Part shown: in pieces, positions 1 through 64,000 of the stretch
Position numbering within the stretch: position 1 is the stretch's first letter
How the letters are laid out: every line of letters starts with the position of its first letter
Source of the DNA: Labilithrix sp.
GTDB taxonomy: Bacteria; Myxococcota_A; Polyangia; Polyangiales; Polyangiaceae
Direction: 5' to 3'
Length of the DNA stretch: 64,000 nucleotides
Assembly (NCBI GenBank): GCA_019637155.1
Contig: JAHBWE010000003.1
Location: 186,001-250,000, forward strand
The notes under the pieces: generated by a model
What the model saw: the letters and a program-made list of their open reading frames with translations, nothing else
Databases searched by the model: none
Told to the model about the DNA's origin: nothing
Translations under genes and position numbers: made by a program

Positions 1-513
1 CTGCGCGATCTCGCCGAGGGTCTTGCCGACGACCCAGGCCCCCTCCGGGATCGTCATCTCGAACGCGATCGTCTCGCCGGTGCCGGTGCCGAGCACCATC
101 GAGTGCCTCACCGCGTCGAACTCGATCGCGATCCCGAGCGCGCCGACGAGGATCTCCGTCTCGGAGAGGATCTCGTGGATGCCGGCCGCGGTGTACACGC
201 CGCGGTAGCCCGGGTCGCGCATGCGGACGAGGACCCGCTTGGCGCCGAGCGTGCGCGCGAGCAGCGCGCAGCCGAGGTTGTCGGCGTCGCGGTAGAGCAT
301 CGCGAGCACGGCGTCCGCGCGATCCGGCTCCGCCTGCTTCAGCACCGTCGCGTCGGTCGCGTCGCCGGCGAGCATGACGATGCCGTGCGCCTCGGAGGCT
401 TGCTTCACGACCTGCGCGTCGCGCTCGAGCACGACCACGCTGTGACCGCGCGTCTGGAGATAGACCGCGAGGTTCAGGCCGCCGCGGCCTGCGCCGGCGA
501 TGACGATCTTCAC
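1..513 (-). CDS. RCK (TrkA-N) NAD-binding regulatory protein, 3' end cut by window edge
   Basis: Reading from a GTG at 513, the protein starts MKIVIAGAGRGGLNLAVYL, a classic Rossmann GxGxxG fold, followed by a VLERD strand end and a GDATD motif. This is the KTN/RCK-N pattern of TrkA-type regulators of K+ or cation transport. A second small domain (about residue 135 on, VLGTGTGETIAFEMTIPE) looks like the start of RCK-C and runs off the window. The GTG overlaps the TGA of the upstream antiporter gene (GTGA, 510-513), so the two are translationally coupled and this is probably the antiporter's cytosolic gating subunit. The C-terminus is not visible. Confidence 0.85.
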   Translation of the reverse strand, partial: MKIVIAGAGRGGLNLAVYLQTRGHSVVVLERDAQVVKQASEAHGIVMLAGDATDATVLKQAEPDRADAVLAMLYRDADNLGCALLARTLGAKRVLVRMRDPGYRGVYTAAGIHEILSETEILVGALGIAIEFDAVRHSMVLGTGTGETIAFEMTIPEGAWVVGKTLGEIAQ

Positions 514-2054
514 TTGTGCTCTCCTGTCGGCGCCGGAGCGCCGTGAGTGGTCGCGAGGCGGAACCGCTCGCGGTCGATCCGCTCGACCTCCTTCTCCGCC
601 GTCTCGATCGCGACGAGCCCGCGCCGCGCGGCGTCGAGGAGCGCCGCCTTCTGCGCCGCGAGCACGGCGCCGTCGATGATCGCGTCGTCGGCGGCGTCGG
701 CCTCCGGCGTCCGGAGCGAGCCCTCCGCGTCGATGATGATGCGCTGGAACGCCGCGCGCCGCACCGCGTGCTCGGGCCGCGACATGATCCCGGTCGCGAG
801 CATGCCGTCGAGCTCCACCTGCCCGCGCCGCGCCGCGATCAGCCGCGCGCGCGCGACGTCGAACACGTCGTCGGTGGCGGAGCCGATCCGGAGGAACTGG
901 ATGAAGCGGCGGAACGGCAGCGCCTGCGTCATGAGCGTGATGAACGTGACGCCGAAGACGATCGTGACGAGGCGCTCGCGGTACGGGAGCCCCTGCGGCA
1001 GCGCGAGCACGGCCGCCATCGAGAGCGCGCCCTTCACGTTGCCGAAGACCATGACGTGCTGCCACTTGAGCGGGAGGTCCTCCTTCCTCAGCGCGCGGAG
1101 CACGAAGAAGGTGCAGTACACCGCGACCGCGCGGCCGGCGTGGAGCGCGACGACGGCGGCGAGGATCGCGAGCGCCTCGGTGATGAACATCCGCGCGTCG
1201 ATCTGCATCCCGACGAGCACGAAGAGCAGCACGTTGATGCCGAAGCCGATCGCCTCCCAGAAGCCCTGCAGCGCGAGGACGCGCGAGGGATCGAGCTCGC
1301 GCCGGGCCGCGCGCCCGACGACGAGCCCGACGATGACGACCGCGATCACCGGCGACGCGTGGATGTGCTCGGCGAGCAGCGACGTCGCGAAGACGAGGAC
1401 GCCGGAGGCGAGGATGCCGGTGAGGTGATCGGGCGTCCGCCGCAGCGCGGCCGAGCCGAGCGCGCCGAAGATCGCGCCCATGCCGAGGCCGCCGACGATG
1501 GCGAGCAGGAGCGCGCGCGTCGTCGACGCGACCTCGACCGTGCCGGTCTGGAGGATCCCCGCGGTGAGGCTCACGAGGACGAGCGCGGTCCCGTCGTTGA
1601 AGAGGCTCTCCCCTTCCATGATCGCGGCGAGGTGGTGGGGGACGCGCGTGCTCCGGAACGCGAGGAGCACGCTCACCGTGTCCGTGATCGAGAGCAGCGC
1701 GCCGAGGAGGAGCGCGGCGCTGAACGGCAGCCCGAGCGCGAAGGTCGCCACCGACGCGGTCGCGAAGAGCGAGATCGCGACGCCCGGCACCGCGAGCGCG
1801 AGGATCGGCCGCGCCGCGCTCTTCAAGCTGTCGGCGTCGGCGAAGAGCGCGCCCTCGAAGACGAGGACGGGCAGGAACGCGACGAGGACGACCTCCGGCT
1901 CCATCGGCGCGTGCGGCAGCACGTTCGCGAAGACGAGCAGGAGGCCGATGACGACGAGCGCCACGTTGTACGGCACGTTCGCGCGCTTGGCGCCGATCGC
2001 GACCGTCGCGCCGACGCCGAAGACGAGGACGTAGCTCTCGAGGGCCTCGCGCAT
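510..2054 (-). CDS. CPA1-family Na+(K+)/H+ antiporter (NhaP-type)
   Basis: A 514-aa protein with about 12 hydrophobic segments over residues 5-375 and a roughly 135-residue cytosolic tail. The ion-binding segment carries FNDGTALV (residues 152-159), which contains the ND pair typical of electroneutral CPA1 exchangers; FEG (66-68) and SITDTVSVL (122-130) are further family signatures. It should exchange cytoplasmic Na+ or K+ for H+. The charged tail (about 380-514) replaces a fused RCK domain; the RCK function is encoded by the overlapping downstream gene. Na+ versus K+ specificity cannot be told from sequence. Confidence 0.9.
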   Translation of the reverse strand: MREALESYVLVFGVGATVAIGAKRANVPYNVALVVIGLLLVFANVLPHAPMEPEVVLVAFLPVLVFEGALFADADSLKSAARPILALAVPGVAISLFATASVATFALGLPFSAALLLGALLSITDTVSVLLAFRSTRVPHHLAAIMEGESLFNDGTALVLVSLTAGILQTGTVEVASTTRALLLAIVGGLGMGAIFGALGSAALRRTPDHLTGILASGVLVFATSLLAEHIHASPVIAVVIVGLVVGRAARRELDPSRVLALQGFWEAIGFGINVLLFVLVGMQIDARMFITEALAILAAVVALHAGRAVAVYCTFFVLRALRKEDLPLKWQHVMVFGNVKGALSMAAVLALPQGLPYRERLVTIVFGVTFITLMTQALPFRRFIQFLRIGSATDDVFDVARARLIAARRGQVELDGMLATGIMSRPEHAVRRAAFQRIIIDAEGSLRTPEADAADDAIIDGAVLAAQKAALLDAARRGLVAIETAEKEVERIDRERFRLATTHGAPAPTGEHK

Positions 2055-2122
2055 GGCGTGACGACCCTAGAGCGCCGGGCGCGCGAGGACAACCCATCAC
2101 GTTCGCATCGTCACCCCACGCG

Positions 2123-3547
2123 TCAACGCCTGCTCATCGGGAGCGGTTCGTTCGCCGTCTCCGCGAGGTAAGCGAGGACCGGCGGGTACGTCGCCGCGAG
2201 CGACGCGAACTGCCCCGACGGCATCCGGAGGAGGACCGCCTCGGAGGCGGCCCGGATCGTGACGTCCGACTTCCCGCCCATCAGCGACGCGTGCCCGAAG
2301 GCGGTGCCGCGCGCGATGCGGATCGGCTCGCCGTCGGTCGGCTCTTGCACGACGTTCCCGGCGAGGATGACGTAGAGGCCGTCGCTCCGGCGATCGCGCT
2401 CGGCGAGGAGGGTGCCCGCGTCGGCGCGGCGGACCTCGAAGCGCTGCGAGAGCTCGAGGCGCCCCGCGGGATCGAACGCGGAGAAGAGCGGAGACGTGTG
2501 CATCAGGTTCGTGATGAGGCGCCGCGCGAGCAGATCGAAGAGCGCGTCCTCGACCTCGGGGAACTTCGCCATCACGCGCTCGAGCGCGGTCTTGTCGATC
2601 TTCAGCGTCATGAGCTGCGACTCGGCCTTCACGTCGGCCTGGCGCTGCCCTTCGTCGAGGAGCGACGACTCGCCGAACACGTCGCCCTCGACGAGCCGGA
2701 TCTCCGGGCTGCCGGCGACGATCACGCGCGCGGTGCCGGAGACGATCGCGTAGAGCGCGAACGCGAGCTCGTTCTTCACGATCACCATCGCGCTGGGGAC
2801 GAACTCCACGAGCTCGGCCGCGTCGGTGAGGGCGACGAGCGCGTCGCGCGAGAGCGCGGCGAAGAGGCGGAAGCTCGCCATCTTCTTCAGCGCGTCGAAG
2901 TCGCTCACCTCTTCGACGTCCGAGAGCGACACCGGCGTCGGCGCCTCCGAGACCTCCGCGGTCGCCGAGGGCTCGGGCGTGACCTCGATCCGCTCCGAGA
3001 CGCTGAAGTCCTCGAGGAGGACGGAGATGCTCGCCTCCCCCGCGTCCGAGAAGCGGACCTCGTCCGCGCCGACGTCCGGCGCGGGCGTCAGCTTGACGGG
3101 GCGGACCGGGAGCGGCGGCGGCTTCGCGTCGCTCGTCCCCACGCGCGGGGCGAGCGGCAGCGGCGGCGTATTCCCCGCTTTTGGTGCTTGCGGCGCGTTG
3201 ACGGGGAGCGGGGGCGGCCGCGTGAGGATCGGCCCCGCGTCCTTCGGCAGCGACTTCTCGAGGAGGTCTCCGCGCGCCGAGTCCATCGTGCTGACGAGCT
3301 TCGCCATCGCGATCGCGCGCGGGAGGAAGCCCTTCGCGAGGTAGCGCTCGAACGCGCGCACGAACGCCTCGACCGCCTCGTTGCGCTGGCTCGTCCGGCG
3401 GTAGGCCTCGCCGAGGCGCTGCGACCACTGCGGCTCGTTCGGCTGCAGCTTCTCGAGCTCGACGAGCGCCCTCAGCGCGTCCTGCGGCTTGTTCTTCTCG
3501 GTCGCCTTGTGCCAGGCAACGCGTAGCTCTTCGACTCGGTCCGCCAT
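2123..3547 (-). CDS. Protein with N-terminal TPR-like helices and two cyclic-nucleotide-binding domains
   Basis: 474 aa, no signal or membrane segment. Residues about 5-90 form TPR-like helical repeats; 105-215 are a Pro/Ala-rich linker. Two CNB beta-barrels follow, at about 226-345 and 353-465. The phosphate-binding cassette of the first keeps the Glu (GDVFGESSLL, 288-297), but lacks the usual RxAT Arg. In the second, Glu is replaced by His (GTAFGHASLM, 414-423), so cNMP binding by domain 2 is doubtful. There is no DNA-binding HTH, so it is not a CRP-type regulator; a signalling adaptor is more likely. It sits 68 bp downstream of the antiporter start on the same strand but is a separate unit. 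Confidence 0.8.
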   Translation of the reverse strand: MADRVEELRVAWHKATEKNKPQDALRALVELEKLQPNEPQWSQRLGEAYRRTSQRNEAVEAFVRAFERYLAKGFLPRAIAMAKLVSTMDSARGDLLEKSLPKDAGPILTRPPPLPVNAPQAPKAGNTPPLPLAPRVGTSDAKPPPLPVRPVKLTPAPDVGADEVRFSDAGEASISVLLEDFSVSERIEVTPEPSATAEVSEAPTPVSLSDVEEVSDFDALKKMASFRLFAALSRDALVALTDAAELVEFVPSAMVIVKNELAFALYAIVSGTARVIVAGSPEIRLVEGDVFGESSLLDEGQRQADVKAESQLMTLKIDKTALERVMAKFPEVEDALFDLLARRLITNLMHTSPLFSAFDPAGRLELSQRFEVRRADAGTLLAERDRRSDGLYVILAGNVVQEPTDGEPIRIARGTAFGHASLMGGKSDVTIRAASEAVLLRMPSGQFASLAATYPPVLAYLAETANEPLPMSRR

Positions 3548-3580
3548 GAGGCGCCGATTCTCGCAGAGACGGCGCGCTTT

Positions 3581-4885
3581 TTACAGCGCGTCCCGCGTCC
3601 AGGCGATCTGTTCGGGCGAGAGCTTCGGAATGGACGAGGGCTTCTTCACTTCGATGCTCTTCGTCGTCCCGTCCTTCGCCGCCATGACGTCGGTGACCTT
3701 GTTCATGCGCTGGTGGATCGCCTTCCACGTGTAGTCCGACACCCAGACCGGGCTGCAGTAGCTCATGAAGTCGGCGTGGTCCTCGCCGCTCTTCAGCTCC
3801 TTCGTCAGCGGATCCCACCCCGACGTCCCGACGCGCGCGTCCTCGTACGGGTACTTCTTGTCGATCGCGTTCGGGTTGCCACACGGCGCGTGGAGCCGCC
3901 CCATCGCGTGCGCGAGCTCCTGCGCGAGCGTGCCGCCCGACTTCTCGGTCTGGTAGCCGAGCACGAGCGCGGACCGGAGCGACATGTTCGTGTCGAGCTC
4001 GGCGTTGTAGCCGCTCGCGGGCGCGATGCCGAGGATGCATCCGCCGCCGCCGCTCATGCAGAACTCGCGCAGCGTAGGGGCCGGGGTGAAGACGCCGATG
4101 TAATAGACGTCGTCGTCGACCTCCTCCTCCGCGCGCATGTTCATGACGGTGTTGAGGAGCTCGCTCCATCCGTCGCCGTCGGGCGCGATCGGGATCGGGA
4201 ACGCGAGCTCGGCGTGCAGCGACACCTCGACCTCGGAGACGGGATAGAGCTTGTAGAGCGCGTCGTGGTAGCGCTTCACGTTCGCGTCGCTGAGGTCGGG
4301 CAGGCGCTCCTCGCCCTCGGCGGTGTATTTCACCGGCACGAGCTGCACGCGCAGCGGAGGCGCGTCGACCGCCTCCGCCGCGATCGTCTCGTCGCCCTCC
4401 GGGAAGTGGATCGCGTCGTCCTTCGTCGCGCCGATCACGTCGACGGAGAGCTCGAGGTCCTTCGTCACGAGCTCGGCGTCGAGCTCGAAGTTGAACGTGG
4501 TGTCGAGGTCGCTGTCGACGTACACGCCGAGCGAGCGCGGGCCGGCGGAGAGGACGGTCTCCTCGCCGCCGCTCTTCACGTGGAGCTTGGCCGACACCTT
4601 CGGCGGCCGCGCGCCGGCGAGCCGCTTCGCGTGCACGCGCACGAGCGCGGGGCGCTTCGTGAGGATGGGGGCGTTCCGCTCCTCGGTGAGCGCGCCGTCT
4701 TCGACGAGCCGCACCTCGACGCCCTGGTAGATCGAGACCCGATCGATCGAGACGCCGCCCGCGACCGTCTTCGTGGGTTCCGTCGAATTCGTGTCAGGGG
4801 TCGGCTGCTCGGTCCTCGTGATCACCTCGGTCCCGCACGCGGCGCTGAGGAGGGTGAGGGCGAACGCAAGTGAGCGGATCTTCAT
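3581..4885 (-). CDS. Secreted lipoprotein, metzincin-like metalloprotease homologue with a degenerate zinc motif
   Basis: 434 aa. The start at 4885 gives a clean lipoprotein signal ending LLSAAC (Cys17); a longer frame to 4954 would spoil it. The C-terminal half has the metzincin layout: an extended zinc motif at residues 322-332 (QELAHAMGRLH) and a Met-turn at 372-377 (DFMSYC), followed by WVSDYTW. In the canonical HExxHxxGxxH motif the first residue is His; here the codon at 3920-3922 is CAG (Gln), one base from CAC. The general-base Glu and the two other His ligands remain. It may be inactive, or bind zinc weakly. Divergent from the gene at 4985. Confidence 0.75.
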   Translation of the reverse strand: MKIRSLAFALTLLSAACGTEVITRTEQPTPDTNSTEPTKTVAGGVSIDRVSIYQGVEVRLVEDGALTEERNAPILTKRPALVRVHAKRLAGARPPKVSAKLHVKSGGEETVLSAGPRSLGVYVDSDLDTTFNFELDAELVTKDLELSVDVIGATKDDAIHFPEGDETIAAEAVDAPPLRVQLVPVKYTAEGEERLPDLSDANVKRYHDALYKLYPVSEVEVSLHAELAFPIPIAPDGDGWSELLNTVMNMRAEEEVDDDVYYIGVFTPAPTLREFCMSGGGGCILGIAPASGYNAELDTNMSLRSALVLGYQTEKSGGTLAQELAHAMGRLHAPCGNPNAIDKKYPYEDARVGTSGWDPLTKELKSGEDHADFMSYCSPVWVSDYTWKAIHQRMNKVTDVMAAKDGTTKSIEVKKPSSIPKLSPEQIAWTRDAL

Positions 4886-4984
4886 CGAGCGCCGGTGCGG
4901 CTTAGCATCGGCCGCCGGGAGGGCCCGTCCGAAAGCGTTTCCTTCGCGTCTCAACGATCTTTGCTACGACGGAAAAGGCGAACG

Positions 4985-5671
4985 GTGGAGACCATTTATG
5001 CAGCCATTCCCGCGGCGATCGCGGGCTCTTTCCTGGCGCTCCGGGCGGGGTGGCGGGCGTGGCAGCCGGCGCGCCTGCTCCTCGCGGGGCGTTATGAGGA
5101 GGCGGCCCGGGCCGGGACCGAGCTCGACCGTTCGTGGCTGCGGGTTTTCCCGTCGGTCCGGAGCTCGGCGCGGTATGCGATCGCATGCGCGCGGCACCTC
5201 GCGGGGGATCTGGAGGGCTCGCTCGAGGTGACGGCGACGCTGGAGAAGCGGGATCGCTACGACGTCCGCTCGCTCGACGCGGCGAGCCTGGTGCTGCTCG
5301 ATCGCGACGCGGCGGACGCGGAGCGCGCGCTCGTCCTGCTCGAGCGCCTGCGCGATCGCGCGCCGGAGGATCATTTCCTCGAGTCGCTCGCGCGCCACCG
5401 CCTCGGCAAGGAGGCGACGCTCGCGCGCGACGTCACGGGCGCGCCGGCGCCGCCGGGCGATCGCGCGACCATCTTCTACTTCCTGCGCGGCCTCTACTAC
5501 GCGCGCGTCCGCGGCCTCGACCACCTCGCGCGGGAGGACTTCGAGCGCGCAGCGGAGGGCGCCCACGCCAACGTGTACTCACAGCGGGCGCGAAGCATGC
5601 TCGCCGAGCGCGCAGCGGACGAGGGCCCATCGAGCCTCGCCCCACAGGTCGTCGCGAAGCGCGAGGAGTGA
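4985..5671 (+). CDS. Membrane-anchored TPR-like protein of unknown function
   Basis: 228 aa from a GTG preceded by a purine-rich stretch (gaaaaggcgaac). The open frame extends to 4895 but the extra N-terminus is charged and unlike a leader. An N-terminal hydrophobic segment (IYAAIPAAIAGSFLAL) is followed by helical repeats with TPR spacing (ARLLLAGRYEEAARAG, ACARHLAGDLEGSLEV, AERALVLLERLRDRAPED). No catalytic motif is visible. It is monocistronic: divergent from the metalloprotease homologue and followed at once by a hairpin/T-tract terminator. Confidence 0.65.
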   Translation: METIYAAIPAAIAGSFLALRAGWRAWQPARLLLAGRYEEAARAGTELDRSWLRVFPSVRSSARYAIACARHLAGDLEGSLEVTATLEKRDRYDVRSLDAASLVLLDRDAADAERALVLLERLRDRAPEDHFLESLARHRLGKEATLARDVTGAPAPPGDRATIFYFLRGLYYARVRGLDHLAREDFERAAEGAHANVYSQRARSMLAERAADEGPSSLAPQVVAKREE

Positions 5672-5674
5672 GGG

Positions 5675-5706
5675 CTCGAGCGGACATGCGCGTTCGAGTC
5701 ATTTTT
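5675..5706 (+). terminator. Intrinsic terminator
   Basis: Four bases after the stop codon at 5671, CTCGAGCG (5675-5682) pairs with CGTTCGAG (5691-5698), one G-U pair included, across an 8-nt loop. Two bases later comes a T tract (5702-5706, then CTTT). This is a conventional rho-independent shape and stands out in this GC-rich sequence. Confidence 0.7.
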
Positions 5707-5897
5707 CTTTAGGCCCGCACGACGTCGTCTCGCGCTTCGACGTCCTCGCGTGGGGCGCTGGTGGGCCTTCTCACCTACGATGTCCTCTTCACGCCGCCGG
5801 CACATCGCGAACACCATCGAACACCGCGACGAGCACTCGACCCATCGACGTTTCCAAGCCCGCCCGCACTCGACCTCGAAGCTTCGACTCCGTCGCT

Positions 5898-5970
5898 CTT
5901 TCCCTCTCCCTGAACCCTCTCCCTCTCCCTGAACCTCTCCCTCTCCCTGAACCTCTCCCTCTCCCTGAAC
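5898..5970. repeat. 18-bp tandem repeat, about four units
   Basis: The unit CTCTCCCTCTCCCTGAAC occurs twice perfectly (5935-5952, 5953-5970), once with one extra C (5916-5934) and once truncated (to 5915). The strand is entirely polypyrimidine apart from GAA. It lies in the 5672-6017 gap, where apart from the terminator at its left end I see no gene. On the minus strand it would read as a QGEGEV hexapeptide repeat in an open frame, but that frame has no coding character. Confidence 0.9.
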
Positions 5971-6017
5971 CAAAAGCCTCGAGTGTCGCGAAACCACGCG
6001 CCCAGTTGCCGAACCTC

Positions 6018-7067
6018 TTAGAACGCGTCCGCCGTTACCTTGTCGTAAATAACGTTACAATACCCTGGGTTCGCGAACCCGACGTTTCGTGCTCCCACCG
6101 AGAATTGCATCTGTAGATCGGCCGTCCCGACTCCCGCGACCTGGCCGAAGGGCCGAGTAACTTGGTGCATCCTCTTGGTCTTCGGGTCGTAGCCGAAAAC
6201 CGTGATCGAGGCTGTACCGCTGGCGCGAATGACGTCGAACCTTGCGTGCTCCCACTTGTAGTTCGGTTCAGGCTGAAGTGAAAAGTATTGGAACGAGCTG
6301 CACTCGCGGGCACCGTAGTTCTTGATGCACCCGCCGTATCCGTGTTCGGTCAAGAATAGTTCGATTCGAAAGGTCTCGGCGACGGGATTGAAGAACGAAC
6401 CGAACTTCAGGTACGCGAGTTTGATGTACGAGCTGGCGTCCGAGCAGTACGGGTTGAGATCGAATTCGAAGACGACGTGCGGACGGTCGTACGGAAAGTC
6501 GTACGTCTTGTGGAGGTACGCTTGCCAGTCGCCGCCGATGCGGATCTGCGCCAGGAACCCCTTCGAATCGGGCGCCCCGATCCATTGCTGAACGTTGGCC
6601 GTCGAGGTGTCGCCGGCTGGAACCACAACGAAGCCATCCCAGCAGCCGGGACAGATTCCTTCGAGCGACGGTCCGTCGAAATCCGAGCAGAAGCCGTGAG
6701 GATTGTTGGAGCACCACGTCCCCGGGCCGCTGGGGACGGTCGCGCCGGCGTCCTGAAGAGGTACGCTCGCGTCTTCAGGGCCAGACGTCGGCGTGGGTTC
6801 TTCGCCAGCGTTGGTCGGCGGCGCGGGGGGTGGGCCCGCATCGGGTGGTGGCACCTTGTCGCGAATCGCTCCGTCGGGCGGTCGACCGGCATCGGCTAGC
6901 TGAACTGAACCTCCGGCAGCGTCCTTCGAAGAGGTAGGTGCCGCATCAGGCGCATCGGCACGCTGCGCTACTAGTTCGTATGAGGCACATTGGGTTGTCG
7001 CTATGAAGACGAGTACCACGGTTGTCGAAGCGAAGACGCGCAACGATAGGTGTAAGGCATTTTTCAT
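6018..7067 (-). CDS. Putative lipoprotein of unknown function, third gene of a kinase operon
   Basis: 349 aa. The ATG at 7067 overlaps the TGA of the upstream gene (ATGA, 7064-7067), which fixes the start. The signal peptide ends in a lipobox-like TTQC (Cys about 27). Residues 30-120 are an Asp/Ala/Pro linker, then a globular domain with several Cys (WCSNNPHGFCSDFDGP, ICPGCWDGF) and a beta-rich jelly-roll-like sequence; the last third has RIELFLTE and FDVIRASGTASITVFGYD. It resembles secreted LamG-like proteins of Polyangiales, but I cannot name a function. Base composition is lower in GC than its surroundings. Confidence 0.7.
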   Translation of the reverse strand: MKNALHLSLRVFASTTVVLVFIATTQCASYELVAQRADAPDAAPTSSKDAAGGSVQLADAGRPPDGAIRDKVPPPDAGPPPAPPTNAGEEPTPTSGPEDASVPLQDAGATVPSGPGTWCSNNPHGFCSDFDGPSLEGICPGCWDGFVVVPAGDTSTANVQQWIGAPDSKGFLAQIRIGGDWQAYLHKTYDFPYDRPHVVFEFDLNPYCSDASSYIKLAYLKFGSFFNPVAETFRIELFLTEHGYGGCIKNYGARECSSFQYFSLQPEPNYKWEHARFDVIRASGTASITVFGYDPKTKRMHQVTRPFGQVAGVGTADLQMQFSVGARNVGFANPGYCNVIYDKVTADAF

Positions 7068-7954
7068 TGAAAGCGGCCTCCCATGCCCAGCCATCCAAGT
7101 CCGATCAGAGGTCGGACGTCTGTTCGACTCGTCGTTTTTGTTTGTGTCGGACTCGATGGGCTAGCAACTAGGAAATAGCTGCCGAGACCGAGGCCGATCG
7201 CCGCGACACCGAATCCGATCCCCAGGAGGATCCTGTCTCGCGTGAGTGCGTCTACTTCGGCTTCACGCTCACGCGGACAGCGCTCAGTCTGCGCTCCCGT
7301 CGGCACGCCGTCAGCGTCGAGCGTGCAGGTCTTCGCGAGCGACGCATTTTGAAGACGCTCGCTCACCAAGAACACGATGCCCGTTGCGAGGCCGGCGGCG
7401 CCGATCCCGTAGGACACCCACGTGCCGACGGGCACGCCACTCTTCGTCTCAGGTGTCGGGGGCAACGAGGCCGGCGCTTCCAGGGAGACCATGTCGACCG
7501 GCAGCGCGATCTCCAACACGCCATCGGTCTCAGCCAGCCGCACGACGACCGCGCGCGACTCGGTGGTGGTCCCCATGGTGGCTATGACGGTGTGCTCGCC
7601 TGGGTCTAACTCGAGCGCCTGTCCGGGCGCTTGTGACATTCCATCGACTTTGATCGCCGCTGCGGCCAACGGGGTTCCGCGGCGATCAACAACGCGCACC
7701 GTCAGCTTCGGTATCAGCGGCGCGACGGCCCCCAACCAGCCAGTACACGCCTGCACGATCGACGGTGGGCACAGGGCGCTGGAGCAAGTGCGGAGCGCGG
7801 CTCGACGAGCGAGAAGCTTCTCCGGCGTATCGCGGCGGAGCACCTGCGCTTGGACGTGGGCTGTTGTACACGCGGCTTCCTCGGTAGCGTGCGCGGTAGC
7901 CTCCGCTGTCGTTGCAGCAACTGTCAAAAAAGCCGTGCGGATCCACATATTCAT
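7064..7954 (-). CDS. PEGA-like envelope protein with two transmembrane segments
   Basis: 296 aa. An N-terminal signal-like segment is followed by a Cys-containing helical part (AACTTAHVQAQ, LRTCSSALCPPSIVQACTGW), then a PEGA-like beta-domain (VRVVDRRGTPLAAAAIKVDG, LELDPGEHTVIA; about 95-155), then two hydrophobic segments (about 183-200 and 244-263) flanking a Cys/Glu-rich loop. The ATG at 7954 overlaps the kinase stop (ATGA, 7951-7954); GTG 7960 is an alternative. Proteins of this layout commonly accompany myxobacterial Ser/Thr kinases. Probably a membrane or periplasmic partner of the kinase. Confidence 0.75.
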   Translation of the reverse strand: MNMWIRTAFLTVAATTAEATAHATEEAACTTAHVQAQVLRRDTPEKLLARRAALRTCSSALCPPSIVQACTGWLGAVAPLIPKLTVRVVDRRGTPLAAAAIKVDGMSQAPGQALELDPGEHTVIATMGTTTESRAVVVRLAETDGVLEIALPVDMVSLEAPASLPPTPETKSGVPVGTWVSYGIGAAGLATGIVFLVSERLQNASLAKTCTLDADGVPTGAQTERCPREREAEVDALTRDRILLGIGFGVAAIGLGLGSYFLVASPSSPTQTKTTSRTDVRPLIGLGWLGMGGRFQ

Positions 7955-9522
7955 GGACACCCAGCTTTGTGAACTTGAATGCCGTCAACGATGGTGAAGG
8001 GCGGATTGCAGTTGAGTCGTGGCGACGTTGCGGTCGTCGTCGTTCCTACGCGTGGCTTCACTGCGGGAGCTTTGATCCGTAACGTTGCAGAAGCGATCGG
8101 CCGCGGCAGACTTGTTGCGGGTGCGGCCGTGGTCGCGGGCGGCGATTCGTTCTCGCGCGCAATTGCCGGCTCAGTCGGTGCTGCGGGGGGCAAAGCGGGC
8201 TCGCCGCGGGTTTCACTGGGTGAAACAAGTGAAGCGGACTGAACGGCTTCGTCGCGAGGATTCGCCAACGTGTGCACACCCACGGCGGCGAGCGCGACGA
8301 CGATCGCAATGGCCCCCACCACGCCCCATCTCGGCGAGAACCGCCGTCGCGTCGGAGCTTCGTCCGAATCGGGTTCTGGCGCATTGCTAGTGCGCGATTG
8401 GAACCAGCGACGAAAGGCGTCGCCAACGCGTTTCCACGCCGGCGTTCCCGGCGCTGCGTCGCACTCGGTAATTGGCGCGCTTGAGACTGGCCGCCCCGTG
8501 GTGCCGCCAAGAAGGGCTGCCCTATTTCCCGGGGACGCGAGCGTGCCAGAACGCTGATTGATTGGCTTCACGCCAGCAACCGCGAGCATCGTCTCGCTGA
8601 GGGTGCCCCGAACGACCGTCGCGTCCTCGGTCGGTTCGAACGCCTTCAAGCGCGTCTGCGCTTCCTCCAACGCGGTGCGCATGTCGTTAGCAGATAGCCA
8701 TCGGTTTGCCTTCTCGAACGCGAGCGCGCGGTCCACAAGCTCCACAACCTCCGTCGGCGCTTCAGGCAGCACCGCCGCGAGCGAAGGCGCAGGACGAGTG
8801 GCCGCGAGAATCGCGATGTGCTGCCCGGATTGTCCTTCGTGAACGGAGCGTCCGCTGAGAAGCGTGTACATGGTTGCGCCCACAGCCCAGATATCCGTCA
8901 GGGGCCCCAGTTCGTTTACGAGGCCACCGGCCTGCTCGGGCGCCATGAAGGCCGGCGTGCCGAACACCGACCCCGTCGATGTCGCGCTGGACACCGCCGC
9001 GTCGCGAACGCGGGCGATTCCGAAGTCGAGCACCTTCAGCTCGCCTGAGGTCGTCACGAACAGGTTCGCCGGCTTCAAATCGCGGTGAATGACGCCCGCG
9101 CCGTGCGCAACGGTGAGCACTGCGCAAAGATCCGACGCGATGGTGAGAACCGTCTTCGCGGGGAGCTTCCGACCGTATGCTTCCCATAGCTCCTCGACGC
9201 TCTGTCCTTCGAGTAGCTCCATGACGAGGAAGGCGGCGCCGTCCTCAGCCACGTCGTCATCGACCACTGCGACGACCCCCGAGTGCTTTACCGCATTCGC
9301 CGCCTGCGCTTCCCGCAAGAACCTCTTTCGGAGGTCCGTGCGGATCGACAGCTCCGGGTGAAGAAGCTTCAACGCCACGCGTCGACCGTTGCGGTGCATC
9401 GCCTCGTAGACCGACGCCATGCCCCCGATGCCGATGACGCGCTCCACGGTGTACTTGCCGCGAAGGACTGTACCGACCCGCGCCTCTGCGCGAGCCCGAA
9501 GGTCGTCGTCCACTTCGGTCAT
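7951..9522 (-). CDS. Transmembrane Ser/Thr protein kinase (PknB/Hanks type)
   Basis: 523 aa. Full kinase domain at about 24-290: glycine loop GIGGMASV (31-38), Lys52, HRDLKPAN catalytic loop (146-153), DFG (166-168), APEQ (195-198). It is an RD kinase. A Ser/Pro-rich juxtamembrane region leads to one transmembrane segment (about 392-412), then a short Ala/Pro/Thr-rich outer part. It heads a three-gene operon with ATGA overlaps, so kinase, PEGA-like protein and lipoprotein are probably made in fixed ratio. It is divergent from the XRE gene; the 98-bp gap should hold both promoters. Confidence 0.92.
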   Translation of the reverse strand: MTEVDDDLRARAEARVGTVLRGKYTVERVIGIGGMASVYEAMHRNGRRVALKLLHPELSIRTDLRKRFLREAQAANAVKHSGVVAVVDDDVAEDGAAFLVMELLEGQSVEELWEAYGRKLPAKTVLTIASDLCAVLTVAHGAGVIHRDLKPANLFVTTSGELKVLDFGIARVRDAAVSSATSTGSVFGTPAFMAPEQAGGLVNELGPLTDIWAVGATMYTLLSGRSVHEGQSGQHIAILAATRPAPSLAAVLPEAPTEVVELVDRALAFEKANRWLSANDMRTALEEAQTRLKAFEPTEDATVVRGTLSETMLAVAGVKPINQRSGTLASPGNRAALLGGTTGRPVSSAPITECDAAPGTPAWKRVGDAFRRWFQSRTSNAPEPDSDEAPTRRRFSPRWGVVGAIAIVVALAAVGVHTLANPRDEAVQSASLVSPSETRGEPALPPAAPTEPAIARENESPPATTAAPATSLPRPIASATLRIKAPAVKPRVGTTTTATSPRLNCNPPFTIVDGIQVHKAGCP

Positions 9523-9620
9523 GCGCTTACCGCAAGCTGATGCGTGAGATCCCTCCGACGCATATTAGGTCACGTTAGACCCTGTTTTCGGAGACGTCCA
9601 GCGTCGACCGTCCGGAGTAC

Positions 9621-9911
9621 GTGGACGACCAGCGACGCAGATGGCGACGTGCCTGCGGCGACGTTGGGCATCGCGTCCGCGAGCTGCGCCAGGCGAAGGG
9701 CTGGACGCAGGAGGACCTCGCGGAAAAGCTCGAGATCGAAGGGCGTGAAGTCCGGCGAATCGAGGCGGGCCGCAACCTGACGATCCGCGCTCTCGTGCGT
9801 CTCGCGGATGCGCTCAGCACGAACCTCCCGGATCTGTTTCAACCTCCGAAGTCGAGACCAAAGCGGAAGCCCGGCCGTCCGCCGAAGCAGCCCAGCGAAG
9901 GATCAACGTGA
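9621..9911 (+). CDS. XRE-family HTH regulator with an AT-hook-like tail
   Basis: 96 aa from a GTG. Residues about 15-70 are a Cro/CI HTH: LRQAKGWTQEDLAEKLEI, then REVRRIEAGRNLTIRALVRLADAL. The C-terminus (about 76-90) is basic and contains KRKPGRPPK, a match to the AT-hook core (GRP flanked by Lys/Arg). It presumably binds DNA and may act on the accessory genes around it. The fusion of an XRE fold to an AT-hook in under 100 residues is unusual. Confidence 0.8.
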   Translation: MDDQRRRWRRACGDVGHRVRELRQAKGWTQEDLAEKLEIEGREVRRIEAGRNLTIRALVRLADALSTNLPDLFQPPKSRPKRKPGRPPKQPSEGST

Positions 9912-9967
9912 CCGTCCCAGCGCTACGATAAATCCGACGTACCGTTGCCGGCAGGCCAGCAAGATTT

Positions 9968-10495
9968 TCAATAGCGGCTGCGTTGGAGTCGATCTTCTCC
10001 ACCGGCCGCAATGCTCTCGAAGGCGTTGTCGAGCGGAAGACATCCCAACGACCCTTGCCCGCAAGCGTGGCGACCGCATCGACTACGCGCTGCTCGAGTT
10101 CGTCATCGCGTCGTCCCTTCCAGAGACAGTCGGCCAGTGCGACGAGCAACTCCTCGATCGTCACCTCGGACTCGTCTCGCCACCGCGCATGGGGTCCGGC
10201 ACATTCGCGCGACGCGTTCGTCGACGCCGTGCCGAAGGAGGAGGGCACCACCATCATCTTCGTGGCGACGTCCGGATTGATCGAGCTCCTGCAGGGCCTT
10301 GCCAGCGTCGTGGAGCCGTGCGCCGAGACGAACGAGGCGACCATCGACGGCAACGAGTGTCATCACCGCGGCGAGGACCTCCTCCGCAGCTTCATCGACG
10401 AGCTCGCCGTGTCGGATCAGGCGCTCGGGAGCGCCGATCTCGCGCAGAATGGCCTCGGCTTCCTTGTCATGGATCTCCGATGCCGCTTGCCGCAC
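9968..10495 (-). pseudogene. HD-domain phosphohydrolase-like gene broken by two frameshifts
   Basis: Three frames must be joined to read one protein. Frame 1 (10495 down to about 10192) gives an HD motif in GARLHDAGKAL, then SGRRHEDDGGALLL and VDERVARMCRT. At the G-run 10191-10194 (C-run on the coding strand) one extra base shifts the frame; dropping it gives HARWRDESEVTIEELLVALAD. At about 10031 a base is missing; restoring it gives LDNAFESIAAGGEDRL and a stop at 9968. All three pieces match the expected order of small HD-domain proteins. Start is uncertain (GTG 10495). Decay or base-call error cannot be separated here. Confidence 0.7.
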
Positions 10496-10642
10496 TCTTC
10501 GAGAGTACCGTCGAGCCCCAGTTGGTCGAACCGAGAGTCAGATTTCTCGTCAAGCCGAATCGACTTCGAAGCGTCGCTTGATGATGGCCAACTGGAGGGA
10601 GCGGGTAGGCCGCATCAAGAGTTCCGTTCGCTTGGCCATCTT

Positions 10643-10801
10643 CTACTTTGCGTTCTCGATGACCCGCCCCTTGACGAGCTCGGGATAAATATCGTCAATC
10701 GCGCATTCGACGACCGGTCGGATGCTCTCTTCGTACGCGGAGTTCGTGCCTACGCGACCGCGGATCTCTGCCAGTTTTTGGTCGTAATCGGTGAGGGCCA
10801 C
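10643..10801 (-). CDS. Small hypothetical protein, possibly a truncated gene
   Basis: 52 aa from GTG 10801 to TAG 10643. The sequence (LTDYDQKLAEIRGRVGTN, then SIRPVVECAIDDIYPELVKG) has normal protein composition and codon use unlike a shadow frame. Its 5' end abuts the recombinase remnant on the other strand, so it may have lost N-terminal residues. I do not recognise the family. Confidence 0.35.
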   Translation of the reverse strand: MALTDYDQKLAEIRGRVGTNSAYEESIRPVVECAIDDIYPELVKGRVIENAK

Positions 10802-11075
10802 CGGACGTACACGAAGGAGGAGCCGAACGCGCTCACGCCGGAGGAGACGGCCGTGTGGCTCGCGAAGCTCCGAGAGCTCTACCCGCGGCTGTCGCGATGA
10901 TGCTGCTCGGGTTCGTGCTCGCAACCAGCGCCCGAGCACGCTCCGTCCCTTGCGCCGTCGCGGCAAGCACGCGGACCTCGACCTCGCGCGCGGCGTGATC
11001 CGATCCGCCGGTCGCACACGCTCGGCGACGAGGTGATGGAGGCGACGAAGACGTTCGCCGACCAGCCGCAAGCGC
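10788..11075 (+). pseudogene. Remnant of a tyrosine recombinase/integrase, several frameshifts
   Basis: Pieces in three frames line up as one protein: GHRTYTKEEPNALTPEE and LRELYPRLS (about 10795-10895), MMLLGFV (about 10897), QRPSTLRPLRRRGK (about 10925-10965, holding the box-I Arg context G/QxRPSxLRPL), then RRSHTLGDEVMEATKT (about 11007-11055). These are in the order found in myxobacterial tyrosine recombinases around the first catalytic Arg. The C-terminal HxxR and Tyr parts are absent. At least three shifts (near 10895, 10920, 11000) make it non-functional. Confidence 0.6.
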
Positions 11076-11189
11076 GTAGGTAAATCGAACGGCCGTTGGC
11101 GTGGACTCGGCGCCGCGGTTCTGGGCGGCTCATCGCACGGATCGGGTGGAAGCGGCGGCGTGAGCGGTGGTCCTGCTCTTGCCGATGTC

Positions 11190-11450
11190 GCGGCTGGGTG
11201 GGGCGGACGCACGTAGCCACCGGAGCGGAGATCAGGCCGCGTCGAGGGCCGTCGCCGACGTCCTCGCACGCGGTCTCCATGATCCCGGCGCACTCGCGCT
11301 CCGCTGCGAGGAGGCGCGGCGCAACGCCGACCGCCCCATCCCCGTCATCCTCGAGCTTGGCGCGCACGTGCCTGACGGCAACGTCATCCCCCACGACCCG
11401 TTGATAGAGCGGTCGGTCAATGGATCGCGGGAAGCCCCAGTCGAAGCGAT
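11190..11450 (+). pseudogene. Possible IstA (IS21 transposase) C-terminal remnant
   Basis: The frame reads SRAVADVLARGLHDPGAL, then IPVILELGAHVPDGN and VIPHD. This resembles the helical tail plus the xPHDLxxYD-like end of some IS21-type transposases and lies directly upstream of the IstB fragment, the normal istA-istB order. The catalytic DDE part is missing. The assignment rests mainly on context. Confidence 0.3.
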
Positions 11451-11479
11451 CGAGCGGCTTCATCGAGCCGAGTGTCGCG

Positions 11480-11761
11480 CGCTTCTCCCGCGCGATGCCC
11501 GCTCCGGCGATCTGCTCTACAGCATCATCAGCCAACGTCACGAGAAGGCCAGCACCATCATCACGACGAACCTCGCCTTCAAGGACTGGGGCACCGTCTT
11601 CCCCGGCGCCGCCTGCGCGCCCCCTCGTCGACCGCTTCACCCAGCACTGCCACGTCCTCGACATCGACGGCGACTCGTGGCGACAACGGCACGGCGCGAA
11701 CGACGACCCCACCGACGCGAAGCCTCGCCCGCGCAGCAGTCGACCGAAGCGCCGTCGCTGA
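11480..11761 (+). pseudogene. IstB-like ATPase C-terminal remnant (IS21 family)
   Basis: Frame 1 (about 11491-11620) reads SGDLLYSIISQRHEKAS, TIITTNLAFKDWGTVF and PGAACA, the sensor-1 region (STIITTN) and following helix of IstB. After the C-run 11620-11624 the match continues one frame on as LVDRFTQHCHVLDIDGDSWR to a stop at 11761. The Walker A and B half of IstB is gone. So this is a truncated, frameshifted relic of an IS21 element. 11762-11973 holds nothing I can support. Confidence 0.6.
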
Positions 11762-11973
11762 CCCCTCGCATCCGGTCGCGGCGTGTGCGCGCAATTCACC
11801 CCGTCACGCCGCGATCGGATTCCTCCGGTTCCTCGCGATCGTCAACACTCGGCTACGAGCGGCGCGACGGGCGCCAGAGGTGACGATGCCGTCGTCCTTG
11901 CGCTCCTTGCCGTCTCCCTTGCGCTCGCGCGGAGATACCGCGGAGGGGCGGCGCTACGGTCACGTTCTTCTCT

Positions 11974-13158
11974 CTACTTCGGATGAAACGGGCCTTGCGG
12001 ATTGGGCCGCTTTAGCTGGTAGACGGACGCGCCAAGATCGTAACGATCCTCGGAGTCGTCACTGTCCGAAGCTGCGGGCCTGACTGGCGTTTTCAGCTCG
12101 AACACTTCGACGTCGAAGCCGTAGTTCGAGACGTGCCGCGCCACCGCTTGCAGGAAGTCGATGCTTGGCGTCCCGCGCGGGATCAAGGAGCTCAACTCGC
12201 ATCCCGCGCGGGTTAGCGCCCAGGCGTCGAGTCGGACGGCGGCGTCTTCCCTTGGCCCTGTTATACGAATAGCCTTGTCGTGGAACGCTAGTACTCGCCG
12301 GAACTCGTCGGCGGGGCTCGCGTCGTAGGCGGAAACCCTGAACGAGACAGGCGACGGCGACAGAAGCCCCGCGTCCGCCAGTGCGAGCCCTTGTTCGAAG
12401 CTCACGGAGTCGCCTTCATCGCGGATGATGAGGGCCTGCTGGCTCGCCGGCCCGCACGTGTACGAGAGGATCTCGGAGAAGCTCTCGGCCTCGGCCTGGG
12501 AGAGCTTCTTCAGAGTCTCGAGCGTCCGTATGTGGAACGATCGCGGCCGTTTCACTTCTCCGGCTAGGACCTTCGCCCAGATCTTTCGCATCTGCCCGTT
12601 CGAGACGTCCTGGACGTCGTTGAAGAAGCGCGCTGTCCAGTCGTCGTCCACGCGCTCTTCCGAGATCTCAGCGTCGGGAACGTCCTTCAGCTCCTCGGCG
12701 GCCTCGTGGATCACGCTCTCCACATTGTGCTGACGCTTCGCCTCCTGGTACATGAGGCGCGCCTCAGCTCTCGCCGGCAGTGCGGGAAGGTCGTCGAACA
12801 CGACTTCGACGGCGAGCGCCTCGTCCGCCCTCGGCAGGGCGAGGTCCGGCGCGGCGGGGAGAGTCCTCGGCGGTGGGGCGAGCTCGGGGGCTGGAAGGTT
12901 GGGCACGGTGGGAGCCGCGTGAGATGCGCTCGGACGCGGGGGCGGCGCTTCGGCCGCCTCCCGCATTTGGCGGACCTCGATCGCGCCAGCTTCGAGGATC
13001 TTGTCGGCCTTTGCCTTCGCCTGGGCGTCCCGGACGGTGAGCCACGGGCGTGCGACCGCTCCGACGCCGCTCTGCGCCACCTCAAGCAGCTTCTTCGCCG
13101 CGACACCACCGCCGAGGGCGGTGAGCGCGACGGCACCTAGCGTGATCGGATCCGGCAT
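11974..13158 (-). CDS. DUF2806-like protein
   Basis: 394 aa. An Ala/Gly-rich N-terminus (ALTALGGGVAAKKLLEVA) and a coiled segment (40-70) lead to a Pro-rich linker (72-110), then a conserved core at about 176-220: ARFFNDVQDVSNGQMRKIWA followed by KVLAGEVKRPRSFHIRTLE. The 'WA+ILAGE..PGSFS.RTL' pattern is the hallmark of DUF2806-type proteins, whose function is unknown. The C-terminus carries an acidic stretch. It is the last gene of the three-gene cassette; its Shine-Dalgarno region is a perfect 10-bp tandem duplication (13165-13184). No enzyme motif is seen. Confidence 0.65.
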   Translation of the reverse strand: MPDPITLGAVALTALGGGVAAKKLLEVAQSGVGAVARPWLTVRDAQAKAKADKILEAGAIEVRQMREAAEAPPPRPSASHAAPTVPNLPAPELAPPPRTLPAAPDLALPRADEALAVEVVFDDLPALPARAEARLMYQEAKRQHNVESVIHEAAEELKDVPDAEISEERVDDDWTARFFNDVQDVSNGQMRKIWAKVLAGEVKRPRSFHIRTLETLKKLSQAEAESFSEILSYTCGPASQQALIIRDEGDSVSFEQGLALADAGLLSPSPVSFRVSAYDASPADEFRRVLAFHDKAIRITGPREDAAVRLDAWALTRAGCELSSLIPRGTPSIDFLQAVARHVSNYGFDVEVFELKTPVRPAASDSDDSEDRYDLGASVYQLKRPNPQGPFHPK

Positions 13159-13164
13159 GGTGTT

Positions 13165-13184
13165 CCCCTCAGTACCCCTCAGTA
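13165..13184 (-). repeat. Tandem 10-bp duplication carrying the ribosome binding site of the DUF2806-like gene
   Basis: On the coding strand TACTGAGGGG occurs twice head-to-tail just before AACACCATG at 13158. Each copy has a GAGGGG Shine-Dalgarno core; the proximal one is 6 nt from the ATG, the distal 16 nt. This is a local slippage product that keeps one well-placed site. Confidence 0.85.
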
Positions 13185-13197
13185 CGAGTTGAGCGCT

Positions 13198-14076
13198 TTA
13201 CTTCAGGGCCTTGTACGACTCGACGAGGAACACGATGTTGCTCGCGGCCAGGTGCATCGCGTACGCGGCGAGGTGATCGGGCACGTCCCGCGGCGTGGCG
13301 CCCGCACCGTGCCCGCCGTTCTTGTTCCGGACGGTTGCGACGCCGATGAGGCACTTGTCGAGGCTCTTTAGCTGCTCCTCGCTCCACAGCGGCACGAGCC
13401 CGTTCTTCAGGACGGTCGCGATCAGGGCGCTCGCCGTCGCGTTCTTGTCGACGTCCCACTTCTTCTTCGCGCAGATCACCTTCATCGTGCTCTCGAAGGC
13501 CTTGCAGGCGTCGGTGATCGCCTCCTCCTGCCGGCCTTCGCGGAAGTGCTTGTGCGCTGACAGGAACTCCTTGTTGGCACTCTCGAAACTGGAGGTTGCC
13601 AGCAGGGTCAGCGCGGGGATTACGGCTTCTGCGTGGAGCAGCTGTGAGTCCACCCGCACGATCTGGCCATTCACGTATTCGTATCCAACTCCGTGCATGC
13701 GGAAGCGCTGGTTGAGCTCGGCCACCGCATCAACAGCCTTCTGCGGCGTGAACGCTTGCTTCATGACGACTCCGATGACGCGAAAGCACCACTCGATCAT
13801 GTCGAGAGTTCGAACCGTATCTTGAGTCTGCAGAATATAGTTTAGCCCTGCGTCCTTCGAGTGCTCGTACTCCTCTCCAGGAAGGTGGACTAGCCCATGC
13901 TCCTTTGCGATTTGCTTGTTGAGACGGGGCCATCCTGTGCCGTCCGCGAAATGGCGATCGAGCAAGTCGTCAACGAGGTGCATGACTTGCACGCGTAGCG
14001 CATGTGGAAGCGCCTCGTATTGGAAGACGTCGGGAAGCGGCTTGTGCCGGTTGGAGAAGAGATTGAGAATTCCCAT
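13198..14076 (-). CDS. STM4504/CBY_0614-like protein with abortive-infection (Abi_C-like) C-terminus
   Basis: 292 aa from ATG 14076 (MGILNLFSNRHK); the frame to 14115 adds an unlikely leader. The N-terminus (LPDVFQYEALPHALRVQVMH) matches the family start I recall as STM4504/CBY_0614. The middle is helical (FLSAHKHFREGRQEEAITDA, then KAFESTMKVICAKK). The end has VRNKNGGHGAG, the R-N-x-x-G-x-HG pattern of the Abi_C domain, a HEPN-like fold in which R-x4-6-H can be a ribonuclease site. A toxic RNase role is thus possible but not shown. It stands 39 bp upstream of the DUF2806-like gene. Confidence 0.6.
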   Translation of the reverse strand: MGILNLFSNRHKPLPDVFQYEALPHALRVQVMHLVDDLLDRHFADGTGWPRLNKQIAKEHGLVHLPGEEYEHSKDAGLNYILQTQDTVRTLDMIEWCFRVIGVVMKQAFTPQKAVDAVAELNQRFRMHGVGYEYVNGQIVRVDSQLLHAEAVIPALTLLATSSFESANKEFLSAHKHFREGRQEEAITDACKAFESTMKVICAKKKWDVDKNATASALIATVLKNGLVPLWSEEQLKSLDKCLIGVATVRNKNGGHGAGATPRDVPDHLAAYAMHLAASNIVFLVESYKALK

Positions 14077-14195
14077 GGTTGACTGCCTAGATCTCTGGAA
14101 GGTGGGCGCGGCCATCGGCGCGCCACACTATTGAGTCGAAATGTGATCAAGCGCACGGACCGTCAGTGGCCGCTCGCGTTCAGGCCTCTATTTGA

Positions 14196-15071
14196 CTATT
14201 TGAAGAGGTCCATCTGCGCCTCCGCCTTCATCTTCTTCGGGCGGTACGCGTCCATCAGCCCGAACGTGGTCTGGTGGTTGTGGAAGGTGCCGAGGAAGAG
14301 GAAGACGTCGCGCTTGGCGAGGTCGAACTCGGCCTCCATCTGCGCCAGCGCCTTCCCGTCGCGGTCCGGGTCCCCCTTCTCGACCATCTTCCGATAGCCC
14401 TCGTGGATCGGCCACGACTTCAGGCTCATCCTGTGCGGCTCCGTGCAGCGGGAGTCGTTGCAGCGGAACCAGACGATGAACTCCGCCTCGGGGAATGCGA
14501 TGCGCTTCGGCGGACGGACGAACTCGAGCGTCTTCTGGCTGAGGAAGGTGCTCTCCGTCGCAAGCCACTCCTGGCGCTCCTCCTCCGTGCGGCGGCGGAC
14601 CTTCACGTCGACGATCTCCTTCGGCACGACGATGCCAAGAGACGTCTTGAAGCGGCGGTTGAGATCCTGCAACTCCTCCACCGAGGCCGCCATGCTGGGC
14701 GACGTCTCGACGTACGAGCGGCGGCGGGTCTGCTCCTTCGCCGCGATCACGTCGAGCGGCTCGACAGTGCGGAAGTCGACGCGCATGCTCTCGGGCCGCG
14801 GGTCGTGCCTGTTGTGCTGCCACCGCACGCGAGCGCGTTGGAAGGTGCGGAAGTCGTTCTCCTCGTCGAGGTAGCGCTTCGGCAGTGGGTGGATGCGGAC
14901 GAGGCGCTTCGTCTCCTCGTCGATCGCCCCGGTGCACACGAGCTCCGTGTACTTGTTCGAGTACGCCGGGTACGTCATCCCGAGGATCAAGATTTCGGCG
15001 ATGCGCCAGGTATCGAGGTCCGCGAGAGAGTTAGGAGTGCGTTTGATCAGTCCTGTGGTAGCTTCGCTCAA
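14196..15071 (-). CDS. Conserved-looking protein of unknown function, first gene of the cassette
   Basis: 291 aa, soluble. It starts with a short helical lead, then a beta-rich segment ILILGMTYPAYSNKY, then ELVCTGAIDEETKRLVRIHP and LPKRYLDEENDFRTFQRARV. A Cys pair (FRCNDSRCTEPHRM, about 210-220) sits in the C-terminal half next to a WPIHEGYR motif and a final helix (AKRDVFLFLGTFHNHQ). The sequence reads as a genuine, evolved protein with conserved aromatic and basic positions, but I do not recognise the family. A nucleic-acid or nucleotide role is possible because of its partners, but this is inference. Confidence 0.7.
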   Translation of the reverse strand: MSEATTGLIKRTPNSLADLDTWRIAEILILGMTYPAYSNKYTELVCTGAIDEETKRLVRIHPLPKRYLDEENDFRTFQRARVRWQHNRHDPRPESMRVDFRTVEPLDVIAAKEQTRRRSYVETSPSMAASVEELQDLNRRFKTSLGIVVPKEIVDVKVRRRTEEERQEWLATESTFLSQKTLEFVRPPKRIAFPEAEFIVWFRCNDSRCTEPHRMSLKSWPIHEGYRKMVEKGDPDRDGKALAQMEAEFDLAKRDVFLFLGTFHNHQTTFGLMDAYRPKKMKAEAQMDLFK

Positions 15072-15527
15072 GGTCTTGTTCTCCTGGCAAGGTGGACGGG
15101 CTCATCCGGGCTGGAGGTGGCTGGAATCACCTCTGGCCCTTTTTCTGTTCAGTCCCCCAAGGAAGTGCCTGGGATCGTCGGCCCCGTCAAGGGTGCGGGG
15201 CTCGGGCCGGGCGAGAGGAGCCGAACGTCGAGTTAGGGGTACTCCCTCCGGACGCGCTTCGCCAGTCCATCTCGGCGTTTTGTTTCGGGGCGAAACAGCC
15301 GGAAATCCGCTGCTTTTAGACAGTGAAAAGGCTGTGGGAAAGTGGTGTGAATTGGTCTGGGGACAACCTGGGGTCGCACCCGAAATTTCGCCGTGTGATC
15401 GGGCGCGTCCGGACGGTGCCTGTGGAGAACGTGGAAGTGGTGCGGGGGTTCAGCGTCCCTGACATTTGCTCAGGCTTTCCCACGGGTAACACGCTGTCCC
15501 TCGCCCTCTTGTGACGCGTTCGGGACG
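15072..15527. other. 456-bp gene-free stretch with three DnaA-box-like 9-mers
   Basis: No supported gene. Three same-strand 9-mers resemble the inverted DnaA box TGTGGATAA: TGTGGGAAA (15333-15341, two mismatches), TGGGGACAA (15358-15366, two) and TGTGGAGAA (15421-15429, one). A 9-bp inverted repeat, GTGGGAAAG (15334-15342) and CTTTCCCAC (15475-15483), brackets them. This could be a relic of a plasmid or element replication region or chance. The open frame 15323-15514 has no convincing coding character. Confidence 0.35.
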
Positions 15528-16049
15528 ATGCCCCGCTTCGGAATCCAGGACTGGCGCGCCCCGCAGCTCCCCGGCCTCGACGAGCCCGCCGCCCCCGGCG
15601 CGTCGCCCGTCCTGCTCCCGGAGAAGATGCGCGCGGCGTACGTGAAGATCCGCAAGACCTTCGACAACACCCGGACGGTCCGGGAGTTCGCGCCGTACGT
15701 CGAGCTGGTCGAGGAGCTGCGCGACGCCGTGCTGATAGAGTTGGCGGAGCAGGGCGTCACCGTCGGCCCGTCCGTCGCGATGGTCGTCGACGCCGCTTTG
15801 CGCCAGGACATGTGGAGCCGGTTCGAGCGCGCGTTCAAGCGCCGCAAGAAGAGGATCCGCACGCCGAAGACGTCGCGCGGCGTCCGAACGGTGAAGCGAG
15901 CCGCCTGCTCGAGACCACCGAGCTCTCCGTCACCGAAATCGGCTATGCGTGCGGCTTCGCGGACACAGCCCACTTCAGCCGTCGCTTCAAGCGACGGGTG
16001 TCGGGCGGCTGAACAATTCCCCGCGTACAGCTCCTGGGAGCACTCTTGA
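15528..16049 (+). CDS. Hypothetical protein with an out-of-frame foreign tail
   Basis: 173-aa frame. The first about 120 residues look genuine: FGIQDWRAPQLPGLDEP, then KMRAAYVKIRKTFDNTRTVR, EFAPYVELVEELRDAVLIEL and a basic run KRRKKRIRTPK. From about 15890 the remaining residues (Ser/Pro/Arg-rich) are the wrong-frame translation of an AraC HTH fragment, so the natural C-terminus has been replaced. I do not recognise the front part. Confidence 0.45.
   Translation: MPRFGIQDWRAPQLPGLDEPAAPGASPVLLPEKMRAAYVKIRKTFDNTRTVREFAPYVELVEELRDAVLIELAEQGVTVGPSVAMVVDAALRQDMWSRFERAFKRRKKRIRTPKTSRGVRTVKRAACSRPPSSPSPKSAMRAASRTQPTSAVASSDGCRAAEQFPAYSSWEHS
15890..16012 (+). pseudogene. AraC-family HTH C-terminal fragment
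   Basis: In the frame ending at 16012 the sequence is RLLETTELSVTEIGYACGFA, then DTAHFSRRFKRRVSG: the second HTH of AraC/XylS regulators (VTEIAYxCGFxDxSHFSRxFKRxxG). The first HTH and the sensor domain are missing. It is a 3' remnant left by rearrangement. Confidence 0.7.
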
Positions 16050-16110
16050 ACAAGCGGGCGAGCACGGCGGCTACAGGCTGCGTCAGCCTCGCAGTGGTAT
16101 CGGCCCAGAG

Positions 16111-17003
16111 ATGACGCTACTCCGACTCGCGAGCGCATCCGAGGGGCGGGAGATCCTCGCTGCCAAGGACGACTTCACTCGCGCGCTGGGCGGCTTCGAC
16201 CGCTCCTTCAGGATGCGGACGAGCGCACCGGTCGACGACGCGGATCTCCGGCGATTCCTCGGCGAGCAGGCGCTGGACTTCACGAGTGAGGAGGCCGCGA
16301 CGTGGGAGGAGACACTTGCCGCGGTAGCGCGGGGCGCGCGCGGGCTCGGTGGCGTGCTCCCGCGGGAGGTGCTCGTCGTGAAGACGACCGGCAGAGAAGA
16401 GCGCGACCACGCCTACACGCGATCGAACGCGATTGTCCTACCCGCCACGCGCGTGAGAAACCTCCGCGGCGAGCGCGCGCTCCGGCTCCTTGCTCATGAG
16501 CTCTTCCACGTCGCGTCTCGTACGTCGCGGGCGCTCCGCGACGCGGCGTACGCGCTCCTCGGCTTCGTGCGCGTCGGGCCGATCCCGTCGCCGCTCGAGC
16601 TCGACGACCGGAGATTGACGAACCCCGACGCCCACGAGCTCGGGCACTATTGCGGCTCGGGGAGCGCGCGGTCGTGCCGCTCCTCACCAGCCCGCTGCCG
16701 CTCGCGGACGTCATCGAGCGAACGTCGGTGCTCGATGTCGTCCGCGCGACGCTGCTCGAAATCGATCCGAATGAAGCGACGGTGGTCCGCGAGGTAGACG
16801 GCGCGCCGGTGCTGATCGAGGCGCGCGCGACGGACTGGGCCCGCCGAATCGGGCGAAACACGGCGTATACGATTCACCCGGAGGAGGTCCTCGCCGACAA
16901 CCTCGCGCTCCTCGTTCGGCGTCGCCTCGGCGCCTCGGCTACGCCCGCCGATCCCGCCTTCCTCGCTGCGTTCGAGGAGACGCTCGTCGCGCACGCGCGA
17001 TGA
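16111..17003 (+). pseudogene. HExxH metallopeptidase-like gene with one frameshift
   Basis: ATG 16111 opens MTLLRLASASEGREIL and runs through LRLLAHELFHVASR, a clear HExxH zinc motif (HELFH), then RRLTNPDAHELGHY. After CACTAT (16645-16650) the match continues in another frame as LRLGERAVVPLLTSPLPLAD to GTRNTAYTIHPEEV-like sequence and a stop at 17003; one base is missing near 16650. Both halves have normal composition. Restored, it would be a roughly 297-aa soluble gluzincin-like protein of unknown role. Confidence 0.6.
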
Positions 17004-17047
17004 CCAAACGCTGCTGCGCTCGATCGAAGCGCGGCGGGCGGCGCGGC

Positions 17048-17465
17048 TCAAGCGCTCGCGACGTGACCGCCCGACACCGCGGCAGCAGCGTTGTAGAGAG
17101 CGCCAAGCTCGTGGCGCCACTGAATCGTCAATCCCGCATCCATCCCCGTTCGGAAGCGACATCGGCCGACGAGTCCGACACGAGGAAATGGGGAGCTCTC
17201 GGAATCGAGAATGAACGCGAGAAAATTTTTGGTGAATCTCCGACCGCGGCGCATTGTCGGGGGCAATGATGTCGAGATAGCTGCGAACGCGATTTCCTCT
17301 CGGAGCAAGTTGAATGTGGCGGTTCACCAGAACGCCTGGATCGTGGTCGGGCACCGCGTCCGGCGGAACAAGCCAATCACCGCCATCGGGATGTGCGTAG
17401 CGAAAGGCGTTGAATCCTTCCTTCCGATCCGCCGGACGAATCACATGCAGTGCGGCGACGTACAC
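17048..17465 (-). pseudogene. Hypothetical gene with a homopolymer frameshift
   Basis: From GTG 17465: MYVAALHVIRPADRK, then AYRYAHP-like, VPDHDPGVLVNRHIQLAPRG and YLDIIAPDNAPRSEIHQKF. At the A5/T4 run (17221-17230) the frame shifts; the other frame continues LAFILDSESSPFPRVGLVG and IQWRHELGALYNAAAA to a stop at 17048. Its first codon overlaps the stop of the next upstream gene (TAG 17465-17467), suggesting a former two-gene operon. Family not recognised. Confidence 0.5.
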
Positions 17466-18084
17466 TACGCAGCTCGCTGTGCAATCGGCGGAACGCCCAT
17501 CCCCTGATTCACGTCGACATCCTCGAGCATGAGCGGCTCGGCCCGAACCTCGACGTCATTCATGAACGCCCTTCCGACAAGATCGCGTTCCTCGATCGTC
17601 ATTCCTACCCAGCACGCTCGAAGCGCTTCGAGCCGACGATCCTCCTCCGCACCGAGCAGCAATAGCTCGACCAGCAATTCGCGGAATCTTCGCTCCGCGC
17701 CCGCTTGTGGCGACGAGGCGAGATTCGTAGCGCGGAGGTGCTCGAAGATGCGCCTGAACAGGAGGGCGTCGCGGAGCGCAAACCCAAGCGAAGAGTCTCG
17801 GACTCGGGACCAGCGGTAACGAGCGTCGTGGACTGCTCGCCGAGGATCACATGAATCATCGTGTCGCTGTTCTCGTCGGTCGCGCCCTTCTCGATCCAGG
17901 ACTCGAAATCGGAGCGCGTACGGTACACGAAGAGCTCGATAGGCATCGCGGTGGGGTCGACGAAGAGCTCCACCGCTTCTTCGGCGGAGGCATCTTGTAC
18001 GACCAGATTGGGCCACCGGCGGCGGAGTCGCTCGACGATGAACGATCCCTCGTCACTCCGCGGAGAGCCACGCAGGATGATGTC
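17465..18084 (-). pseudogene. Hypothetical gene, frameshifted, upstream partner of the preceding one
   Basis: A frame from about 18084 reads DIILRGSPRSDEGSFIVERL, VELFVDPTAMPIELFVYRTR and DFESWIEKGATDENSDTMIH. At about 17780 (run of three T on the coding strand) one base is missing and the match continues FALRDALLFRRIFEHL, then AERRFRELLVELLLLGAEED, ending at TAG 17465. No clear start codon exists in the first frame; MGRRAVP (ATG about 18103) lies one frame off, a possible second lesion. Family not recognised. Confidence 0.5.
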
Positions 18085-18143
18085 GGTACCGCCCGTCGCC
18101 CCATGATGCTCTTGCCGCGCTCCAGGCAGCGTACCACGTCAAC

Positions 18144-18162
18144 GCTTGGCGCCGACCTCGTG
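18144..18162. repeat. 19-bp direct repeat, copy 1
   Basis: GCTTGGCGCCGACCTCGTG is identical to 18983-19001, the last codons of the S9 peptidase gene; on the minus strand this copy would read LHEVGAK followed by CGT and a TGA stop. The pair brackets the lipoprotein gene 18183-18863. Confidence 0.8.
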
Positions 18163-18182
18163 CAGACCACGATTCTGCGCGC

Positions 18183-18863
18183 TCAAAGACACGTCGTCGC
18201 CGTTTGTTCCGAGAAGCTCGAGGGGGTCACCGTGACGTCGAGCTTCAAGGTGCCGCGGAGGTCGATGCGGCAGGTGCTGCCCGTGGTCGCCTCCGATGTG
18301 GCGTCGGTCGCGAGCTCGAGCTCGAGCTCACGAACGAAGTCGGGGGTCACGTGGGCTGGGGGCGGCGCGCTCGTGCCGGCGGCGCGGAGGGGGGTGACGC
18401 GGAGGTGCGTTGGGACGGCGCCGTTGCAGCCTACCGGCGTGATCGGGTTGCCCGGGGCGCCTGTCGTCTGGATGTGGACGCTCATCGAGACGTCGCGCTC
18501 TTCGGGCTCCGAAGGGAGGTCGCGTGGATCGCGGAGCGGGGCGTCGAACCTGTACGTCCGCACGAGGCTGCTTCCCTCGAGGACGCAGGTGACGTGGATC
18601 TGCGACGTGAGGTTGATCGACGCGGCGCTCGCGCGCGGCCTTCGCGTGGACGAGGAGAGAGCCCCGGTGCACTGCCATCGCGGCGCCGAGATCACACCGT
18701 CGCTCGACGTGCCGAGGTCGGCCGTGACGACGGCGTCCGCGTGGAGCCGCGCCTCGACCGTGTCGCCCGTCTCCTCGCAGTCGATGTCCTGGCACGCTCC
18801 CGCGACCGTCAGGAGTCCGGTCCAGGGCGCGAGGCGACGGGCGAGGCGATCGAAGGGAGACAT
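18183..18863 (-). CDS. Putative secreted lipoprotein, function unknown
   Basis: 226 aa from ATG 18863. The signal region (PWTGLLTVAGAC) ends in a lipobox with Cys about 24. The mature part is Cys-poor and beta-rich (VEARLHADAVVTADLG, SQIHVTCVLEGSSLVRTYR, ELELELATDAT). No domain recognised. It lies between the two copies of the 19-bp repeat and downstream of the S9 peptidase on the same strand. Confidence 0.6.
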   Translation of the reverse strand: MSPFDRLARRLAPWTGLLTVAGACQDIDCEETGDTVEARLHADAVVTADLGTSSDGVISAPRWQCTGALSSSTRRPRASAASINLTSQIHVTCVLEGSSLVRTYRFDAPLRDPRDLPSEPEERDVSMSVHIQTTGAPGNPITPVGCNGAVPTHLRVTPLRAAGTSAPPPAHVTPDFVRELELELATDATSEATTGSTCRIDLRGTLKLDVTVTPSSFSEQTATTCL

Positions 18864-18977
18864 GCGCCCCTTCCGCAGCAACAGCGATGCCGCGACGCGA
18901 ACCGCGCGATTCGCGGCGGTTTTTCGGGGAGGTCCGCGCGCGAGCCTGATCGCGCTGTCGTGCGCTCCGGCGGCGGA

Positions 18978-21254
18978 TCAGAGCTTGGCGCCGACCTCGT
19001 GGAGCAGGAACGTGAGGAGGTCGGTGACCTCCTCGATCTCTGCGGCGAGCGGGGTGCCCATGCCGTGGCCCGTGTCGGCGCTGGCGCGGAGCAAGACGGG
19101 GCGGTCGGAGGACGTCGCGGCTTGGAGGCGCGCGATCATCTTGCGGGAGTGGTAAGGGTCGACGCGGGGATCGTTCGCGCCCGTCATGAAGAGGACGGCC
19201 GGATACGCGACGTCGTCCTTCACGTTGTGAAACGGGGAGTAGCGGCGGAGGGCGCGGAGTTGCGCTTCGTCCTTCACGCTGCCGTACTCCGTCACGTTGA
19301 ACGCGCCGTTCGGGGAGAGCTCGTTCCGCAGCATGTCGTAGATGCCGACCGCCGCCGCCACCGCGCGATAGCGCTCCGGATGCTGCGTGAGCGCCGCGCC
19401 CATCAGGAGGCCGCCGTTCGAGCGGCCGCTGATCGCGAGCTTGTCCGGCGTCGTGTAGCCGAGGTCCGCGAGCGTCTTCGCGCACGCCGCGAAGTCGTCG
19501 AACACGTTTTGCTTGTTCGTGAGGCTGCCCGCCTTGTGCCACGCCTCGCCGCGCTCCCCGCCGCCGCGCAGGTTCGTCTCCGCCACCACGCCGCCGGCGT
19601 CGAGCCACACGCGGTAGGGCGCGCGCATGCGCGGACGGACCGTCACGCCGAAGCCGCCGTAGCCCGTGAGGTAGGCCGGCGCGGGCGCGTTCGGCGCGCC
19701 CTTCTTTCGCAGGACGCTCATCGGCACGCGCGTGCCGTCCTTCGAGGTGCAGCTCTCGCGCACGACCTCGACGTCGTTCATGTCGTACGCGGCGCGCTTC
19801 GCGAGCGGCGTCGAAGCGAAGCGATGCTCGCTCGCGCGGTAGTGCGCCCAGCGCGGCGGCTCGACGTAGCTCTCGAGCCGCACGAGGAGATCGTCGCCGG
19901 TGCGCACGACGCCCGTCACGCTCGAGACCGGCGGCAACGGGAGGACCGCCGCGACGGGGCCGCGCGCGCCAGGCGCGATCGTCTGCGGGATCGGGATCGG
20001 CTGGCCCTTCTTCGGGCGCTTCGGCTCGCGCGCGAGCGGCTCCGACTTCGTCGCGAGCGGGAAGCGCCGCATGCGGGAGGGGCCGTCGGCGATCTCGATC
20101 GTGTAGATCGCATCTTTCACGACGACCACGCCGTCGACGACCGCGTCGCCCTCGGGGAGCACGTCCGTCGCGGGCTTGTCGAACGGCGGAGAGAACGCGA
20201 CGACCTTGCCGCGCGGCGCGTCCTTCCGCGATACGAGGTAGACGCGGCCGTCGGGGCCGAACGCGGCGGCGGCCATCTCGTCCTCGAAGCGCGTGAGGCG
20301 CGTCCACCGCGGGGACGCGACGGTCGTGTCGAGGACGTGATGCTCGACCTCGCCGCCGTCGCCGTTCGACACGTGCGCGAGGATGCGCTTGCCGTCGTCG
20401 CTGCGGAGGAGATCGATCTCCGCGATGCGGGGGAGCTCCTTGCCGATCGCGTACGTGTCGGCGGACTCCGGCGCGCCGAGCTTGTGGAAATAGACCTGCT
20501 GGTAAAAATCGAGGTCGGCGTCCGGCCGCTCGCCGCTGCGCGGGTAGCGCGTGTACCAGAAGCCGGTGCCGTCGGCGTTCCACGCGACCGAGCCGCCGGC
20601 GGTGCCGCCGTTCACGCGCGCGATCGTCTCGCCGCGGTCCTTGCCCGTCGCGACGTCGAAGAGGTGCACGTCGCCGCTCTCGGTGCCGCCGGTCGAGAGG
20701 GAGACCGCGACGGTCTTGCCGTCGGGGGACGGGACGAAGAAGTCGATCGTCGTCTTGCCGGTGGGGTCGAGCGCGTTCGGATCGACGACGACGCGCTCCT
20801 GCGTGACGTCGATCGCCTTCCCGGCGCCGAGGTCGACGAGCATCGGCTGCTGCTTCGGCGGCGCGTCCTTCAGCGCGAAGAGGCGGCCGCCTTCGTAGGC
20901 GACGGCGCGCCAGTCGGGCGAGGTCTGACCGTAGATCGCGGCGACGCGCTCCCGCACCGTCGCGCGCTCCGGCAGCGCGTCGAGCGTGGCGCGCGCGAGC
21001 GACGTCTGCGCGGCGGTGAAGGCCTGCGTCTCCTCCGCGGTCGCGTCCTCGAGCCACTCGTAGTCGTCGGTGACCTGCGTATCGAAGTACGTGCGCGTCA
21101 CCGGCCGCTTCGCCGCCGCGACGACCGGCGCGCGCTTCGGCGGCGGCGCCGGCTCCGCGCCGAGGGGCAACGGCGGCGCTGGCGGCGGGGGCGTCACCAC
21201 CGCCGGCGTGCAGGCCGCGAGGCCGAGCGTGACGATCGCGAAGGCGGACCGCAT
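18978..21254 (-). CDS. Lipoprotein prolyl oligopeptidase, S9A family
   Basis: 758 aa. The signal ends GLAAC (Cys about 15), followed by a Pro-rich spacer to about 45. Then the PREP layout: an N-terminal beta-propeller (about 60-480) starting TYFDTQVTDDYEWLED, and an alpha/beta hydrolase domain with GRSNGGLL (Ser612), GANDPRVDP (Asp695) and DTGHGMG (His730) as catalytic triad. GYGGFGV, the oxyanion-side motif, is present. A surface-exposed endopeptidase cleaving after Pro in short peptides. Length is near the family norm plus leader. Its 3' end carries copy 2 of the 19-bp repeat. Confidence 0.93.
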   Translation of the reverse strand: MRSAFAIVTLGLAACTPAVVTPPPPAPPLPLGAEPAPPPKRAPVVAAAKRPVTRTYFDTQVTDDYEWLEDATAEETQAFTAAQTSLARATLDALPERATVRERVAAIYGQTSPDWRAVAYEGGRLFALKDAPPKQQPMLVDLGAGKAIDVTQERVVVDPNALDPTGKTTIDFFVPSPDGKTVAVSLSTGGTESGDVHLFDVATGKDRGETIARVNGGTAGGSVAWNADGTGFWYTRYPRSGERPDADLDFYQQVYFHKLGAPESADTYAIGKELPRIAEIDLLRSDDGKRILAHVSNGDGGEVEHHVLDTTVASPRWTRLTRFEDEMAAAAFGPDGRVYLVSRKDAPRGKVVAFSPPFDKPATDVLPEGDAVVDGVVVVKDAIYTIEIADGPSRMRRFPLATKSEPLAREPKRPKKGQPIPIPQTIAPGARGPVAAVLPLPPVSSVTGVVRTGDDLLVRLESYVEPPRWAHYRASEHRFASTPLAKRAAYDMNDVEVVRESCTSKDGTRVPMSVLRKKGAPNAPAPAYLTGYGGFGVTVRPRMRAPYRVWLDAGGVVAETNLRGGGERGEAWHKAGSLTNKQNVFDDFAACAKTLADLGYTTPDKLAISGRSNGGLLMGAALTQHPERYRAVAAAVGIYDMLRNELSPNGAFNVTEYGSVKDEAQLRALRRYSPFHNVKDDVAYPAVLFMTGANDPRVDPYHSRKMIARLQAATSSDRPVLLRASADTGHGMGTPLAAEIEEVTDLLTFLLHEVGAKL
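18983..19001. repeat. 19-bp direct repeat, copy 2 (3' end of S9 peptidase gene)
   Basis: Identical to 18144-18162. It encodes the C-terminal HEVGAK of the peptidase just before its stop. The three bases that follow match at two positions (GAG versus CAG context), so the repeat is 21 of 22. Confidence 0.8.
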
Positions 21255-21281
21255 GGCGATCCGCCTTTATCGCAGCGGCGG

Positions 21282-21758
21282 TCAGACGGGAACCGAGACG
21301 GGCGGCGCGCCGGGGACGCGCCAGCGCAGATCGACCGGATCGATGAAGAGCGTGTGCTGGTGATCGCTCACGACCGTCGTCGCGATCGTCACGCGCTGCT
21401 TCTGGCGGAGCCGCGCGAAGTGCGCCGCCGTCACGGTGAAGCGATGGAGCCGCCCCTCGTGGCCGTGCCAGAAGTCGTAGACCTTGTCCTCGCCGACGCC
21501 CATGTCTGTCGCGCGGACGATCCCGGTCTTCGGGCCCAGCGTGCCGTCGAGGTAGAGCGCCTGCGCGTACGTGTCGTAGAGGACGACGAGCGCGCCGGCG
21601 TCACCGGAGCCGGTATCTCCCGCGTCTCCGCGTTCGAGCGCGAGCTCGCTCGTCGCCGCGTCTTCGTCGTCGCTGCAGCCGAGCGCGGTCAGCGCGAGGC
21701 CGCCGGCGAGGCCGAGGAGCAGGGTGCGCCGATCAATATTTGAAGTTGCGCCACGCAC
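21282..21758 (-). CDS. Small Tat-type lipoprotein, function unknown
   Basis: 158 aa from GTG 21758. The leader DRRTLLLGLAGGLALTALGC has a twin-Arg and a lipobox Cys at about 28. The mature part includes ALVVLYDTYAQALYLDG, DFWHGHEGRLHRFTV and SDHQHTLFIDP, with several His that could bind metal. It overlaps the upstream haem-protein gene by 26 nt and is probably co-translated with it. Confidence 0.6.
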   Translation of the reverse strand: MRGATSNIDRRTLLLGLAGGLALTALGCSDDEDAATSELALERGDAGDTGSGDAGALVVLYDTYAQALYLDGTLGPKTGIVRATDMGVGEDKVYDFWHGHEGRLHRFTVTAAHFARLRQKQRVTIATTVVSDHQHTLFIDPVDLRWRVPGAPPVSVPV

Positions 21759-23004
21759 GGGGGATCTCCGTATAGGTCGCCGCGGGGTGCTTCGCGGGAT
21801 CGAATTTGGCGACCAGGCCGGCGTTCACGAAGTCGGAGCGGATCGCGCGGTTGTCGTAGTTGAAGTTGCGCACGTCGCCGTTCGCGTCGACGAACTTGGA
21901 CGCGTCGAACGGGTGCCAGGTGAAGTTCTCGTCCTCTCCCCAGAGCTCGCCGTACGCGAGGACCTCGGGGTACCAGTCCTTGAACGGCCGGCCCGCGTCG
22001 CGGTGGCAGCGCTCGCACGACGCCTCGCTCACCTCGAAGAAGCCGGCGCGGTTGTTCCGCGGCACGATCGAGAACGGCTCGCTCGCGGTCGGCGCCCACG
22101 CCTTGAGCGCTCCCCTCTCCTTCCACACGGCGCCGCGCGCGGACTTGAACTCCGTCTCGGTGAGCAGCTTGATCGCGAGGGCCTCGCCGAGCGGGGGCAG
22201 CACGTCCTTCGCGCCGTTCTCGCGCGGGAACGCGGAGCGGAAGAACGACGCCTCGAGCGTCGCGGCGGTGACGCTGCTCTCGTCCTTGACCTTCGCCGCG
22301 AGCGCGGGCGCGACGTCCTCGAGCGCGGCGGCGAGATCGGAGGCCTGCGGGAACGGCCGGAACGCGTCGACGCGCCACTGGTGGAGCTCCCGCGTGCGGG
22401 TGCGGATCTCGAAGACGTACGCGGCGCCGTTCGACGCGGTGAGGTAGAGGACCTCGCCGAAGACGGTCCCCTTCGGGAACGACCAGACGTACTTGTGCGT
22501 GTACTGGTTGGGGTCGCGGCGCCAGTAGACGACCGGGAGCGGCTTGCCGGCGGAGTCGCGCGGCGGCACCCAGAAGTCGACGACGCTCATGTTCGGCGGA
22601 TCGGTCGCGGCGCCGCTGATGCCGAACGGGAAGTGGAAGGTGCCCTTCGTCACGAAGAGCTTCTCGTGCCCGCCCGGCACCGCGAGGTTGATCATCCCGG
22701 GCTTGATCGTGTTCGGGCGGAAGCCGATCGGCGCGATCACGTTGTCGCCGAACGAGTCCTGATAGCCGGGGACGATCGCGGTCCGGTCGTACCAGATCGT
22801 CTCGCGGCTCTCGAGGATCGACGCGAGCCTCTCGTCGGCCACGCGCGGGAGCGACGCGCGGATCGTCGCGAGCCGCGCCGCGGGCAAGAGCGTCAGCTCC
22901 CCCGTCGCCGCCGCGCTCTCCTCCGCGACCGGCTCCTCGACTTCGGGCGCGACGCACGCCGTGACCGCCGCCCCCAGGACCAAGCTCCATCCCGCCCAAC
23001 GCAT
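21733..23004 (-). CDS. Lipoprotein with a single c-type haem motif
   Basis: 423 aa. The signal ends AAVTAC (Cys17). The body is a long unrecognised domain (GYQDSFGDNVIAPIGFRP, then GTFHFPFGISGA, VVYWRRDPNQYTHKYV). One CxxCH haem-c motif, ASCERCHRDAG, lies at about 339-349, with GRPFKDWYPEV after it. It may be a periplasmic or outer-membrane electron-transfer protein or a P460-like enzyme; a single haem and the size argue against a multihaem conduit. Start of a two-gene operon with 21282-21758. Confidence 0.65.
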   Translation of the reverse strand: MRWAGWSLVLGAAVTACVAPEVEEPVAEESAAATGELTLLPAARLATIRASLPRVADERLASILESRETIWYDRTAIVPGYQDSFGDNVIAPIGFRPNTIKPGMINLAVPGGHEKLFVTKGTFHFPFGISGAATDPPNMSVVDFWVPPRDSAGKPLPVVYWRRDPNQYTHKYVWSFPKGTVFGEVLYLTASNGAAYVFEIRTRTRELHQWRVDAFRPFPQASDLAAALEDVAPALAAKVKDESSVTAATLEASFFRSAFPRENGAKDVLPPLGEALAIKLLTETEFKSARGAVWKERGALKAWAPTASEPFSIVPRNNRAGFFEVSEASCERCHRDAGRPFKDWYPEVLAYGELWGEDENFTWHPFDASKFVDANGDVRNFNYDNRAIRSDFVNAGLVAKFDPAKHPAATYTEIPRAWRNFKY

Positions 23005-23211
23005 GTAAACACCTCCGTTTGCATGCGCGACGTAGCAGCTCGCCCGACCGCCGTCGCCGAGATTGCAGCCCTCAGCGGTCGAATTCGTTGCGGCTCGATC
23101 GCCTCAACACGTCCCTCGCGGTTGCCCCGAGGGCAACGCTGTCGCGATCGCACGTCCGTCGGGAGACGAGTCGCCCGGTGCGATGGGAGCGACCGCGTCG
23201 GCGCCTTTCGT

Positions 23212-23817
23212 TCAGGAGAACGGCCACCACCCCTTTTTCTTCTTTTCGGGCGCGGGCACCTCTGGGGCGAGGGCGGGTGCGGGCTCTTGGTGCGGATCGC
23301 GGGCGGCGAGCTCGACGAGGAGCTTCGCGGTCAGCTTGCGCCGGAAGTGCACGGGTCCGTCCTGGTTCGCCGTCAGGAAGGGGAGATTGAGGTCGTAGTC
23401 CTCGCTCGTACGCAGCTCGTCGAGCGCGCGGAGGTACGCCTGGGCGATGCGGGACAACACCGTCGCGTCGCGTACGATCGAGACCCGTGTGTCACGCTCG
23501 AAGTCACGCGCGAGCGCGAGCACGATTCGCGCGACCGTGTCCGGGCGCCCCGCGACGCCGAGGTGAGCCGCCGAGGCCGCACGACACGCATCGAGCGGCG
23601 ACCGACCTTCCTCGAGGGCCGCGACCAGCGCCTTGGTGAACTCGTCGATCGCCTTCTTGCGAACCTCCCACGCGGTCTCGTCGTCCGACGCGCGGGTCGC
23701 CTCTCGCGTCGCCGAGTTGACGGTCCCGCAGTACAGACAATCGATGAGCGCCGGCAGCGCCTCGGGGTTCGCGAGCGGGCCGCCGCAGCGGCAGCAGACG
23801 AGCGCCTGCACGTTCAT
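23212..23817 (-). CDS. Zinc-ribbon protein of unknown function
   Basis: 201 aa from ATG 23817. Residues 6-31 hold two CxxC pairs (VCCRCGG and DCLYCG), a compact zinc ribbon. A helical domain follows (KKAIDEFTKALVAALEE, then DTVARIVLALARDFERD, RIAQAYLRALDELR). The C-terminus is Lys/Trp-rich (EKKKKGWWPF), a possible membrane-surface or partner-binding tag. No enzyme motif. Monocistronic. 23005-23211 between this gene and the haem protein shows no other gene. Confidence 0.6.
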   Translation of the reverse strand: MNVQALVCCRCGGPLANPEALPALIDCLYCGTVNSATREATRASDDETAWEVRKKAIDEFTKALVAALEEGRSPLDACRAASAAHLGVAGRPDTVARIVLALARDFERDTRVSIVRDATVLSRIAQAYLRALDELRTSEDYDLNLPFLTANQDGPVHFRRKLTAKLLVELAARDPHQEPAPALAPEVPAPEKKKKGWWPFS

Positions 23818-23915
23818 CCGCCGAACATACACGCGACGAAGTCCACCGGTCAGGCGCTATGTTTGGCGGCGCGTGAAGGAGAACGCCACCGGCGCGCGGT
23901 GGGGCTCCACGCACG

Positions 23916-25928
23916 TCACCACGGGACGCTGCGGTAGTCCTTCAGGAACTTCCCCCACACGTGCTCGCCGGTGAGGAGGCCGTGGAAGAACGGATCGCAG
24001 ACGCGGGCGGCGCCGTCGACGATGTCGAGCGGGGGCTGGAAGTCGTGCTCGGCTTGTTTGCGCTGCGAGTGCACGATCGGGTCTTCGTCCGTGACCCAGC
24101 CGGTGTCGACCGCGTTCATGAAGATGCCCGACTTCGCGTAGTCGGGGGCGCTCGTGAGCGTCATCATGTTGAGCGCGGCCTTCGCCATGTTCGTGTGCGG
24201 GTGCTTGTCCGTCTTCGTGCGGCGGGAGAACTGGCCCTCCATCGCGGAGACGTTGACGACGTGTTTGTCGTTCGTCACGTCGCGCATCATCAAGGGCTTC
24301 AGCTTCGACGCGAGGATGAACGGCGCGATCGCGTTCACGAGCTGGACCTCGATGAGCTCCGGGCTCGGGACGTCCGCGAGCGCGAGGCGCCAGCTGTTCA
24401 TGGTGCGGAGATCGATCTGCTGAAGGTCCGCGTCGCGGCGGCCGAGCGGGAACGCGCGCTTGTCCGCCTCCGAGTCGCCGTAGGCGCACGGGAGCTGCGA
24501 GAGGAGCGCGGAGGAACGGATGCCCGCCGCATCGGCGCCGCCGCGCCACTCGAGGAAGCTCGACGGCATCGGCGCTTCGTCGATCGCGGAGGCGGCCTCC
24601 TCGTGGCGGCGGAGGACCGACTGGACCGCGGGTGACAGCGAGGCAAACGGCGCGGTCTCGAGCGCGAGGAGATGCGCGTAGAAGCCGGCGGGGCGGCGGA
24701 CCGTCTGCGCGGCGTTGTTGATGAGGATGTCGAGGCGCGACTCCGTCTGCGTGATGAAGCGCGCGAACGTCTCGACGCTCGGAGAGTGGCGGAGGTCGAG
24801 GCCGAACACGGCGAGGCGGTCACGGAACGACGCGAAGTCGGGCTCGCGCGCGAAGCGCTCCGCCGCGTCGCGCGGGAAACGCGTCGTGACGAGGACGCGC
24901 GCGCCGGCGCGGAGCATCATCAGCGCCGCCTGGTAGCCGATCTTGATCCGCGCGCCGGTGATGAGCGCGGTGCGCCCCGCGAGCGAGGCGGTCTGGAAGC
25001 GCTTCTCGTAGTTCAGCTCCGCGCAGGGAGGACACATCGAGTCGTAGAAGTGATGGAGCCGCGTGTACTCGTCCTTGCACACGTAGCAGTTGCGCGACTT
25101 CGAGAGCTCGCGCGGCGCCTCCGCGGCGGGCCCCGGGCCGGCGCTCGAATTCGGACTCGGATGCGGATGCGGCTCCGACGACAGGACGACGCGCGCCGGG
25201 GCGACGAAGACCTCGGCGCGTCGGGCGGAGCGGATCTCGGTCTGCGCGATCGCCTCGCGGTCCTCCTCGCGCGCGGTGCGGCGCTCCTTCTTGCGAAGCG
25301 CCCGCGCCATCGAGCGCCACTCGTCGCGCCCCGGCCGCGACAGCCGCCCCGCCGCCGTGAGGAGACGAACCCGAAGCTCGGTCGGGATCGCGGCGAGCAC
25401 CGTGCGGTCGTCCACGCACGCCTCCAGCAACTCGACCACGCGCAGCACCTCGACCTCGTCTACACGCACCTCGGAGCGCTCCGCCGGCCGTTGCACCTCG
25501 GCATCGCCCACGCGCGCTTCGGCCGGGCCCGCCGGGCGCTGCACCTCGCCATCGTCCACGCGCGCTTCGACCCGGCCCACCGGACGCTGCACCTCGGCAT
25601 CGTCCACGCGCGCTTCGACCCGGCCCGCCGGACGCTGCACCTCGGCATCGTCCACGCGTGCTTCGACCGGGTACCTCCGCGCCTCGAGCGGCCCGGCGGT
25701 GGCGGCGCGCGTCCCGACCTCGGGCGCGCTCGCGGGAGCATCGTCGTTCGCGCGCGTCACGGCGATGTCGGCGTGCGATTCGAGGCGCTCGGTGGGAGGC
25801 GTTGCGGACGCGTCGGGGTGCGGCTCGAGGTGCTCGGTGGGAGGCGTTGTGGCGTCGGTGCGTGGGGTCGTGGGGCCGCTTGGGGGGGTGCGGTCCTCGC
25901 TGACGTCGTGGTTCGCTTCGGACCTCAT
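23916..25928 (-). CDS. Short-chain dehydrogenase-like protein with zinc finger and a repetitive N-terminus
   Basis: 670 aa from ATG 25928, 54 bp from the divergent gene. Residues 1-80 are Pro/Thr/Glu-rich; about 84-162 are five copies of a 16-residue repeat (VEARVDDAEVQRPAGR); 170-225 are basic and helical; Cys281-x2-Cys and a second CPPC form a zinc finger (NCYVCKDEYTRL, SMCPPCAELNYEKR). The SDR domain follows (about 310-600): ALITGARIKIGYQAALMM, LINNAAQ. In the catalytic tetrad, Ser is present (VNVSAMEG) but the YxxxK Tyr is Thr579 (TNMAK583). So it is an atypical or non-catalytic SDR fused to a zinc finger. Confidence 0.75.
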   Translation of the reverse strand: MRSEANHDVSEDRTPPSGPTTPRTDATTPPTEHLEPHPDASATPPTERLESHADIAVTRANDDAPASAPEVGTRAATAGPLEARRYPVEARVDDAEVQRPAGRVEARVDDAEVQRPVGRVEARVDDGEVQRPAGPAEARVGDAEVQRPAERSEVRVDEVEVLRVVELLEACVDDRTVLAAIPTELRVRLLTAAGRLSRPGRDEWRSMARALRKKERRTAREEDREAIAQTEIRSARRAEVFVAPARVVLSSEPHPHPSPNSSAGPGPAAEAPRELSKSRNCYVCKDEYTRLHHFYDSMCPPCAELNYEKRFQTASLAGRTALITGARIKIGYQAALMMLRAGARVLVTTRFPRDAAERFAREPDFASFRDRLAVFGLDLRHSPSVETFARFITQTESRLDILINNAAQTVRRPAGFYAHLLALETAPFASLSPAVQSVLRRHEEAASAIDEAPMPSSFLEWRGGADAAGIRSSALLSQLPCAYGDSEADKRAFPLGRRDADLQQIDLRTMNSWRLALADVPSPELIEVQLVNAIAPFILASKLKPLMMRDVTNDKHVVNVSAMEGQFSRRTKTDKHPHTNMAKAALNMMTLTSAPDYAKSGIFMNAVDTGWVTDEDPIVHSQRKQAEHDFQPPLDIVDGAARVCDPFFHGLLTGEHVWGKFLKDYRSVPW
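25443..25678. repeat. 48-bp tandem repeat array, about 4.9 units, in frame
   Basis: Units begin at 25491, 25539, 25587 and 25635, exactly 48 bp apart, with a more diverged unit at 25443. They encode the 16-residue repeat in the N-terminus of the SDR-like gene. The three right-hand units are nearly identical, which indicates recent expansion; the edges are older. Confidence 0.95.
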
Positions 25929-25982
25929 CGTGGTGCTCGATTGGCGACGCGGATATAGCGGATGTTGGTACGCTGGATCGAC

Positions 25983-26630
25983 ATGTCTCGCGTGCCGGCG
26001 TGGACAGATGCCGAAGCGTTCGAGGCACCGGACCCCGCACCGTCCCCGGCACCGCCGCGCCGCGGCCCGGTCGGCCGCGCGGCTCGTGTCCTCGCGCTTG
26101 CGCTCCTCTCGCTGACGGTCGCGCCTGCGCGGGCGCCGCGGCCGTTCGACGAGCCGCTTCCGCGCCTCGACCTCAAGCGTCCGCCGAGCCCGCCCGACGC
26201 GCCGTGGGTGAAGCAGCGCGTGCGGCTCACCGCGGAGCGCGTTCGGCTGAACGGGCTCGGCGCGCGCACGCACGCGAACTGGGTGCTGTGGCGCCTGCCC
26301 TTCGACGTCACCGACCAGGAGCACGTCCGGCGCGTCGACTTCTCCATCTCTTCGACGGCGCGTACGGACGTCGCCGCCTTGATGCTTGGCAGTATCTGTG
26401 CCGACTTCGCGACGCGGGGCGGGATCGAGCAGTGGGCGTCGTACACGACGACCGGTATCGCCTGGACCCAGCGCTTCGCCTGGCACGGCGCGCCGCCGAC
26501 GGATGATCCAACGATCCTCGGCCTCAACGTGCCAACACGCGTCGCGAACTACGTCGCGTGCGGTTGGGACGAGGGCGCGCTGAAAGACCCGAACGCGTGG
26601 CTCCTCGACCTGACCTGGGAGGAACGCTGA
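25983..26630 (+). CDS. Hypothetical single-pass or secreted protein
   Basis: 215 aa from ATG 25983. A Pro-rich, acidic start is followed by one hydrophobic segment (ARVLALALLSLTVAPARA, about 33-50), then a soluble domain with HANWVLWRLPFDVTDQEHVR and VALMLGSICADFATRGG. Two Cys in the mature part (ICADF, VACGWD) could pair. No family recognised. The 52-bp gap to the SDR-like gene should hold divergent promoters. Confidence 0.55.
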   Translation: MSRVPAWTDAEAFEAPDPAPSPAPPRRGPVGRAARVLALALLSLTVAPARAPRPFDEPLPRLDLKRPPSPPDAPWVKQRVRLTAERVRLNGLGARTHANWVLWRLPFDVTDQEHVRRVDFSISSTARTDVAALMLGSICADFATRGGIEQWASYTTTGIAWTQRFAWHGAPPTDDPTILGLNVPTRVANYVACGWDEGALKDPNAWLLDLTWEER

Positions 26631-26720
26631 TTTTGCACCTCGGTGCGTATGCTGCTGCGCAGCAAGAAAGCACCGAAACAACCTTGCCCCGAGCCGCCTA
26701 GGAGGCTACGGAAAAGCTCG

Positions 26721-27722
26721 ATGTTGCCCCGCAATTCCGCCGATTACAGGTCGATTCTGTGGGCCCTCTTGATGCCCGTCGTCGTCGGCGCGCAGTTCGT
26801 CAAGCCGGAGCTGGTGCCGTACCTCTCGCCGCTCAGCTTCTACTTCGCGATGGCGGCCGGGACGATGGCGCACAACCACAATCATTGCCCGACGTTCAAA
26901 TCGAAGGCGATGAACCAGCTCTACGCGAACTGGATCAGCGTCTTCTACGGGTACCCCTCGTTCGCGTGGATCCCGACGCACAACCTCAATCACCACAAAC
27001 ACGTCAACCGCGAGGGCGACGCGACGATCACGTGGCGGCACACGAACCGCAACACCTGGTACGTCGCGGTCACGTACTTCTTCGTCTCGGCGTACTACCA
27101 GGCGACGCCGATCAAGGAGTACATCGCGAAGGCGAAGACGGCGAACCCGAAGCTCCATCGTCAGATCGTCACGCAGTACGTGATCTGGCTCACCGTGCTC
27201 CTCGGCTCGGCCGCCGCCTGCGCCGTCGTCCACGGCCCGCTCCTCGGGCTCAAGACCTGGGTGTTCGCGTTCGGCCTGCCGTCGCTCTTCGGGTCGTACT
27301 CGATGATGTGGTTCAACTACATGCAGCACGTGCATTGCGACCCGTGGTCCAAGTACAACCACTCGCGCAACATCACGGGCTACATCTTCAACTTCATGGT
27401 GTTCAACAACGGCTTCCACACCGTCCACCATGCCAACGCCGCCACGCACTGGTCGCTCCTCCGCAAGGAGCACGAGAAGATCGCGCACCACATCGATCCC
27501 GTCCTCAACTGGCGGAGCTTCTGGGCCTGGGTCTTCCGCGGCTACATCATCACCGCGTTCCTCCCGCGCCGCTTCGAGACGAAGCAGCTCGGCCGCGCGC
27601 CGTTCGACGCTCCGCCCGGCGCCAGCATGGCCTTCAAGGGCGCAGAGAAAGAGAAGACGAACGCGCCGCTCATCGACTCCGTCGACGCGCTCGAGGCCGG
27701 CAACAACGCCCAGATGGCGTGA
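26721..27722 (+). CDS. Membrane fatty-acid desaturase
   Basis: 333 aa from ATG 26721, with AGGAGG 15 bp upstream; the frame extends to a GTG at 26643. Three His boxes of the acyl-lipid desaturase type: HNHNHCP, HNLNHHKH and NGFHTVHH. Four or more hydrophobic segments flank them (LLMPVVVGAQF, WYVAVTYFFVSAYY, YVIWLTVLLGSAAA, WVFAFGLPSLFGS). It is a di-iron enzyme of the cytoplasmic membrane that should introduce a double bond into acyl chains, adjusting membrane fluidity. Regiospecificity cannot be read from sequence. Confidence 0.9.
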   Translation: MLPRNSADYRSILWALLMPVVVGAQFVKPELVPYLSPLSFYFAMAAGTMAHNHNHCPTFKSKAMNQLYANWISVFYGYPSFAWIPTHNLNHHKHVNREGDATITWRHTNRNTWYVAVTYFFVSAYYQATPIKEYIAKAKTANPKLHRQIVTQYVIWLTVLLGSAAACAVVHGPLLGLKTWVFAFGLPSLFGSYSMMWFNYMQHVHCDPWSKYNHSRNITGYIFNFMVFNNGFHTVHHANAATHWSLLRKEHEKIAHHIDPVLNWRSFWAWVFRGYIITAFLPRRFETKQLGRAPFDAPPGASMAFKGAEKEKTNAPLIDSVDALEAGNNAQMA

Positions 27723-27742
27723 CGACAGCGTGAAGTGACCAC

Positions 27743-27766
27743 GAGGTGCGGAGCGAGGTGCGGAGC
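27743..27766. repeat. 12-bp tandem duplication
   Basis: GAGGTGCGGAGC occurs twice in a row in the 53-bp gap between the desaturase stop and the convergent propeller gene. No clear hairpin terminator is seen there. Confidence 0.8.
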
Positions 27767-27775
27767 GAGCGCATG

Positions 27776-30004
27776 TCAGCGCCGCTGGATCGCGACCCAG
27801 AGGTCGCGCGCGTTGCCGGTGAGCGCGCGGATCGGCTCGGCGTAGCCCGTCGTCGACCACGTCGCGCCGTCGAAGCGGCGAAGGCCCGTCGTGCCGCCGG
27901 CGTAGACGTCGTTCGCGGAGCGGCCCCACACGACGCTCATCGAGCCGGGCGCCGACCAATCCTCCCAGCTGCGTCCGGCGTCCTTCGAGCGGCCGAGGCT
28001 CGTCGGGCGCGCGGCGAAGAGCTCGCCGGTCGGGCTCGACCACACGTCGACGATCGGCGCGTCCAGGCGGACGCTCGTCGCGCGATCCGCGACGACGCGC
28101 TGAACGGTGAACGCCTCTCCGCTCCACCGCAAGAGCGCGTCGGCGGCGGTGTCGGTCGCGCCGCGCGCGAAGAGCGCGGGGCCCGAATAAAGGCGCTCCA
28201 GCCGCGCCACGTGCAGCGAGCTCCACTTGCCGTCGCGCCGTCGATGGAGCGCGCCGCCGTGGTCGAGCGCGAAGAGCTCGCCGGTCGGACCGCTCGTCGA
28301 CGCGAGCTGATCGATCACGAGGCCGCTCGGCCCGGCGCTCGCCCTCCACTCGCGGCCGTCGAACGCGTAGAGCCTCGCGTCGAACGACACGTACGCCTCC
28401 GCCGCGCTGCGCCCGTGGAGCGAAGCCGCGGCGCAGCGCTCTTCGAACCGCGTCGACCACGCGCCCACGGGCGAACGCTGCCGCAACGTGCACGTGCGGC
28501 CGGCGTCGGGCGGCGGCACCGTGAGCGCGAAGAGCGTGCCGCTCGGCGTCGCCCACAGCTCGAGGCGATCCGTCGCGCTCACCGCGAGCCCCGTCGGCTC
28601 CGGGCTTCGATCCGGACCGCGCAGCTGGACCACCTCGACCTCCGCCGGTTGGTCCTTGCAGCCGGTCTTCGCGCCCTCGCGCGCGAGCCGCAGCGTAGCG
28701 GAGAAGATCTCCGTCGCGCCGCCGTCCGCGTGCGCGCTCGCGTCCTCCGCCTCGTCGAGCGCCCTCGTCACCTCTTCGCAACGCCCGCGTCCGAACGCGG
28801 CCTGCGCCTCCTCCGCCGCGCGGCTGCAGCCGAGCGCGGGCTCGTCGCGGCAGGTGGCCTCGAGCACCGACAGCCGCACGCGCGCGCATGCTTCGTCGCA
28901 GTGCGGCTCGAGGTGCGGGAACGGCGGAGGCTCGTAGAACGTCGACGCCGGCGACTGCAGCGAGAAGAGGCGGAAGAGCAACACGCCGAAGCCGATCGTG
29001 GCGCCGATCGCGAGCCGCGCCTTGTGGTTCGTCACCGACGCCGGCGCGCCCGCGCCCGCGCTCGTCTTGCGCTGCGCCTCCGCCCGCGACGCGCGTTGCG
29101 TCTCGTCCTCGACCGTGAGGAGCCAGTCGTGCGGCGCGCGCCCGGGGTGCGCCTCCGTTCGGCGCGAGGTGAACGCGGCGAGGTCGACGAGCGAGGCGTC
29201 GCCGCGATCGATGCCGACCGCGAGCAGGTTCTCTTCCCCGAACGCGACGTCGACGAGGTGATGGCCCTTGCCGAGCGTGACGCGCGCGGCCGGCGCGCCC
29301 GCGGGCGGCCAGTCGTAGACGACGACGCTCGTGTCGGAGCGATGGACCGCGAGGTAGCGCGACGCGACGTCGAGCGCGGTGCGTTCGACCGGCCCGTCGA
29401 GCAGACGCCGCGTCGTGCCGTCGGGCGTGACCGCGCGCAGCCCCTCGTCGCACGCGACGATCCAGCCCTCCGGCGACGCGGTGACGCCGTTCACGTCGAC
29501 GCAGAGCGCGTGACGCGCCGTCGTCGCGCCAGTCGCCGGGTCCACGAGGACGAGATCGCCCTCGTTCGTCGCGATCGCGAGCGTCCTCCCGTCGCGCGCG
29601 ACCGCGAGCGCCACCGCGCGGATCGCGATCTCGTGCGTCGCCCCTTCGCTCCACACGATCACCCGTCGATCGAACGCGACCGCGACGACGTCGCCGCTCC
29701 CCGCGAGCGCCGACGGCGCGCCGGACGCCTCGCGGCTCCCGACGACGCGACCGGCCGCGGCGTCGACCGCGTGCAGCGTGCCGGACGCGTCGACGACGAC
29801 CGCCTCCGACGCGCTCGCCGGCGCGCGCCACGGGCTCGTCGCTCCGCGCTCGAGCGCCGCGAACGCGACCCCCGCGAGCCGGCGCTCGAACGAGAGCCGC
29901 CACTTCGCCGCGCCGGTCGTCGCGTCGAACGCGAGGAGGTCCTTCCCGTCGATCGTGAGGAGGACGGGCTCGCCCGCGGCGCACGCGATCATCGGGAGGC
30001 TCAT
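27776..30004 (-). CDS. Membrane beta-propeller protein, paralogue B
   Basis: 742 aa from ATG 30004, overlapping the stop of the upstream paralogue (ATGA, 30001-30004). Residues 1-300 are a PQQ/WD-like propeller (LLAFDATTGAAKWRLSF, DLVLVDPATGATT, ALDVASRYLAVHR). One transmembrane segment (IGATIGFGVLLFRLF) follows, then a Cys-rich helical module (HCDEACARVRL, ATCRDE, GCSRAAEEAQA, GRCEEVTR) and a second propeller with BNR/sialidase-like blades (DRLELWATPSG, WGRSANDVYAGGTTGLRRFD). No enzyme residues. Last gene of the SNF2 helicase operon. Confidence 0.7.
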   Translation of the reverse strand: MSLPMIACAAGEPVLLTIDGKDLLAFDATTGAAKWRLSFERRLAGVAFAALERGATSPWRAPASASEAVVVDASGTLHAVDAAAGRVVGSREASGAPSALAGSGDVVAVAFDRRVIVWSEGATHEIAIRAVALAVARDGRTLAIATNEGDLVLVDPATGATTARHALCVDVNGVTASPEGWIVACDEGLRAVTPDGTTRRLLDGPVERTALDVASRYLAVHRSDTSVVVYDWPPAGAPAARVTLGKGHHLVDVAFGEENLLAVGIDRGDASLVDLAAFTSRRTEAHPGRAPHDWLLTVEDETQRASRAEAQRKTSAGAGAPASVTNHKARLAIGATIGFGVLLFRLFSLQSPASTFYEPPPFPHLEPHCDEACARVRLSVLEATCRDEPALGCSRAAEEAQAAFGRGRCEEVTRALDEAEDASAHADGGATEIFSATLRLAREGAKTGCKDQPAEVEVVQLRGPDRSPEPTGLAVSATDRLELWATPSGTLFALTVPPPDAGRTCTLRQRSPVGAWSTRFEERCAAASLHGRSAAEAYVSFDARLYAFDGREWRASAGPSGLVIDQLASTSGPTGELFALDHGGALHRRRDGKWSSLHVARLERLYSGPALFARGATDTAADALLRWSGEAFTVQRVVADRATSVRLDAPIVDVWSSPTGELFAARPTSLGRSKDAGRSWEDWSAPGSMSVVWGRSANDVYAGGTTGLRRFDGATWSTTGYAEPIRALTGNARDLWVAIQRR

Positions 30005-32265
30005 GGCGGCGCCTTCGTCCCGGCAACCACATAGAGCGCGGCCGTGTTCCCGGCGACGAGCGACACCGGTCGATCGAACGGCGTCGCCTTCCACGCCTTC
30101 CCGTCCCAATGCGTGAGCCCGCCGGCGCCGCCGACGAACACGTCGCTGCTCGTGCGCCCCCAGATCGACGTCGCCTCGCGCTCGATCGGCTCGCTCGTCT
30201 TCCAGGTCGCGCCGCGATCGCGCGAGACGTCTACGTGTGTCGTCGACGCGGTGAACGACATGCCGTCGGGGCCGCCCCAGATCCTTCCGCTCCGGGCGTA
30301 GGGGGACGCGTCGCGCGAGAGCATCGTCCACGCGCGGTCGGTGGTGCGCCGAAAAAGGCGCGCGTTGCCGTCCTCGTCCTCACCCGCGACGTAGAGCACG
30401 TCGCCCGCGCTCCACATCGTCTGCAAGGTGCTCCCTTCGACCGGAAGCCGCTCCCTCGACCACGTGTGAGTGACGCTCGCCGCGTGCACGTTGCTCTCCT
30501 CGTCGAGGACGAAGAGGTTCGCGTCTCCGTCGCCCGACGGGCGCGCGAGCGCGCGAATGGCCGCGCCGGAATAGCCCGCCGAGGACCACTCCTTTCCGTT
30601 CCAGTGATGGAGATCGCTCGCGAGCGCGGCGTACACGTCGGTCTTGCCGCGACCGAACAGCGTGACCTCGTCGCACGAGACGCGATCGAGGCTCGTGCTC
30701 CAGGCGCCCGTCTTCGATCGCTCGTGGAGCCGGCAGCGACCAGTCGTCGACGTCGTGCCGAGGAACACCGGGCCGTCGGGCGCGACCCACAGCGCGCGCG
30801 GGCTCTCCCCTTCCGCGATCGGGAGCGGCTCCTCCTTCGCGACGTCGAGGCGCGGCCCCTCGAGCCGCACGAGCTCCTGCGGCTCCTCCTGCTCCGGCGG
30901 CGCCGCCTTCGGCTCCTCGCGGCACGACGTGCGGAGACCGAGCTCCGCGATCGTACGCGTCGCGGAGACGAGCACCGCTTTGTCTCCGCCGTCCCGCGCG
31001 AGCACGCCGGCCTTGATCGTCGCGAGGTCGCGACGCACGTCGTCGCAGCGGTGTTGCCGGAACGCGACGAGCGCGTGCTCGGCGACGTCGAGGCAATCGA
31101 GCTCCGGCTGGCGCGCGCACTCGTTGCGGAGATCGGTGAGCCGCCGCTTCCCGCATGACTCGTCGCACGAGCTCGGCGGCATGTGGATCGGACCCTTGAT
31201 CGTGGGAAGGTCGGGCGACGATGAACGCGACGCGATGAGGACGAGGCGCACGACGAAGAGCGCGATCGCGACGGCGAAGCCGATCCCGAGCGGGCTCTTC
31301 CGCGAGCGCGGCGGAGGGTCGGACGGCTCGGAGGGCGGCGGCGGCTCCACGACCTCGACGCGGAGCCCGCCCGCGCGGCGCGTGCGACCGGCGTGGGGCT
31401 CCGTCCGCTGCACCGTCGCGAGCGCGAGGCTCACGAGACACGCGTCGCCGCCGTCGAGCGCGACGGCGAGGGTGCCGGCGTCCGCGAACGCGAGGTCCTC
31501 GATCGTGCGACGCTCGTCGGTGAAGAGGCGGGTCGGCTCCGCCGGCGGCAGCTCGAACACGGCCGCGGCCGCTTCGTAGCGGAGGACGGCGACGCTCTTG
31601 CCGCCGCGATCGATCGCGACGACCTGCGCGGAGACGTCGCCGATGAGGCTCCGCGCCTTGGTCCCGGCCGCGTCGATCGCGACGACGCCGCGCTCGGTGC
31701 CGGCGAGCCACTCGCCCGCGGGGCGCGCGGCGAGGTCGAGCACGGGGCCGCGCACGGCGACGACCTTCGGCTGCGCGTCGGCGCCGAGGCCCACGAGGAC
31801 GACCGCCTTCTTCGTTCCGATCGCGAGCGTCGAGCCGTCGCGCGAGAAACAAAGCGCGGTCGCGCGGTGGCGGAACGAGCGGCGGCGGCCGTCGCGGAAG
31901 AGCGCCACCTCGTCGGCGAGGCCGAGCGCGAACGCGTCGCTCGACGCCGCCATCGCCCCGACGGCGCCGCCCGCTTCGTGCGCGCCGATGACCGTCCCCG
32001 CGCGCGCGTCGACGAGGTGAACGCCGCCCTTCACGTCGACGACGATCGCGGTGCTGCTCGTCGTCGCGCTCGATCGCCACGGGCTCCCCTCCGGCGCGGC
32101 CGGCAGCGCGGCGGCGGACGTGTACGCGACGGCGGACAGCACGTGCTCGAACGTGAGCTGCCACCTCGGCGCGCCGTCGCCTGCGTCGAAGGCGAGCAGC
32201 GTCTCGTCGTCGAGCGTGAGGAGCATCGGCTCCCCGATCGCGATCGCGATGCGCCGCAAAGCCAT
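30001..32265 (-). CDS. Membrane beta-propeller protein, paralogue A
   Basis: 754 aa, clearly homologous to the downstream gene with the same order: propeller (LLTLDDETLLAFDAGDGAPR), proline linker, one transmembrane segment (IGFAVAIALFVVRLVLIA), Cys-rich helices (SCDESCGKRRL, ELDCLDVAEHALVAF, HRCDDVRRDL), second propeller (WGRTSSDVFVGGAGGLTHWD). It starts 12 bp after the helicase stop and overlaps paralogue B by 4 nt, so the three form one operon. The soluble N-terminal propeller is probably cytoplasmic and the C-terminal one outside, an inference from the single membrane span. Confidence 0.7.
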   Translation of the reverse strand: MALRRIAIAIGEPMLLTLDDETLLAFDAGDGAPRWQLTFEHVLSAVAYTSAAALPAAPEGSPWRSSATTSSTAIVVDVKGGVHLVDARAGTVIGAHEAGGAVGAMAASSDAFALGLADEVALFRDGRRRSFRHRATALCFSRDGSTLAIGTKKAVVLVGLGADAQPKVVAVRGPVLDLAARPAGEWLAGTERGVVAIDAAGTKARSLIGDVSAQVVAIDRGGKSVAVLRYEAAAAVFELPPAEPTRLFTDERRTIEDLAFADAGTLAVALDGGDACLVSLALATVQRTEPHAGRTRRAGGLRVEVVEPPPPSEPSDPPPRSRKSPLGIGFAVAIALFVVRLVLIASRSSSPDLPTIKGPIHMPPSSCDESCGKRRLTDLRNECARQPELDCLDVAEHALVAFRQHRCDDVRRDLATIKAGVLARDGGDKAVLVSATRTIAELGLRTSCREEPKAAPPEQEEPQELVRLEGPRLDVAKEEPLPIAEGESPRALWVAPDGPVFLGTTSTTGRCRLHERSKTGAWSTSLDRVSCDEVTLFGRGKTDVYAALASDLHHWNGKEWSSAGYSGAAIRALARPSGDGDANLFVLDEESNVHAASVTHTWSRERLPVEGSTLQTMWSAGDVLYVAGEDEDGNARLFRRTTDRAWTMLSRDASPYARSGRIWGGPDGMSFTASTTHVDVSRDRGATWKTSEPIEREATSIWGRTSSDVFVGGAGGLTHWDGKAWKATPFDRPVSLVAGNTAALYVVAGTKAPP

Positions 32266-32277
32266 GCCCTCTCGAGC

Positions 32278-35200
32278 TTAGCTCGTCGCGGCCGGCTCGT
32301 CGTCCGCTTCGCCCGACGACGCGCCGAGGAGGACGGTGAGGTCGTCGTCGTCGAGATCGCCGCGCAGGACCGCGGCGGCGAGATCGCGCTTCGCGCGCTT
32401 CAACAGCGCGAGCTTGTCCTCGATCGTGCCCTCCGCGACGAGGCGAACGACGGTGACGGGTCGCGTCTGGCCGGGCCGGTGGGCGCGATCGGTCGCCTGC
32501 GCCTCCGCCGCTTCGTTCCACCACGGATCGAGGTGGATGACGGTGTCGGCGGCGGTGAGGTTCAGGCCCGCGCCGCCCGCCTTGAGCGAGATGAGGAAGA
32601 GCGGCGCGTCGCCTTCCTGGAAGCGAAGGACGGCGGCGTCGCGCTCGCGCGTCGCGCCGTCGAGGTACTCGTAGCGCACGCCGGCGCGATCGAGGTCGTC
32701 GCGCCAGAGCGTGAGCAGCTCCGTGAACTGCGAGAACACGAGCGCGCGACGGTCCTCCGAGACGAGCTCGCGCACGAGGTCGAGGAACGCGGCGCGCTTC
32801 GCGCTGTCGGCGGCGGACGCGTCCTCGTCGACGAGGCGTGGATCGCACGCCATCTGCCGCAAGCGGAGGATCGCGGTGAGCACCGAGAGCTCGACGCGCG
32901 CGCCCGCTCGTTTCTTCTCCTTCTTCGCGACCGCTTGCCGGAGCGCGATCGCGAGCGCGTCGTAGAGGCGCTTCTGCCGCGCGCCGAAGACGCACACGCG
33001 CTCGATCTCGGTCTTCGGCGGCAAGTCGGAGAGCACCTCCACCTTCGTGCGGCGGAGGACGAACGGGCGCACGAGCGCGCGGAGCTCCGCCGCGACCGCG
33101 CCGTCGGGGCGGAACGTCATCGGCACCTCGTAGCGCTCGGTGAAGTCGGCGAGCGCGCCGAGCATGCCGGGGTTCGCGAAGGTGAGGAGCGACCACAGCT
33201 CCGCGAGGCGGTTCTCGACCGGCGTGCCCGTGAGCGCGATACGCATCTCGGCGTCGAGCCGCCGCGCCGCGCGCGACGTCTCCGCGCCCGGGTTCTTCAC
33301 GTTCTGCGCCTCGTCGAGGACGACCGCGCGGAACCGCGTCTTGACGAGCCGCTCCGCCTCGTTCCGCATGATCCCGTACGACACGAGCACGACGTCGGCG
33401 TCGGCGAAGCTCGCTCCGCGGCGGTACCGCGCGACGCGGAGGTCGGGCGTGAAGCGCTCCGCCTCGCGCGCCCACGTCCCGAGCATCGAGGTCGGACAGA
33501 CGACGAGCGAGGGCTCTCCGCCCGCGTCTTCCTTCCAGCGCGCGAGGAACGCGAGCGTCGTCAGCGTCTTGCCGAGGCCCATGTCGTCGGCGAGGAGGCC
33601 GCCGGCGCCGACGCGCTGGAGGTGCTGCAGCCAGGCGAGGCCTTCGAGCTGGTAGGGGCGGAGCGCGGCGGAGAGGGCGCGCGGGAGCGCGGCGAGAGCG
33701 GGCCGCGCGCGCGCGGCGGTGCGCGGATCGATCGTGACGCGCACGTTCTCGCCCGCGAGCGCGCGCCAGCGCTCGAGGCGGCCGAGCTGATGCGACGGCA
33801 GGCGGAGCGACGCGTCGCGGAGGACGGCGTCGCCGAGGAGCGCCGCGACGTCCTCGGTCACGCGCGCGAGGGTGCCGTCGTCGAGCGCGATCCAGCGGCG
33901 GCCGCGCACGATCGCCTCGTGCAGCTCGGCGATCTCGACGACGAGCGCGCCGGCGCGGAACTCGAGCTCGGTGTCGAGCCAACCGACCTCGGAGCCGACG
34001 TGCACGTCGACCTCGACGGCAGGGCCCACGCGCGTCTTCGCGATCGACTCGGCGATGTGCACGTCGAAGCCGGCCGCGCGGAGCTCCTCCATCCCGCCCT
34101 GCCACAGCCGCACCGCGGACTCCTCGTACGCGACGAGCTCGCCTTCTCCTTCGAAGGAGAGGCCCGCCGCTTCGGCGCGCGCGACCGCTTCGTCTTCCGC
34201 CGCGCGATCGCGGGTGTCGTTCGGCTGCCGCCCGATGCGGAAGCGGCCGGCGCGATACACCGCCCACAGCTCGCCGCGCACGTCGAGGGGGGTGCCGCCG
34301 AGGCGGAGCTCGAAGGTGGGGCGTTCGAGCGGCGGGAGGCCCAGCGCGTGCGCGGACGGGAGGTCGATCCCGAGGCCGCCGCCGCGCGCGAGGATCGCGC
34401 GGCCGACGCGTTCGTCCTCGTCGAGCGGCAGCGACGGGACGCGCTGCATCCCGAGCGCGGCGTCGAGATCGACGTCGGGCGCGACGGGGAAGAAGCCGCG
34501 CGCGGGTCCGCTCCAGAGCCACGGGAACGCGCCGGCGAAGAGGACCGCGTCGGAGGCGGCGGCGATCGTGGCGCCGCTCTCGGCGCGCCATCGCACGACG
34601 AGCCGCTCCCCTTCCCGCTCGACGCGCGGGCGCACGCGATCGCGCGCGAAGCGGAGGTGTCCCTTGAAGCGCTCGCCGAACGCGCCGATCTCGTCCTTCA
34701 GGAGCTCCACCACGAGCGACGCCTGCCCGCGCGACGCGACGAGCGCTTGCTTGTCGGCGTGATGCGGCGCCGTGAGGTCGACGAGCGCGCGGCGCCGCTG
34801 CGAGAGCCTGAGCGCGAGCACGTCCTTCGCCGGGATGACGCGCGTGGTGCCGCGGCGGCGATGACGGAGCATGATCGCGGAGCGCCCGTCCGCGAGCGTG
34901 GTGATCTCGACCGCGATCTCGAGCTCGGCGTCGTCGAAGTCCCCTCGCGGCAGCCAGGCGGCGATCCGATCGTCGAGCGTCCGCGCCTCGAGCGCCGCGA
35001 CACGCACGGCGGGGAGCGCGTCGACGAGGTCGAGCACCGACCGCGCCTCGATCGCCGCATCGTCGACCTCGCGCGGCACGGACGCCGGCGGGTGCGTTCG
35101 GTAGAGCGCGGCGCGAAGCGCCGGGGCGAAGGCGACGTCGACGAGCAGCCACACCGCGTGCTCGCACAACCGCGGGTGCCTGCACGCGCACGCGACATCG

Positions 35201-35508
35201 ATGACCGCCGCGCTCGGCTCGCTCGCGCGCCCGCCGCCCTCGCGGCTCGCAGGTGACGCGCTCGGGCGCGCCCGTGGCGGCGGCGAAGCGCCGGGGTGTG
35301 GGGGCTCCGTGCGGACGCGGAGCGCGACCTTCATCGGGGTCGTGAGGCGACCGCTCTCGGTGTCGACGATGGACGCGGTGAGGCGGCCGGCGTCGTCGAG
35401 CGCCGGCAGCTCGGCGTAGATGCGCGATCGCGCGAGCGCTGCATCGACCGTCGCTGCGCCGAAGCGATCGTCCACGAACGACGGGTCGATCGCCGCGAGC
35501 CAGCTCAC
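32278..35508 (-). CDS. SNF2-family helicase with SWIM zinc finger
   Basis: 1076 aa from GTG 35508 (MSWLAAIDPSFVDDRFG); longer readings upstream are low-complexity. SWIM motif: Cys107, Cys109, Cys115, His117 (VACACRHPRLCEH). A large middle region (about 130-600) resembles the SNF2-associated N-terminal domain. The ATPase has DDMGLGKT (641-648), LDEAQNVKNP (731-740), ALTGTPVENR, then the C-lobe with VFSQFTELL, LKAGGAGLNLTAADTVIHLD and RAHRPGQ. It is a dsDNA translocase, likely remodelling protein-DNA complexes. It heads the operon with two propeller proteins. Confidence 0.92.
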   Translation of the reverse strand: MSWLAAIDPSFVDDRFGAATVDAALARSRIYAELPALDDAGRLTASIVDTESGRLTTPMKVALRVRTEPPHPGASPPPRARPSASPASREGGGRASEPSAAVIDVACACRHPRLCEHAVWLLVDVAFAPALRAALYRTHPPASVPREVDDAAIEARSVLDLVDALPAVRVAALEARTLDDRIAAWLPRGDFDDAELEIAVEITTLADGRSAIMLRHRRRGTTRVIPAKDVLALRLSQRRRALVDLTAPHHADKQALVASRGQASLVVELLKDEIGAFGERFKGHLRFARDRVRPRVEREGERLVVRWRAESGATIAAASDAVLFAGAFPWLWSGPARGFFPVAPDVDLDAALGMQRVPSLPLDEDERVGRAILARGGGLGIDLPSAHALGLPPLERPTFELRLGGTPLDVRGELWAVYRAGRFRIGRQPNDTRDRAAEDEAVARAEAAGLSFEGEGELVAYEESAVRLWQGGMEELRAAGFDVHIAESIAKTRVGPAVEVDVHVGSEVGWLDTELEFRAGALVVEIAELHEAIVRGRRWIALDDGTLARVTEDVAALLGDAVLRDASLRLPSHQLGRLERWRALAGENVRVTIDPRTAARARPALAALPRALSAALRPYQLEGLAWLQHLQRVGAGGLLADDMGLGKTLTTLAFLARWKEDAGGEPSLVVCPTSMLGTWAREAERFTPDLRVARYRRGASFADADVVLVSYGIMRNEAERLVKTRFRAVVLDEAQNVKNPGAETSRAARRLDAEMRIALTGTPVENRLAELWSLLTFANPGMLGALADFTERYEVPMTFRPDGAVAAELRALVRPFVLRRTKVEVLSDLPPKTEIERVCVFGARQKRLYDALAIALRQAVAKKEKKRAGARVELSVLTAILRLRQMACDPRLVDEDASAADSAKRAAFLDLVRELVSEDRRALVFSQFTELLTLWRDDLDRAGVRYEYLDGATRERDAAVLRFQEGDAPLFLISLKAGGAGLNLTAADTVIHLDPWWNEAAEAQATDRAHRPGQTRPVTVVRLVAEGTIEDKLALLKRAKRDLAAAVLRGDLDDDDLTVLLGASSGEADDEPAATS

Positions 35509-35572
35509 GTCTTCGCGTCCCTGCCGTCGTGGCGCTGCCCAGCCCCGAAGGCATCGATCGCCGTGGGCCGGG

Positions 35573-36928
35573 TCACCGCTTCTTCGGGTCCTTTTCTGGC
35601 TTGCCGGGGATGCCGCCGCGTGGATGCACGTAGACGATCTGCTTCGATACCTCGCGGTAGCGTTCGCGTATCTCCTTCGCGAGGTCGGGGCTCTCGCGCC
35701 AGAGGTCCTTCTTTTCGCCGGGGTCGGACTCGAGGTCGAAGAGCGAGAAGCGGTAGTCGTCGCCGAACGCGATGAGCTTGTACTTTCCATGGATCAGCGC
35801 GCGGCGGCGCTCGTTGTGATCGTCCTCCGGCAGGTCGACGACGACGTCGCGCTCCTCCGGCGTCGCGCCGTCGATCTCCGGGAGCAGGCTCTTGCCGTGC
35901 ATCGGCGGCACGTCCTTCATCCCCACCAGCTCCGCGATCGTGGCGGGGATGTCGATCCCGGAGCGCGGTACGTCGATCGTGCGCGGCTCTCGGCCCGGGA
36001 CCTTCGCGAAGAGCGGGACCCGCACGAGCTCCTCCCAGACCTCGTGCGCGTGGCGCCAGACGTTGTGCTCGCCGAAGCCCTCGCCGTGATCGGCGCTGAC
36101 GATGATCGCCGTCTTCTTCCCCCACGGCTGGCTCTCCACGAAATCGAGGAGCTTGCCGATCCACATGTCCGTCCAGAAGACCTCCTCGTCGTAGAGGTCG
36201 CGGCTCTTCGTCCCGAAGTGCGGGCTCTCCGCGTGCGAGAAGTACTTGTCGTGGACGTCCATGTAGTGGAACCACGCGACGAACGGCTTGTCGTCCTTCG
36301 CCGCCTCGGTCATCAGATCGATCGCGATCGGCGTGAGCTTGTCGCTCGTGATGTACGGGTCCGTCGTGTAGTCGAACTGGAGGTTCGGGACGATCTTCCA
36401 GGTGCTGAAGCCGTGCTCGAAGCCCGAACCCGGCGGATTGAAATACATGTGCGCGTGCGCGCCCACGCACGAGATCCCCTCCGCCGAGAGGTTCTTGCAG
36501 AGAAACTCCTTCGGATCGAGGTAGCGCGTGAAAAACTGCCCCGTCCGCTGCAGCTCCGACGGGTACTTCCCGGTGAGGAAGCCCGGGATGCTCTTCGACG
36601 TGAACGACGACGTCGAATACGCGCGCGTCCAGGCGACCGATTGCTTGTAGAGCGCAGACAAACGCGGCGCGATCGGCCGCTCGTAGCCGGCCCACGGCAT
36701 GTCGGCGCGGAGCGAGTCGACGGTGACGAGGAGGACGTTGAAAGGCCCCTTGTCCAGGGTGGCCGCAGCGGCCGCCTCGAGCGCGGCGTCGACCGCCGCG
36801 TCGGGCGGCGGCCCGGCGTCGAGCACCCCCGCCTCCGCCGGAGCCGGCGGCGTGCGCGTGCACCCGAGCGCGAGCGCCGCGACGACGAGGGCTACTTGTC
36901 CTTCAGGACGCAGTGTTTGTTCTCGCAC
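35573..36928 (-). CDS. Lipoprotein of the sulfatase / alkaline phosphatase superfamily
   Basis: 451 aa from GTG 36928, overlapping the upstream gene by 37 nt; this is the only start that keeps the signal (VALVVAALALGC, lipobox Cys about 23). The N-terminal metal-binding strand is LLVTVDSLRADM, the C-terminal metal site is SADHGEGFGEH. The usual nucleophile motif CxPxR is absent; in its place is SFTSKSIPGFLTGKYP, with Thr or Ser as candidate nucleophile. It may thus be a Ser/Thr-type phosphotransferase or esterase rather than a formylglycine sulfatase. Substrate unknown; location periplasm or surface. Confidence 0.8.
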   Translation of the reverse strand: MREQTLRPEGQVALVVAALALGCTRTPPAPAEAGVLDAGPPPDAAVDAALEAAAAATLDKGPFNVLLVTVDSLRADMPWAGYERPIAPRLSALYKQSVAWTRAYSTSSFTSKSIPGFLTGKYPSELQRTGQFFTRYLDPKEFLCKNLSAEGISCVGAHAHMYFNPPGSGFEHGFSTWKIVPNLQFDYTTDPYITSDKLTPIAIDLMTEAAKDDKPFVAWFHYMDVHDKYFSHAESPHFGTKSRDLYDEEVFWTDMWIGKLLDFVESQPWGKKTAIIVSADHGEGFGEHNVWRHAHEVWEELVRVPLFAKVPGREPRTIDVPRSGIDIPATIAELVGMKDVPPMHGKSLLPEIDGATPEERDVVVDLPEDDHNERRRALIHGKYKLIAFGDDYRFSLFDLESDPGEKKDLWRESPDLAKEIRERYREVSKQIVYVHPRGGIPGKPEKDPKKR

Positions 36929-37401
36929 GCGACCTTGCGGTCCTTGCACTCGGGCGCCGGCCCGGGCTTCAGCTTCGCGCAGTCGTTGTCGTTGTACTTC
37001 TTGCACTGATCGTCCTGCGTCTTCTTGGCGACGGCGTTCCAGTCCTTCTCGAGCGACTTCGGGATCGCGGCGGTGACGCAGGTGAAGCCGCACGCGCGCC
37101 CCTTCACGCCCACGCAGTCCGCGTCCTTCTTGCATTCCTTGTCGACCGCGATGCGCTCGGCATCCATCGCCAGCTGCGCGTCGTCCTGGAGCTTGGCGCA
37201 CTCCGCGACCTTCGGGTCTTCCTTCGGCCCCGCGTCGGCCTCCTCCGGCGCCGCCCCCGCGTCGGGGACGTCGGGCGGCGCGGTGACCGCCGTCGGCGGC
37301 GCGGTCACGGGCTCCGGCTTCGGGTCGGAGCCGCACGCGAGGACGAGCGCGGCGGTCGCGGCGAAGGCGAGGAATCGCTGGGTAGGTCCGCTGGTCTTCA
37401 T
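36892..37401 (-). CDS. Cys-rich small lipoprotein
   Basis: 169 aa from ATG 37401. Signal ends AALVLAC (Cys about 21); a Pro/Asp/Ala linker covers 25-62; the mature domain has 10 Cys in short spacings (VDKECKKDADCVGVKGRACG, DDQCKKYNDNDC, ECKDRKVACENKHCV), implying five disulfides. Such domains are common in Polyangiales and have no known function. Upstream of and overlapping the sulfatase-fold gene, so probably co-expressed. Confidence 0.65.
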   Translation of the reverse strand: MKTSGPTQRFLAFAATAALVLACGSDPKPEPVTAPPTAVTAPPDVPDAGAAPEEADAGPKEDPKVAECAKLQDDAQLAMDAERIAVDKECKKDADCVGVKGRACGFTCVTAAIPKSLEKDWNAVAKKTQDDQCKKYNDNDCAKLKPGPAPECKDRKVACENKHCVLKDK

Positions 37402-37475
37402 CGGGCGGGAATCTCGCACGGAACGAGGCTTTTCAGGGAAGATTTCCGCCGCGACCCGGCGCATGCTGGGCCGTC

Positions 37476-38039
37476 ATGCGCCTCCGCGTCGCCGCCGCCG
37501 CGCTCGCCGTCGCCGCGACGTCGATCGCCCCCGAGGCGCGCGCCGCGGAGACGGAGTGGTACGGCTGGCAGACGATCGCCCTCGACGCGAGCGCGTTGGC
37601 CCTCGTCGCGATCGGCGCCGGCGCGGACAACGCCGAGCGCGCGTTCCCGTTCGGGGTGGCGGGCTACGGCACCTACCTCCTCGGCGCTCCGATCGTCCAC
37701 GTCGTCCATGATCACGTCGGGCGCGCGTTCGGCGACTTGGGGATCCGCCTCCTGGCCCCGCCGCTCACCGCGATCGCCGGGCTCGCGATCGCCTCCGCCG
37801 CGGCCGGCGGCGACAGCGGTACCGACGAGCGCGTCGACGCGGCCCTCACCGGCACGCTCGTCGGGGCCGTCGTCGGCGTCCTCGGAGCGAGCGCGCTCGA
37901 CGCCGGCGTCCTCGCCTGGGAGGACGAGCCGGCGGCGAAGGCGGAGAAGAAGACCGCCGCGCGGACGGGCCCCACGATCGCGCCGAGCGTCGCGCCGACG
38001 CGGAGCGGCTTCGCGGCGGGGCTCACCGGGACGTTCTGA
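37476..38039 (+). CDS. Hypothetical exported membrane protein
   Basis: 187 aa. A signal peptide (VAAAALAVAATSIAPEARA) is followed by three hydrophobic segments (IALDASALALVAIGAG, IRLLAPPLTAIAGLAIASAAA, GTLVGAVVGVLGASALDAG). The HVVHDHVGRAFGDL stretch has three His. No family recognised. It is divergent from the Cys-rich lipoprotein and its 3' end overlaps the convergent gene by 17 bp. Confidence 0.6.
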   Translation: MRLRVAAAALAVAATSIAPEARAAETEWYGWQTIALDASALALVAIGAGADNAERAFPFGVAGYGTYLLGAPIVHVVHDHVGRAFGDLGIRLLAPPLTAIAGLAIASAAAGGDSGTDERVDAALTGTLVGAVVGVLGASALDAGVLAWEDEPAAKAEKKTAARTGPTIAPSVAPTRSGFAAGLTGTF

Positions 38040-40284
38040 GGCAGCGCTCGATCATCCGCAGCGTCGCGTCGCGCCGGCCGCCGGCCGCGCCCGCGAACGG
38101 ATCGCTCGGCGACGCGATCGCCGCCTTCACCCGCTCGAGCGCGGCCGCGTCGGAGAGCGCGCACGCCGCGATCGCGCGCTGGCGCAACGTCTCGCGCGCG
38201 ATGCGGGCGGTCGGGAGCTCTCCTTCGAGCGCGCGATCGAGGCTCGCGGCGCCGCGCTCGTAGAAGCCGCGCTGGAGCAGGTTGCGACCGGCGAGGTAGC
38301 TCGCGAGCGGGGCGTCGCCCCAGCGTCCGAGCGCGATGCCGGCGACGAAGTGATCGGGGCCGTGCGCGGCGTCGCCGAGGAGGAGCGCGAGGACGGCGCC
38401 CTCCGCGGCCGGATCCTCCGTCGCGACGCGCTTCACCTCGAGCGTGCGCGCGGCGTCCTCGTCGACGCTCTTCGCCGCGAGCGTCGCGTAGCGTGCGCGC
38501 GCGGGCGCGAGGTCCCCGTCGATGAAGTCGGCGTCCGCGAGCGCCTCCTCCGCGCGATCGCGATAGGTCCGCGGCACGTCCTCGCGCTTCGCGAGCGACT
38601 CGAGCTCGGCGCGCCCCGCCTCGCGATCGGTGTGCCTCCGCATCGTCACCGCGCGCGACTGCGCCGACGCGTGATCGCGCGCGTCCCGCGCGAGCGCCTT
38701 CTCGTAGAGCCGGATCGCTTCGGCGAAGCGCTGCGTGTCGCGGCAGACGTCGGCCTCGTGCCGGATCGCGTCGACGGCGTGCGGGCATCGCCGCCCGAAG
38801 AGGCCGGGGCGGTTGAACTTGGCGCGCGCGAAGCTCTCGGCCTCGGGCGGGAGCGGCACCGTCTTCAGGTACGCGCGGAACTCGGCGTCGAGCGTGGGCC
38901 ACCCCGCGCCGGTCGCCTCCTCCACCGTCGCGCCCGCGTACCACGCGCGCACCTTGTCCATGCCGCGCGTCTTGCCGACGAAGTCGATGAACGCGCCGGC
39001 GAGGGTGTAGCTCTTCGACGACGCGTCGCCGAGGAAGCCGAGCGAGAAGACGCGCTGCATCGGCGGGAGGATGTCGATCTCCATCATCGCGCGCGCCCAC
39101 TGCTCGTCGGTGAGGTCCTCGTCGTCGGGCGACGCGAACACGGCGACGCCTTCGATGAGGCCCGGGTTCGGGACGAGCCCGCCCACGGTGCCGGCGATGC
39201 GGAACGGCCCGTGCCCGAAGCTGCCCGCGATCACGTGCGCGAGCTCGTGGCCGAGGACGGGGTGCGGGTAGCCGCCGAGCTGGAGGTACACCTCCTCGCG
39301 CCACGGCTTCGCGATGTACGTGTGCGCCGCGCCCATCAGCCGCCGCTTGTCGTTCTCGTCGCGGAAGAAGAACGCGCGGATCCGCGCCGGCCCCTTCGTC
39401 CCGAGCCGCTCCTCCACCGCCGCCACCTCCTCGTCGCAGTCCTTCACGAGGAGGTTCGCCTCCTGCTCCCGCGTCGTCGACGGATACACGACGTCGCAGC
39501 GCACGCCGCGCTTCTCCGCGCCGAGGTCGGCGACGATCGACTCCGTCGTGCTGAAGTGCCCGAGCTTCCAGCCGGCGATGACGAGCTGGGCGCTCGCGAA
39601 CATCGCGAGGAACGCGAGGAGCCCGCGCGCGCGCGTCGACAGGGCGGTGAGGTCGAGGACGTGCCCGCGCTCGGTGCGCCGCAGGATCGACGCCGCGAGC
39701 GCGAGCGCGACGAGGGTACAAAACGATCCGAGGCGGTAGGTGAGGAGCGCGGCGCCGGGCTCGATGACGGTGTCGTAGAGCGTGCCGCTGAAGAACCCGA
39801 CGAACGGGTCGTAGGCGAAGATCATCGCCGACGAGTAGAAGCGCCAGAGCGACACGAGCACGCCGCCGACGGGCGCGACGAGGCAGAGGAGCACCGTCAG
39901 AGAGCGGCGCTTCGGCCGCGCGAGCTCGCCGACGACCGCCCCCCACGCGCCGCCCATCATCGCCCCGACGCCGGCGGTGAGCGCGAAGTAAAGGAGCGCG
40001 CCGCCGACCTCGCAGATGCCGACCCGGAGCACGTGGAGGAACGCGGTGAGCAGCGAGATCCCGGCGTACGCGAGCCCGCCCGCGAGCCCGTGCCCGAGGA
40101 GCTCGCTCGGCGTCCTCGACCGCGGCGCGAACCGAGCGGTGGCGATCGCGGCCGCGAGCGGAGCGACGAGCCCGGTGGCGAGCGAGTGCTCGTACCCGGG
40201 CCCGCCGAACAGCGGCAAGAACCCGATCGCGGTCATCAGGACGAAGACGACGATCGCGCCAATCGCGAAGGGACCACGGAGCAT
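38023..40284 (-). CDS. Polytopic membrane protein with gluzincin peptidase domain and TPRs
   Basis: 753 aa from ATG 40284 (GTG 40293 also possible). Residues 1-230 have about six membrane segments. A soluble peptidase domain follows: VLGHELAHVIAG (HExxH) and, 40 residues on, LIEGVAVF supplying the third ligand Glu, the gluzincin or peptidase-MA pattern. The last 250 residues are TPR-like helices (FAEAIRLYEKALARDARD, FYERGAASLDRALEGEL). It is a membrane metallopeptidase with a repeat scaffold; substrate unknown. 36 bp from the divergent gene at 40321. Confidence 0.75.
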   Translation of the reverse strand: MLRGPFAIGAIVVFVLMTAIGFLPLFGGPGYEHSLATGLVAPLAAAIATARFAPRSRTPSELLGHGLAGGLAYAGISLLTAFLHVLRVGICEVGGALLYFALTAGVGAMMGGAWGAVVGELARPKRRSLTVLLCLVAPVGGVLVSLWRFYSSAMIFAYDPFVGFFSGTLYDTVIEPGAALLTYRLGSFCTLVALALAASILRRTERGHVLDLTALSTRARGLLAFLAMFASAQLVIAGWKLGHFSTTESIVADLGAEKRGVRCDVVYPSTTREQEANLLVKDCDEEVAAVEERLGTKGPARIRAFFFRDENDKRRLMGAAHTYIAKPWREEVYLQLGGYPHPVLGHELAHVIAGSFGHGPFRIAGTVGGLVPNPGLIEGVAVFASPDDEDLTDEQWARAMMEIDILPPMQRVFSLGFLGDASSKSYTLAGAFIDFVGKTRGMDKVRAWYAGATVEEATGAGWPTLDAEFRAYLKTVPLPPEAESFARAKFNRPGLFGRRCPHAVDAIRHEADVCRDTQRFAEAIRLYEKALARDARDHASAQSRAVTMRRHTDREAGRAELESLAKREDVPRTYRDRAEEALADADFIDGDLAPARARYATLAAKSVDEDAARTLEVKRVATEDPAAEGAVLALLLGDAAHGPDHFVAGIALGRWGDAPLASYLAGRNLLQRGFYERGAASLDRALEGELPTARIARETLRQRAIAACALSDAAALERVKAAIASPSDPFAGAAGGRRDATLRMIERCLRTSR

Positions 40285-40320
40285 GGCGCGCACTCGAAGA
40301 GGGCGTGTAGCATCGCGCGA

Positions 40321-40638
40321 ATGCAGGTTCTGCGTAAGGCCTCGTTTCTCGTCGCGGCGCTGGTGGTCGGCGCGGCGGCGGCGTGCGGGGCGACGGAGCC
40401 GGGGATGCCGAAAGATCCGTTCGGCGGGGCGGTCAACGTGAACGGCACGCCCGATCCGCAGAAGACCGACGTCGCGGGGAAGCCGGACACGACGAAGACG
40501 GGGACGGAGGGCAAGCCCGACCCGAGCAAGACGAATATCTCGAGCGGCCCCGCGGGCGGCGCGGTCAACCTCGGCGGCGCGCCCGACCTCTCGAAGACGA
40601 ACGTCGTCCGTGGTGGAAAGGACGGCGGAAGGAAATGA
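40321..40638 (+). CDS. Small lipoprotein with short internal repeats
   Basis: 105 aa. Signal ends GAAAACG (Cys about 22). The mature part repeats a motif of about 12 residues: GTPDPQKTDVAG, GKPDTTKTGTEG, GKPDPSKTNISS and GAPDLSKTNVVR, and a GGAVN pair flanks it. It is likely an unfolded surface tether. Divergent from the gluzincin gene; convergent with lon, 17 bp away. Confidence 0.6.
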   Translation: MQVLRKASFLVAALVVGAAAACGATEPGMPKDPFGGAVNVNGTPDPQKTDVAGKPDTTKTGTEGKPDPSKTNISSGPAGGAVNLGGAPDLSKTNVVRGGKDGGRK

Positions 40639-40655
40639 CCCCGCGCCGGTGAGCG

Positions 40656-43028
<2,373 letters not shown>

Positions 43029-43077
43029 TCTGGGCTCCTCTCAGGTTACTCGCGCGCGGGGTAAGATCATCTGCCGA

Positions 43078-44100
43078 ATGCGTGGGCTCCCGCTCCAGCG
43101 CCGGCATTTCCTGGCTGGGCTCGGTCTCGCCGCCTGCACGCGGCAGAACGGGGCCTCGGCGCCGCGCCGCCCCCGCGCCGCGGTCGAGCTGTACTCGGTC
43201 TACGATCTGCCCGCGACCGACGCCCGCAGCCGCGAGCTCTCCGGGATCGCGTGGGACGGGGCGACGCGCTCGCTCTGGGCGGTGCAGGACGAGTCGGCGC
43301 TCATCGTCCGCCTCGCGCCGAACGCCGACTTCACGCGCTGGGACTTCGCCGAGATGGTCCACGTCACGTGTGGAGGACCGGTCGATCTCGAAGGTCTCGT
43401 CATGACGAAGGACGGCTTCATCGTCGCGAGCGAGGAGGGCCCGCGCGTGATCGAGATCTCGCGCACGGGCCAGTTCGTCCGCGAGATCGTGCTGCCGGAG
43501 CGCTTCCGCGACGCGCGGCACAACCAGAGCCTCGAGTCGCTCACGCTCACGCCGAGCGGGCGCTGGCTCTTCACCACGACCGAAGTCGCGCTGCCGCGGG
43601 ACGGCAGCGTCGCGACGCTCGAGGCCGGCACGCGCGTCCGCATCGTGCGGATCGATCGCGAGACCGGCGAGATCGACGAGTACGCCTACGCGACCGATCC
43701 CGCGCCCTACGCCACCGGCGACTGGGGCGTCTCGGACCTCGCCGCGGTCGGCGAGAACGAGCTCCTCGTGCTCGAGCGCGGCTGGACGCGGTACCGCGGC
43801 AACACCGCGCGCATCCACCGCGTCACGCTCGACGCGAGCACGAGCTGCGCCGCGATCGACGCGCTCTCCGCCGCGACGCCGGCGCTGACGAAGCGGCTCT
43901 TCGTCGACCTCGGCCAGCTCACGTTCCGCGGGCTGCCGGCGCCGAAGCAGCCGCAGTCGAGCCCGCTCATGGACAACTACGAGGGGCTCGCGATCGGACC
44001 GCGGCTCGAAGACGGTCGCGGATCGGTCATCGTCGTGAGCGACGACAACGCGCACGACAACCAGGTCGCGCGGATCCTCGTGCTCGCCGTGAGGACGTGA
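43078..44100 (+). CDS. Tat-exported phytase-esterase-like beta-propeller protein
   Basis: 340 aa from ATG 43078. Twin-Arg leader QRRHFLAGLGLAAC also carries a possible lipobox Cys. The rest matches the 'esterase-like activity of phytase' pattern: SGIAWDGATRSLWAVQDES, then DLEGLVMTKDGFIVASEEG, NQSLESLTLTPSGRWLFTT, SDLAAVGENELLVLERGW and DNYEGLAIGP. A six-bladed propeller on the outer side, probably a phosphoesterase or lactonase-like enzyme. Divergent from lon by 49 bp. Confidence 0.8.
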   Translation: MRGLPLQRRHFLAGLGLAACTRQNGASAPRRPRAAVELYSVYDLPATDARSRELSGIAWDGATRSLWAVQDESALIVRLAPNADFTRWDFAEMVHVTCGGPVDLEGLVMTKDGFIVASEEGPRVIEISRTGQFVREIVLPERFRDARHNQSLESLTLTPSGRWLFTTTEVALPRDGSVATLEAGTRVRIVRIDRETGEIDEYAYATDPAPYATGDWGVSDLAAVGENELLVLERGWTRYRGNTARIHRVTLDASTSCAAIDALSAATPALTKRLFVDLGQLTFRGLPAPKQPQSSPLMDNYEGLAIGPRLEDGRGSVIVVSDDNAHDNQVARILVLAVRT

Positions 44101-44120
44101 CCCGTGATACGAGAGGGGCC

Positions 44121-44783
44121 GTGAAAAACCTCTCCGTCGCGATCCTCCTCTCGTCCGCTCTGGCGGCGGGCTGTGGCGGCAAAACGGCCGAGGACCCGCA
44201 CTCGGTGCTGCGCTCCTACTCGCGCGCGCTCGACGAAGGACGCGCGGAGGACGCTTACCGCATGCTGAGCGAGGAGGCGCGGCGTGGCATCTCGCTCGAG
44301 GCCTTCCGCCGGATGGTGAAGGACAACCCGGAGGAGGTCCGCGAGATCGCGAAGGCGCTCTCGCGGCCGACCGCGCGCCCCGTCGTCACCGCGACGGTGA
44401 CGAGCGCGAACGGCCAGGAGCTCCAGCTCGTCCTCGAGAACGGCAAATGGAAGGTCGAGGCGACCGCGATCGATCTCTACGCGCAAGACACGCCGCGCCA
44501 CGCGATCCAGGGCTTCATCCGCGCGGTGGAGCGGAAGCGCTACGACGTCGTCCTCAAGTACGTACCCGACGGCCATAAGGAAGGCCTCGACGCGGCGAAG
44601 CTCAAAGGCGCGTGGGAAGGCCACGACAAAGAGGAGATCGATCAGGTCGTCGCCGGCGTGAAGCAGGCGCTGCCCTCCGCGACGATCGAGGAGACGGGCG
44701 ACCGTGCGACGATGGCCTACAGCCAGGGCACGATGCAGCTCGTCCGCGAGCGCGGCCTGTGGAAAATCGAGGACTTCGACTGA
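44121..44783 (+). CDS. Lipoprotein with two NTF2/DUF4878-like repeats
   Basis: 220 aa from GTG 44121, 20 bp after the previous stop. Signal ends ALAAGC (Cys about 18). Two homologous halves: DPHSVLRSYSRALDEGRAED with ELQLVLENGKWKVEA, and TPRHAIQGFIRAVERKRYDV with MQLVRERGLWKIEDF. Both have the helix-helix-sheet plan of NTF2-like lipoproteins. Function unknown. Confidence 0.65.
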   Translation: MKNLSVAILLSSALAAGCGGKTAEDPHSVLRSYSRALDEGRAEDAYRMLSEEARRGISLEAFRRMVKDNPEEVREIAKALSRPTARPVVTATVTSANGQELQLVLENGKWKVEATAIDLYAQDTPRHAIQGFIRAVERKRYDVVLKYVPDGHKEGLDAAKLKGAWEGHDKEEIDQVVAGVKQALPSATIEETGDRATMAYSQGTMQLVRERGLWKIEDFD

Positions 44784-44849
44784 CGATCCGGGCTAATTTG
44801 CGCGCGGGTTGAACGTCTCGACCCGATCCTCGTCGAACCTGAGGCTGCC

Positions 44850-45620
44850 ATGCGCAAACCGACTTCCCTCCTCTTTCCGACCTTCTTCCTCGCGACCTCG
44901 ACCCTCGCCGCATGCAGCTTCCAGATGCGAGCGGGCAACGACCCGAACGCTCCGAACCAACCAAACCAACCGAACCAGCCGAACCAGCCGGCGGCGCAAC
45001 CGAGCCAGTCGACGCCGGCGCCGCGCGTCGGTGAGCCGCTCCGCAGCACGGGCCGCCGCCGTCCGACGCCCGCGCCGAGCCAGACGGTGCCGCCCGCGCC
45101 GAGCACGCCCCCGGCGGGCTCCGGCGTCGTGACCGGCGGCACGATCTTCGGCAGCGGCACGGTCGATCCCAACGGCTACAAGGGCAACCTCTACTTCGTG
45201 AACGCGGGCACGACGACGATCCCGGACGTCGCGAGCACGACCCCGAACGGCGTCCTCTTCCTCAGCTCGCTCAACGTCGCGCCGCAGGCGTTCACGACCG
45301 GCTTCCCCGGCGTCGACGCGAACCGCAAAGAGAACTTCGTCATCCGCTACGAGGGCCCGCTCGTCGTCGGCACCGAGGCCGACTACGACTTCCGCGTCGT
45401 CGCGGAGGACGGCGCGAAGCTCCTCATCGACGGGATGGAGATCGTGAACAACGACGGCGTGAAGACGGCCCCCGCCGACAAGAGCGGCCCGGTCCACCTC
45501 GTCGTCGGCAACCACCTCCTGACCGTCGACTACCTGCAGACGACCGGCAACGTCGCGCTCCAGGTCTTCTGCAAGAAGGACGGCGGCGACGAGACGATCT
45601 GTCCGACGAAGCTCCCGTAA
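44850..45620 (+). CDS. PA14-domain lipoprotein
   Basis: 256 aa. Signal ends TSTLAAC (Cys about 22). Residues 30-95 are a linker with four NQP triplets (44955-44992) and Pro/Thr repeats. The C-terminal part (about 100-255) is a PA14 beta-barrel: NLYFVNAGTTTIPD, FVIRYEGPLVVGTEADYDFR, VVAEDGAKLLIDGMEI and GNHLLTVDYLQ. PA14 domains bind carbohydrate in many surface proteins; a glycan-binding surface lipoprotein is likely. Ends 80 bp before a convergent gene. Confidence 0.75.
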   Translation: MRKPTSLLFPTFFLATSTLAACSFQMRAGNDPNAPNQPNQPNQPNQPAAQPSQSTPAPRVGEPLRSTGRRRPTPAPSQTVPPAPSTPPAGSGVVTGGTIFGSGTVDPNGYKGNLYFVNAGTTTIPDVASTTPNGVLFLSSLNVAPQAFTTGFPGVDANRKENFVIRYEGPLVVGTEADYDFRVVAEDGAKLLIDGMEIVNNDGVKTAPADKSGPVHLVVGNHLLTVDYLQTTGNVALQVFCKKDGGDETICPTKLP

Positions 45621-45699
45621 CCCGGAGCCCGGAGGGCTCATCGGCGAGCAGCGGAGGATGCGCGCGTCTTCGCGCGCGTCCTACGGCTGCGAGCGGGGT

Positions 45700-45720
45700 G
45701 TAGGGGGCAGAGCCCCCTAC
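45700..45720. terminator. Perfect hairpin between convergent genes
   Basis: GTAGGGGGC (45700-45708), AGA loop, GCCCCCTAC (45712-45720). It overlaps the stop codon of the minus-strand lipoprotein gene (45717-45719). A second palindrome, GCGCGCG-TCTT-CGCGCGC, lies just upstream (about 45660-45677). No T tract, so termination is likely but not certain. Confidence 0.5.
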
Positions 45721-46403
45721 CTTGAAGAGAGGCTCGAGCAGAAGTCCGCGTGGAGGCGGCCCTTCGCCGTGCCGTCGGGGAAGGTCGCCTCGACCTCGAG
45801 CTCGACGCTCGTCTCGCTCACCGCGACGACGGTGACCGCGATCGCGCTCGCGCGCACGAACGGCTGGTCCTTCACGAGCTCTCCCGCGAAGTCGAGGTAC
45901 GTGGCGGAGAGGCCGTCGGCCTCGGTGAGCTTCGCCCCCGCCGCGACGTCGCGCTTCACGCCGGTGAGGAGCAGCGTGCGAGCCGGTGACGGCGTCGACT
46001 CGTCGGGGCACTTCGCCTCCCCGCCCTCGTGGATCTCGATATGGAAGGTATCGCCGTCTTCCGCGGTCGTGACGCCGAACTGCGCGCGGCTCAGCCCGCC
46101 GGTCGCGTCGCCGAAGGCGAGCTCCATCGTCGTCTCGTTCGCGGGCGCCGGCTCCGCGGGGGTGGGCGCGCCCGGGGTCCCCGGCCCGCCGCACGCCTCG
46201 TCGGCGACGAGCTGCGCGAGGGTGACGGTCTCCTTCGTGCCGTTGGTGCACTGGACGTCGAAGTTGCCGTCCGGCCGGCGGAACATGCTGTCGATGTCGC
46301 GCGTCGCGAAGTCCTCGCTCGTTCCGGTGTCGTCTCCGGCGGCGGTGCAGCCGCTCGCGACGGCAAGGATGGTGGCAACGGCGAAGAGCTTTAGGGCATT
46401 CAT
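45717..46403 (-). CDS. Putative lipoprotein, function unknown
   Basis: 228 aa from ATG 46403. Signal ends AVASGC (Cys about 19). The first part of the mature protein has VQCTNGTKETVTLAQ, a Pro/Ala linker, then a beta-rich domain (TMELAFGDATGGLSRAQFGV, DTFHIEIHEGGEAKCPDES, ETSVELEVEATFPDG). No domain recognised. Monocistronic. Confidence 0.6.
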   Translation of the reverse strand: MNALKLFAVATILAVASGCTAAGDDTGTSEDFATRDIDSMFRRPDGNFDVQCTNGTKETVTLAQLVADEACGGPGTPGAPTPAEPAPANETTMELAFGDATGGLSRAQFGVTTAEDGDTFHIEIHEGGEAKCPDESTPSPARTLLLTGVKRDVAAGAKLTEADGLSATYLDFAGELVKDQPFVRASAIAVTVVAVSETSVELEVEATFPDGTAKGRLHADFCSSLSSR

Positions 46404-46500
46404 CGGAGGACAGGCAGCTACCACCTCACAGCCGATGTGCAGGGACGACCGCCGGTTGAGACGCCATGGATAGGCCTGGGTCACCGGCGACCAGGGTCGC

Positions 46501-47250
46501 TCAGGGCTCGCGGCGCAGGCTCTCGGGGCCGGTCGAGACGCGGTCGACGTCCTCGATCGCGTGGCCGAGGAGCTTCGTGAGCGCGGCGTGCGCCTCCTCG
46601 GGCCTCTCGCGCGGCGCGGCGAGCGAGCTCACGTCGACGCCGTAGTGCGCGCCGGCCGCGGCGACGACGCTCGCGACGTCGGCCTTGTGCTCGACCCCGC
46701 GCAGCGCGAGGAGCGCCGCGAGCGGGCGGCGGACCTGGCGGATCTTGCGGAGGACCGAGCCGCCGACGGCCTCGCGCGCGCCGAGCGAGTCGGTGACGGC
46801 GCGGCGGAGCCAGAACACGGCCTCGCGCAGCTCCTGCTCGATGCGGAGGCGGCGATGGGTGTCGTGGACGACGACCTTGGCGAGCGCGTCCTCCCCGAAG
46901 ACGCGGATGTGCCAGCGCTTCACCTCGTCGTAGAGGAGCGGGAACGCGTCGCACGCCCCGGCGAGCTCGGACTCGTGGATGAACGACGGCGAGAGGCGCG
47001 CGCCGTACCGCGCCGCCTGCGTCGCGCTCGCGATCGCCTCGAGCCGCTCGAACGAGATCGCGCCGCGCACGATCACGATCGCGTTCACGTCGCTCTCGCC
47101 GAACTTGTAGTCCCCGCGCGCGACGCCGCCGGTGAGCAGCACCGCGACGAGGTCCGCGCCGAACGTCGCCTCGAGGCTCTTCTGCCACTCCTCGAGCCGC
47201 GCCCGCACGCTGGCGGGGAGCCCCTGGTACATCGGGTGCGTGTTGCTCAT
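46501..47250 (-). CDS. Nucleotidyltransferase-domain protein
   Basis: 249 aa from ATG 47250, overlapping the tsaB stop (ATGA, 47247-47250). Pol-beta-type NTase motif near residues 40-60: [20 protein letters not shown]. The GG..ARGD...SD part is canonical, but the usual second Asp (SDxD) is Asn56 in SDVN, as in a class of NTase relatives. A helical domain follows ([36 protein letters not shown]). It could modify RNA or a small molecule, or be a substrate-binding relic. Last gene of a five-gene operon. Confidence 0.75.
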
Positions 47251-47879
47251 CGCGCCACCGTAATCTCCGGAGGGCGGACGTAAATCGGGTCGAGCGCGTC
47301 GGGGGCGATCGCGACGCGGGCGCGGGCGGCGAGCGCGACGCCGCGGGCGTGCGGGAGCGCGTGGTCGCCGGCGGTGAGGCGCGTCACGGTGCAGCCCGGC
47401 GGGTCCGGGATCTTCGCGCTCGCCTCGCCGACGAAGGTGATCGCGCCGGACAGGTCCGCCCACGCCGCGACCGCGTCGGGGACGAGGCAGGCGGGCTCGC
47501 GGTTCGGGAGGCCGACGTAGACCTCGCCGCGGATCGCGTCGATCGCGGCGAGCGTGCGCGCGGGGTCCGGCGTCAGCGCGGCGAGGGCGTCGAGGGAGGA
47601 GACGCCGACGCACGACGCGCCGGTGCCGAGGAGGATCCCCTTCACCGTCGCGACGCCGATGCGGACGCCGGTGAAGGAGCCGGGGCCGAGGCCCACGCAC
47701 CAGCGCTCGACGTCGCGCGGCTTCCAGCCCGCCTCCGCGAAGAGGCGATCGATCATCGGGAGCAGCGACTCGCCGTGCGCGTTCGAGACGCGGCGCGCCT
47801 CCTCGAGGACGAGCACGTCGTCGTCGAAGAGCGCGACCGACCCGAGCGCCGTCGACGTGTCGACCGCGCAGATCCTCAC
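47247..47879 (-). CDS. tsaB: TsaB, tRNA t6A biosynthesis scaffold
   Basis: 210 aa from GTG 47879, overlapping the MoxR stop (GTGA). ASKHA fold: [63 protein letters not shown]. It is the non-catalytic partner of TsaD in making threonylcarbamoyladenosine at A37 of ANN-decoding tRNAs. The GPGSFTGxR motif is diagnostic. Having it inside an operon with a MoxR ATPase and an antiporter is not the usual context. Confidence 0.93.
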
Positions 47880-49054
47880 AGCTGCGCGAAGCGGCCGCTG
47901 CGGAAGGCGGCTTCGAGGAGCTGGTCGACGCGCTGGATGAGCTCCGGCGCGCGCGGGTCCGGGCTCGCGCCGAGCGCGGCCTTGATCTCGTTGAGCGCCT
48001 TGAGCTGCGAGAAGAGCTGCACGTCGGAGAGGCCGCCGCCGCCGGTGAGCACCTGACGCACGCGGTCGATCTCGCCCGCGAGCGCCTCGATGCCGATGCC
48101 CGCCGCGCCGACGCGGCGCGCGTTCGGGTGATCGCGGTAGTGCGCCTCGAGCACCGGCGTCACGATCGACTCGAGGATCGCGCTCTGGTCCTCGTTGTTC
48201 CAGATGTGCTTCAGGACGAAGAAGTCGCTCGCGTCCGGCTGCGCGCGGCCGTCGAGGAACGCGCTCGCGGCGAAGAGCTTCAAGAGCTTCACGACGCGGC
48301 GGTCGGAGAGCGAGACGCCCTCGGCGCGGATCTGGAAGACGAGGCCCTTGTACTGCGAGAAGAACTCCTCCGTGAAGCGCATGCGCTGCGCGAACTGACG
48401 ATGGAGCTCCTGGATCTCGCGCGCCGAGACGATCGGCTGCACCGGCGCGTCGGTGAGCGCCATGATCTCGTGCTGCACGCCCTTCGTGAGGAGATCCTGG
48501 AAGTGGTACGCGTCGAGGTTGTCGGACCGGATGCGGAGGAGGAAGCGGTCGAAGATGGCGGTCAGCGTCTCGTCGGTCGGGACCTCGTTCGAGGCGCCGA
48601 AGCACGAGAGCAAGGGGCACTTGAGGACGACGCCGCCCGACGTGTAGCGGCGCTCGTTCAAGAGCGTGAGGAGCGCGTTCAGGATCGCCGAGTTCGACTT
48701 GAACACCTCGTCGAGGAACACGACCTCCGACGCCGGGAGCATCCCCTCGATGCGGCGCTGGTAGCGGCCCTCGCGGAACGCGGCGATGTCGACGGGACCG
48801 AAGATCTCGTTCGGCTCCGTGAAGCGCGTGAGGAGGTACTCGAAGTAGCTCGCCTGGAGGAGCCGCGCGAACATGCGGATGAGCGCGCTCTTCGCGGTGC
48901 CGGGCGGACCGATGAGCACCGCGTGCTCGCCCGCCACGACCGCGATGAGGAGGAGGCGGATGACCTCGTCCTTGCCGAGGAAGCGAGACTCGAGCGTGCG
49001 CGCGAGCTGCGCGAGACGGACCGGGAGCTGATGAGCAGGAGCGGCCTGCGACAT
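47876..49054 (-). CDS. MoxR-type AAA+ ATPase (RavA-like)
   Basis: 392 aa. Walker A GPPGTAKS (49-56), Walker B VVFLDEVF (111-118), sensor-1 GASNEVP, arginine-finger region [10 protein letters not shown]. The C-terminal lid is helical ([34 protein letters not shown]). MoxR proteins act as chaperones for partner complexes, usually with a vWA protein encoded alongside; none is seen here. It starts 17 bp after the antiporter stop and overlaps tsaB by 4 nt. Confidence 0.9.
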
Positions 49055-49071
49055 GGGAGCGGCCTACCCTA

Positions 49072-50424
49072 TCAGGGTTCGTCGTTGGGGTCCCCCAGTT
49101 CGTCCGCGACCGCGGCGACGGGAAGACGGGTCGAGGACGGAGGCGGAGGCGGCGGGTGCGTCGCGCGCTCCGGCGGGCGCACCGACGGGGGCGGCGGCGG
49201 GATCGACGGCGCGGCCGCGACCGACGCCGGCGCGATCTCCCCCGCCTCGACGAGGAGCGCGCGGAGCGAGAGCGTCGACACCAGCTCGCCGAGCGCGGCC
49301 GAGGCGACCGCGGCGACGAGGAGCGTGTCGCCGAGCGGGCCCGGGAACCGAAGCGCGAAGGCCAGCCCGCACGCGGTCGACACCGGCCCCGACGAGAGGA
49401 GCACGATCCCGAGGAGCGGCCCCGCCGGCTTCGCGACCGCCGTCGACGCGCGGACGAGGAGGCCCGACACGAGCTTGCCCGCGATCCGCGCGCAGAGCAC
49501 GAGCGCCACGAGCGCCGCGAGCGATCGGTGCTCGACGAGCGGCCGCACGTCGACGCGCGCGCCCGCGAGGAGCAGCATCGGGTAGAGCACCGCGCGCTCG
49601 GTAGGGCGCACCAGGTGCCGGAGCGCGGTCCGCGCCGGCGACGCGGCCGCGAGCGCGATCCCCATCACGAATGTCACGAAAATGGTTGATAACCCGAAAC
49701 GCGCCGCGGCCCCCACGCCGAGCAGGATCGTGCCGATGACGGCGCCCCACACCGCGTCGCCCTCCGCGCCGCGGAGGAGCACCGCCGTGACGATGCCGAG
49801 ACCCGCGCCAAGGGCGAAGCTCGCGAGGAACCAGCCCGACGCCGGCAGCGTCACCGCGATCCCCGCCGCGGGCGAGAGCGCGAAGATCGCGCCCGCGGCG
49901 ACGAGCGGCGCGAGGTCGTCCGCCGCGCCGATGTCGACGAGGAGCCGCGAGATCGGGCCCTTCGCGCCCCACCGCGCCTGCACCCACTCCACCGCGTAGC
50001 GCGCGGTCTCCGCGCTCACCGCGCCCGCGCCCGCCGCGAGGAGGAGGCGCGACTTCTGGCCCTCGATCCCGGGGAGCGCGAGCCGCGGCGCCGCGTAGTA
50101 GACCGCGAACGCGACGACGCCGCCGGTCACGAGCGCGCAGACGATGCCGAGCGCGGTCGACGCCTGCTTCACGCGACGGCCCTCGACGCGACCGAAGTCG
50201 AGGCCGACGACGAAGGCGAGCCAGCCGAGCGCGACCTGCACGAGCGGCTCGAACTCGTCGATCACCTTCAGCTCCAGCACGCCGAGCGCGTGCGGACCGA
50301 CCGCGAAGCCGAGCACGATGAACTCGATCCCGGAGGGCAGCCCCCTCGTCTTCCCGAGGTTGACGAGGAGCGTGCCGAGGTACGAGAGCACGAGCAGGCC
50401 CATGAGGAGGGCGATCGCGCTCAC
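49072..50424 (-). CDS. CPA2/Kef-type monovalent cation:proton antiporter
   Basis: 450 aa from GTG 50424, overlapping the MscS-like stop (GTGA). About 12 membrane segments ([73 protein letters not shown]). The segment [17 protein letters not shown] has the Asp pair expected at a CPA2 ion site, and [17 protein letters not shown] resembles the Kef N-terminus. The C-terminus is a Pro-rich tail, with no RCK domain. Likely K+ or Na+/H+ exchange in osmotic adjustment, given the mechanosensitive channel partner. Confidence 0.8.
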
Positions 50425-51968
50425 GGTCCCGTCTTCCTCCCGAGCCCGATCCCGAGCTTCGCGAGCGCGTCCTGGACCGCCCTCCCGAGCGTGAGGTCGC
50501 CGCGATGGGTCGCGCTGTGCACGCGCCAGTGCGCGCCGGCGGAGTCGAGGTACACGAGCTCGACCCGGCCGCGCGAGCTGATGCTGCGCGCGGCGTCGAG
50601 GAGCGCCTGCTCGACGTCGGCCTGCGACGCGGCGGGGTCGACGACGACGTCGACCGCGGCGAGCGGCGGATGGCGATGGATGCGCGTCGGGTGGATGAGC
50701 GCGAGGACGTGCGGGACGCTGATGTCGGACTGGGCCGCGTCCTCGAGACGAACGTCGAAGAGGCGGACCTCGGCGACGCGGCCGGAGCGGCCGCCGAACT
50801 CGACGAGCTCGCCCTTCTTCACGCGGCGCCCGAAGATCACGATCGTCCCCGCCGCCGCGGACGCGAGGAGCGGCGTCGCGGCGAGGGCGATCGCGAGGAG
50901 CGCGACCAGACCGACCCGCGCGAGCGATCCGTCGCCGGAGCCGGTGATGAGCGGCGAGGCGAACACGAGCGCGGCGATGACGATGCCGATGCGGAGGAGC
51001 GTGCTCGTCGGGCGCGCGAGCTCGCGCGGGAGCCACGCGATCCGCGTGTCGCCGCGGGTGACGCTGTCGAAGAAGAGGCCGACGAAGCGGACGAGGACGC
51101 TCACCGCGAGCATCGCGATGCCGGCGAGGATCGCGACCGGCAGCGCGGTGCCGATGCGGGTGGCGAGGGCGTAGACCGGCGAGAGGATCGCGCCGGTGAG
51201 GCGCTCGGTGTACCCGCGCGTCGACTCGAAGAGCGAGAGGCCGAAGATGAGCCACGCGTACGCGATCGCGATCTGGATGAGGCGATAGCCGAGCGTAAGC
51301 GCGATCGACGAGCCGCCGCGCGTCGCGCCCGCGCTCACGACCTCGATCTTGCCGAGGCGGATCGCGGCGAGCCGCTCCGGGTTGTCGGCCATCCAGGTGC
51401 GGAGCCGCTCCGCGAGCTCCGACGCGCGCCCCAAGAGCCAGAACGCGACGAGCGCCGAGAAGACGAGGAGCGAGACGCTGAAGACCGTCGTAGCGATCGC
51501 GCTCCGCTGCCGCTCGCTCGACACCGCGTCGGCGACCTTCGCCGTGACGCGGCCGGCGAGGACGTGGAGCGACTCGTCGCTCGCCTGCGCGTCCTCGCGC
51601 ACGAGCGTCAGCACCGGCGTCGCGCCGACGTAGACGACCGCGGTCCCCTCCTTCGTCTCCTCGAAGCGCGAGTCGCCGAGCTGCTCGGGGTGCGCGAGCA
51701 GCGTGTCGAACGCGGCCTGCGCCTCCTTCGCGCGCTGCACCGGCGTGCGCCCGCCGTGCGCCGCCTGGAACGTGAAGACGACCTTGTCGCGCACGCGCAC
51801 GTCGGTCGACGCCGCGCCGGGCGCGACGGAGGCCGACGGCGCCGCGATCGCACCCGCGTCCGCGACCTCGTCGGCGCTCGCGAGGGCCCACGCCGGGAAC
51901 GCGAGGAGGGCGACGACGACCGCGATGAGCCGCACGCACGTCTGGACGACATGGTAAGAGCGGCGCAT
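50421..51968 (-). CDS. MscS-family mechanosensitive channel
   Basis: 515 aa if started at ATG 51968; GTG 51935 gives a cleaner signal (MRLIAVVVALLAFPAWALAS) and no overlap with the divergent gene. A periplasmic domain (about 30-160) is followed by several membrane segments (TVFSVSLLVFSALVAFWLLG, AYAWLIFGLSLF, AILAGIAMLAVSVLVRFVG, LVALLAIALAATPLLASAAA) and the MscS beta domain: GTIVIFGRRVKKGELVEFGG, RSGRVAEVRLFDVRLEDA. It should release solutes on hypo-osmotic shock. First gene of the five-gene operon. Confidence 0.88.
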   Translation of the reverse strand: MRRSYHVVQTCVRLIAVVVALLAFPAWALASADEVADAGAIAAPSASVAPGAASTDVRVRDKVVFTFQAAHGGRTPVQRAKEAQAAFDTLLAHPEQLGDSRFEETKEGTAVVYVGATPVLTLVREDAQASDESLHVLAGRVTAKVADAVSSERQRSAIATTVFSVSLLVFSALVAFWLLGRASELAERLRTWMADNPERLAAIRLGKIEVVSAGATRGGSSIALTLGYRLIQIAIAYAWLIFGLSLFESTRGYTERLTGAILSPVYALATRIGTALPVAILAGIAMLAVSVLVRFVGLFFDSVTRGDTRIAWLPRELARPTSTLLRIGIVIAALVFASPLITGSGDGSLARVGLVALLAIALAATPLLASAAAGTIVIFGRRVKKGELVEFGGRSGRVAEVRLFDVRLEDAAQSDISVPHVLALIHPTRIHRHPPLAAVDVVVDPAASQADVEQALLDAARSISSRGRVELVYLDSAGAHWRVHSATHRGDLTLGRAVQDALAKLGIGLGRKTGP

Positions 51969-53490
51969 GCGCGGCGGTCGAGGGTACCATATCGGCCGGC
52001 GCGACCTCCTCCTCGGTGCGCTCGCGACCGGCTGCGCGCCGCGAAGCCCGCAAATCCCTGCGTCCGACGCGCCGCGCACGCTCTGGGGCGTCCAGGTCGG
52101 CGACGTCACCGCGACGAGCGCGGTGGTCTGGTCGCGCGCGGACCGTCCGTCCCGGCTCGTCGTCGAGATCGGCGAGGCCGGGGCCGCGGGCGATCGGTTC
52201 ACGCCGCTCCATACCGTGCACGGCAGCGAAGCGACGGCGGCGACCGACTTCACCGCGAAGGCGCTCGTGCGCGGCCTGGCGCCGGGCGTGCCGGTTCGTT
52301 TTCGCGCGCGCATGGATGGCTCGGAGTGGAGCTACGGGAGCTTCCGCCCCGCGCCGACGACGGCGACCGCGCTCCGCTTCGCGTGGTCGGGCGACACGAA
52401 CGGCCAGGGTTGGGGGACCGATCCCGCGCGCGGCGGCATGCCGGCGTACGCCGCGCTCCACCGGATGCAGCCCGATCTCTTCATCCACTGCGGCGACACG
52501 ATCTACGCCGACGACCCGATCCCAAGGTCGATCGCCCTCCCCGACGGGACGAGCTGGAACAACGTCGTCGATCCCGGCAAGACGAAGGTGGCGGAGACGC
52601 TCGACGACTACCGCGCCGCGCATCGCTACCCGCGCGGCTGCGCGGAGTTTCGCGCCTGCTCCGCCGACGTGCCGCTCGTCGCGATCTGGGACGACCACGA
52701 GGTGCGCGACAACTGGTTCCCGGGCGAGGTGCTCGCCGACGAGCGCTACGGCGAGCGCCGCGTCGACGTGCTCTCCGCGCACGCGCGCCGCGCGATGTTC
52801 GAGTACCTCCCGACCGCGCTCCGCCCCGCCGACCCGATGTACCGCGTCCTCCGCTACGGACCGCTCGCGGACGTCTTCCTCCTCGACGGCCGCTCGCACC
52901 GCTCGCCGAACGAGCCGCCGCCCGCCGCCGGCGCGCTGCTCGGTCCGGCGCAAGAGGCGTGGCTCGTGGAGTCGCTCGCGACCTCGCGCGCGCGCTGGAA
53001 GATCGTCGCGTGCGACATGCCGATCGGACTCCAGATCGGCGACCGCGGCGCGGCGCTGCCGTGGGTCGCCGACGGCTGGGGCAACGACGAAGGTGGGCCG
53101 CCGCGCGAGCGCGAGGTCGAGCTCGCGCGCATCCTCTCCGCTTTGAAGGCGCGCGGCGTGAAGAACGTCGTGTGGCTCGCGGCCGACGTCCACTACGCCG
53201 CCGCGCACCGCTTCGATCCGGTGCGTGCGATCTACAAGGACTTCGATCCGTTCTGGGAGCTCGTCGCCGGGCCGATGCACGCGACCGCGTTCGGGCGAAA
53301 GAACCTCGATCTCACGTTCGGGCCCGAGCTCGCGTGGTGCAGCATGGACTGGGAGGCGCGCGGCTCGCCCGCCGACGGGCGCCAGTTCTTCGGCGTCATC
53401 GACGTCGATCCGCGCGACCCCAACCTCCAGGTCCGCTGGTTCGACGCCTTCGGGCGCGAGCTCCACCGGCTCGCGATCCCGGCGGCATGA
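51967..53490 (+). CDS. PhoD-like alkaline phosphatase D, copy 1
   Basis: 507 aa. Tat leader GRRDLLLGALATGC with a lipobox Cys. N-terminal beta domain (TLWGVQVGDVTATSAVVWSR) then metallophosphatase: FAWSGDTNGQGWG, LFIHCGDTIYADDP, VAIWDDHEVRDNW, VVWLAADVHYAAAHRFD. These are the metal ligands of PhoD (Asp, His, Asp-His). It is a secreted phosphodiesterase or alkaline phosphatase using Ca/Fe. The ATG lies in GCATGC and overlaps the MscS-like ATG on the other strand. It overlaps copy 2 by 4 nt. Confidence 0.92.
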   Translation: MRGGRGYHIGRRDLLLGALATGCAPRSPQIPASDAPRTLWGVQVGDVTATSAVVWSRADRPSRLVVEIGEAGAAGDRFTPLHTVHGSEATAATDFTAKALVRGLAPGVPVRFRARMDGSEWSYGSFRPAPTTATALRFAWSGDTNGQGWGTDPARGGMPAYAALHRMQPDLFIHCGDTIYADDPIPRSIALPDGTSWNNVVDPGKTKVAETLDDYRAAHRYPRGCAEFRACSADVPLVAIWDDHEVRDNWFPGEVLADERYGERRVDVLSAHARRAMFEYLPTALRPADPMYRVLRYGPLADVFLLDGRSHRSPNEPPPAAGALLGPAQEAWLVESLATSRARWKIVACDMPIGLQIGDRGAALPWVADGWGNDEGGPPREREVELARILSALKARGVKNVVWLAADVHYAAAHRFDPVRAIYKDFDPFWELVAGPMHATAFGRKNLDLTFGPELAWCSMDWEARGSPADGRQFFGVIDVDPRDPNLQVRWFDAFGRELHRLAIPAA

Positions 53491-54932
53491 AGCTCGGCCG
53501 CCGCCAGCTCCTCCAGGCCGCCGCCGCGAGCTCGCTCGCGTGCCGCCGCAAGCTCGATCCGCCGCGGTGGGGCGTACAGTCGGGAGACGTGGATCACGCG
53601 AGCGCGGTGATCTGGTCGCGCGCCGCCGGCGCCTCGCGGATGAAGGTCGAGTGGTCGCTCGCGCCGAGCTTCGATCGCGTCACGGAGGTGCTCGGCCCGA
53701 TCGCGCACGGCGGCACCGACTTCACGGCGAAGGTCCGCCTCACGGGCTTGCCGAGCGGGACGCCGATCCACTACCGCGCGTGGTTCGACGACGGCGAGCG
53801 CCTCACCGGCCGCTTCGCGACCGCGCCGCTCGACGATCGCAGCGTGCTCCTCGCGTGGTCGGCCGACGTCGCGGGTCAAGGCTGGGGCATCGATCCGTCG
53901 CGCGGCGGCATGCCGGCGTTCCGCGCGCTCCGCGAGCGCGAGCCCGACCTCTTCATCCATTGCGGCGACGCGATCTACGCCGACGAGGCGATCCCGCCCG
54001 AGCTGGTCCTCCCCGACGGCGGCGTCTGGCGGAACGTCCTCGAAGACGAGCGCCGCGATCGCGCGCGATCGCTCGAGGACTTCCGCGCCGCGTGGCGCTA
54101 CCCGCGGCGATCGGCGGAGGTCCTCGCGTTCAGCGCGGCGGTGCCGATCGTGTCGATCTGGGACGACCACGAGGTCACGAACGACTGGATCCCGGGGCAG
54201 ACCGGCGCGCTCGAGGCGCACGGCCGGCGCGCGATGTTCGAGCACACCCCGACTCTGCGCGATCCTTCGCAGCCGATGTACCGCAAGGTCGCGTGGGGGC
54301 CGCTCGTCGACGTCTTCCTCCTCGACGGCCGGAGCTATCGCTCGCCGAACGATCCGCCGCCGCCGGAGGGCGAGGCCGGCATGCTCGGCGCGGCGCAGGT
54401 CGCGTGGCTCACCGAGGCGCTGCGCTCGTCGCGCGCGGTCTGGAAGTTCGTCGCGAACGGCCAGCCGATCGCGGACGGCTTCCGCGGGCGGGGGCGCACG
54501 CGGCCCGTCATCCACGACTCGTGGAGCAACGGAAACGGCCCGCCGGCGGAGCGCGAGCACGAGCTCGCCCGGCTCCTCGGCGCGATCCGCGGGGTGAAGA
54601 ACGTCGTGTGGCTCGCGGCCGACGTGCACTACTGCGGCGCGCGGCGGTTCTCGCCGGAGCATGCATCTTACAAGGACTTCGATCCCTTCTGGGAGCTCAT
54701 CGCAGGCCCGCTTCACGCCGCGCACTTCCCCGCCAACCCGCTCGACGACACGTTCGGCCCCGAGGCGGAGTGGACGAGCGCGGGCGAGCACTTCCGCGGC
54801 ACCCCCGCCGACGGCGAGCAATACTTCGGCCTCCTCGCGATCGACGGAAAGACCCACGCCCTCACCGTCACCTTCGCCGACGCCCGCGGCCACGATACCC
54901 ACCGCCTCACGCTCCCAGCCGCTCGGGATTGA
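53487..54932 (+). CDS. PhoD-like alkaline phosphatase D, copy 2
   Basis: 481 aa from ATG 53487, in an ATGA overlap with copy 1. Tat leader GRRQLLQAAAASSLAC. Same motifs: LAWSADVAGQGWG, LFIHCGDAIYADEA, VSIWDDHEVTNDW, VVWLAADVHYCGARRF. Overall very similar to copy 1, so a tandem duplication. The pair is transcribed away from the MscS-like operon. Differences: copy 2 has an extra Gly/Arg-rich loop (FRGRGRTRPVIHDSW) near the active site and a shorter leader. Confidence 0.92.
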   Translation: MKLGRRQLLQAAAASSLACRRKLDPPRWGVQSGDVDHASAVIWSRAAGASRMKVEWSLAPSFDRVTEVLGPIAHGGTDFTAKVRLTGLPSGTPIHYRAWFDDGERLTGRFATAPLDDRSVLLAWSADVAGQGWGIDPSRGGMPAFRALREREPDLFIHCGDAIYADEAIPPELVLPDGGVWRNVLEDERRDRARSLEDFRAAWRYPRRSAEVLAFSAAVPIVSIWDDHEVTNDWIPGQTGALEAHGRRAMFEHTPTLRDPSQPMYRKVAWGPLVDVFLLDGRSYRSPNDPPPPEGEAGMLGAAQVAWLTEALRSSRAVWKFVANGQPIADGFRGRGRTRPVIHDSWSNGNGPPAEREHELARLLGAIRGVKNVVWLAADVHYCGARRFSPEHASYKDFDPFWELIAGPLHAAHFPANPLDDTFGPEAEWTSAGEHFRGTPADGEQYFGLLAIDGKTHALTVTFADARGHDTHRLTLPAARD

Positions 54933-55105
54933 CGGGGCGCACCCCCGTCGCGACAAAATGGTCACGGTGGTGGGGGAAGCTCCGAAACGGCGTTTCGCTC
55001 GACGTCGTGATCCCGTCCACTTCCCGTAGAGCAAGCAGCCGTCGGCACATGATGCGGAAATGCGGACAGACTCCGGGGTTGGTGAGTGACGAATACGAGT
55101 TTGGC

Positions 55106-56053
55106 TCAGTGGCACGTCGGCGCGACGATGCCGGTGAAGGTCCAGGTGCCGGCGGATGGATCGCAGCCGTAGAGCCGCTGACCTTCGATATCGAGCGCGC
55201 CTCGGTTGAGGGCCGCGCAACGGACGGCGCCCGCGGGATTGACGTTGGCGCGGAGGACGTTGCCCGCGACCGGCGTGAGGAAGCAGCCCGTCGCGCACGA
55301 AAGGATCGGGAACACGTCGAGCGGATCGAGGTAGCCCTTCGCGACGAGGTCGGTCCCGACTGGGAAATACCCCGGCGCGATCATCGGTGAAGCGGGGCAC
55401 GTGTGATCGATGGTCGACTTCCACCGCGCCTCGAGATGGAGGTGCGTATTCGGACCTTGATTGGCGATCCGTCCGATGACGTCGCCCGCGTTGACACGGG
55501 TGCCCTCCGGTCGCGCCGAGCCGTACGCGAGATGACGATAGACCGCGTACCACGGGCCCGTCGCGTCGAACCACGTCGACGTGTACTGCCTCGTGCGGTC
55601 GGCGATGGCCTGCCTCTGAAAGCGGTTCAGATCGAGCTGGAGCAGGACGACGTCGCTCGAAGCGACGGCCGAGAGCGGTTCGTGCTCGACCTTCACGATC
55701 GTTCCGGACGTGGGCGCGTAGACGTCCGCGACCGACTCGAAGAAGATGTCGCGTCCGGTGTGCTTCAGCGTGTTCAGCGGAGCCAACGCGCCGGTGGCGT
55801 CGCGAAAGCACGCGGACGAGCCGGGCACGCGTGGATTGACGCGGTCGAACTCCGCCGGGAGCCACGCGCCGCCTTGCGCGCGACCGTCGAACGGCACCAC
55901 CGGCCACGACAGCGAGGTGTCCGGCGACGGAACGTAGTCGTGGCAATCGCTCGCGAACGCCGATGGCGTCGAGGCTTCGTCGGACGGCTCCGGCGCCTGG
56001 GCACAAGCTGCAAACGTGAAGAGAACCAGACTGGCTGCGAGGATCGATTTCAT
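55106..56053 (-). CDS. M23-type (LytM) peptidase lipoprotein
   Basis: 315 aa. Signal ends FTFAAC (Cys17). M23 fold at about 95-215: KHTGRD (His98, Asp102), YRHLAYG, RVNAGDVIGRIANQG, THLHLE (His204, His206). All zinc ligands are in place. The C-terminal 80 residues have four Cys (LSCATGCFLTPVAG, YGCDPSAGTWTFTG) and may bind cell wall. Probably a peptidoglycan endopeptidase or bacteriolytic enzyme. The 173-bp gap to the PhoD genes holds a 6-bp hairpin (CGAAAC-GGC-GTTTCG, 54983-54997) and no gene. Confidence 0.85.
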   Translation of the reverse strand: MKSILAASLVLFTFAACAQAPEPSDEASTPSAFASDCHDYVPSPDTSLSWPVVPFDGRAQGGAWLPAEFDRVNPRVPGSSACFRDATGALAPLNTLKHTGRDIFFESVADVYAPTSGTIVKVEHEPLSAVASSDVVLLQLDLNRFQRQAIADRTRQYTSTWFDATGPWYAVYRHLAYGSARPEGTRVNAGDVIGRIANQGPNTHLHLEARWKSTIDHTCPASPMIAPGYFPVGTDLVAKGYLDPLDVFPILSCATGCFLTPVAGNVLRANVNPAGAVRCAALNRGALDIEGQRLYGCDPSAGTWTFTGIVAPTCH

Positions 56054-56238
56054 GGGAGTGCGTATCGAGAAAACAAACTTCGTGCCCGCACGCGGAGGTC
56101 GGAATCGAGCGGTTCATGGGCGCAAGAGCGCTCGGCGCTGGATCGACTGTGGAGTCGAGACGACACCGTCGACGATCCCCGAGCAGCGCCGCGAGCGCGC
56201 CGGAGGCATCTGCCGCCGAGGCGTGCGATGATTCGAGC

Positions 56239-57582
56239 GTGACGACCGACGATCGAGCCTTCGGCGTGACGACGGAGCAAGCCGAAGCGCCCGTCGCGCT
56301 CGTACGGCGCGCGAAGATGAAGCGGCCGCGCCTCACGTGGTCCGACGCGCTCGGGGATCACGACGTGCTCGTCGAAGGGACGTGGGTGCTCGGCTCCGCG
56401 CGCGACGCGAACGTCTGCGTGTCGGATCGCGCGGTGTCCCGCCTCCATTGCGAGGTCGACGCCACGAGCGAAGGGCTCTGGGTCCGCGATCTCGGAAGCA
56501 AGAACGGCCTCGTCGTCGACGGGCTCCGCGTCAGCGGCGCGCTCGTCCCCGACGGCGGGACGATCAAGGTCGGCACGACCGCGATCGCGGTCCGCTACGG
56601 CGACGAGGTCACGGAAGAGCACATCTGGGGTGCCTCGTCGTTCGGCGAGATGGTCGGAAAGAGCGACGCGATGCGGAAGCTCTTCGCGTCGATCGCGCAG
56701 CTGTCGAAGACGGACCTCTCCGTGCTCGTCCTCGGCGAGACGGGCACCGGCAAGGAGCTCGTCGCGCGCGCGCTGCACGCTCACTCCGATCGCGCGGGAT
56801 TTCCGCTCGGCGTCGTCGACTGCGCGTCGATGCCCGAGCACCTCCTCGAGTCGGAGCTCTTCGGGCACCGGCGCGGCGCGTTCACCGGCGCCGACACGAC
56901 GCACGAGGGCATCGTCGAGCACAGCGACGGCGGAACCATCTTCCTCGACGAGATCGGAGAGCTGCCGCTCGGCATGCAACCGAAGCTGCTGCGATTGCTC
57001 GAGACGAAGACGTTTCGGCGCGTGGGCGAGTCCAGGTGGCGGAGCGCGGACGTCCGCTTCGTGGCCGCGACGCACCGCGATCTCCGCCAGCTCGTCAACG
57101 CGGGCTCCTTCCGCGAAGACCTGTATTTTCGGCTCGCGGTGTCGATCGTCGCCGTCCCGCCGCTCCGCACTCGCGAGGACGACGTGGAGCTCCTCGTGGA
57201 ACGCTTCGCGCCCGCTCTGCCGCCGTCGCTCTCGCGCCAGGCGCTCGTCGACTACGCGCGCCAGCGAACGTGGTGGGGCAACGTTCGCGAGCTGAAGAGC
57301 TTCGTCCAACGCGCGGTGGCGCTCGAGACGATCGATCCTTCGGAGATGGATCCGGCGGAGGTGCAGCTTCCGCGCGTCCCGGAGGCGGCGCCGGCCGCCG
57401 CGCCGGGGCTCGATCTCGATCGCCCCTTCAAAGACGTCCGCGACGCGTGGCTCGAGCACCTCGAGCGCGAATACATCGCCGCGATGATGAAGACGCACGA
57501 CCGCAACGTGTCCGCGGTGGCCCGCGCCGCTGGGCTCGATCGCACGTACGTGCATCGTTTGATTCGCAAGCACGGAATCTGA
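56239..57582 (+). CDS. FHA-domain sigma54-dependent activator (EBP)
   Basis: 447 aa from GTG 56239 (MTTDDRAFGV); the open frame reaches 56116 but the added residues are Arg/Ser-rich noise. FHA domain at about 45-120 (GSARDANVCV, AVSRLHCEV, GSKNGLVVDG). AAA+ domain: GETGTGKE (166-173), sigma54-contacting GAFTGAD (213-219), Walker B GGTIFLDEIGELPLGMQPK. C-terminal Fis-type HTH (NVSAVARAAGLDRTYVHRLI). It binds a phosphothreonine partner and opens sigma54 promoters. The kinase gene follows 53 bp on, so it is the likely source of that mark. Confidence 0.93.
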   Translation: MTTDDRAFGVTTEQAEAPVALVRRAKMKRPRLTWSDALGDHDVLVEGTWVLGSARDANVCVSDRAVSRLHCEVDATSEGLWVRDLGSKNGLVVDGLRVSGALVPDGGTIKVGTTAIAVRYGDEVTEEHIWGASSFGEMVGKSDAMRKLFASIAQLSKTDLSVLVLGETGTGKELVARALHAHSDRAGFPLGVVDCASMPEHLLESELFGHRRGAFTGADTTHEGIVEHSDGGTIFLDEIGELPLGMQPKLLRLLETKTFRRVGESRWRSADVRFVAATHRDLRQLVNAGSFREDLYFRLAVSIVAVPPLRTREDDVELLVERFAPALPPSLSRQALVDYARQRTWWGNVRELKSFVQRAVALETIDPSEMDPAEVQLPRVPEAAPAAAPGLDLDRPFKDVRDAWLEHLEREYIAAMMKTHDRNVSAVARAAGLDRTYVHRLIRKHGI

Positions 57583-57635
57583 GGCTTCGCTCATGGCAAC
57601 GAGCCGCGTTTGCACATAGAAAGGACCTTGGGGCG

Positions 57636-59930
57636 ATGGTCGAGCCAAAGACGATTCGTGAGGACGAGGCGACCTCGACCAGCGGCCTCACCGTCGTCGA
57701 TCGCCAGTCGGACCTCGCCGTTCCCCACGCCATCGCCGGACGCTACGAGCTGCGCGGCATGCTCGGCGCGGGCGGGATGGGCACCGTCTTCGCCGCCTTC
57801 GATCGCGATCTCGGCGAGACCATCGCGCTCAAGGTCCTGAGCGGCATTCGAGAAGGCAACGCGCCGCTGCTCGAGCTCTTCCGCCAGGAGGTGCGCCTCG
57901 CGCGACGCGTCACGCATCCCAACGTCGCGCGCGTGTTCGACATCGGCGTGGCGAACGACTTCGCGTTCCTCACGATGGAGCTCGTCGAAGGCGAGTCCCT
58001 CTCGTTCGTCGCGTACTCCCCGCTCGACAGCGCGCGCGTCATCGAGATCGGGCTCGCCCTGTGCGACGCGCTCGCCGCCGCGCACGACGCCGGCGTCCTC
58101 CATTGCGATCTGAAACCGGCGAACGTGATCTGCACGCACGACGGGCGCTATGTCGTGACCGACTTCGGCATCGCCCGCGCCATGCGACTCTCGAGCCGCG
58201 ACGCGGAGACGACCCTGAGGCTCGACGGCCAGATCATCGGCACGCCGCCGTTCATGTCGCCCGAGCAGCTGGCCGGCGAGCCGCTCGACGAGCGCACGGA
58301 CATCTTCGCGATCGGCGTCACGCTCTTCCGCCTCCTCACCGGCAAGCTGCCCTGGGCCGAGACGGTCGCGCAGGAGCTGCACGCCGCGCGCTTCACCCGG
58401 CCCGTCCCGGATCCGCGGACGATCATCGAAGACGTCCCCGCCCCGCTCGCGGATCTCGTGCGCCGCTGCCTCGCGCTCCGTCGCGAGGATCGCGTCGCTT
58501 CGGCGCGGCAGCTGGCGGAGGCGCTCCGCGGTGCCGTGAGCGCCGGGAGCCGCCGGCCGATCGCGGCGCCCGGAGAGCGCGTCCCGATCGCGGTGCTTCC
58601 GTTCGAGTCCGACGAGAACGCCGCCGATCGCTCGCTCGCGGCGGGCCTCGTCGACGAGATCGGCGAGCACCTCGCCGCCTCGGCGGAGCTCGTCGTCCGG
58701 CATCGCGCGGCGGTGGCGCGCACCGCGGAGACGACGAGCAGCGCGCCGGCGCTCGCGCGCGCGCTCCGGGCCGACTACGCCGTGACCGGCGAGCTGTCGC
58801 GCGTCGAAGGCCGCCTTCACCTCGAGCTGCGCCTCGTCTCGGTCGCGCGCTGGCGCGCCGTCTTCGCGCTCGATCTCGACTTCGAGCCCGCGGATCTCCT
58901 CGCGATCGCGCAGCGTGCGGCGCGCCTCGTGACCATCGCGCTCGAGCGACCGACGAGGGAGAGAGCGCCGGCGAGCGGAGAGGCGGCGGACCTGTTCCTC
59001 CGCGGTCGATCGATGTATCGCGCGTTCGAAGACGGGACGCCGCTGCTCGAACGCGCGCACGCGCTCGCTCCAGACGACGCGCGCATCGCGGCCACCTATG
59101 CGCTGGCGCTCGCGCGTCGCGAATCCGCCGCGGACTCCCTCGCCCACGCGCGCGCCGTCGCCGAGCGCGCGGTCGAGCTCGATCCCAACCTCTCCGACGC
59201 GCGCCTCGCCCTCGCGCTCCTCCACCTCTACGACGGCGAAGCGCGCGCGGCGGCCATCGCGCTCCGTCGCGCCCACGCGCTCGACGCTTCGAACCTCGAC
59301 GTGCTCACGTGGATCGGCCGCCTCCTCATCGAGGTCGGCGCCTTGCAGGAAGGCGTCGCGAAGCTCGATCGTGCGCTCGCGCTCTCGCCCGACGTCGCGG
59401 CGGCGGTGGAAGCGAAGGCGCGCGCGCTCTCGCTCCTCGGTCGTACGTCGGAGGCGGTGGCCGCACTTCATCAGGGACGAGCCGCGCTCGGATCGATCTT
59501 CACGTACGCGATGAGTCGCGTCCATCTCTGGCGTCCGACGCCGGAGACCGAGGCCGAAGTGGTCGCCGCGGCGGCCCCGCCATTTCGAGCGGCCGGACGC
59601 CCGTTCATCGACTTCACCCTCACGCTCGCGCGCGGTGAGGCGGTCACGGACGAAGACCTCGCGAGCCAGGCCGGTCAGTTCTCGGGCAAGGGCTCGCCGC
59701 GACGCGCGGCCTTCGACGTGCAGCGACGGATCGAGCTCCTGGCGGCGGCGCACCGCTTCGACGAGGCCGCGGCCGCGCTCGAGCAGCTCGACGATCAGAG
59801 CTTCATCGATCTCTCGTGGATTGACGGTTGTCCGTTGCTCGTCCCGCTCCGTGAGAGCCCGGCGCTCGCGCAGCTCCGCCGCGCCACGGCAGCACGCGCC
59901 GCCCGCGTCCGCGACGCGCTCACGAGCTGA
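57636..59930 (+). CDS. Ser/Thr kinase with TolB/FlgO-like and TPR domains, non-RD type
   Basis: 764 aa, no membrane segment. Kinase domain at about 35-310 (GMLGAGGMGTVF, IALKVLSG, GTPPFMSPEQ). The catalytic loop is HCDLKPAN (Cys157 instead of Arg), so a non-RD kinase that may not need activation-loop phosphorylation. The middle (about 325-445) has the VPIAVLPFESDENAADRSLA and ADYAVTGELSRVEGRLHLEL pattern of the TolB/FlgO-like module seen beside TPRs in other kinases and regulators. TPRs fill 450-760. It lies 53 bp after the FHA-EBP gene and probably works with it. Confidence 0.9.
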   Translation: MVEPKTIREDEATSTSGLTVVDRQSDLAVPHAIAGRYELRGMLGAGGMGTVFAAFDRDLGETIALKVLSGIREGNAPLLELFRQEVRLARRVTHPNVARVFDIGVANDFAFLTMELVEGESLSFVAYSPLDSARVIEIGLALCDALAAAHDAGVLHCDLKPANVICTHDGRYVVTDFGIARAMRLSSRDAETTLRLDGQIIGTPPFMSPEQLAGEPLDERTDIFAIGVTLFRLLTGKLPWAETVAQELHAARFTRPVPDPRTIIEDVPAPLADLVRRCLALRREDRVASARQLAEALRGAVSAGSRRPIAAPGERVPIAVLPFESDENAADRSLAAGLVDEIGEHLAASAELVVRHRAAVARTAETTSSAPALARALRADYAVTGELSRVEGRLHLELRLVSVARWRAVFALDLDFEPADLLAIAQRAARLVTIALERPTRERAPASGEAADLFLRGRSMYRAFEDGTPLLERAHALAPDDARIAATYALALARRESAADSLAHARAVAERAVELDPNLSDARLALALLHLYDGEARAAAIALRRAHALDASNLDVLTWIGRLLIEVGALQEGVAKLDRALALSPDVAAAVEAKARALSLLGRTSEAVAALHQGRAALGSIFTYAMSRVHLWRPTPETEAEVVAAAAPPFRAAGRPFIDFTLTLARGEAVTDEDLASQAGQFSGKGSPRRAAFDVQRRIELLAAAHRFDEAAAALEQLDDQSFIDLSWIDGCPLLVPLRESPALAQLRRATAARAARVRDALTS

Positions 59931-60042
59931 CCGGCGTCGACGCGAGTCCACACCTGCCCCAGGCGCCGGGGTCGTCCGTTCTGGATTTCGTGCGGTTACG
60001 AGCCTGGGCAGGCGGGCACGCGGAGTGCTCTCGCTCGTCATC

Positions 60043-61026
60043 ATGAACTCCGCCATCCGCGCCGCTCTCGTTTGCTTTCCCTTCTCCCTCCTCGCGCTCG
60101 CCGGTTGCGCGTCGAACGCCGATGAAGAAGATGCCGGCGCCGCCTCGGCCGCGGGCGTCGACGAATCGAGCCTGCTCTCGTTCCAGCTCGCCGGTACGAC
60201 GAAGCTCTCGTGCGACGGCGGCGGCCTCTGCAAGCTCACCGGCGGCGTCCACAGCGTCGATGCGGCCGGCAACACGACCCGCGCGTTTGCGGACTACCTC
60301 GCAGAGCCCCGGTGCGCGCTCACGTTCGGAGTGAGCGCGTCGCCCATCGGCGGCGGCGATCTCGAATCGCCGATCGGCTGCGAGATCGTCGGCGGCGGGC
60401 TCGAGCTCGCCTACGCGCTCTCGCACGACGAGGTCGCGAAGGCGCTCGCGCAGAACGTCACGCTCCGGGTCGCGAGCGCGGGCGGACTCTCGAAGTTCGC
60501 GATCAGCTTCGCGATCAAGCCGTCCTTGTCCGTCCGCGACGGCGCGGGGTCCGAGCACGGCTCGCTGCCAGCGGACACGTACACGTACGCGTTCTCGCGC
60601 GCGTCGGCGGCCGACCTCGGGCTCCGCGTGCTCCGTACGTCCGACCGCACCGGGCGCTGGATCGCTCGGCTCACGAGCCCGCAAGGGCGCGACTACGAGG
60701 CCACGGAGGAAGACGGCCTCGAGCTCTATTACGGCTCCCCGGACGCGACGGGCATCGGCTACGCCGCGCTCCTCTCGCCGCGCACGTTCGTAGAGCGCGC
60801 GGCGGCGCGCTCGTATTGGAAGATGCACGTCGAGAAGCCGACGCCCGCCGACTCGGCGACGATGTCGGTCCAGCCTCACGTCGGCGCCGCGCCCTTCGCG
60901 CTCGATACGAAGGACGGCCGCGAGGGCTACTCCGACGCGCCGGGCGACGTGACCGGCCTCTCCAACACGCGGCGCGCCGCCGGCGACGACGACGCCTGGA
61001 GCACGACGCTCACCGTGAGGCGTTGA
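60043..61026 (+). CDS. Putative lipoprotein, function unknown
   Basis: 327 aa from ATG 60043. Signal ends LLALAGC (Cys about 22). The mature part is beta-rich: KLSCDGGGLCKLTGGV, LAEPRCALTFGVSASP, SFAIKPSLSVRDGA, RWIARLTSPQGRDYEA, GIGYAALLSPRTFVERAA. Four Cys near the N-terminal third could pair. No domain recognised. It stands 112 bp after the kinase and 104 bp before the aminopeptidase gene and is likely its own unit. Confidence 0.6.
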   Translation: MNSAIRAALVCFPFSLLALAGCASNADEEDAGAASAAGVDESSLLSFQLAGTTKLSCDGGGLCKLTGGVHSVDAAGNTTRAFADYLAEPRCALTFGVSASPIGGGDLESPIGCEIVGGGLELAYALSHDEVAKALAQNVTLRVASAGGLSKFAISFAIKPSLSVRDGAGSEHGSLPADTYTYAFSRASAADLGLRVLRTSDRTGRWIARLTSPQGRDYEATEEDGLELYYGSPDATGIGYAALLSPRTFVERAAARSYWKMHVEKPTPADSATMSVQPHVGAAPFALDTKDGREGYSDAPGDVTGLSNTRRAAGDDDAWSTTLTVRR

Positions 61027-61130
61027 CGGGACATCCTCGCCCGTGCGGCAGGGGTGCGAGCCGCGCGACGATTCCGGCCGTTCAGGATTGACGCGGCGCA
61101 CGCTCCCGATCGAGCGTACCGATCCCCCCG

Positions 61131-63851
61131 ATGCGCCTCACCATCGTCGCCGCTGCGCTCTTGGTGGGCCTGGTCGCGTGCCCGGGGGAGCCGCCGCCAC
61201 CGCCGCCGCTCCCGCCGCCGCCGGCGGTCGAGCCGCCGACCGTGCTGCCGCCGCCGCTCGAGAGCGGCCGCTTGCCGGCGCTCGCGATCCCGCGCGGGTA
61301 CTCGCTCGATCTCGACGTCGATCCGACGAAGGACCGCTTCTCCGGCGTCGTCCGGATCGAGGCCGAGCTCCCGGAGAAGACCTCGTTCGTCGTGCTGCAC
61401 GCGCGGGGCTTGCACGTCCGCGCCGCGCGCGCCGTGCGCGGGCGCGAGGCGCCGGTCGTCGCGACGACGTCGCTCAGGACCGCGGCCGGCGCGCGCGTCG
61501 CCGACGAGCTCGTCCTCGCCTTCCCGCGCCCGCTCGCGCCGGGCTGGGCGACGCTCGTCCTCGAGTACGACGCTCCGTTCGACGACACGCTCGCCGGCGT
61601 CTACCGCGTGAAAGAAGGAGAGCGCTGGTACGCGTTCTCGCAGCTCGAGGCGACCGCCGCGCGCCGCGCCTTCCCCTGCTTCGACGAGCCCTCCTTCAAG
61701 GTGCCGTTCGACGTCGCGATCAGGGTCCCCCCCGGGATGACCGCGGTCTCGAACACCGCCGAGACCATGCGCGAGGACGCCGGCGGCGGGAAGACGCGGG
61801 TCCGCTTCGCGCGCACGCAGCCGCTGCCGACGTACCTCGTCGCGCTCGCGGTCGGCGATCTCGCGATCGAGGCCGCGGCGCGCGGATCGCGCCCGCCGAT
61901 CCGGATCGTCACGACGAAGGCGAAGGCGAACGGCCCCGCGAACAAGCCCGCGCTCGACGCCGCCGGCGCGCTCGTCGACGCGCTCGCGAGCTGGTTCGGG
62001 ATCCCGTACCCGTACGACAAGCTCGATCTCGTCGCCGTGCCCGCCCTCGCCGCCGGCGCGATGGAGAACCCCGGCCTCGTCACGTTCCGCGAGGAGCTCC
62101 TCCTCGTCGATCCCGCGCGCGCGTCGACGGAGAGCAAGCGCGATCAGGCCGAGGTCATCGCGCACGAGCTCGCGCACCAGTGGTTCGGCAACCTCGTCAC
62201 CGCGGCGTGGTGGAACGACCTCTGGCTCAACGAGGGGATGGCGACCTGGATGCAGGCCAAGATCGTCCACGCGCTGCACCCCGAGTGGGGGGTGAACGTC
62301 GACGCCGTCGTCGCGATGCACGAGGTGATGGACACGGACGGCCTCGCCGCCGCGCGCCGCGTGCGCCAGCCGGTGCTCTCGAGCGCGGACGTCGAGGACG
62401 CCTTCGACGGCATCACGTACCAGAAGGGCGCCGCGGTCCTCTCCACGATCGAGCGCTGGATCGGCGAGGCGGCCTTCCAGAAGGCGATCAAGGAGTACCT
62501 CGGAGCGAACGCGCACCAGAGCGTGCCGACGCAGAAGCTCTTCGAGGCGCTCGACCGCGCGTCGGGCAAGGACGTGACCTCCCTCGCCTCGGGCTACCTC
62601 GATCAGGCCGGCGTGCCCGAGGTCGTCGCCGGCGTCGTCTGCGAGCAGGGCTCACGCTGGCACGTCGAGCTCGGCGCGCGCTCGTGGCGCCCGCTCGGCG
62701 CGACGGGCGCGAACGAAGACGACAACCGCACGTGGAACATCCCGGTCTGCCTCCGCGTCGACGGGGCGAAGAAGGACGAGTGCGTGGACCTCGTCGGCGG
62801 CGCGCCTTCGCTCACCGCCGGCCGCGGCGCCTGCCCCGCCTTCGTCCACCCGAACACCGCGCTCTCGTATTACCGCTGGTCGCTCCCGGAGAAGCAGCTC
62901 GTCAAGCTCGCCGAGAGCCGCGCGAGCGTCGACGTGCCCGCGCGCGTCTCCGTCCTCTCGAACACGTGGTCGGCCGTTCGCAGCGGCGACGTCGACGCGA
63001 AGGCCGTCCTCAAGGTGCTGCCCGCGTTCGACGCCGAGACCGCGCGCCAGCCGGTCACCGAGGTCGTCTCGATCCTCCACCGGATGAGCCGCGCGATGAT
63101 CGACGAGGAGACGCGGCCCGCGTTCCGCAAGTTCGCGCGCGCGCGCCTCGAGAAGCGGAAGAAGGCGCTCGGGTGGACGCCGGCGGCGAAGAACGCCGGC
63201 GACGACGCGCTCCTCCGGCGCACCGTCCTCGTCGCGATGGCGGACGTCGTCGAGGACGAGGCGACGCTCAAGGAGGCGGAGGAGCTCGCGCGGAAGTGGC
63301 TCGCCGATCCGTCGAGCGTCGATCCCGACGTCGCGACGTTCGCGGTGAGCCTCGGCACGCGCCGCGCGAAGGACGAGCGGATCGACGCGCTCGTCAAGGC
63401 GCTCAAGGAGGCGAAGAACGAGGAGGACCACGGCGTCGCGCTCGCGGCGCTCGGCGCGTTCGACGATCCCGCCGTCCTCGAGCGCGCGCTCGATCGCCTC
63501 CTCGGCGACGACGTCGCGACGAACGAGATCGGGACCGTGCTCGCCTCCGCGAGCCACCGCCGCGCCTCGCACGCGACCGCCGACCGCTGGGTGCAGAAGC
63601 ACTGGGACGAGCTGCGGAAGAAGCTGCCGGGGCACCTCTCGCACGGCCTCCTCCGCGCGCCCGACGGCGGCTGCACCACACGCGAAGCGGACGAGGACGC
63701 GGTCTTCTACGGACCGCGCGCCGAGCAGATGGAAGGCGGACGGCGCGCGCTCGAGCAATCGCTCGAGTCCGTCGCCCACTGCGTCGCGCTCCGCCGCAAA
63801 GGCGAAGCCACGCTCCACGCCGCCCTCGTCGGTCCCCCGAAGAAGAAGTGA
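61131..63851 (+). CDS. M1-family aminopeptidase lipoprotein
   Basis: 906 aa. Signal ends LVGLVAC (Cys17) and a Pro-rich spacer covers 19-42. M1 signatures: LEATAARRAFPCFDEPSFK (172-190), GAMEN (309-313), HELAHQWFGN (345-354) with the third ligand Glu368 in WNDLWLNEGM. The C-terminal part (about 550-900) is the helical ERAP1-like region. A membrane-attached enzyme that trims N-terminal residues from peptides outside the cell or in the periplasm. Length and layout are normal for the family. Confidence 0.94.
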   Translation: MRLTIVAAALLVGLVACPGEPPPPPPLPPPPAVEPPTVLPPPLESGRLPALAIPRGYSLDLDVDPTKDRFSGVVRIEAELPEKTSFVVLHARGLHVRAARAVRGREAPVVATTSLRTAAGARVADELVLAFPRPLAPGWATLVLEYDAPFDDTLAGVYRVKEGERWYAFSQLEATAARRAFPCFDEPSFKVPFDVAIRVPPGMTAVSNTAETMREDAGGGKTRVRFARTQPLPTYLVALAVGDLAIEAAARGSRPPIRIVTTKAKANGPANKPALDAAGALVDALASWFGIPYPYDKLDLVAVPALAAGAMENPGLVTFREELLLVDPARASTESKRDQAEVIAHELAHQWFGNLVTAAWWNDLWLNEGMATWMQAKIVHALHPEWGVNVDAVVAMHEVMDTDGLAAARRVRQPVLSSADVEDAFDGITYQKGAAVLSTIERWIGEAAFQKAIKEYLGANAHQSVPTQKLFEALDRASGKDVTSLASGYLDQAGVPEVVAGVVCEQGSRWHVELGARSWRPLGATGANEDDNRTWNIPVCLRVDGAKKDECVDLVGGAPSLTAGRGACPAFVHPNTALSYYRWSLPEKQLVKLAESRASVDVPARVSVLSNTWSAVRSGDVDAKAVLKVLPAFDAETARQPVTEVVSILHRMSRAMIDEETRPAFRKFARARLEKRKKALGWTPAAKNAGDDALLRRTVLVAMADVVEDEATLKEAEELARKWLADPSSVDPDVATFAVSLGTRRAKDERIDALVKALKEAKNEEDHGVALAALGAFDDPAVLERALDRLLGDDVATNEIGTVLASASHRRASHATADRWVQKHWDELRKKLPGHLSHGLLRAPDGGCTTREADEDAVFYGPRAEQMEGGRRALEQSLESVAHCVALRRKGEATLHAALVGPPKKK

Positions 63852-63852
63852 C

Positions 63853-64000
63853 TCAGGCGACGCGGCGCCAGAAGCAGCGCACCGCGGTGTCGCCGCTTCC
63901 GAGGAGGAGGACGGCGCCGTGATCGCTCACCTCGAGGTGGCGCACGACCGTGCCCTCGACGCTGATGCCGTGGGTCGAGGCGAGATCGAAGGCGTGCACC
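63853..64000 (-). CDS. C-terminal end of an FHA-domain protein, cut by window edge
   Basis: The last 49 codons of a minus-strand gene ending at TGA 63853-63855. It reads FDLASTHGISVEGTVVRHLE, VSDHGAVLLLGSGDTAVRC: the DLxSTxGxxVxG strand-loop of an FHA domain and its last strands. The N-terminal part lies outside the window, so partner domains are unknown. It converges with the aminopeptidase gene (1 bp apart). Confidence 0.65.
   Translation of the reverse strand, partial: VHAFDLASTHGISVEGTVVRHLEVSDHGAVLLLGSGDTAVRCFWRRVA

Follow-up and report, generated by a model that had tools for sequence, protein, structure and literature searches.

Three families that have been linked with phage defence come closest to the locus analysed here. 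Abi-alpha is a prophage-encoded protein causing abortive infection through premature lysis, known from prophage 6 of E. faecalis V583, and the DUF2806 family (PF10987) has been named as similar to it (PMC6356687). The AbiJ-NTD4 domain was defined on CBY_0614 in the 2013 HEPN survey, in which AbiJ-type proteins were proposed to be phage-triggered suicide RNases (PMC3710099). PDC-M19 is a PADLOC phage defence candidate composed of M19A, a DUF488 protein, and M19B; a literature search on this term found no paper, the system having candidate status only. Likewise, the searchable literature yielded no phage assay for either the M19B-like family or the STM4504/CBY_0614 family that are considered below.

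A stretch of 64,000 nucleotides from Labilithrix sp. (hereafter the window, meaning the whole of the DNA that was analysed) carries three intact minus-strand open frames, gene 1 being followed by gene 2 and then by gene 3. Gene 1 (14196-15071, 291 aa, TTG start) encodes a PDC-M19B-like, predicted OB-fold nucleic-acid-binding protein. Gene 2 (13198-14076, 292 aa) encodes a member of the STM4504/CBY_0614 family with an AbiJ-NTD4 domain and a probable C-terminal HEPN domain, and is a predicted RNase. Gene 3 (11974-13158, 394 aa) encodes an Abi-alpha-like DUF2806 protein, a putative effector. Each of them thus falls in a defence-linked family (PDC-M19B, AbiJ-NTD4/HEPN and DUF2806, respectively), in partial support of the initial annotation, which had proposed a candidate three-gene, possibly defensive, cassette; that cassette can hardly be called undescribed, all three families being already catalogued. 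The locus is probably best explained as two independent abortive-infection-type modules stacked together, one made of genes 1 and 3, and the other of gene 2, wedged between them.

The three frames are present at these coordinates with family matches beyond chance, as annotated. The minus-strand spacers measure 119 nt between genes 1 and 2 (14077-14195) and 39 nt between genes 2 and 3 (13159-13197). An AGGAG motif lies upstream of gene 1 and a GAGGGG motif upstream of gene 3. The second spacer holds a tandem duplication of GTACTGAGGGG at 13159-13190 (minus strand), which duplicates and supplies the ribosome-binding site of gene 3, and which could be the joint where gene 2 went in. No match to a single sigma-70-type operon promoter was found, the 119-nt spacer included. 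A terminator-like hairpin (15108-15139, plus strand, 13 pairs followed by TTTTT) stands just upstream of gene 1 on the opposite strand, although counts of such hairpins in the window are not above those of shuffled sequence. The GC contents of genes 1, 2 and 3 (0.64, 0.60 and 0.66) are somewhat below that of the window (0.70), with values at codon position 3 of 0.93, 0.80 and 0.80, respectively. Approximate dN/dS ratios against the homologues of a sister species are 0.41 (gene 1), 0.28 (gene 2) and 0.36 (gene 3), and such values below 1 across species show purifying selection on all three genes, in support of the initial view that their intactness reflects selection.

The flanks were described at the outset as a defence-island setting with an XRE gene, a recombinase and IS relics. 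An XRE-type HTH gene (9621-9911, plus strand) and an IS21 IstB relic (about 11485-11610) are indeed present, together with an AraC HTH relic (15812-16012), but no recombinase was found in the flanks. A possible relic frame at 10103-10495 (minus strand) gives a weak HD-domain match (8e-4, below the cut-off).

Neighbourhood searches bear most directly on the unity of the cassette. The three genes were found together at no locus other than the window, and no second genome with the trio turned up among the 284 to 379 genomes sampled from the phylum, where the families are rare and scattered. Gene 1 loci were counted as distinct loci with at least 700 bp of flank on both sides; at none of these 76 loci, except the window, does gene 2 lie near gene 1. 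Gene 2 itself is represented by 26 further distinct proteins, none of which has gene 1, gene 3 or a DUF488 gene beside it. Furthermore, no DUF2806 gene was detected in 20 genomes with gene 1 homologues, no gene 1 at the other DUF2806 loci examined, and no further pair of genes 1 and 3 in 379 genomes of the phylum. Because the trio is absent from every other locus and genome surveyed, an outcome that the initial annotation had itself named as grounds for giving up its cassette, the three-gene unit is rejected. The corresponding mechanism, a single defence operon in which gene 1 senses while the HEPN RNase of gene 2 and the product of gene 3 act jointly, draws on the shared strand, the short gaps, the intactness of all frames and the effector-like character of both gene 2 and gene 3. 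The same strand and short gaps do count against two modules, being also compatible with such an operon; nevertheless, the survey and the arrangement in the sister species make a single operon highly improbable.

That arrangement was found in a Myxococcales metagenome-assembled genome (locus L113, MKVQ01000003.1), where a gene 1 homologue (67% identical) is followed on the same strand, after a gap of 96 bp, by a gene 3 homologue (44% identical), with no gene 2 between. Genome G368, assigned to the genus of the window genome, carries this same locus, and appears to be the same assembly as the genome L113 was taken from (G284). At the DNA level, two stretches that lie within genes 1 and 3 are about 75% identical to the window, and the similarity stops short of the flanks. 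The 38 kb around the pair in G368 contain matches to terminase, portal, tail sheath, tape measure, baseplate, integrase and DNA polymerase genes, and the pair therefore lies in a prophage. The gene 2 homologue of the sister species (57% identical) is located on a separate contig, without gene 1 or gene 3 alongside. Since the sister species joins genes 1 and 3 and keeps gene 2 elsewhere, the former are read as a prophage-borne pair and the latter as an independent module, the pairing being known from two species of one genus. This adjacency had escaped the initial annotation, as had the missing DUF488 partner that is discussed below.

This context raises the question of whom the pair serves. 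Rather than providing general host defence, it may act for the prophage itself, in superinfection exclusion or lysogeny control, an explanation that overlaps with the two-module one. Such a role would agree with the prophage location in the sister species, with the prophage origin of Abi-alpha, and with Gordonia phages, in which PDC-M19B and a DUF488 gene adjoin the immunity repressor, close to the integrase. Against it, many gene 1 relatives are located on plasmids and chromosomes, and the window bears no trace of the sister-species prophage beyond genes 1 and 3, the only parts that match, which also rules out that the window is a remnant of that prophage. Service to the prophage is thus possible, if somewhat unlikely.

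Gene 1 was initially annotated as an unrecognised protein with a Cys pair. The Cys pair exists (C204-x4-C209-x3-H213), only part of the family retaining it, and the invariant Cys of the family is C46; "unrecognised" was wrong, because PADLOC has a PDC-M19B model (PDLC04508), which matches gene 1 at 9.4e-34 over residues 26-281 of 291. A match to phrog_25907 was also obtained (1e-30), and none to Pfam. Nine columns do not vary among 66 gene 1 sequences, and the window gene keeps all of them. An AF2 model built with these 66 sequences, as had been suggested for 14196-15071, is confident (pLDDT 91.4, pTM 0.88) and OB-fold-like. In the PDB, its Foldseek matches with E <= 0.001 (3e-5 to 1e-3) are to OB-fold nucleic-acid-binding proteins, namely RPA, baculovirus LEF-3, the Oxytricha telomere end-binding protein, RADX and HIN-200 domains, and LEF-3 ranked top in a separate Foldseek search of a viral structure library with the same model. 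As TM-scores are low (0.20-0.35) and the domain packing differs from that of the matches, the claim is limited to an OB-fold-like protein of no specific family. The RPA/LEF-3/HIN-like model suggests that gene 1 may be a nucleic-acid sensor. Sequence-profile searches against the PDB gave nothing useful for genes 1, 2 or 3.

The usual partner of gene 1 is a DUF488 gene, typed by PADLOC as PDC-M19A, which lies within 300 bp in 71 of the 76 loci. It is upstream on the strand of gene 1 in 37 of them, downstream and convergent in 32, and downstream on the gene 1 strand in 2. Five loci depart from this pattern, namely the window, L113, L116, L132 and L126, the last with its DUF488 gene 2.9 kb off. 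No DUF488 was found in the window by tblastn of 62 DUF488 partner proteins, and none was detected in the window's own genome with PF04343 (assembly 97% complete). A partner hidden near gene 1 as a diverged DUF488 gene or a pseudogene is rejected too, the tblastn search having risen above noise only at the XRE HTH (9660-9851). The HTH of this XRE gene resembles (tblastn 2.9e-5) the one at the N-terminus of a fused HTH-DUF488 protein (L004), itself the partner of a gene 1 relative on a Streptomyces plasmid. In the temperate Gordonia phage Nymphadora (L028, 3980-5277), the DUF488 gene that accompanies PDC-M19B carries the annotation "HipA toxin".

In a tree of the family, the window and L113 group together (support 100) within a six-member clade (support 100), where the remaining members either have DUF488 (L032 and L114) or lack it (L115 and L116). 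Both are therefore nested in a DUF488-partnered family, and the simplest reading is the loss of a DUF488 partner present in the ancestor and the acquisition of DUF2806. Neighbours of the gene 1 relatives in L114 (4182-5979) and L115 (1789-2559) contain R-x4-H motifs that were read by eye as HEPN-like; as a new type of partner they were discarded, with no above-cut-off Pfam support.

The loss can be read differently, gene 1 being the surviving half of a PDC-M19 system that has broken up, and the trio a set of as yet undecayed passengers without joint function. The flanks are rich in relics, and a partner retained by 71 of 76 relatives is found neither nearby nor in the genome. However, all nine invariant columns are kept and the dN/dS ratios are 0.28-0.41; a second species also has a DUF488-less gene 1 beside gene 3, and other relatives persist without DUF488 (L116, L115 and L132). 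Orphaned cargo is, on this evidence, distinctly unlikely, and the two-module explanation is retained.

With 115 bits, gene 3 clears the Pfam gathering score of DUF2806 (24.5), in agreement with the DUF2806-like assignment made initially. Its match to Abi_alpha (PF14337) is below the cut-off (14.4 vs 29 bits, E 0.039), and four of 14 members of its family also match Abi_alpha, with a best E-value of 6e-6; judged by sequence, gene 3 is a relative of the Abi-alpha family and not a member. The structural model (pLDDT 75.4) consists of a long N-terminal helix, a helical core and an alpha/beta C-terminal part, and this weak model gave no fold match in the PDB. IMG/VR scans with gene 3 retrieved no relatives. 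On the E. coli IncX4 plasmid pCDF8 (L027, 3800-7612), DUF2806 annotations flank the mcr-1 insertion on both sides, which suggests that a DUF2806 gene was split there by the mobile segment for colistin resistance.

For gene 2, the initial assignment to an STM4504/CBY_0614-like protein ending in an R-N-x-x-G-x-HG motif held well. NF046078, the NCBIfam model of this family, matches the protein over its full length (288 bits, cut-off 150), and its domains are AbiJ_NTD4 (PF18863, 6e-24) and DUF7014, with a match to PF22809 at 1e-34. PF18863 is present at the N-terminus of all 24 relatives. The HEPN score of gene 2 itself (PF05168) is 17.0 bits, below the cut-off of 22, Abi_C being also sub-threshold; among the 24 relatives, five match PF05168 (best 1.6e-5) and four match Abi_C (best 2.8e-5). 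The motif R250-N251-x4-H256-G257 fits the HEPN pattern R-x4-6-H (R250-x5-H256), and its conservation in the 24 homologues is complete for H256 and G257, and 23/24 for R250. A C-terminal HEPN fold is thus favoured by sequence comparison, and the RNase-like effector of the initial annotation corresponds, by family, to an AbiJ-type HEPN protein with a predicted RNase role.

What the analysis itself shows is the family assignments, the adjacency of genes 1 and 3, the independence of gene 2, the lack of a DUF488 gene next to gene 1, the conservation of the HEPN motif, dN/dS values below 1 between species and an OB-like predicted fold. The triggers, the effector action and the defence role that we infer for the three genes can be set out for each module. 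In the first, the OB folds of gene 1 would bind nucleic acid exposed by the phage, for example ssDNA or RNA; gene 1 in its nucleic-acid-bound state would then switch on gene 3, which would kill or prematurely lyse the infected cell, as Abi-alpha does. In the second, the N-terminal domain of gene 2 would keep the HEPN RNase inactive until the enzyme is freed by a phage product, whereupon RNA would be cut and the cell would stop.

A stronger proposal is that genes 1 and 3 make up a novel abortive-infection system of two components, prophage-carried, with an RPA/HIN-like OB-fold sensor and an Abi-alpha-like effector exchanged for DUF488; it is put forward tentatively, and we hold it to be rather doubtful. 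The parts are known; the new elements are a PDC-M19B/DUF2806 pair that lacks DUF488 and the interpretation of PDC-M19B as an OB-fold protein, and the novelty claim is limited, since the pair comes from two species within a single genus. Even so, a catalogued candidate, PDC-M19B, gains a testable biochemical role, nucleic-acid binding via OB folds, and is linked to an Abi-alpha-like effector. The suggested exchange of partners (DUF488 for DUF2806) would help to tell the sensor half from the effector half. The locus also calls for caution, in that defence genes with short gaps on the same strand are not necessarily one operon-level system.

Compared with the described systems, gene 2 shares with the STM4504/CBY_0614 family the AbiJ-NTD4 domain, the R/H motif and the full length, its C-terminal HEPN domain being probable, and differs only by its context: the family is stand-alone in the other loci examined, whereas gene 2 lies between two genes. 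Like Abi-alpha (DUF4393/PF14337), which is prophage-encoded, the DUF2806 gene is inside a prophage in the sister species; however, Abi-alpha has 272 aa, whereas gene 3 has 394 aa, belongs to PF10987 and is paired with gene 1. Finally, gene 1 is a clear M19B homologue, but while M19A normally adjoins M19B in PDC-M19, the window gene has no adjacent M19A, and in the sister species it is the DUF2806 gene that comes after gene 1 in place of DUF488.
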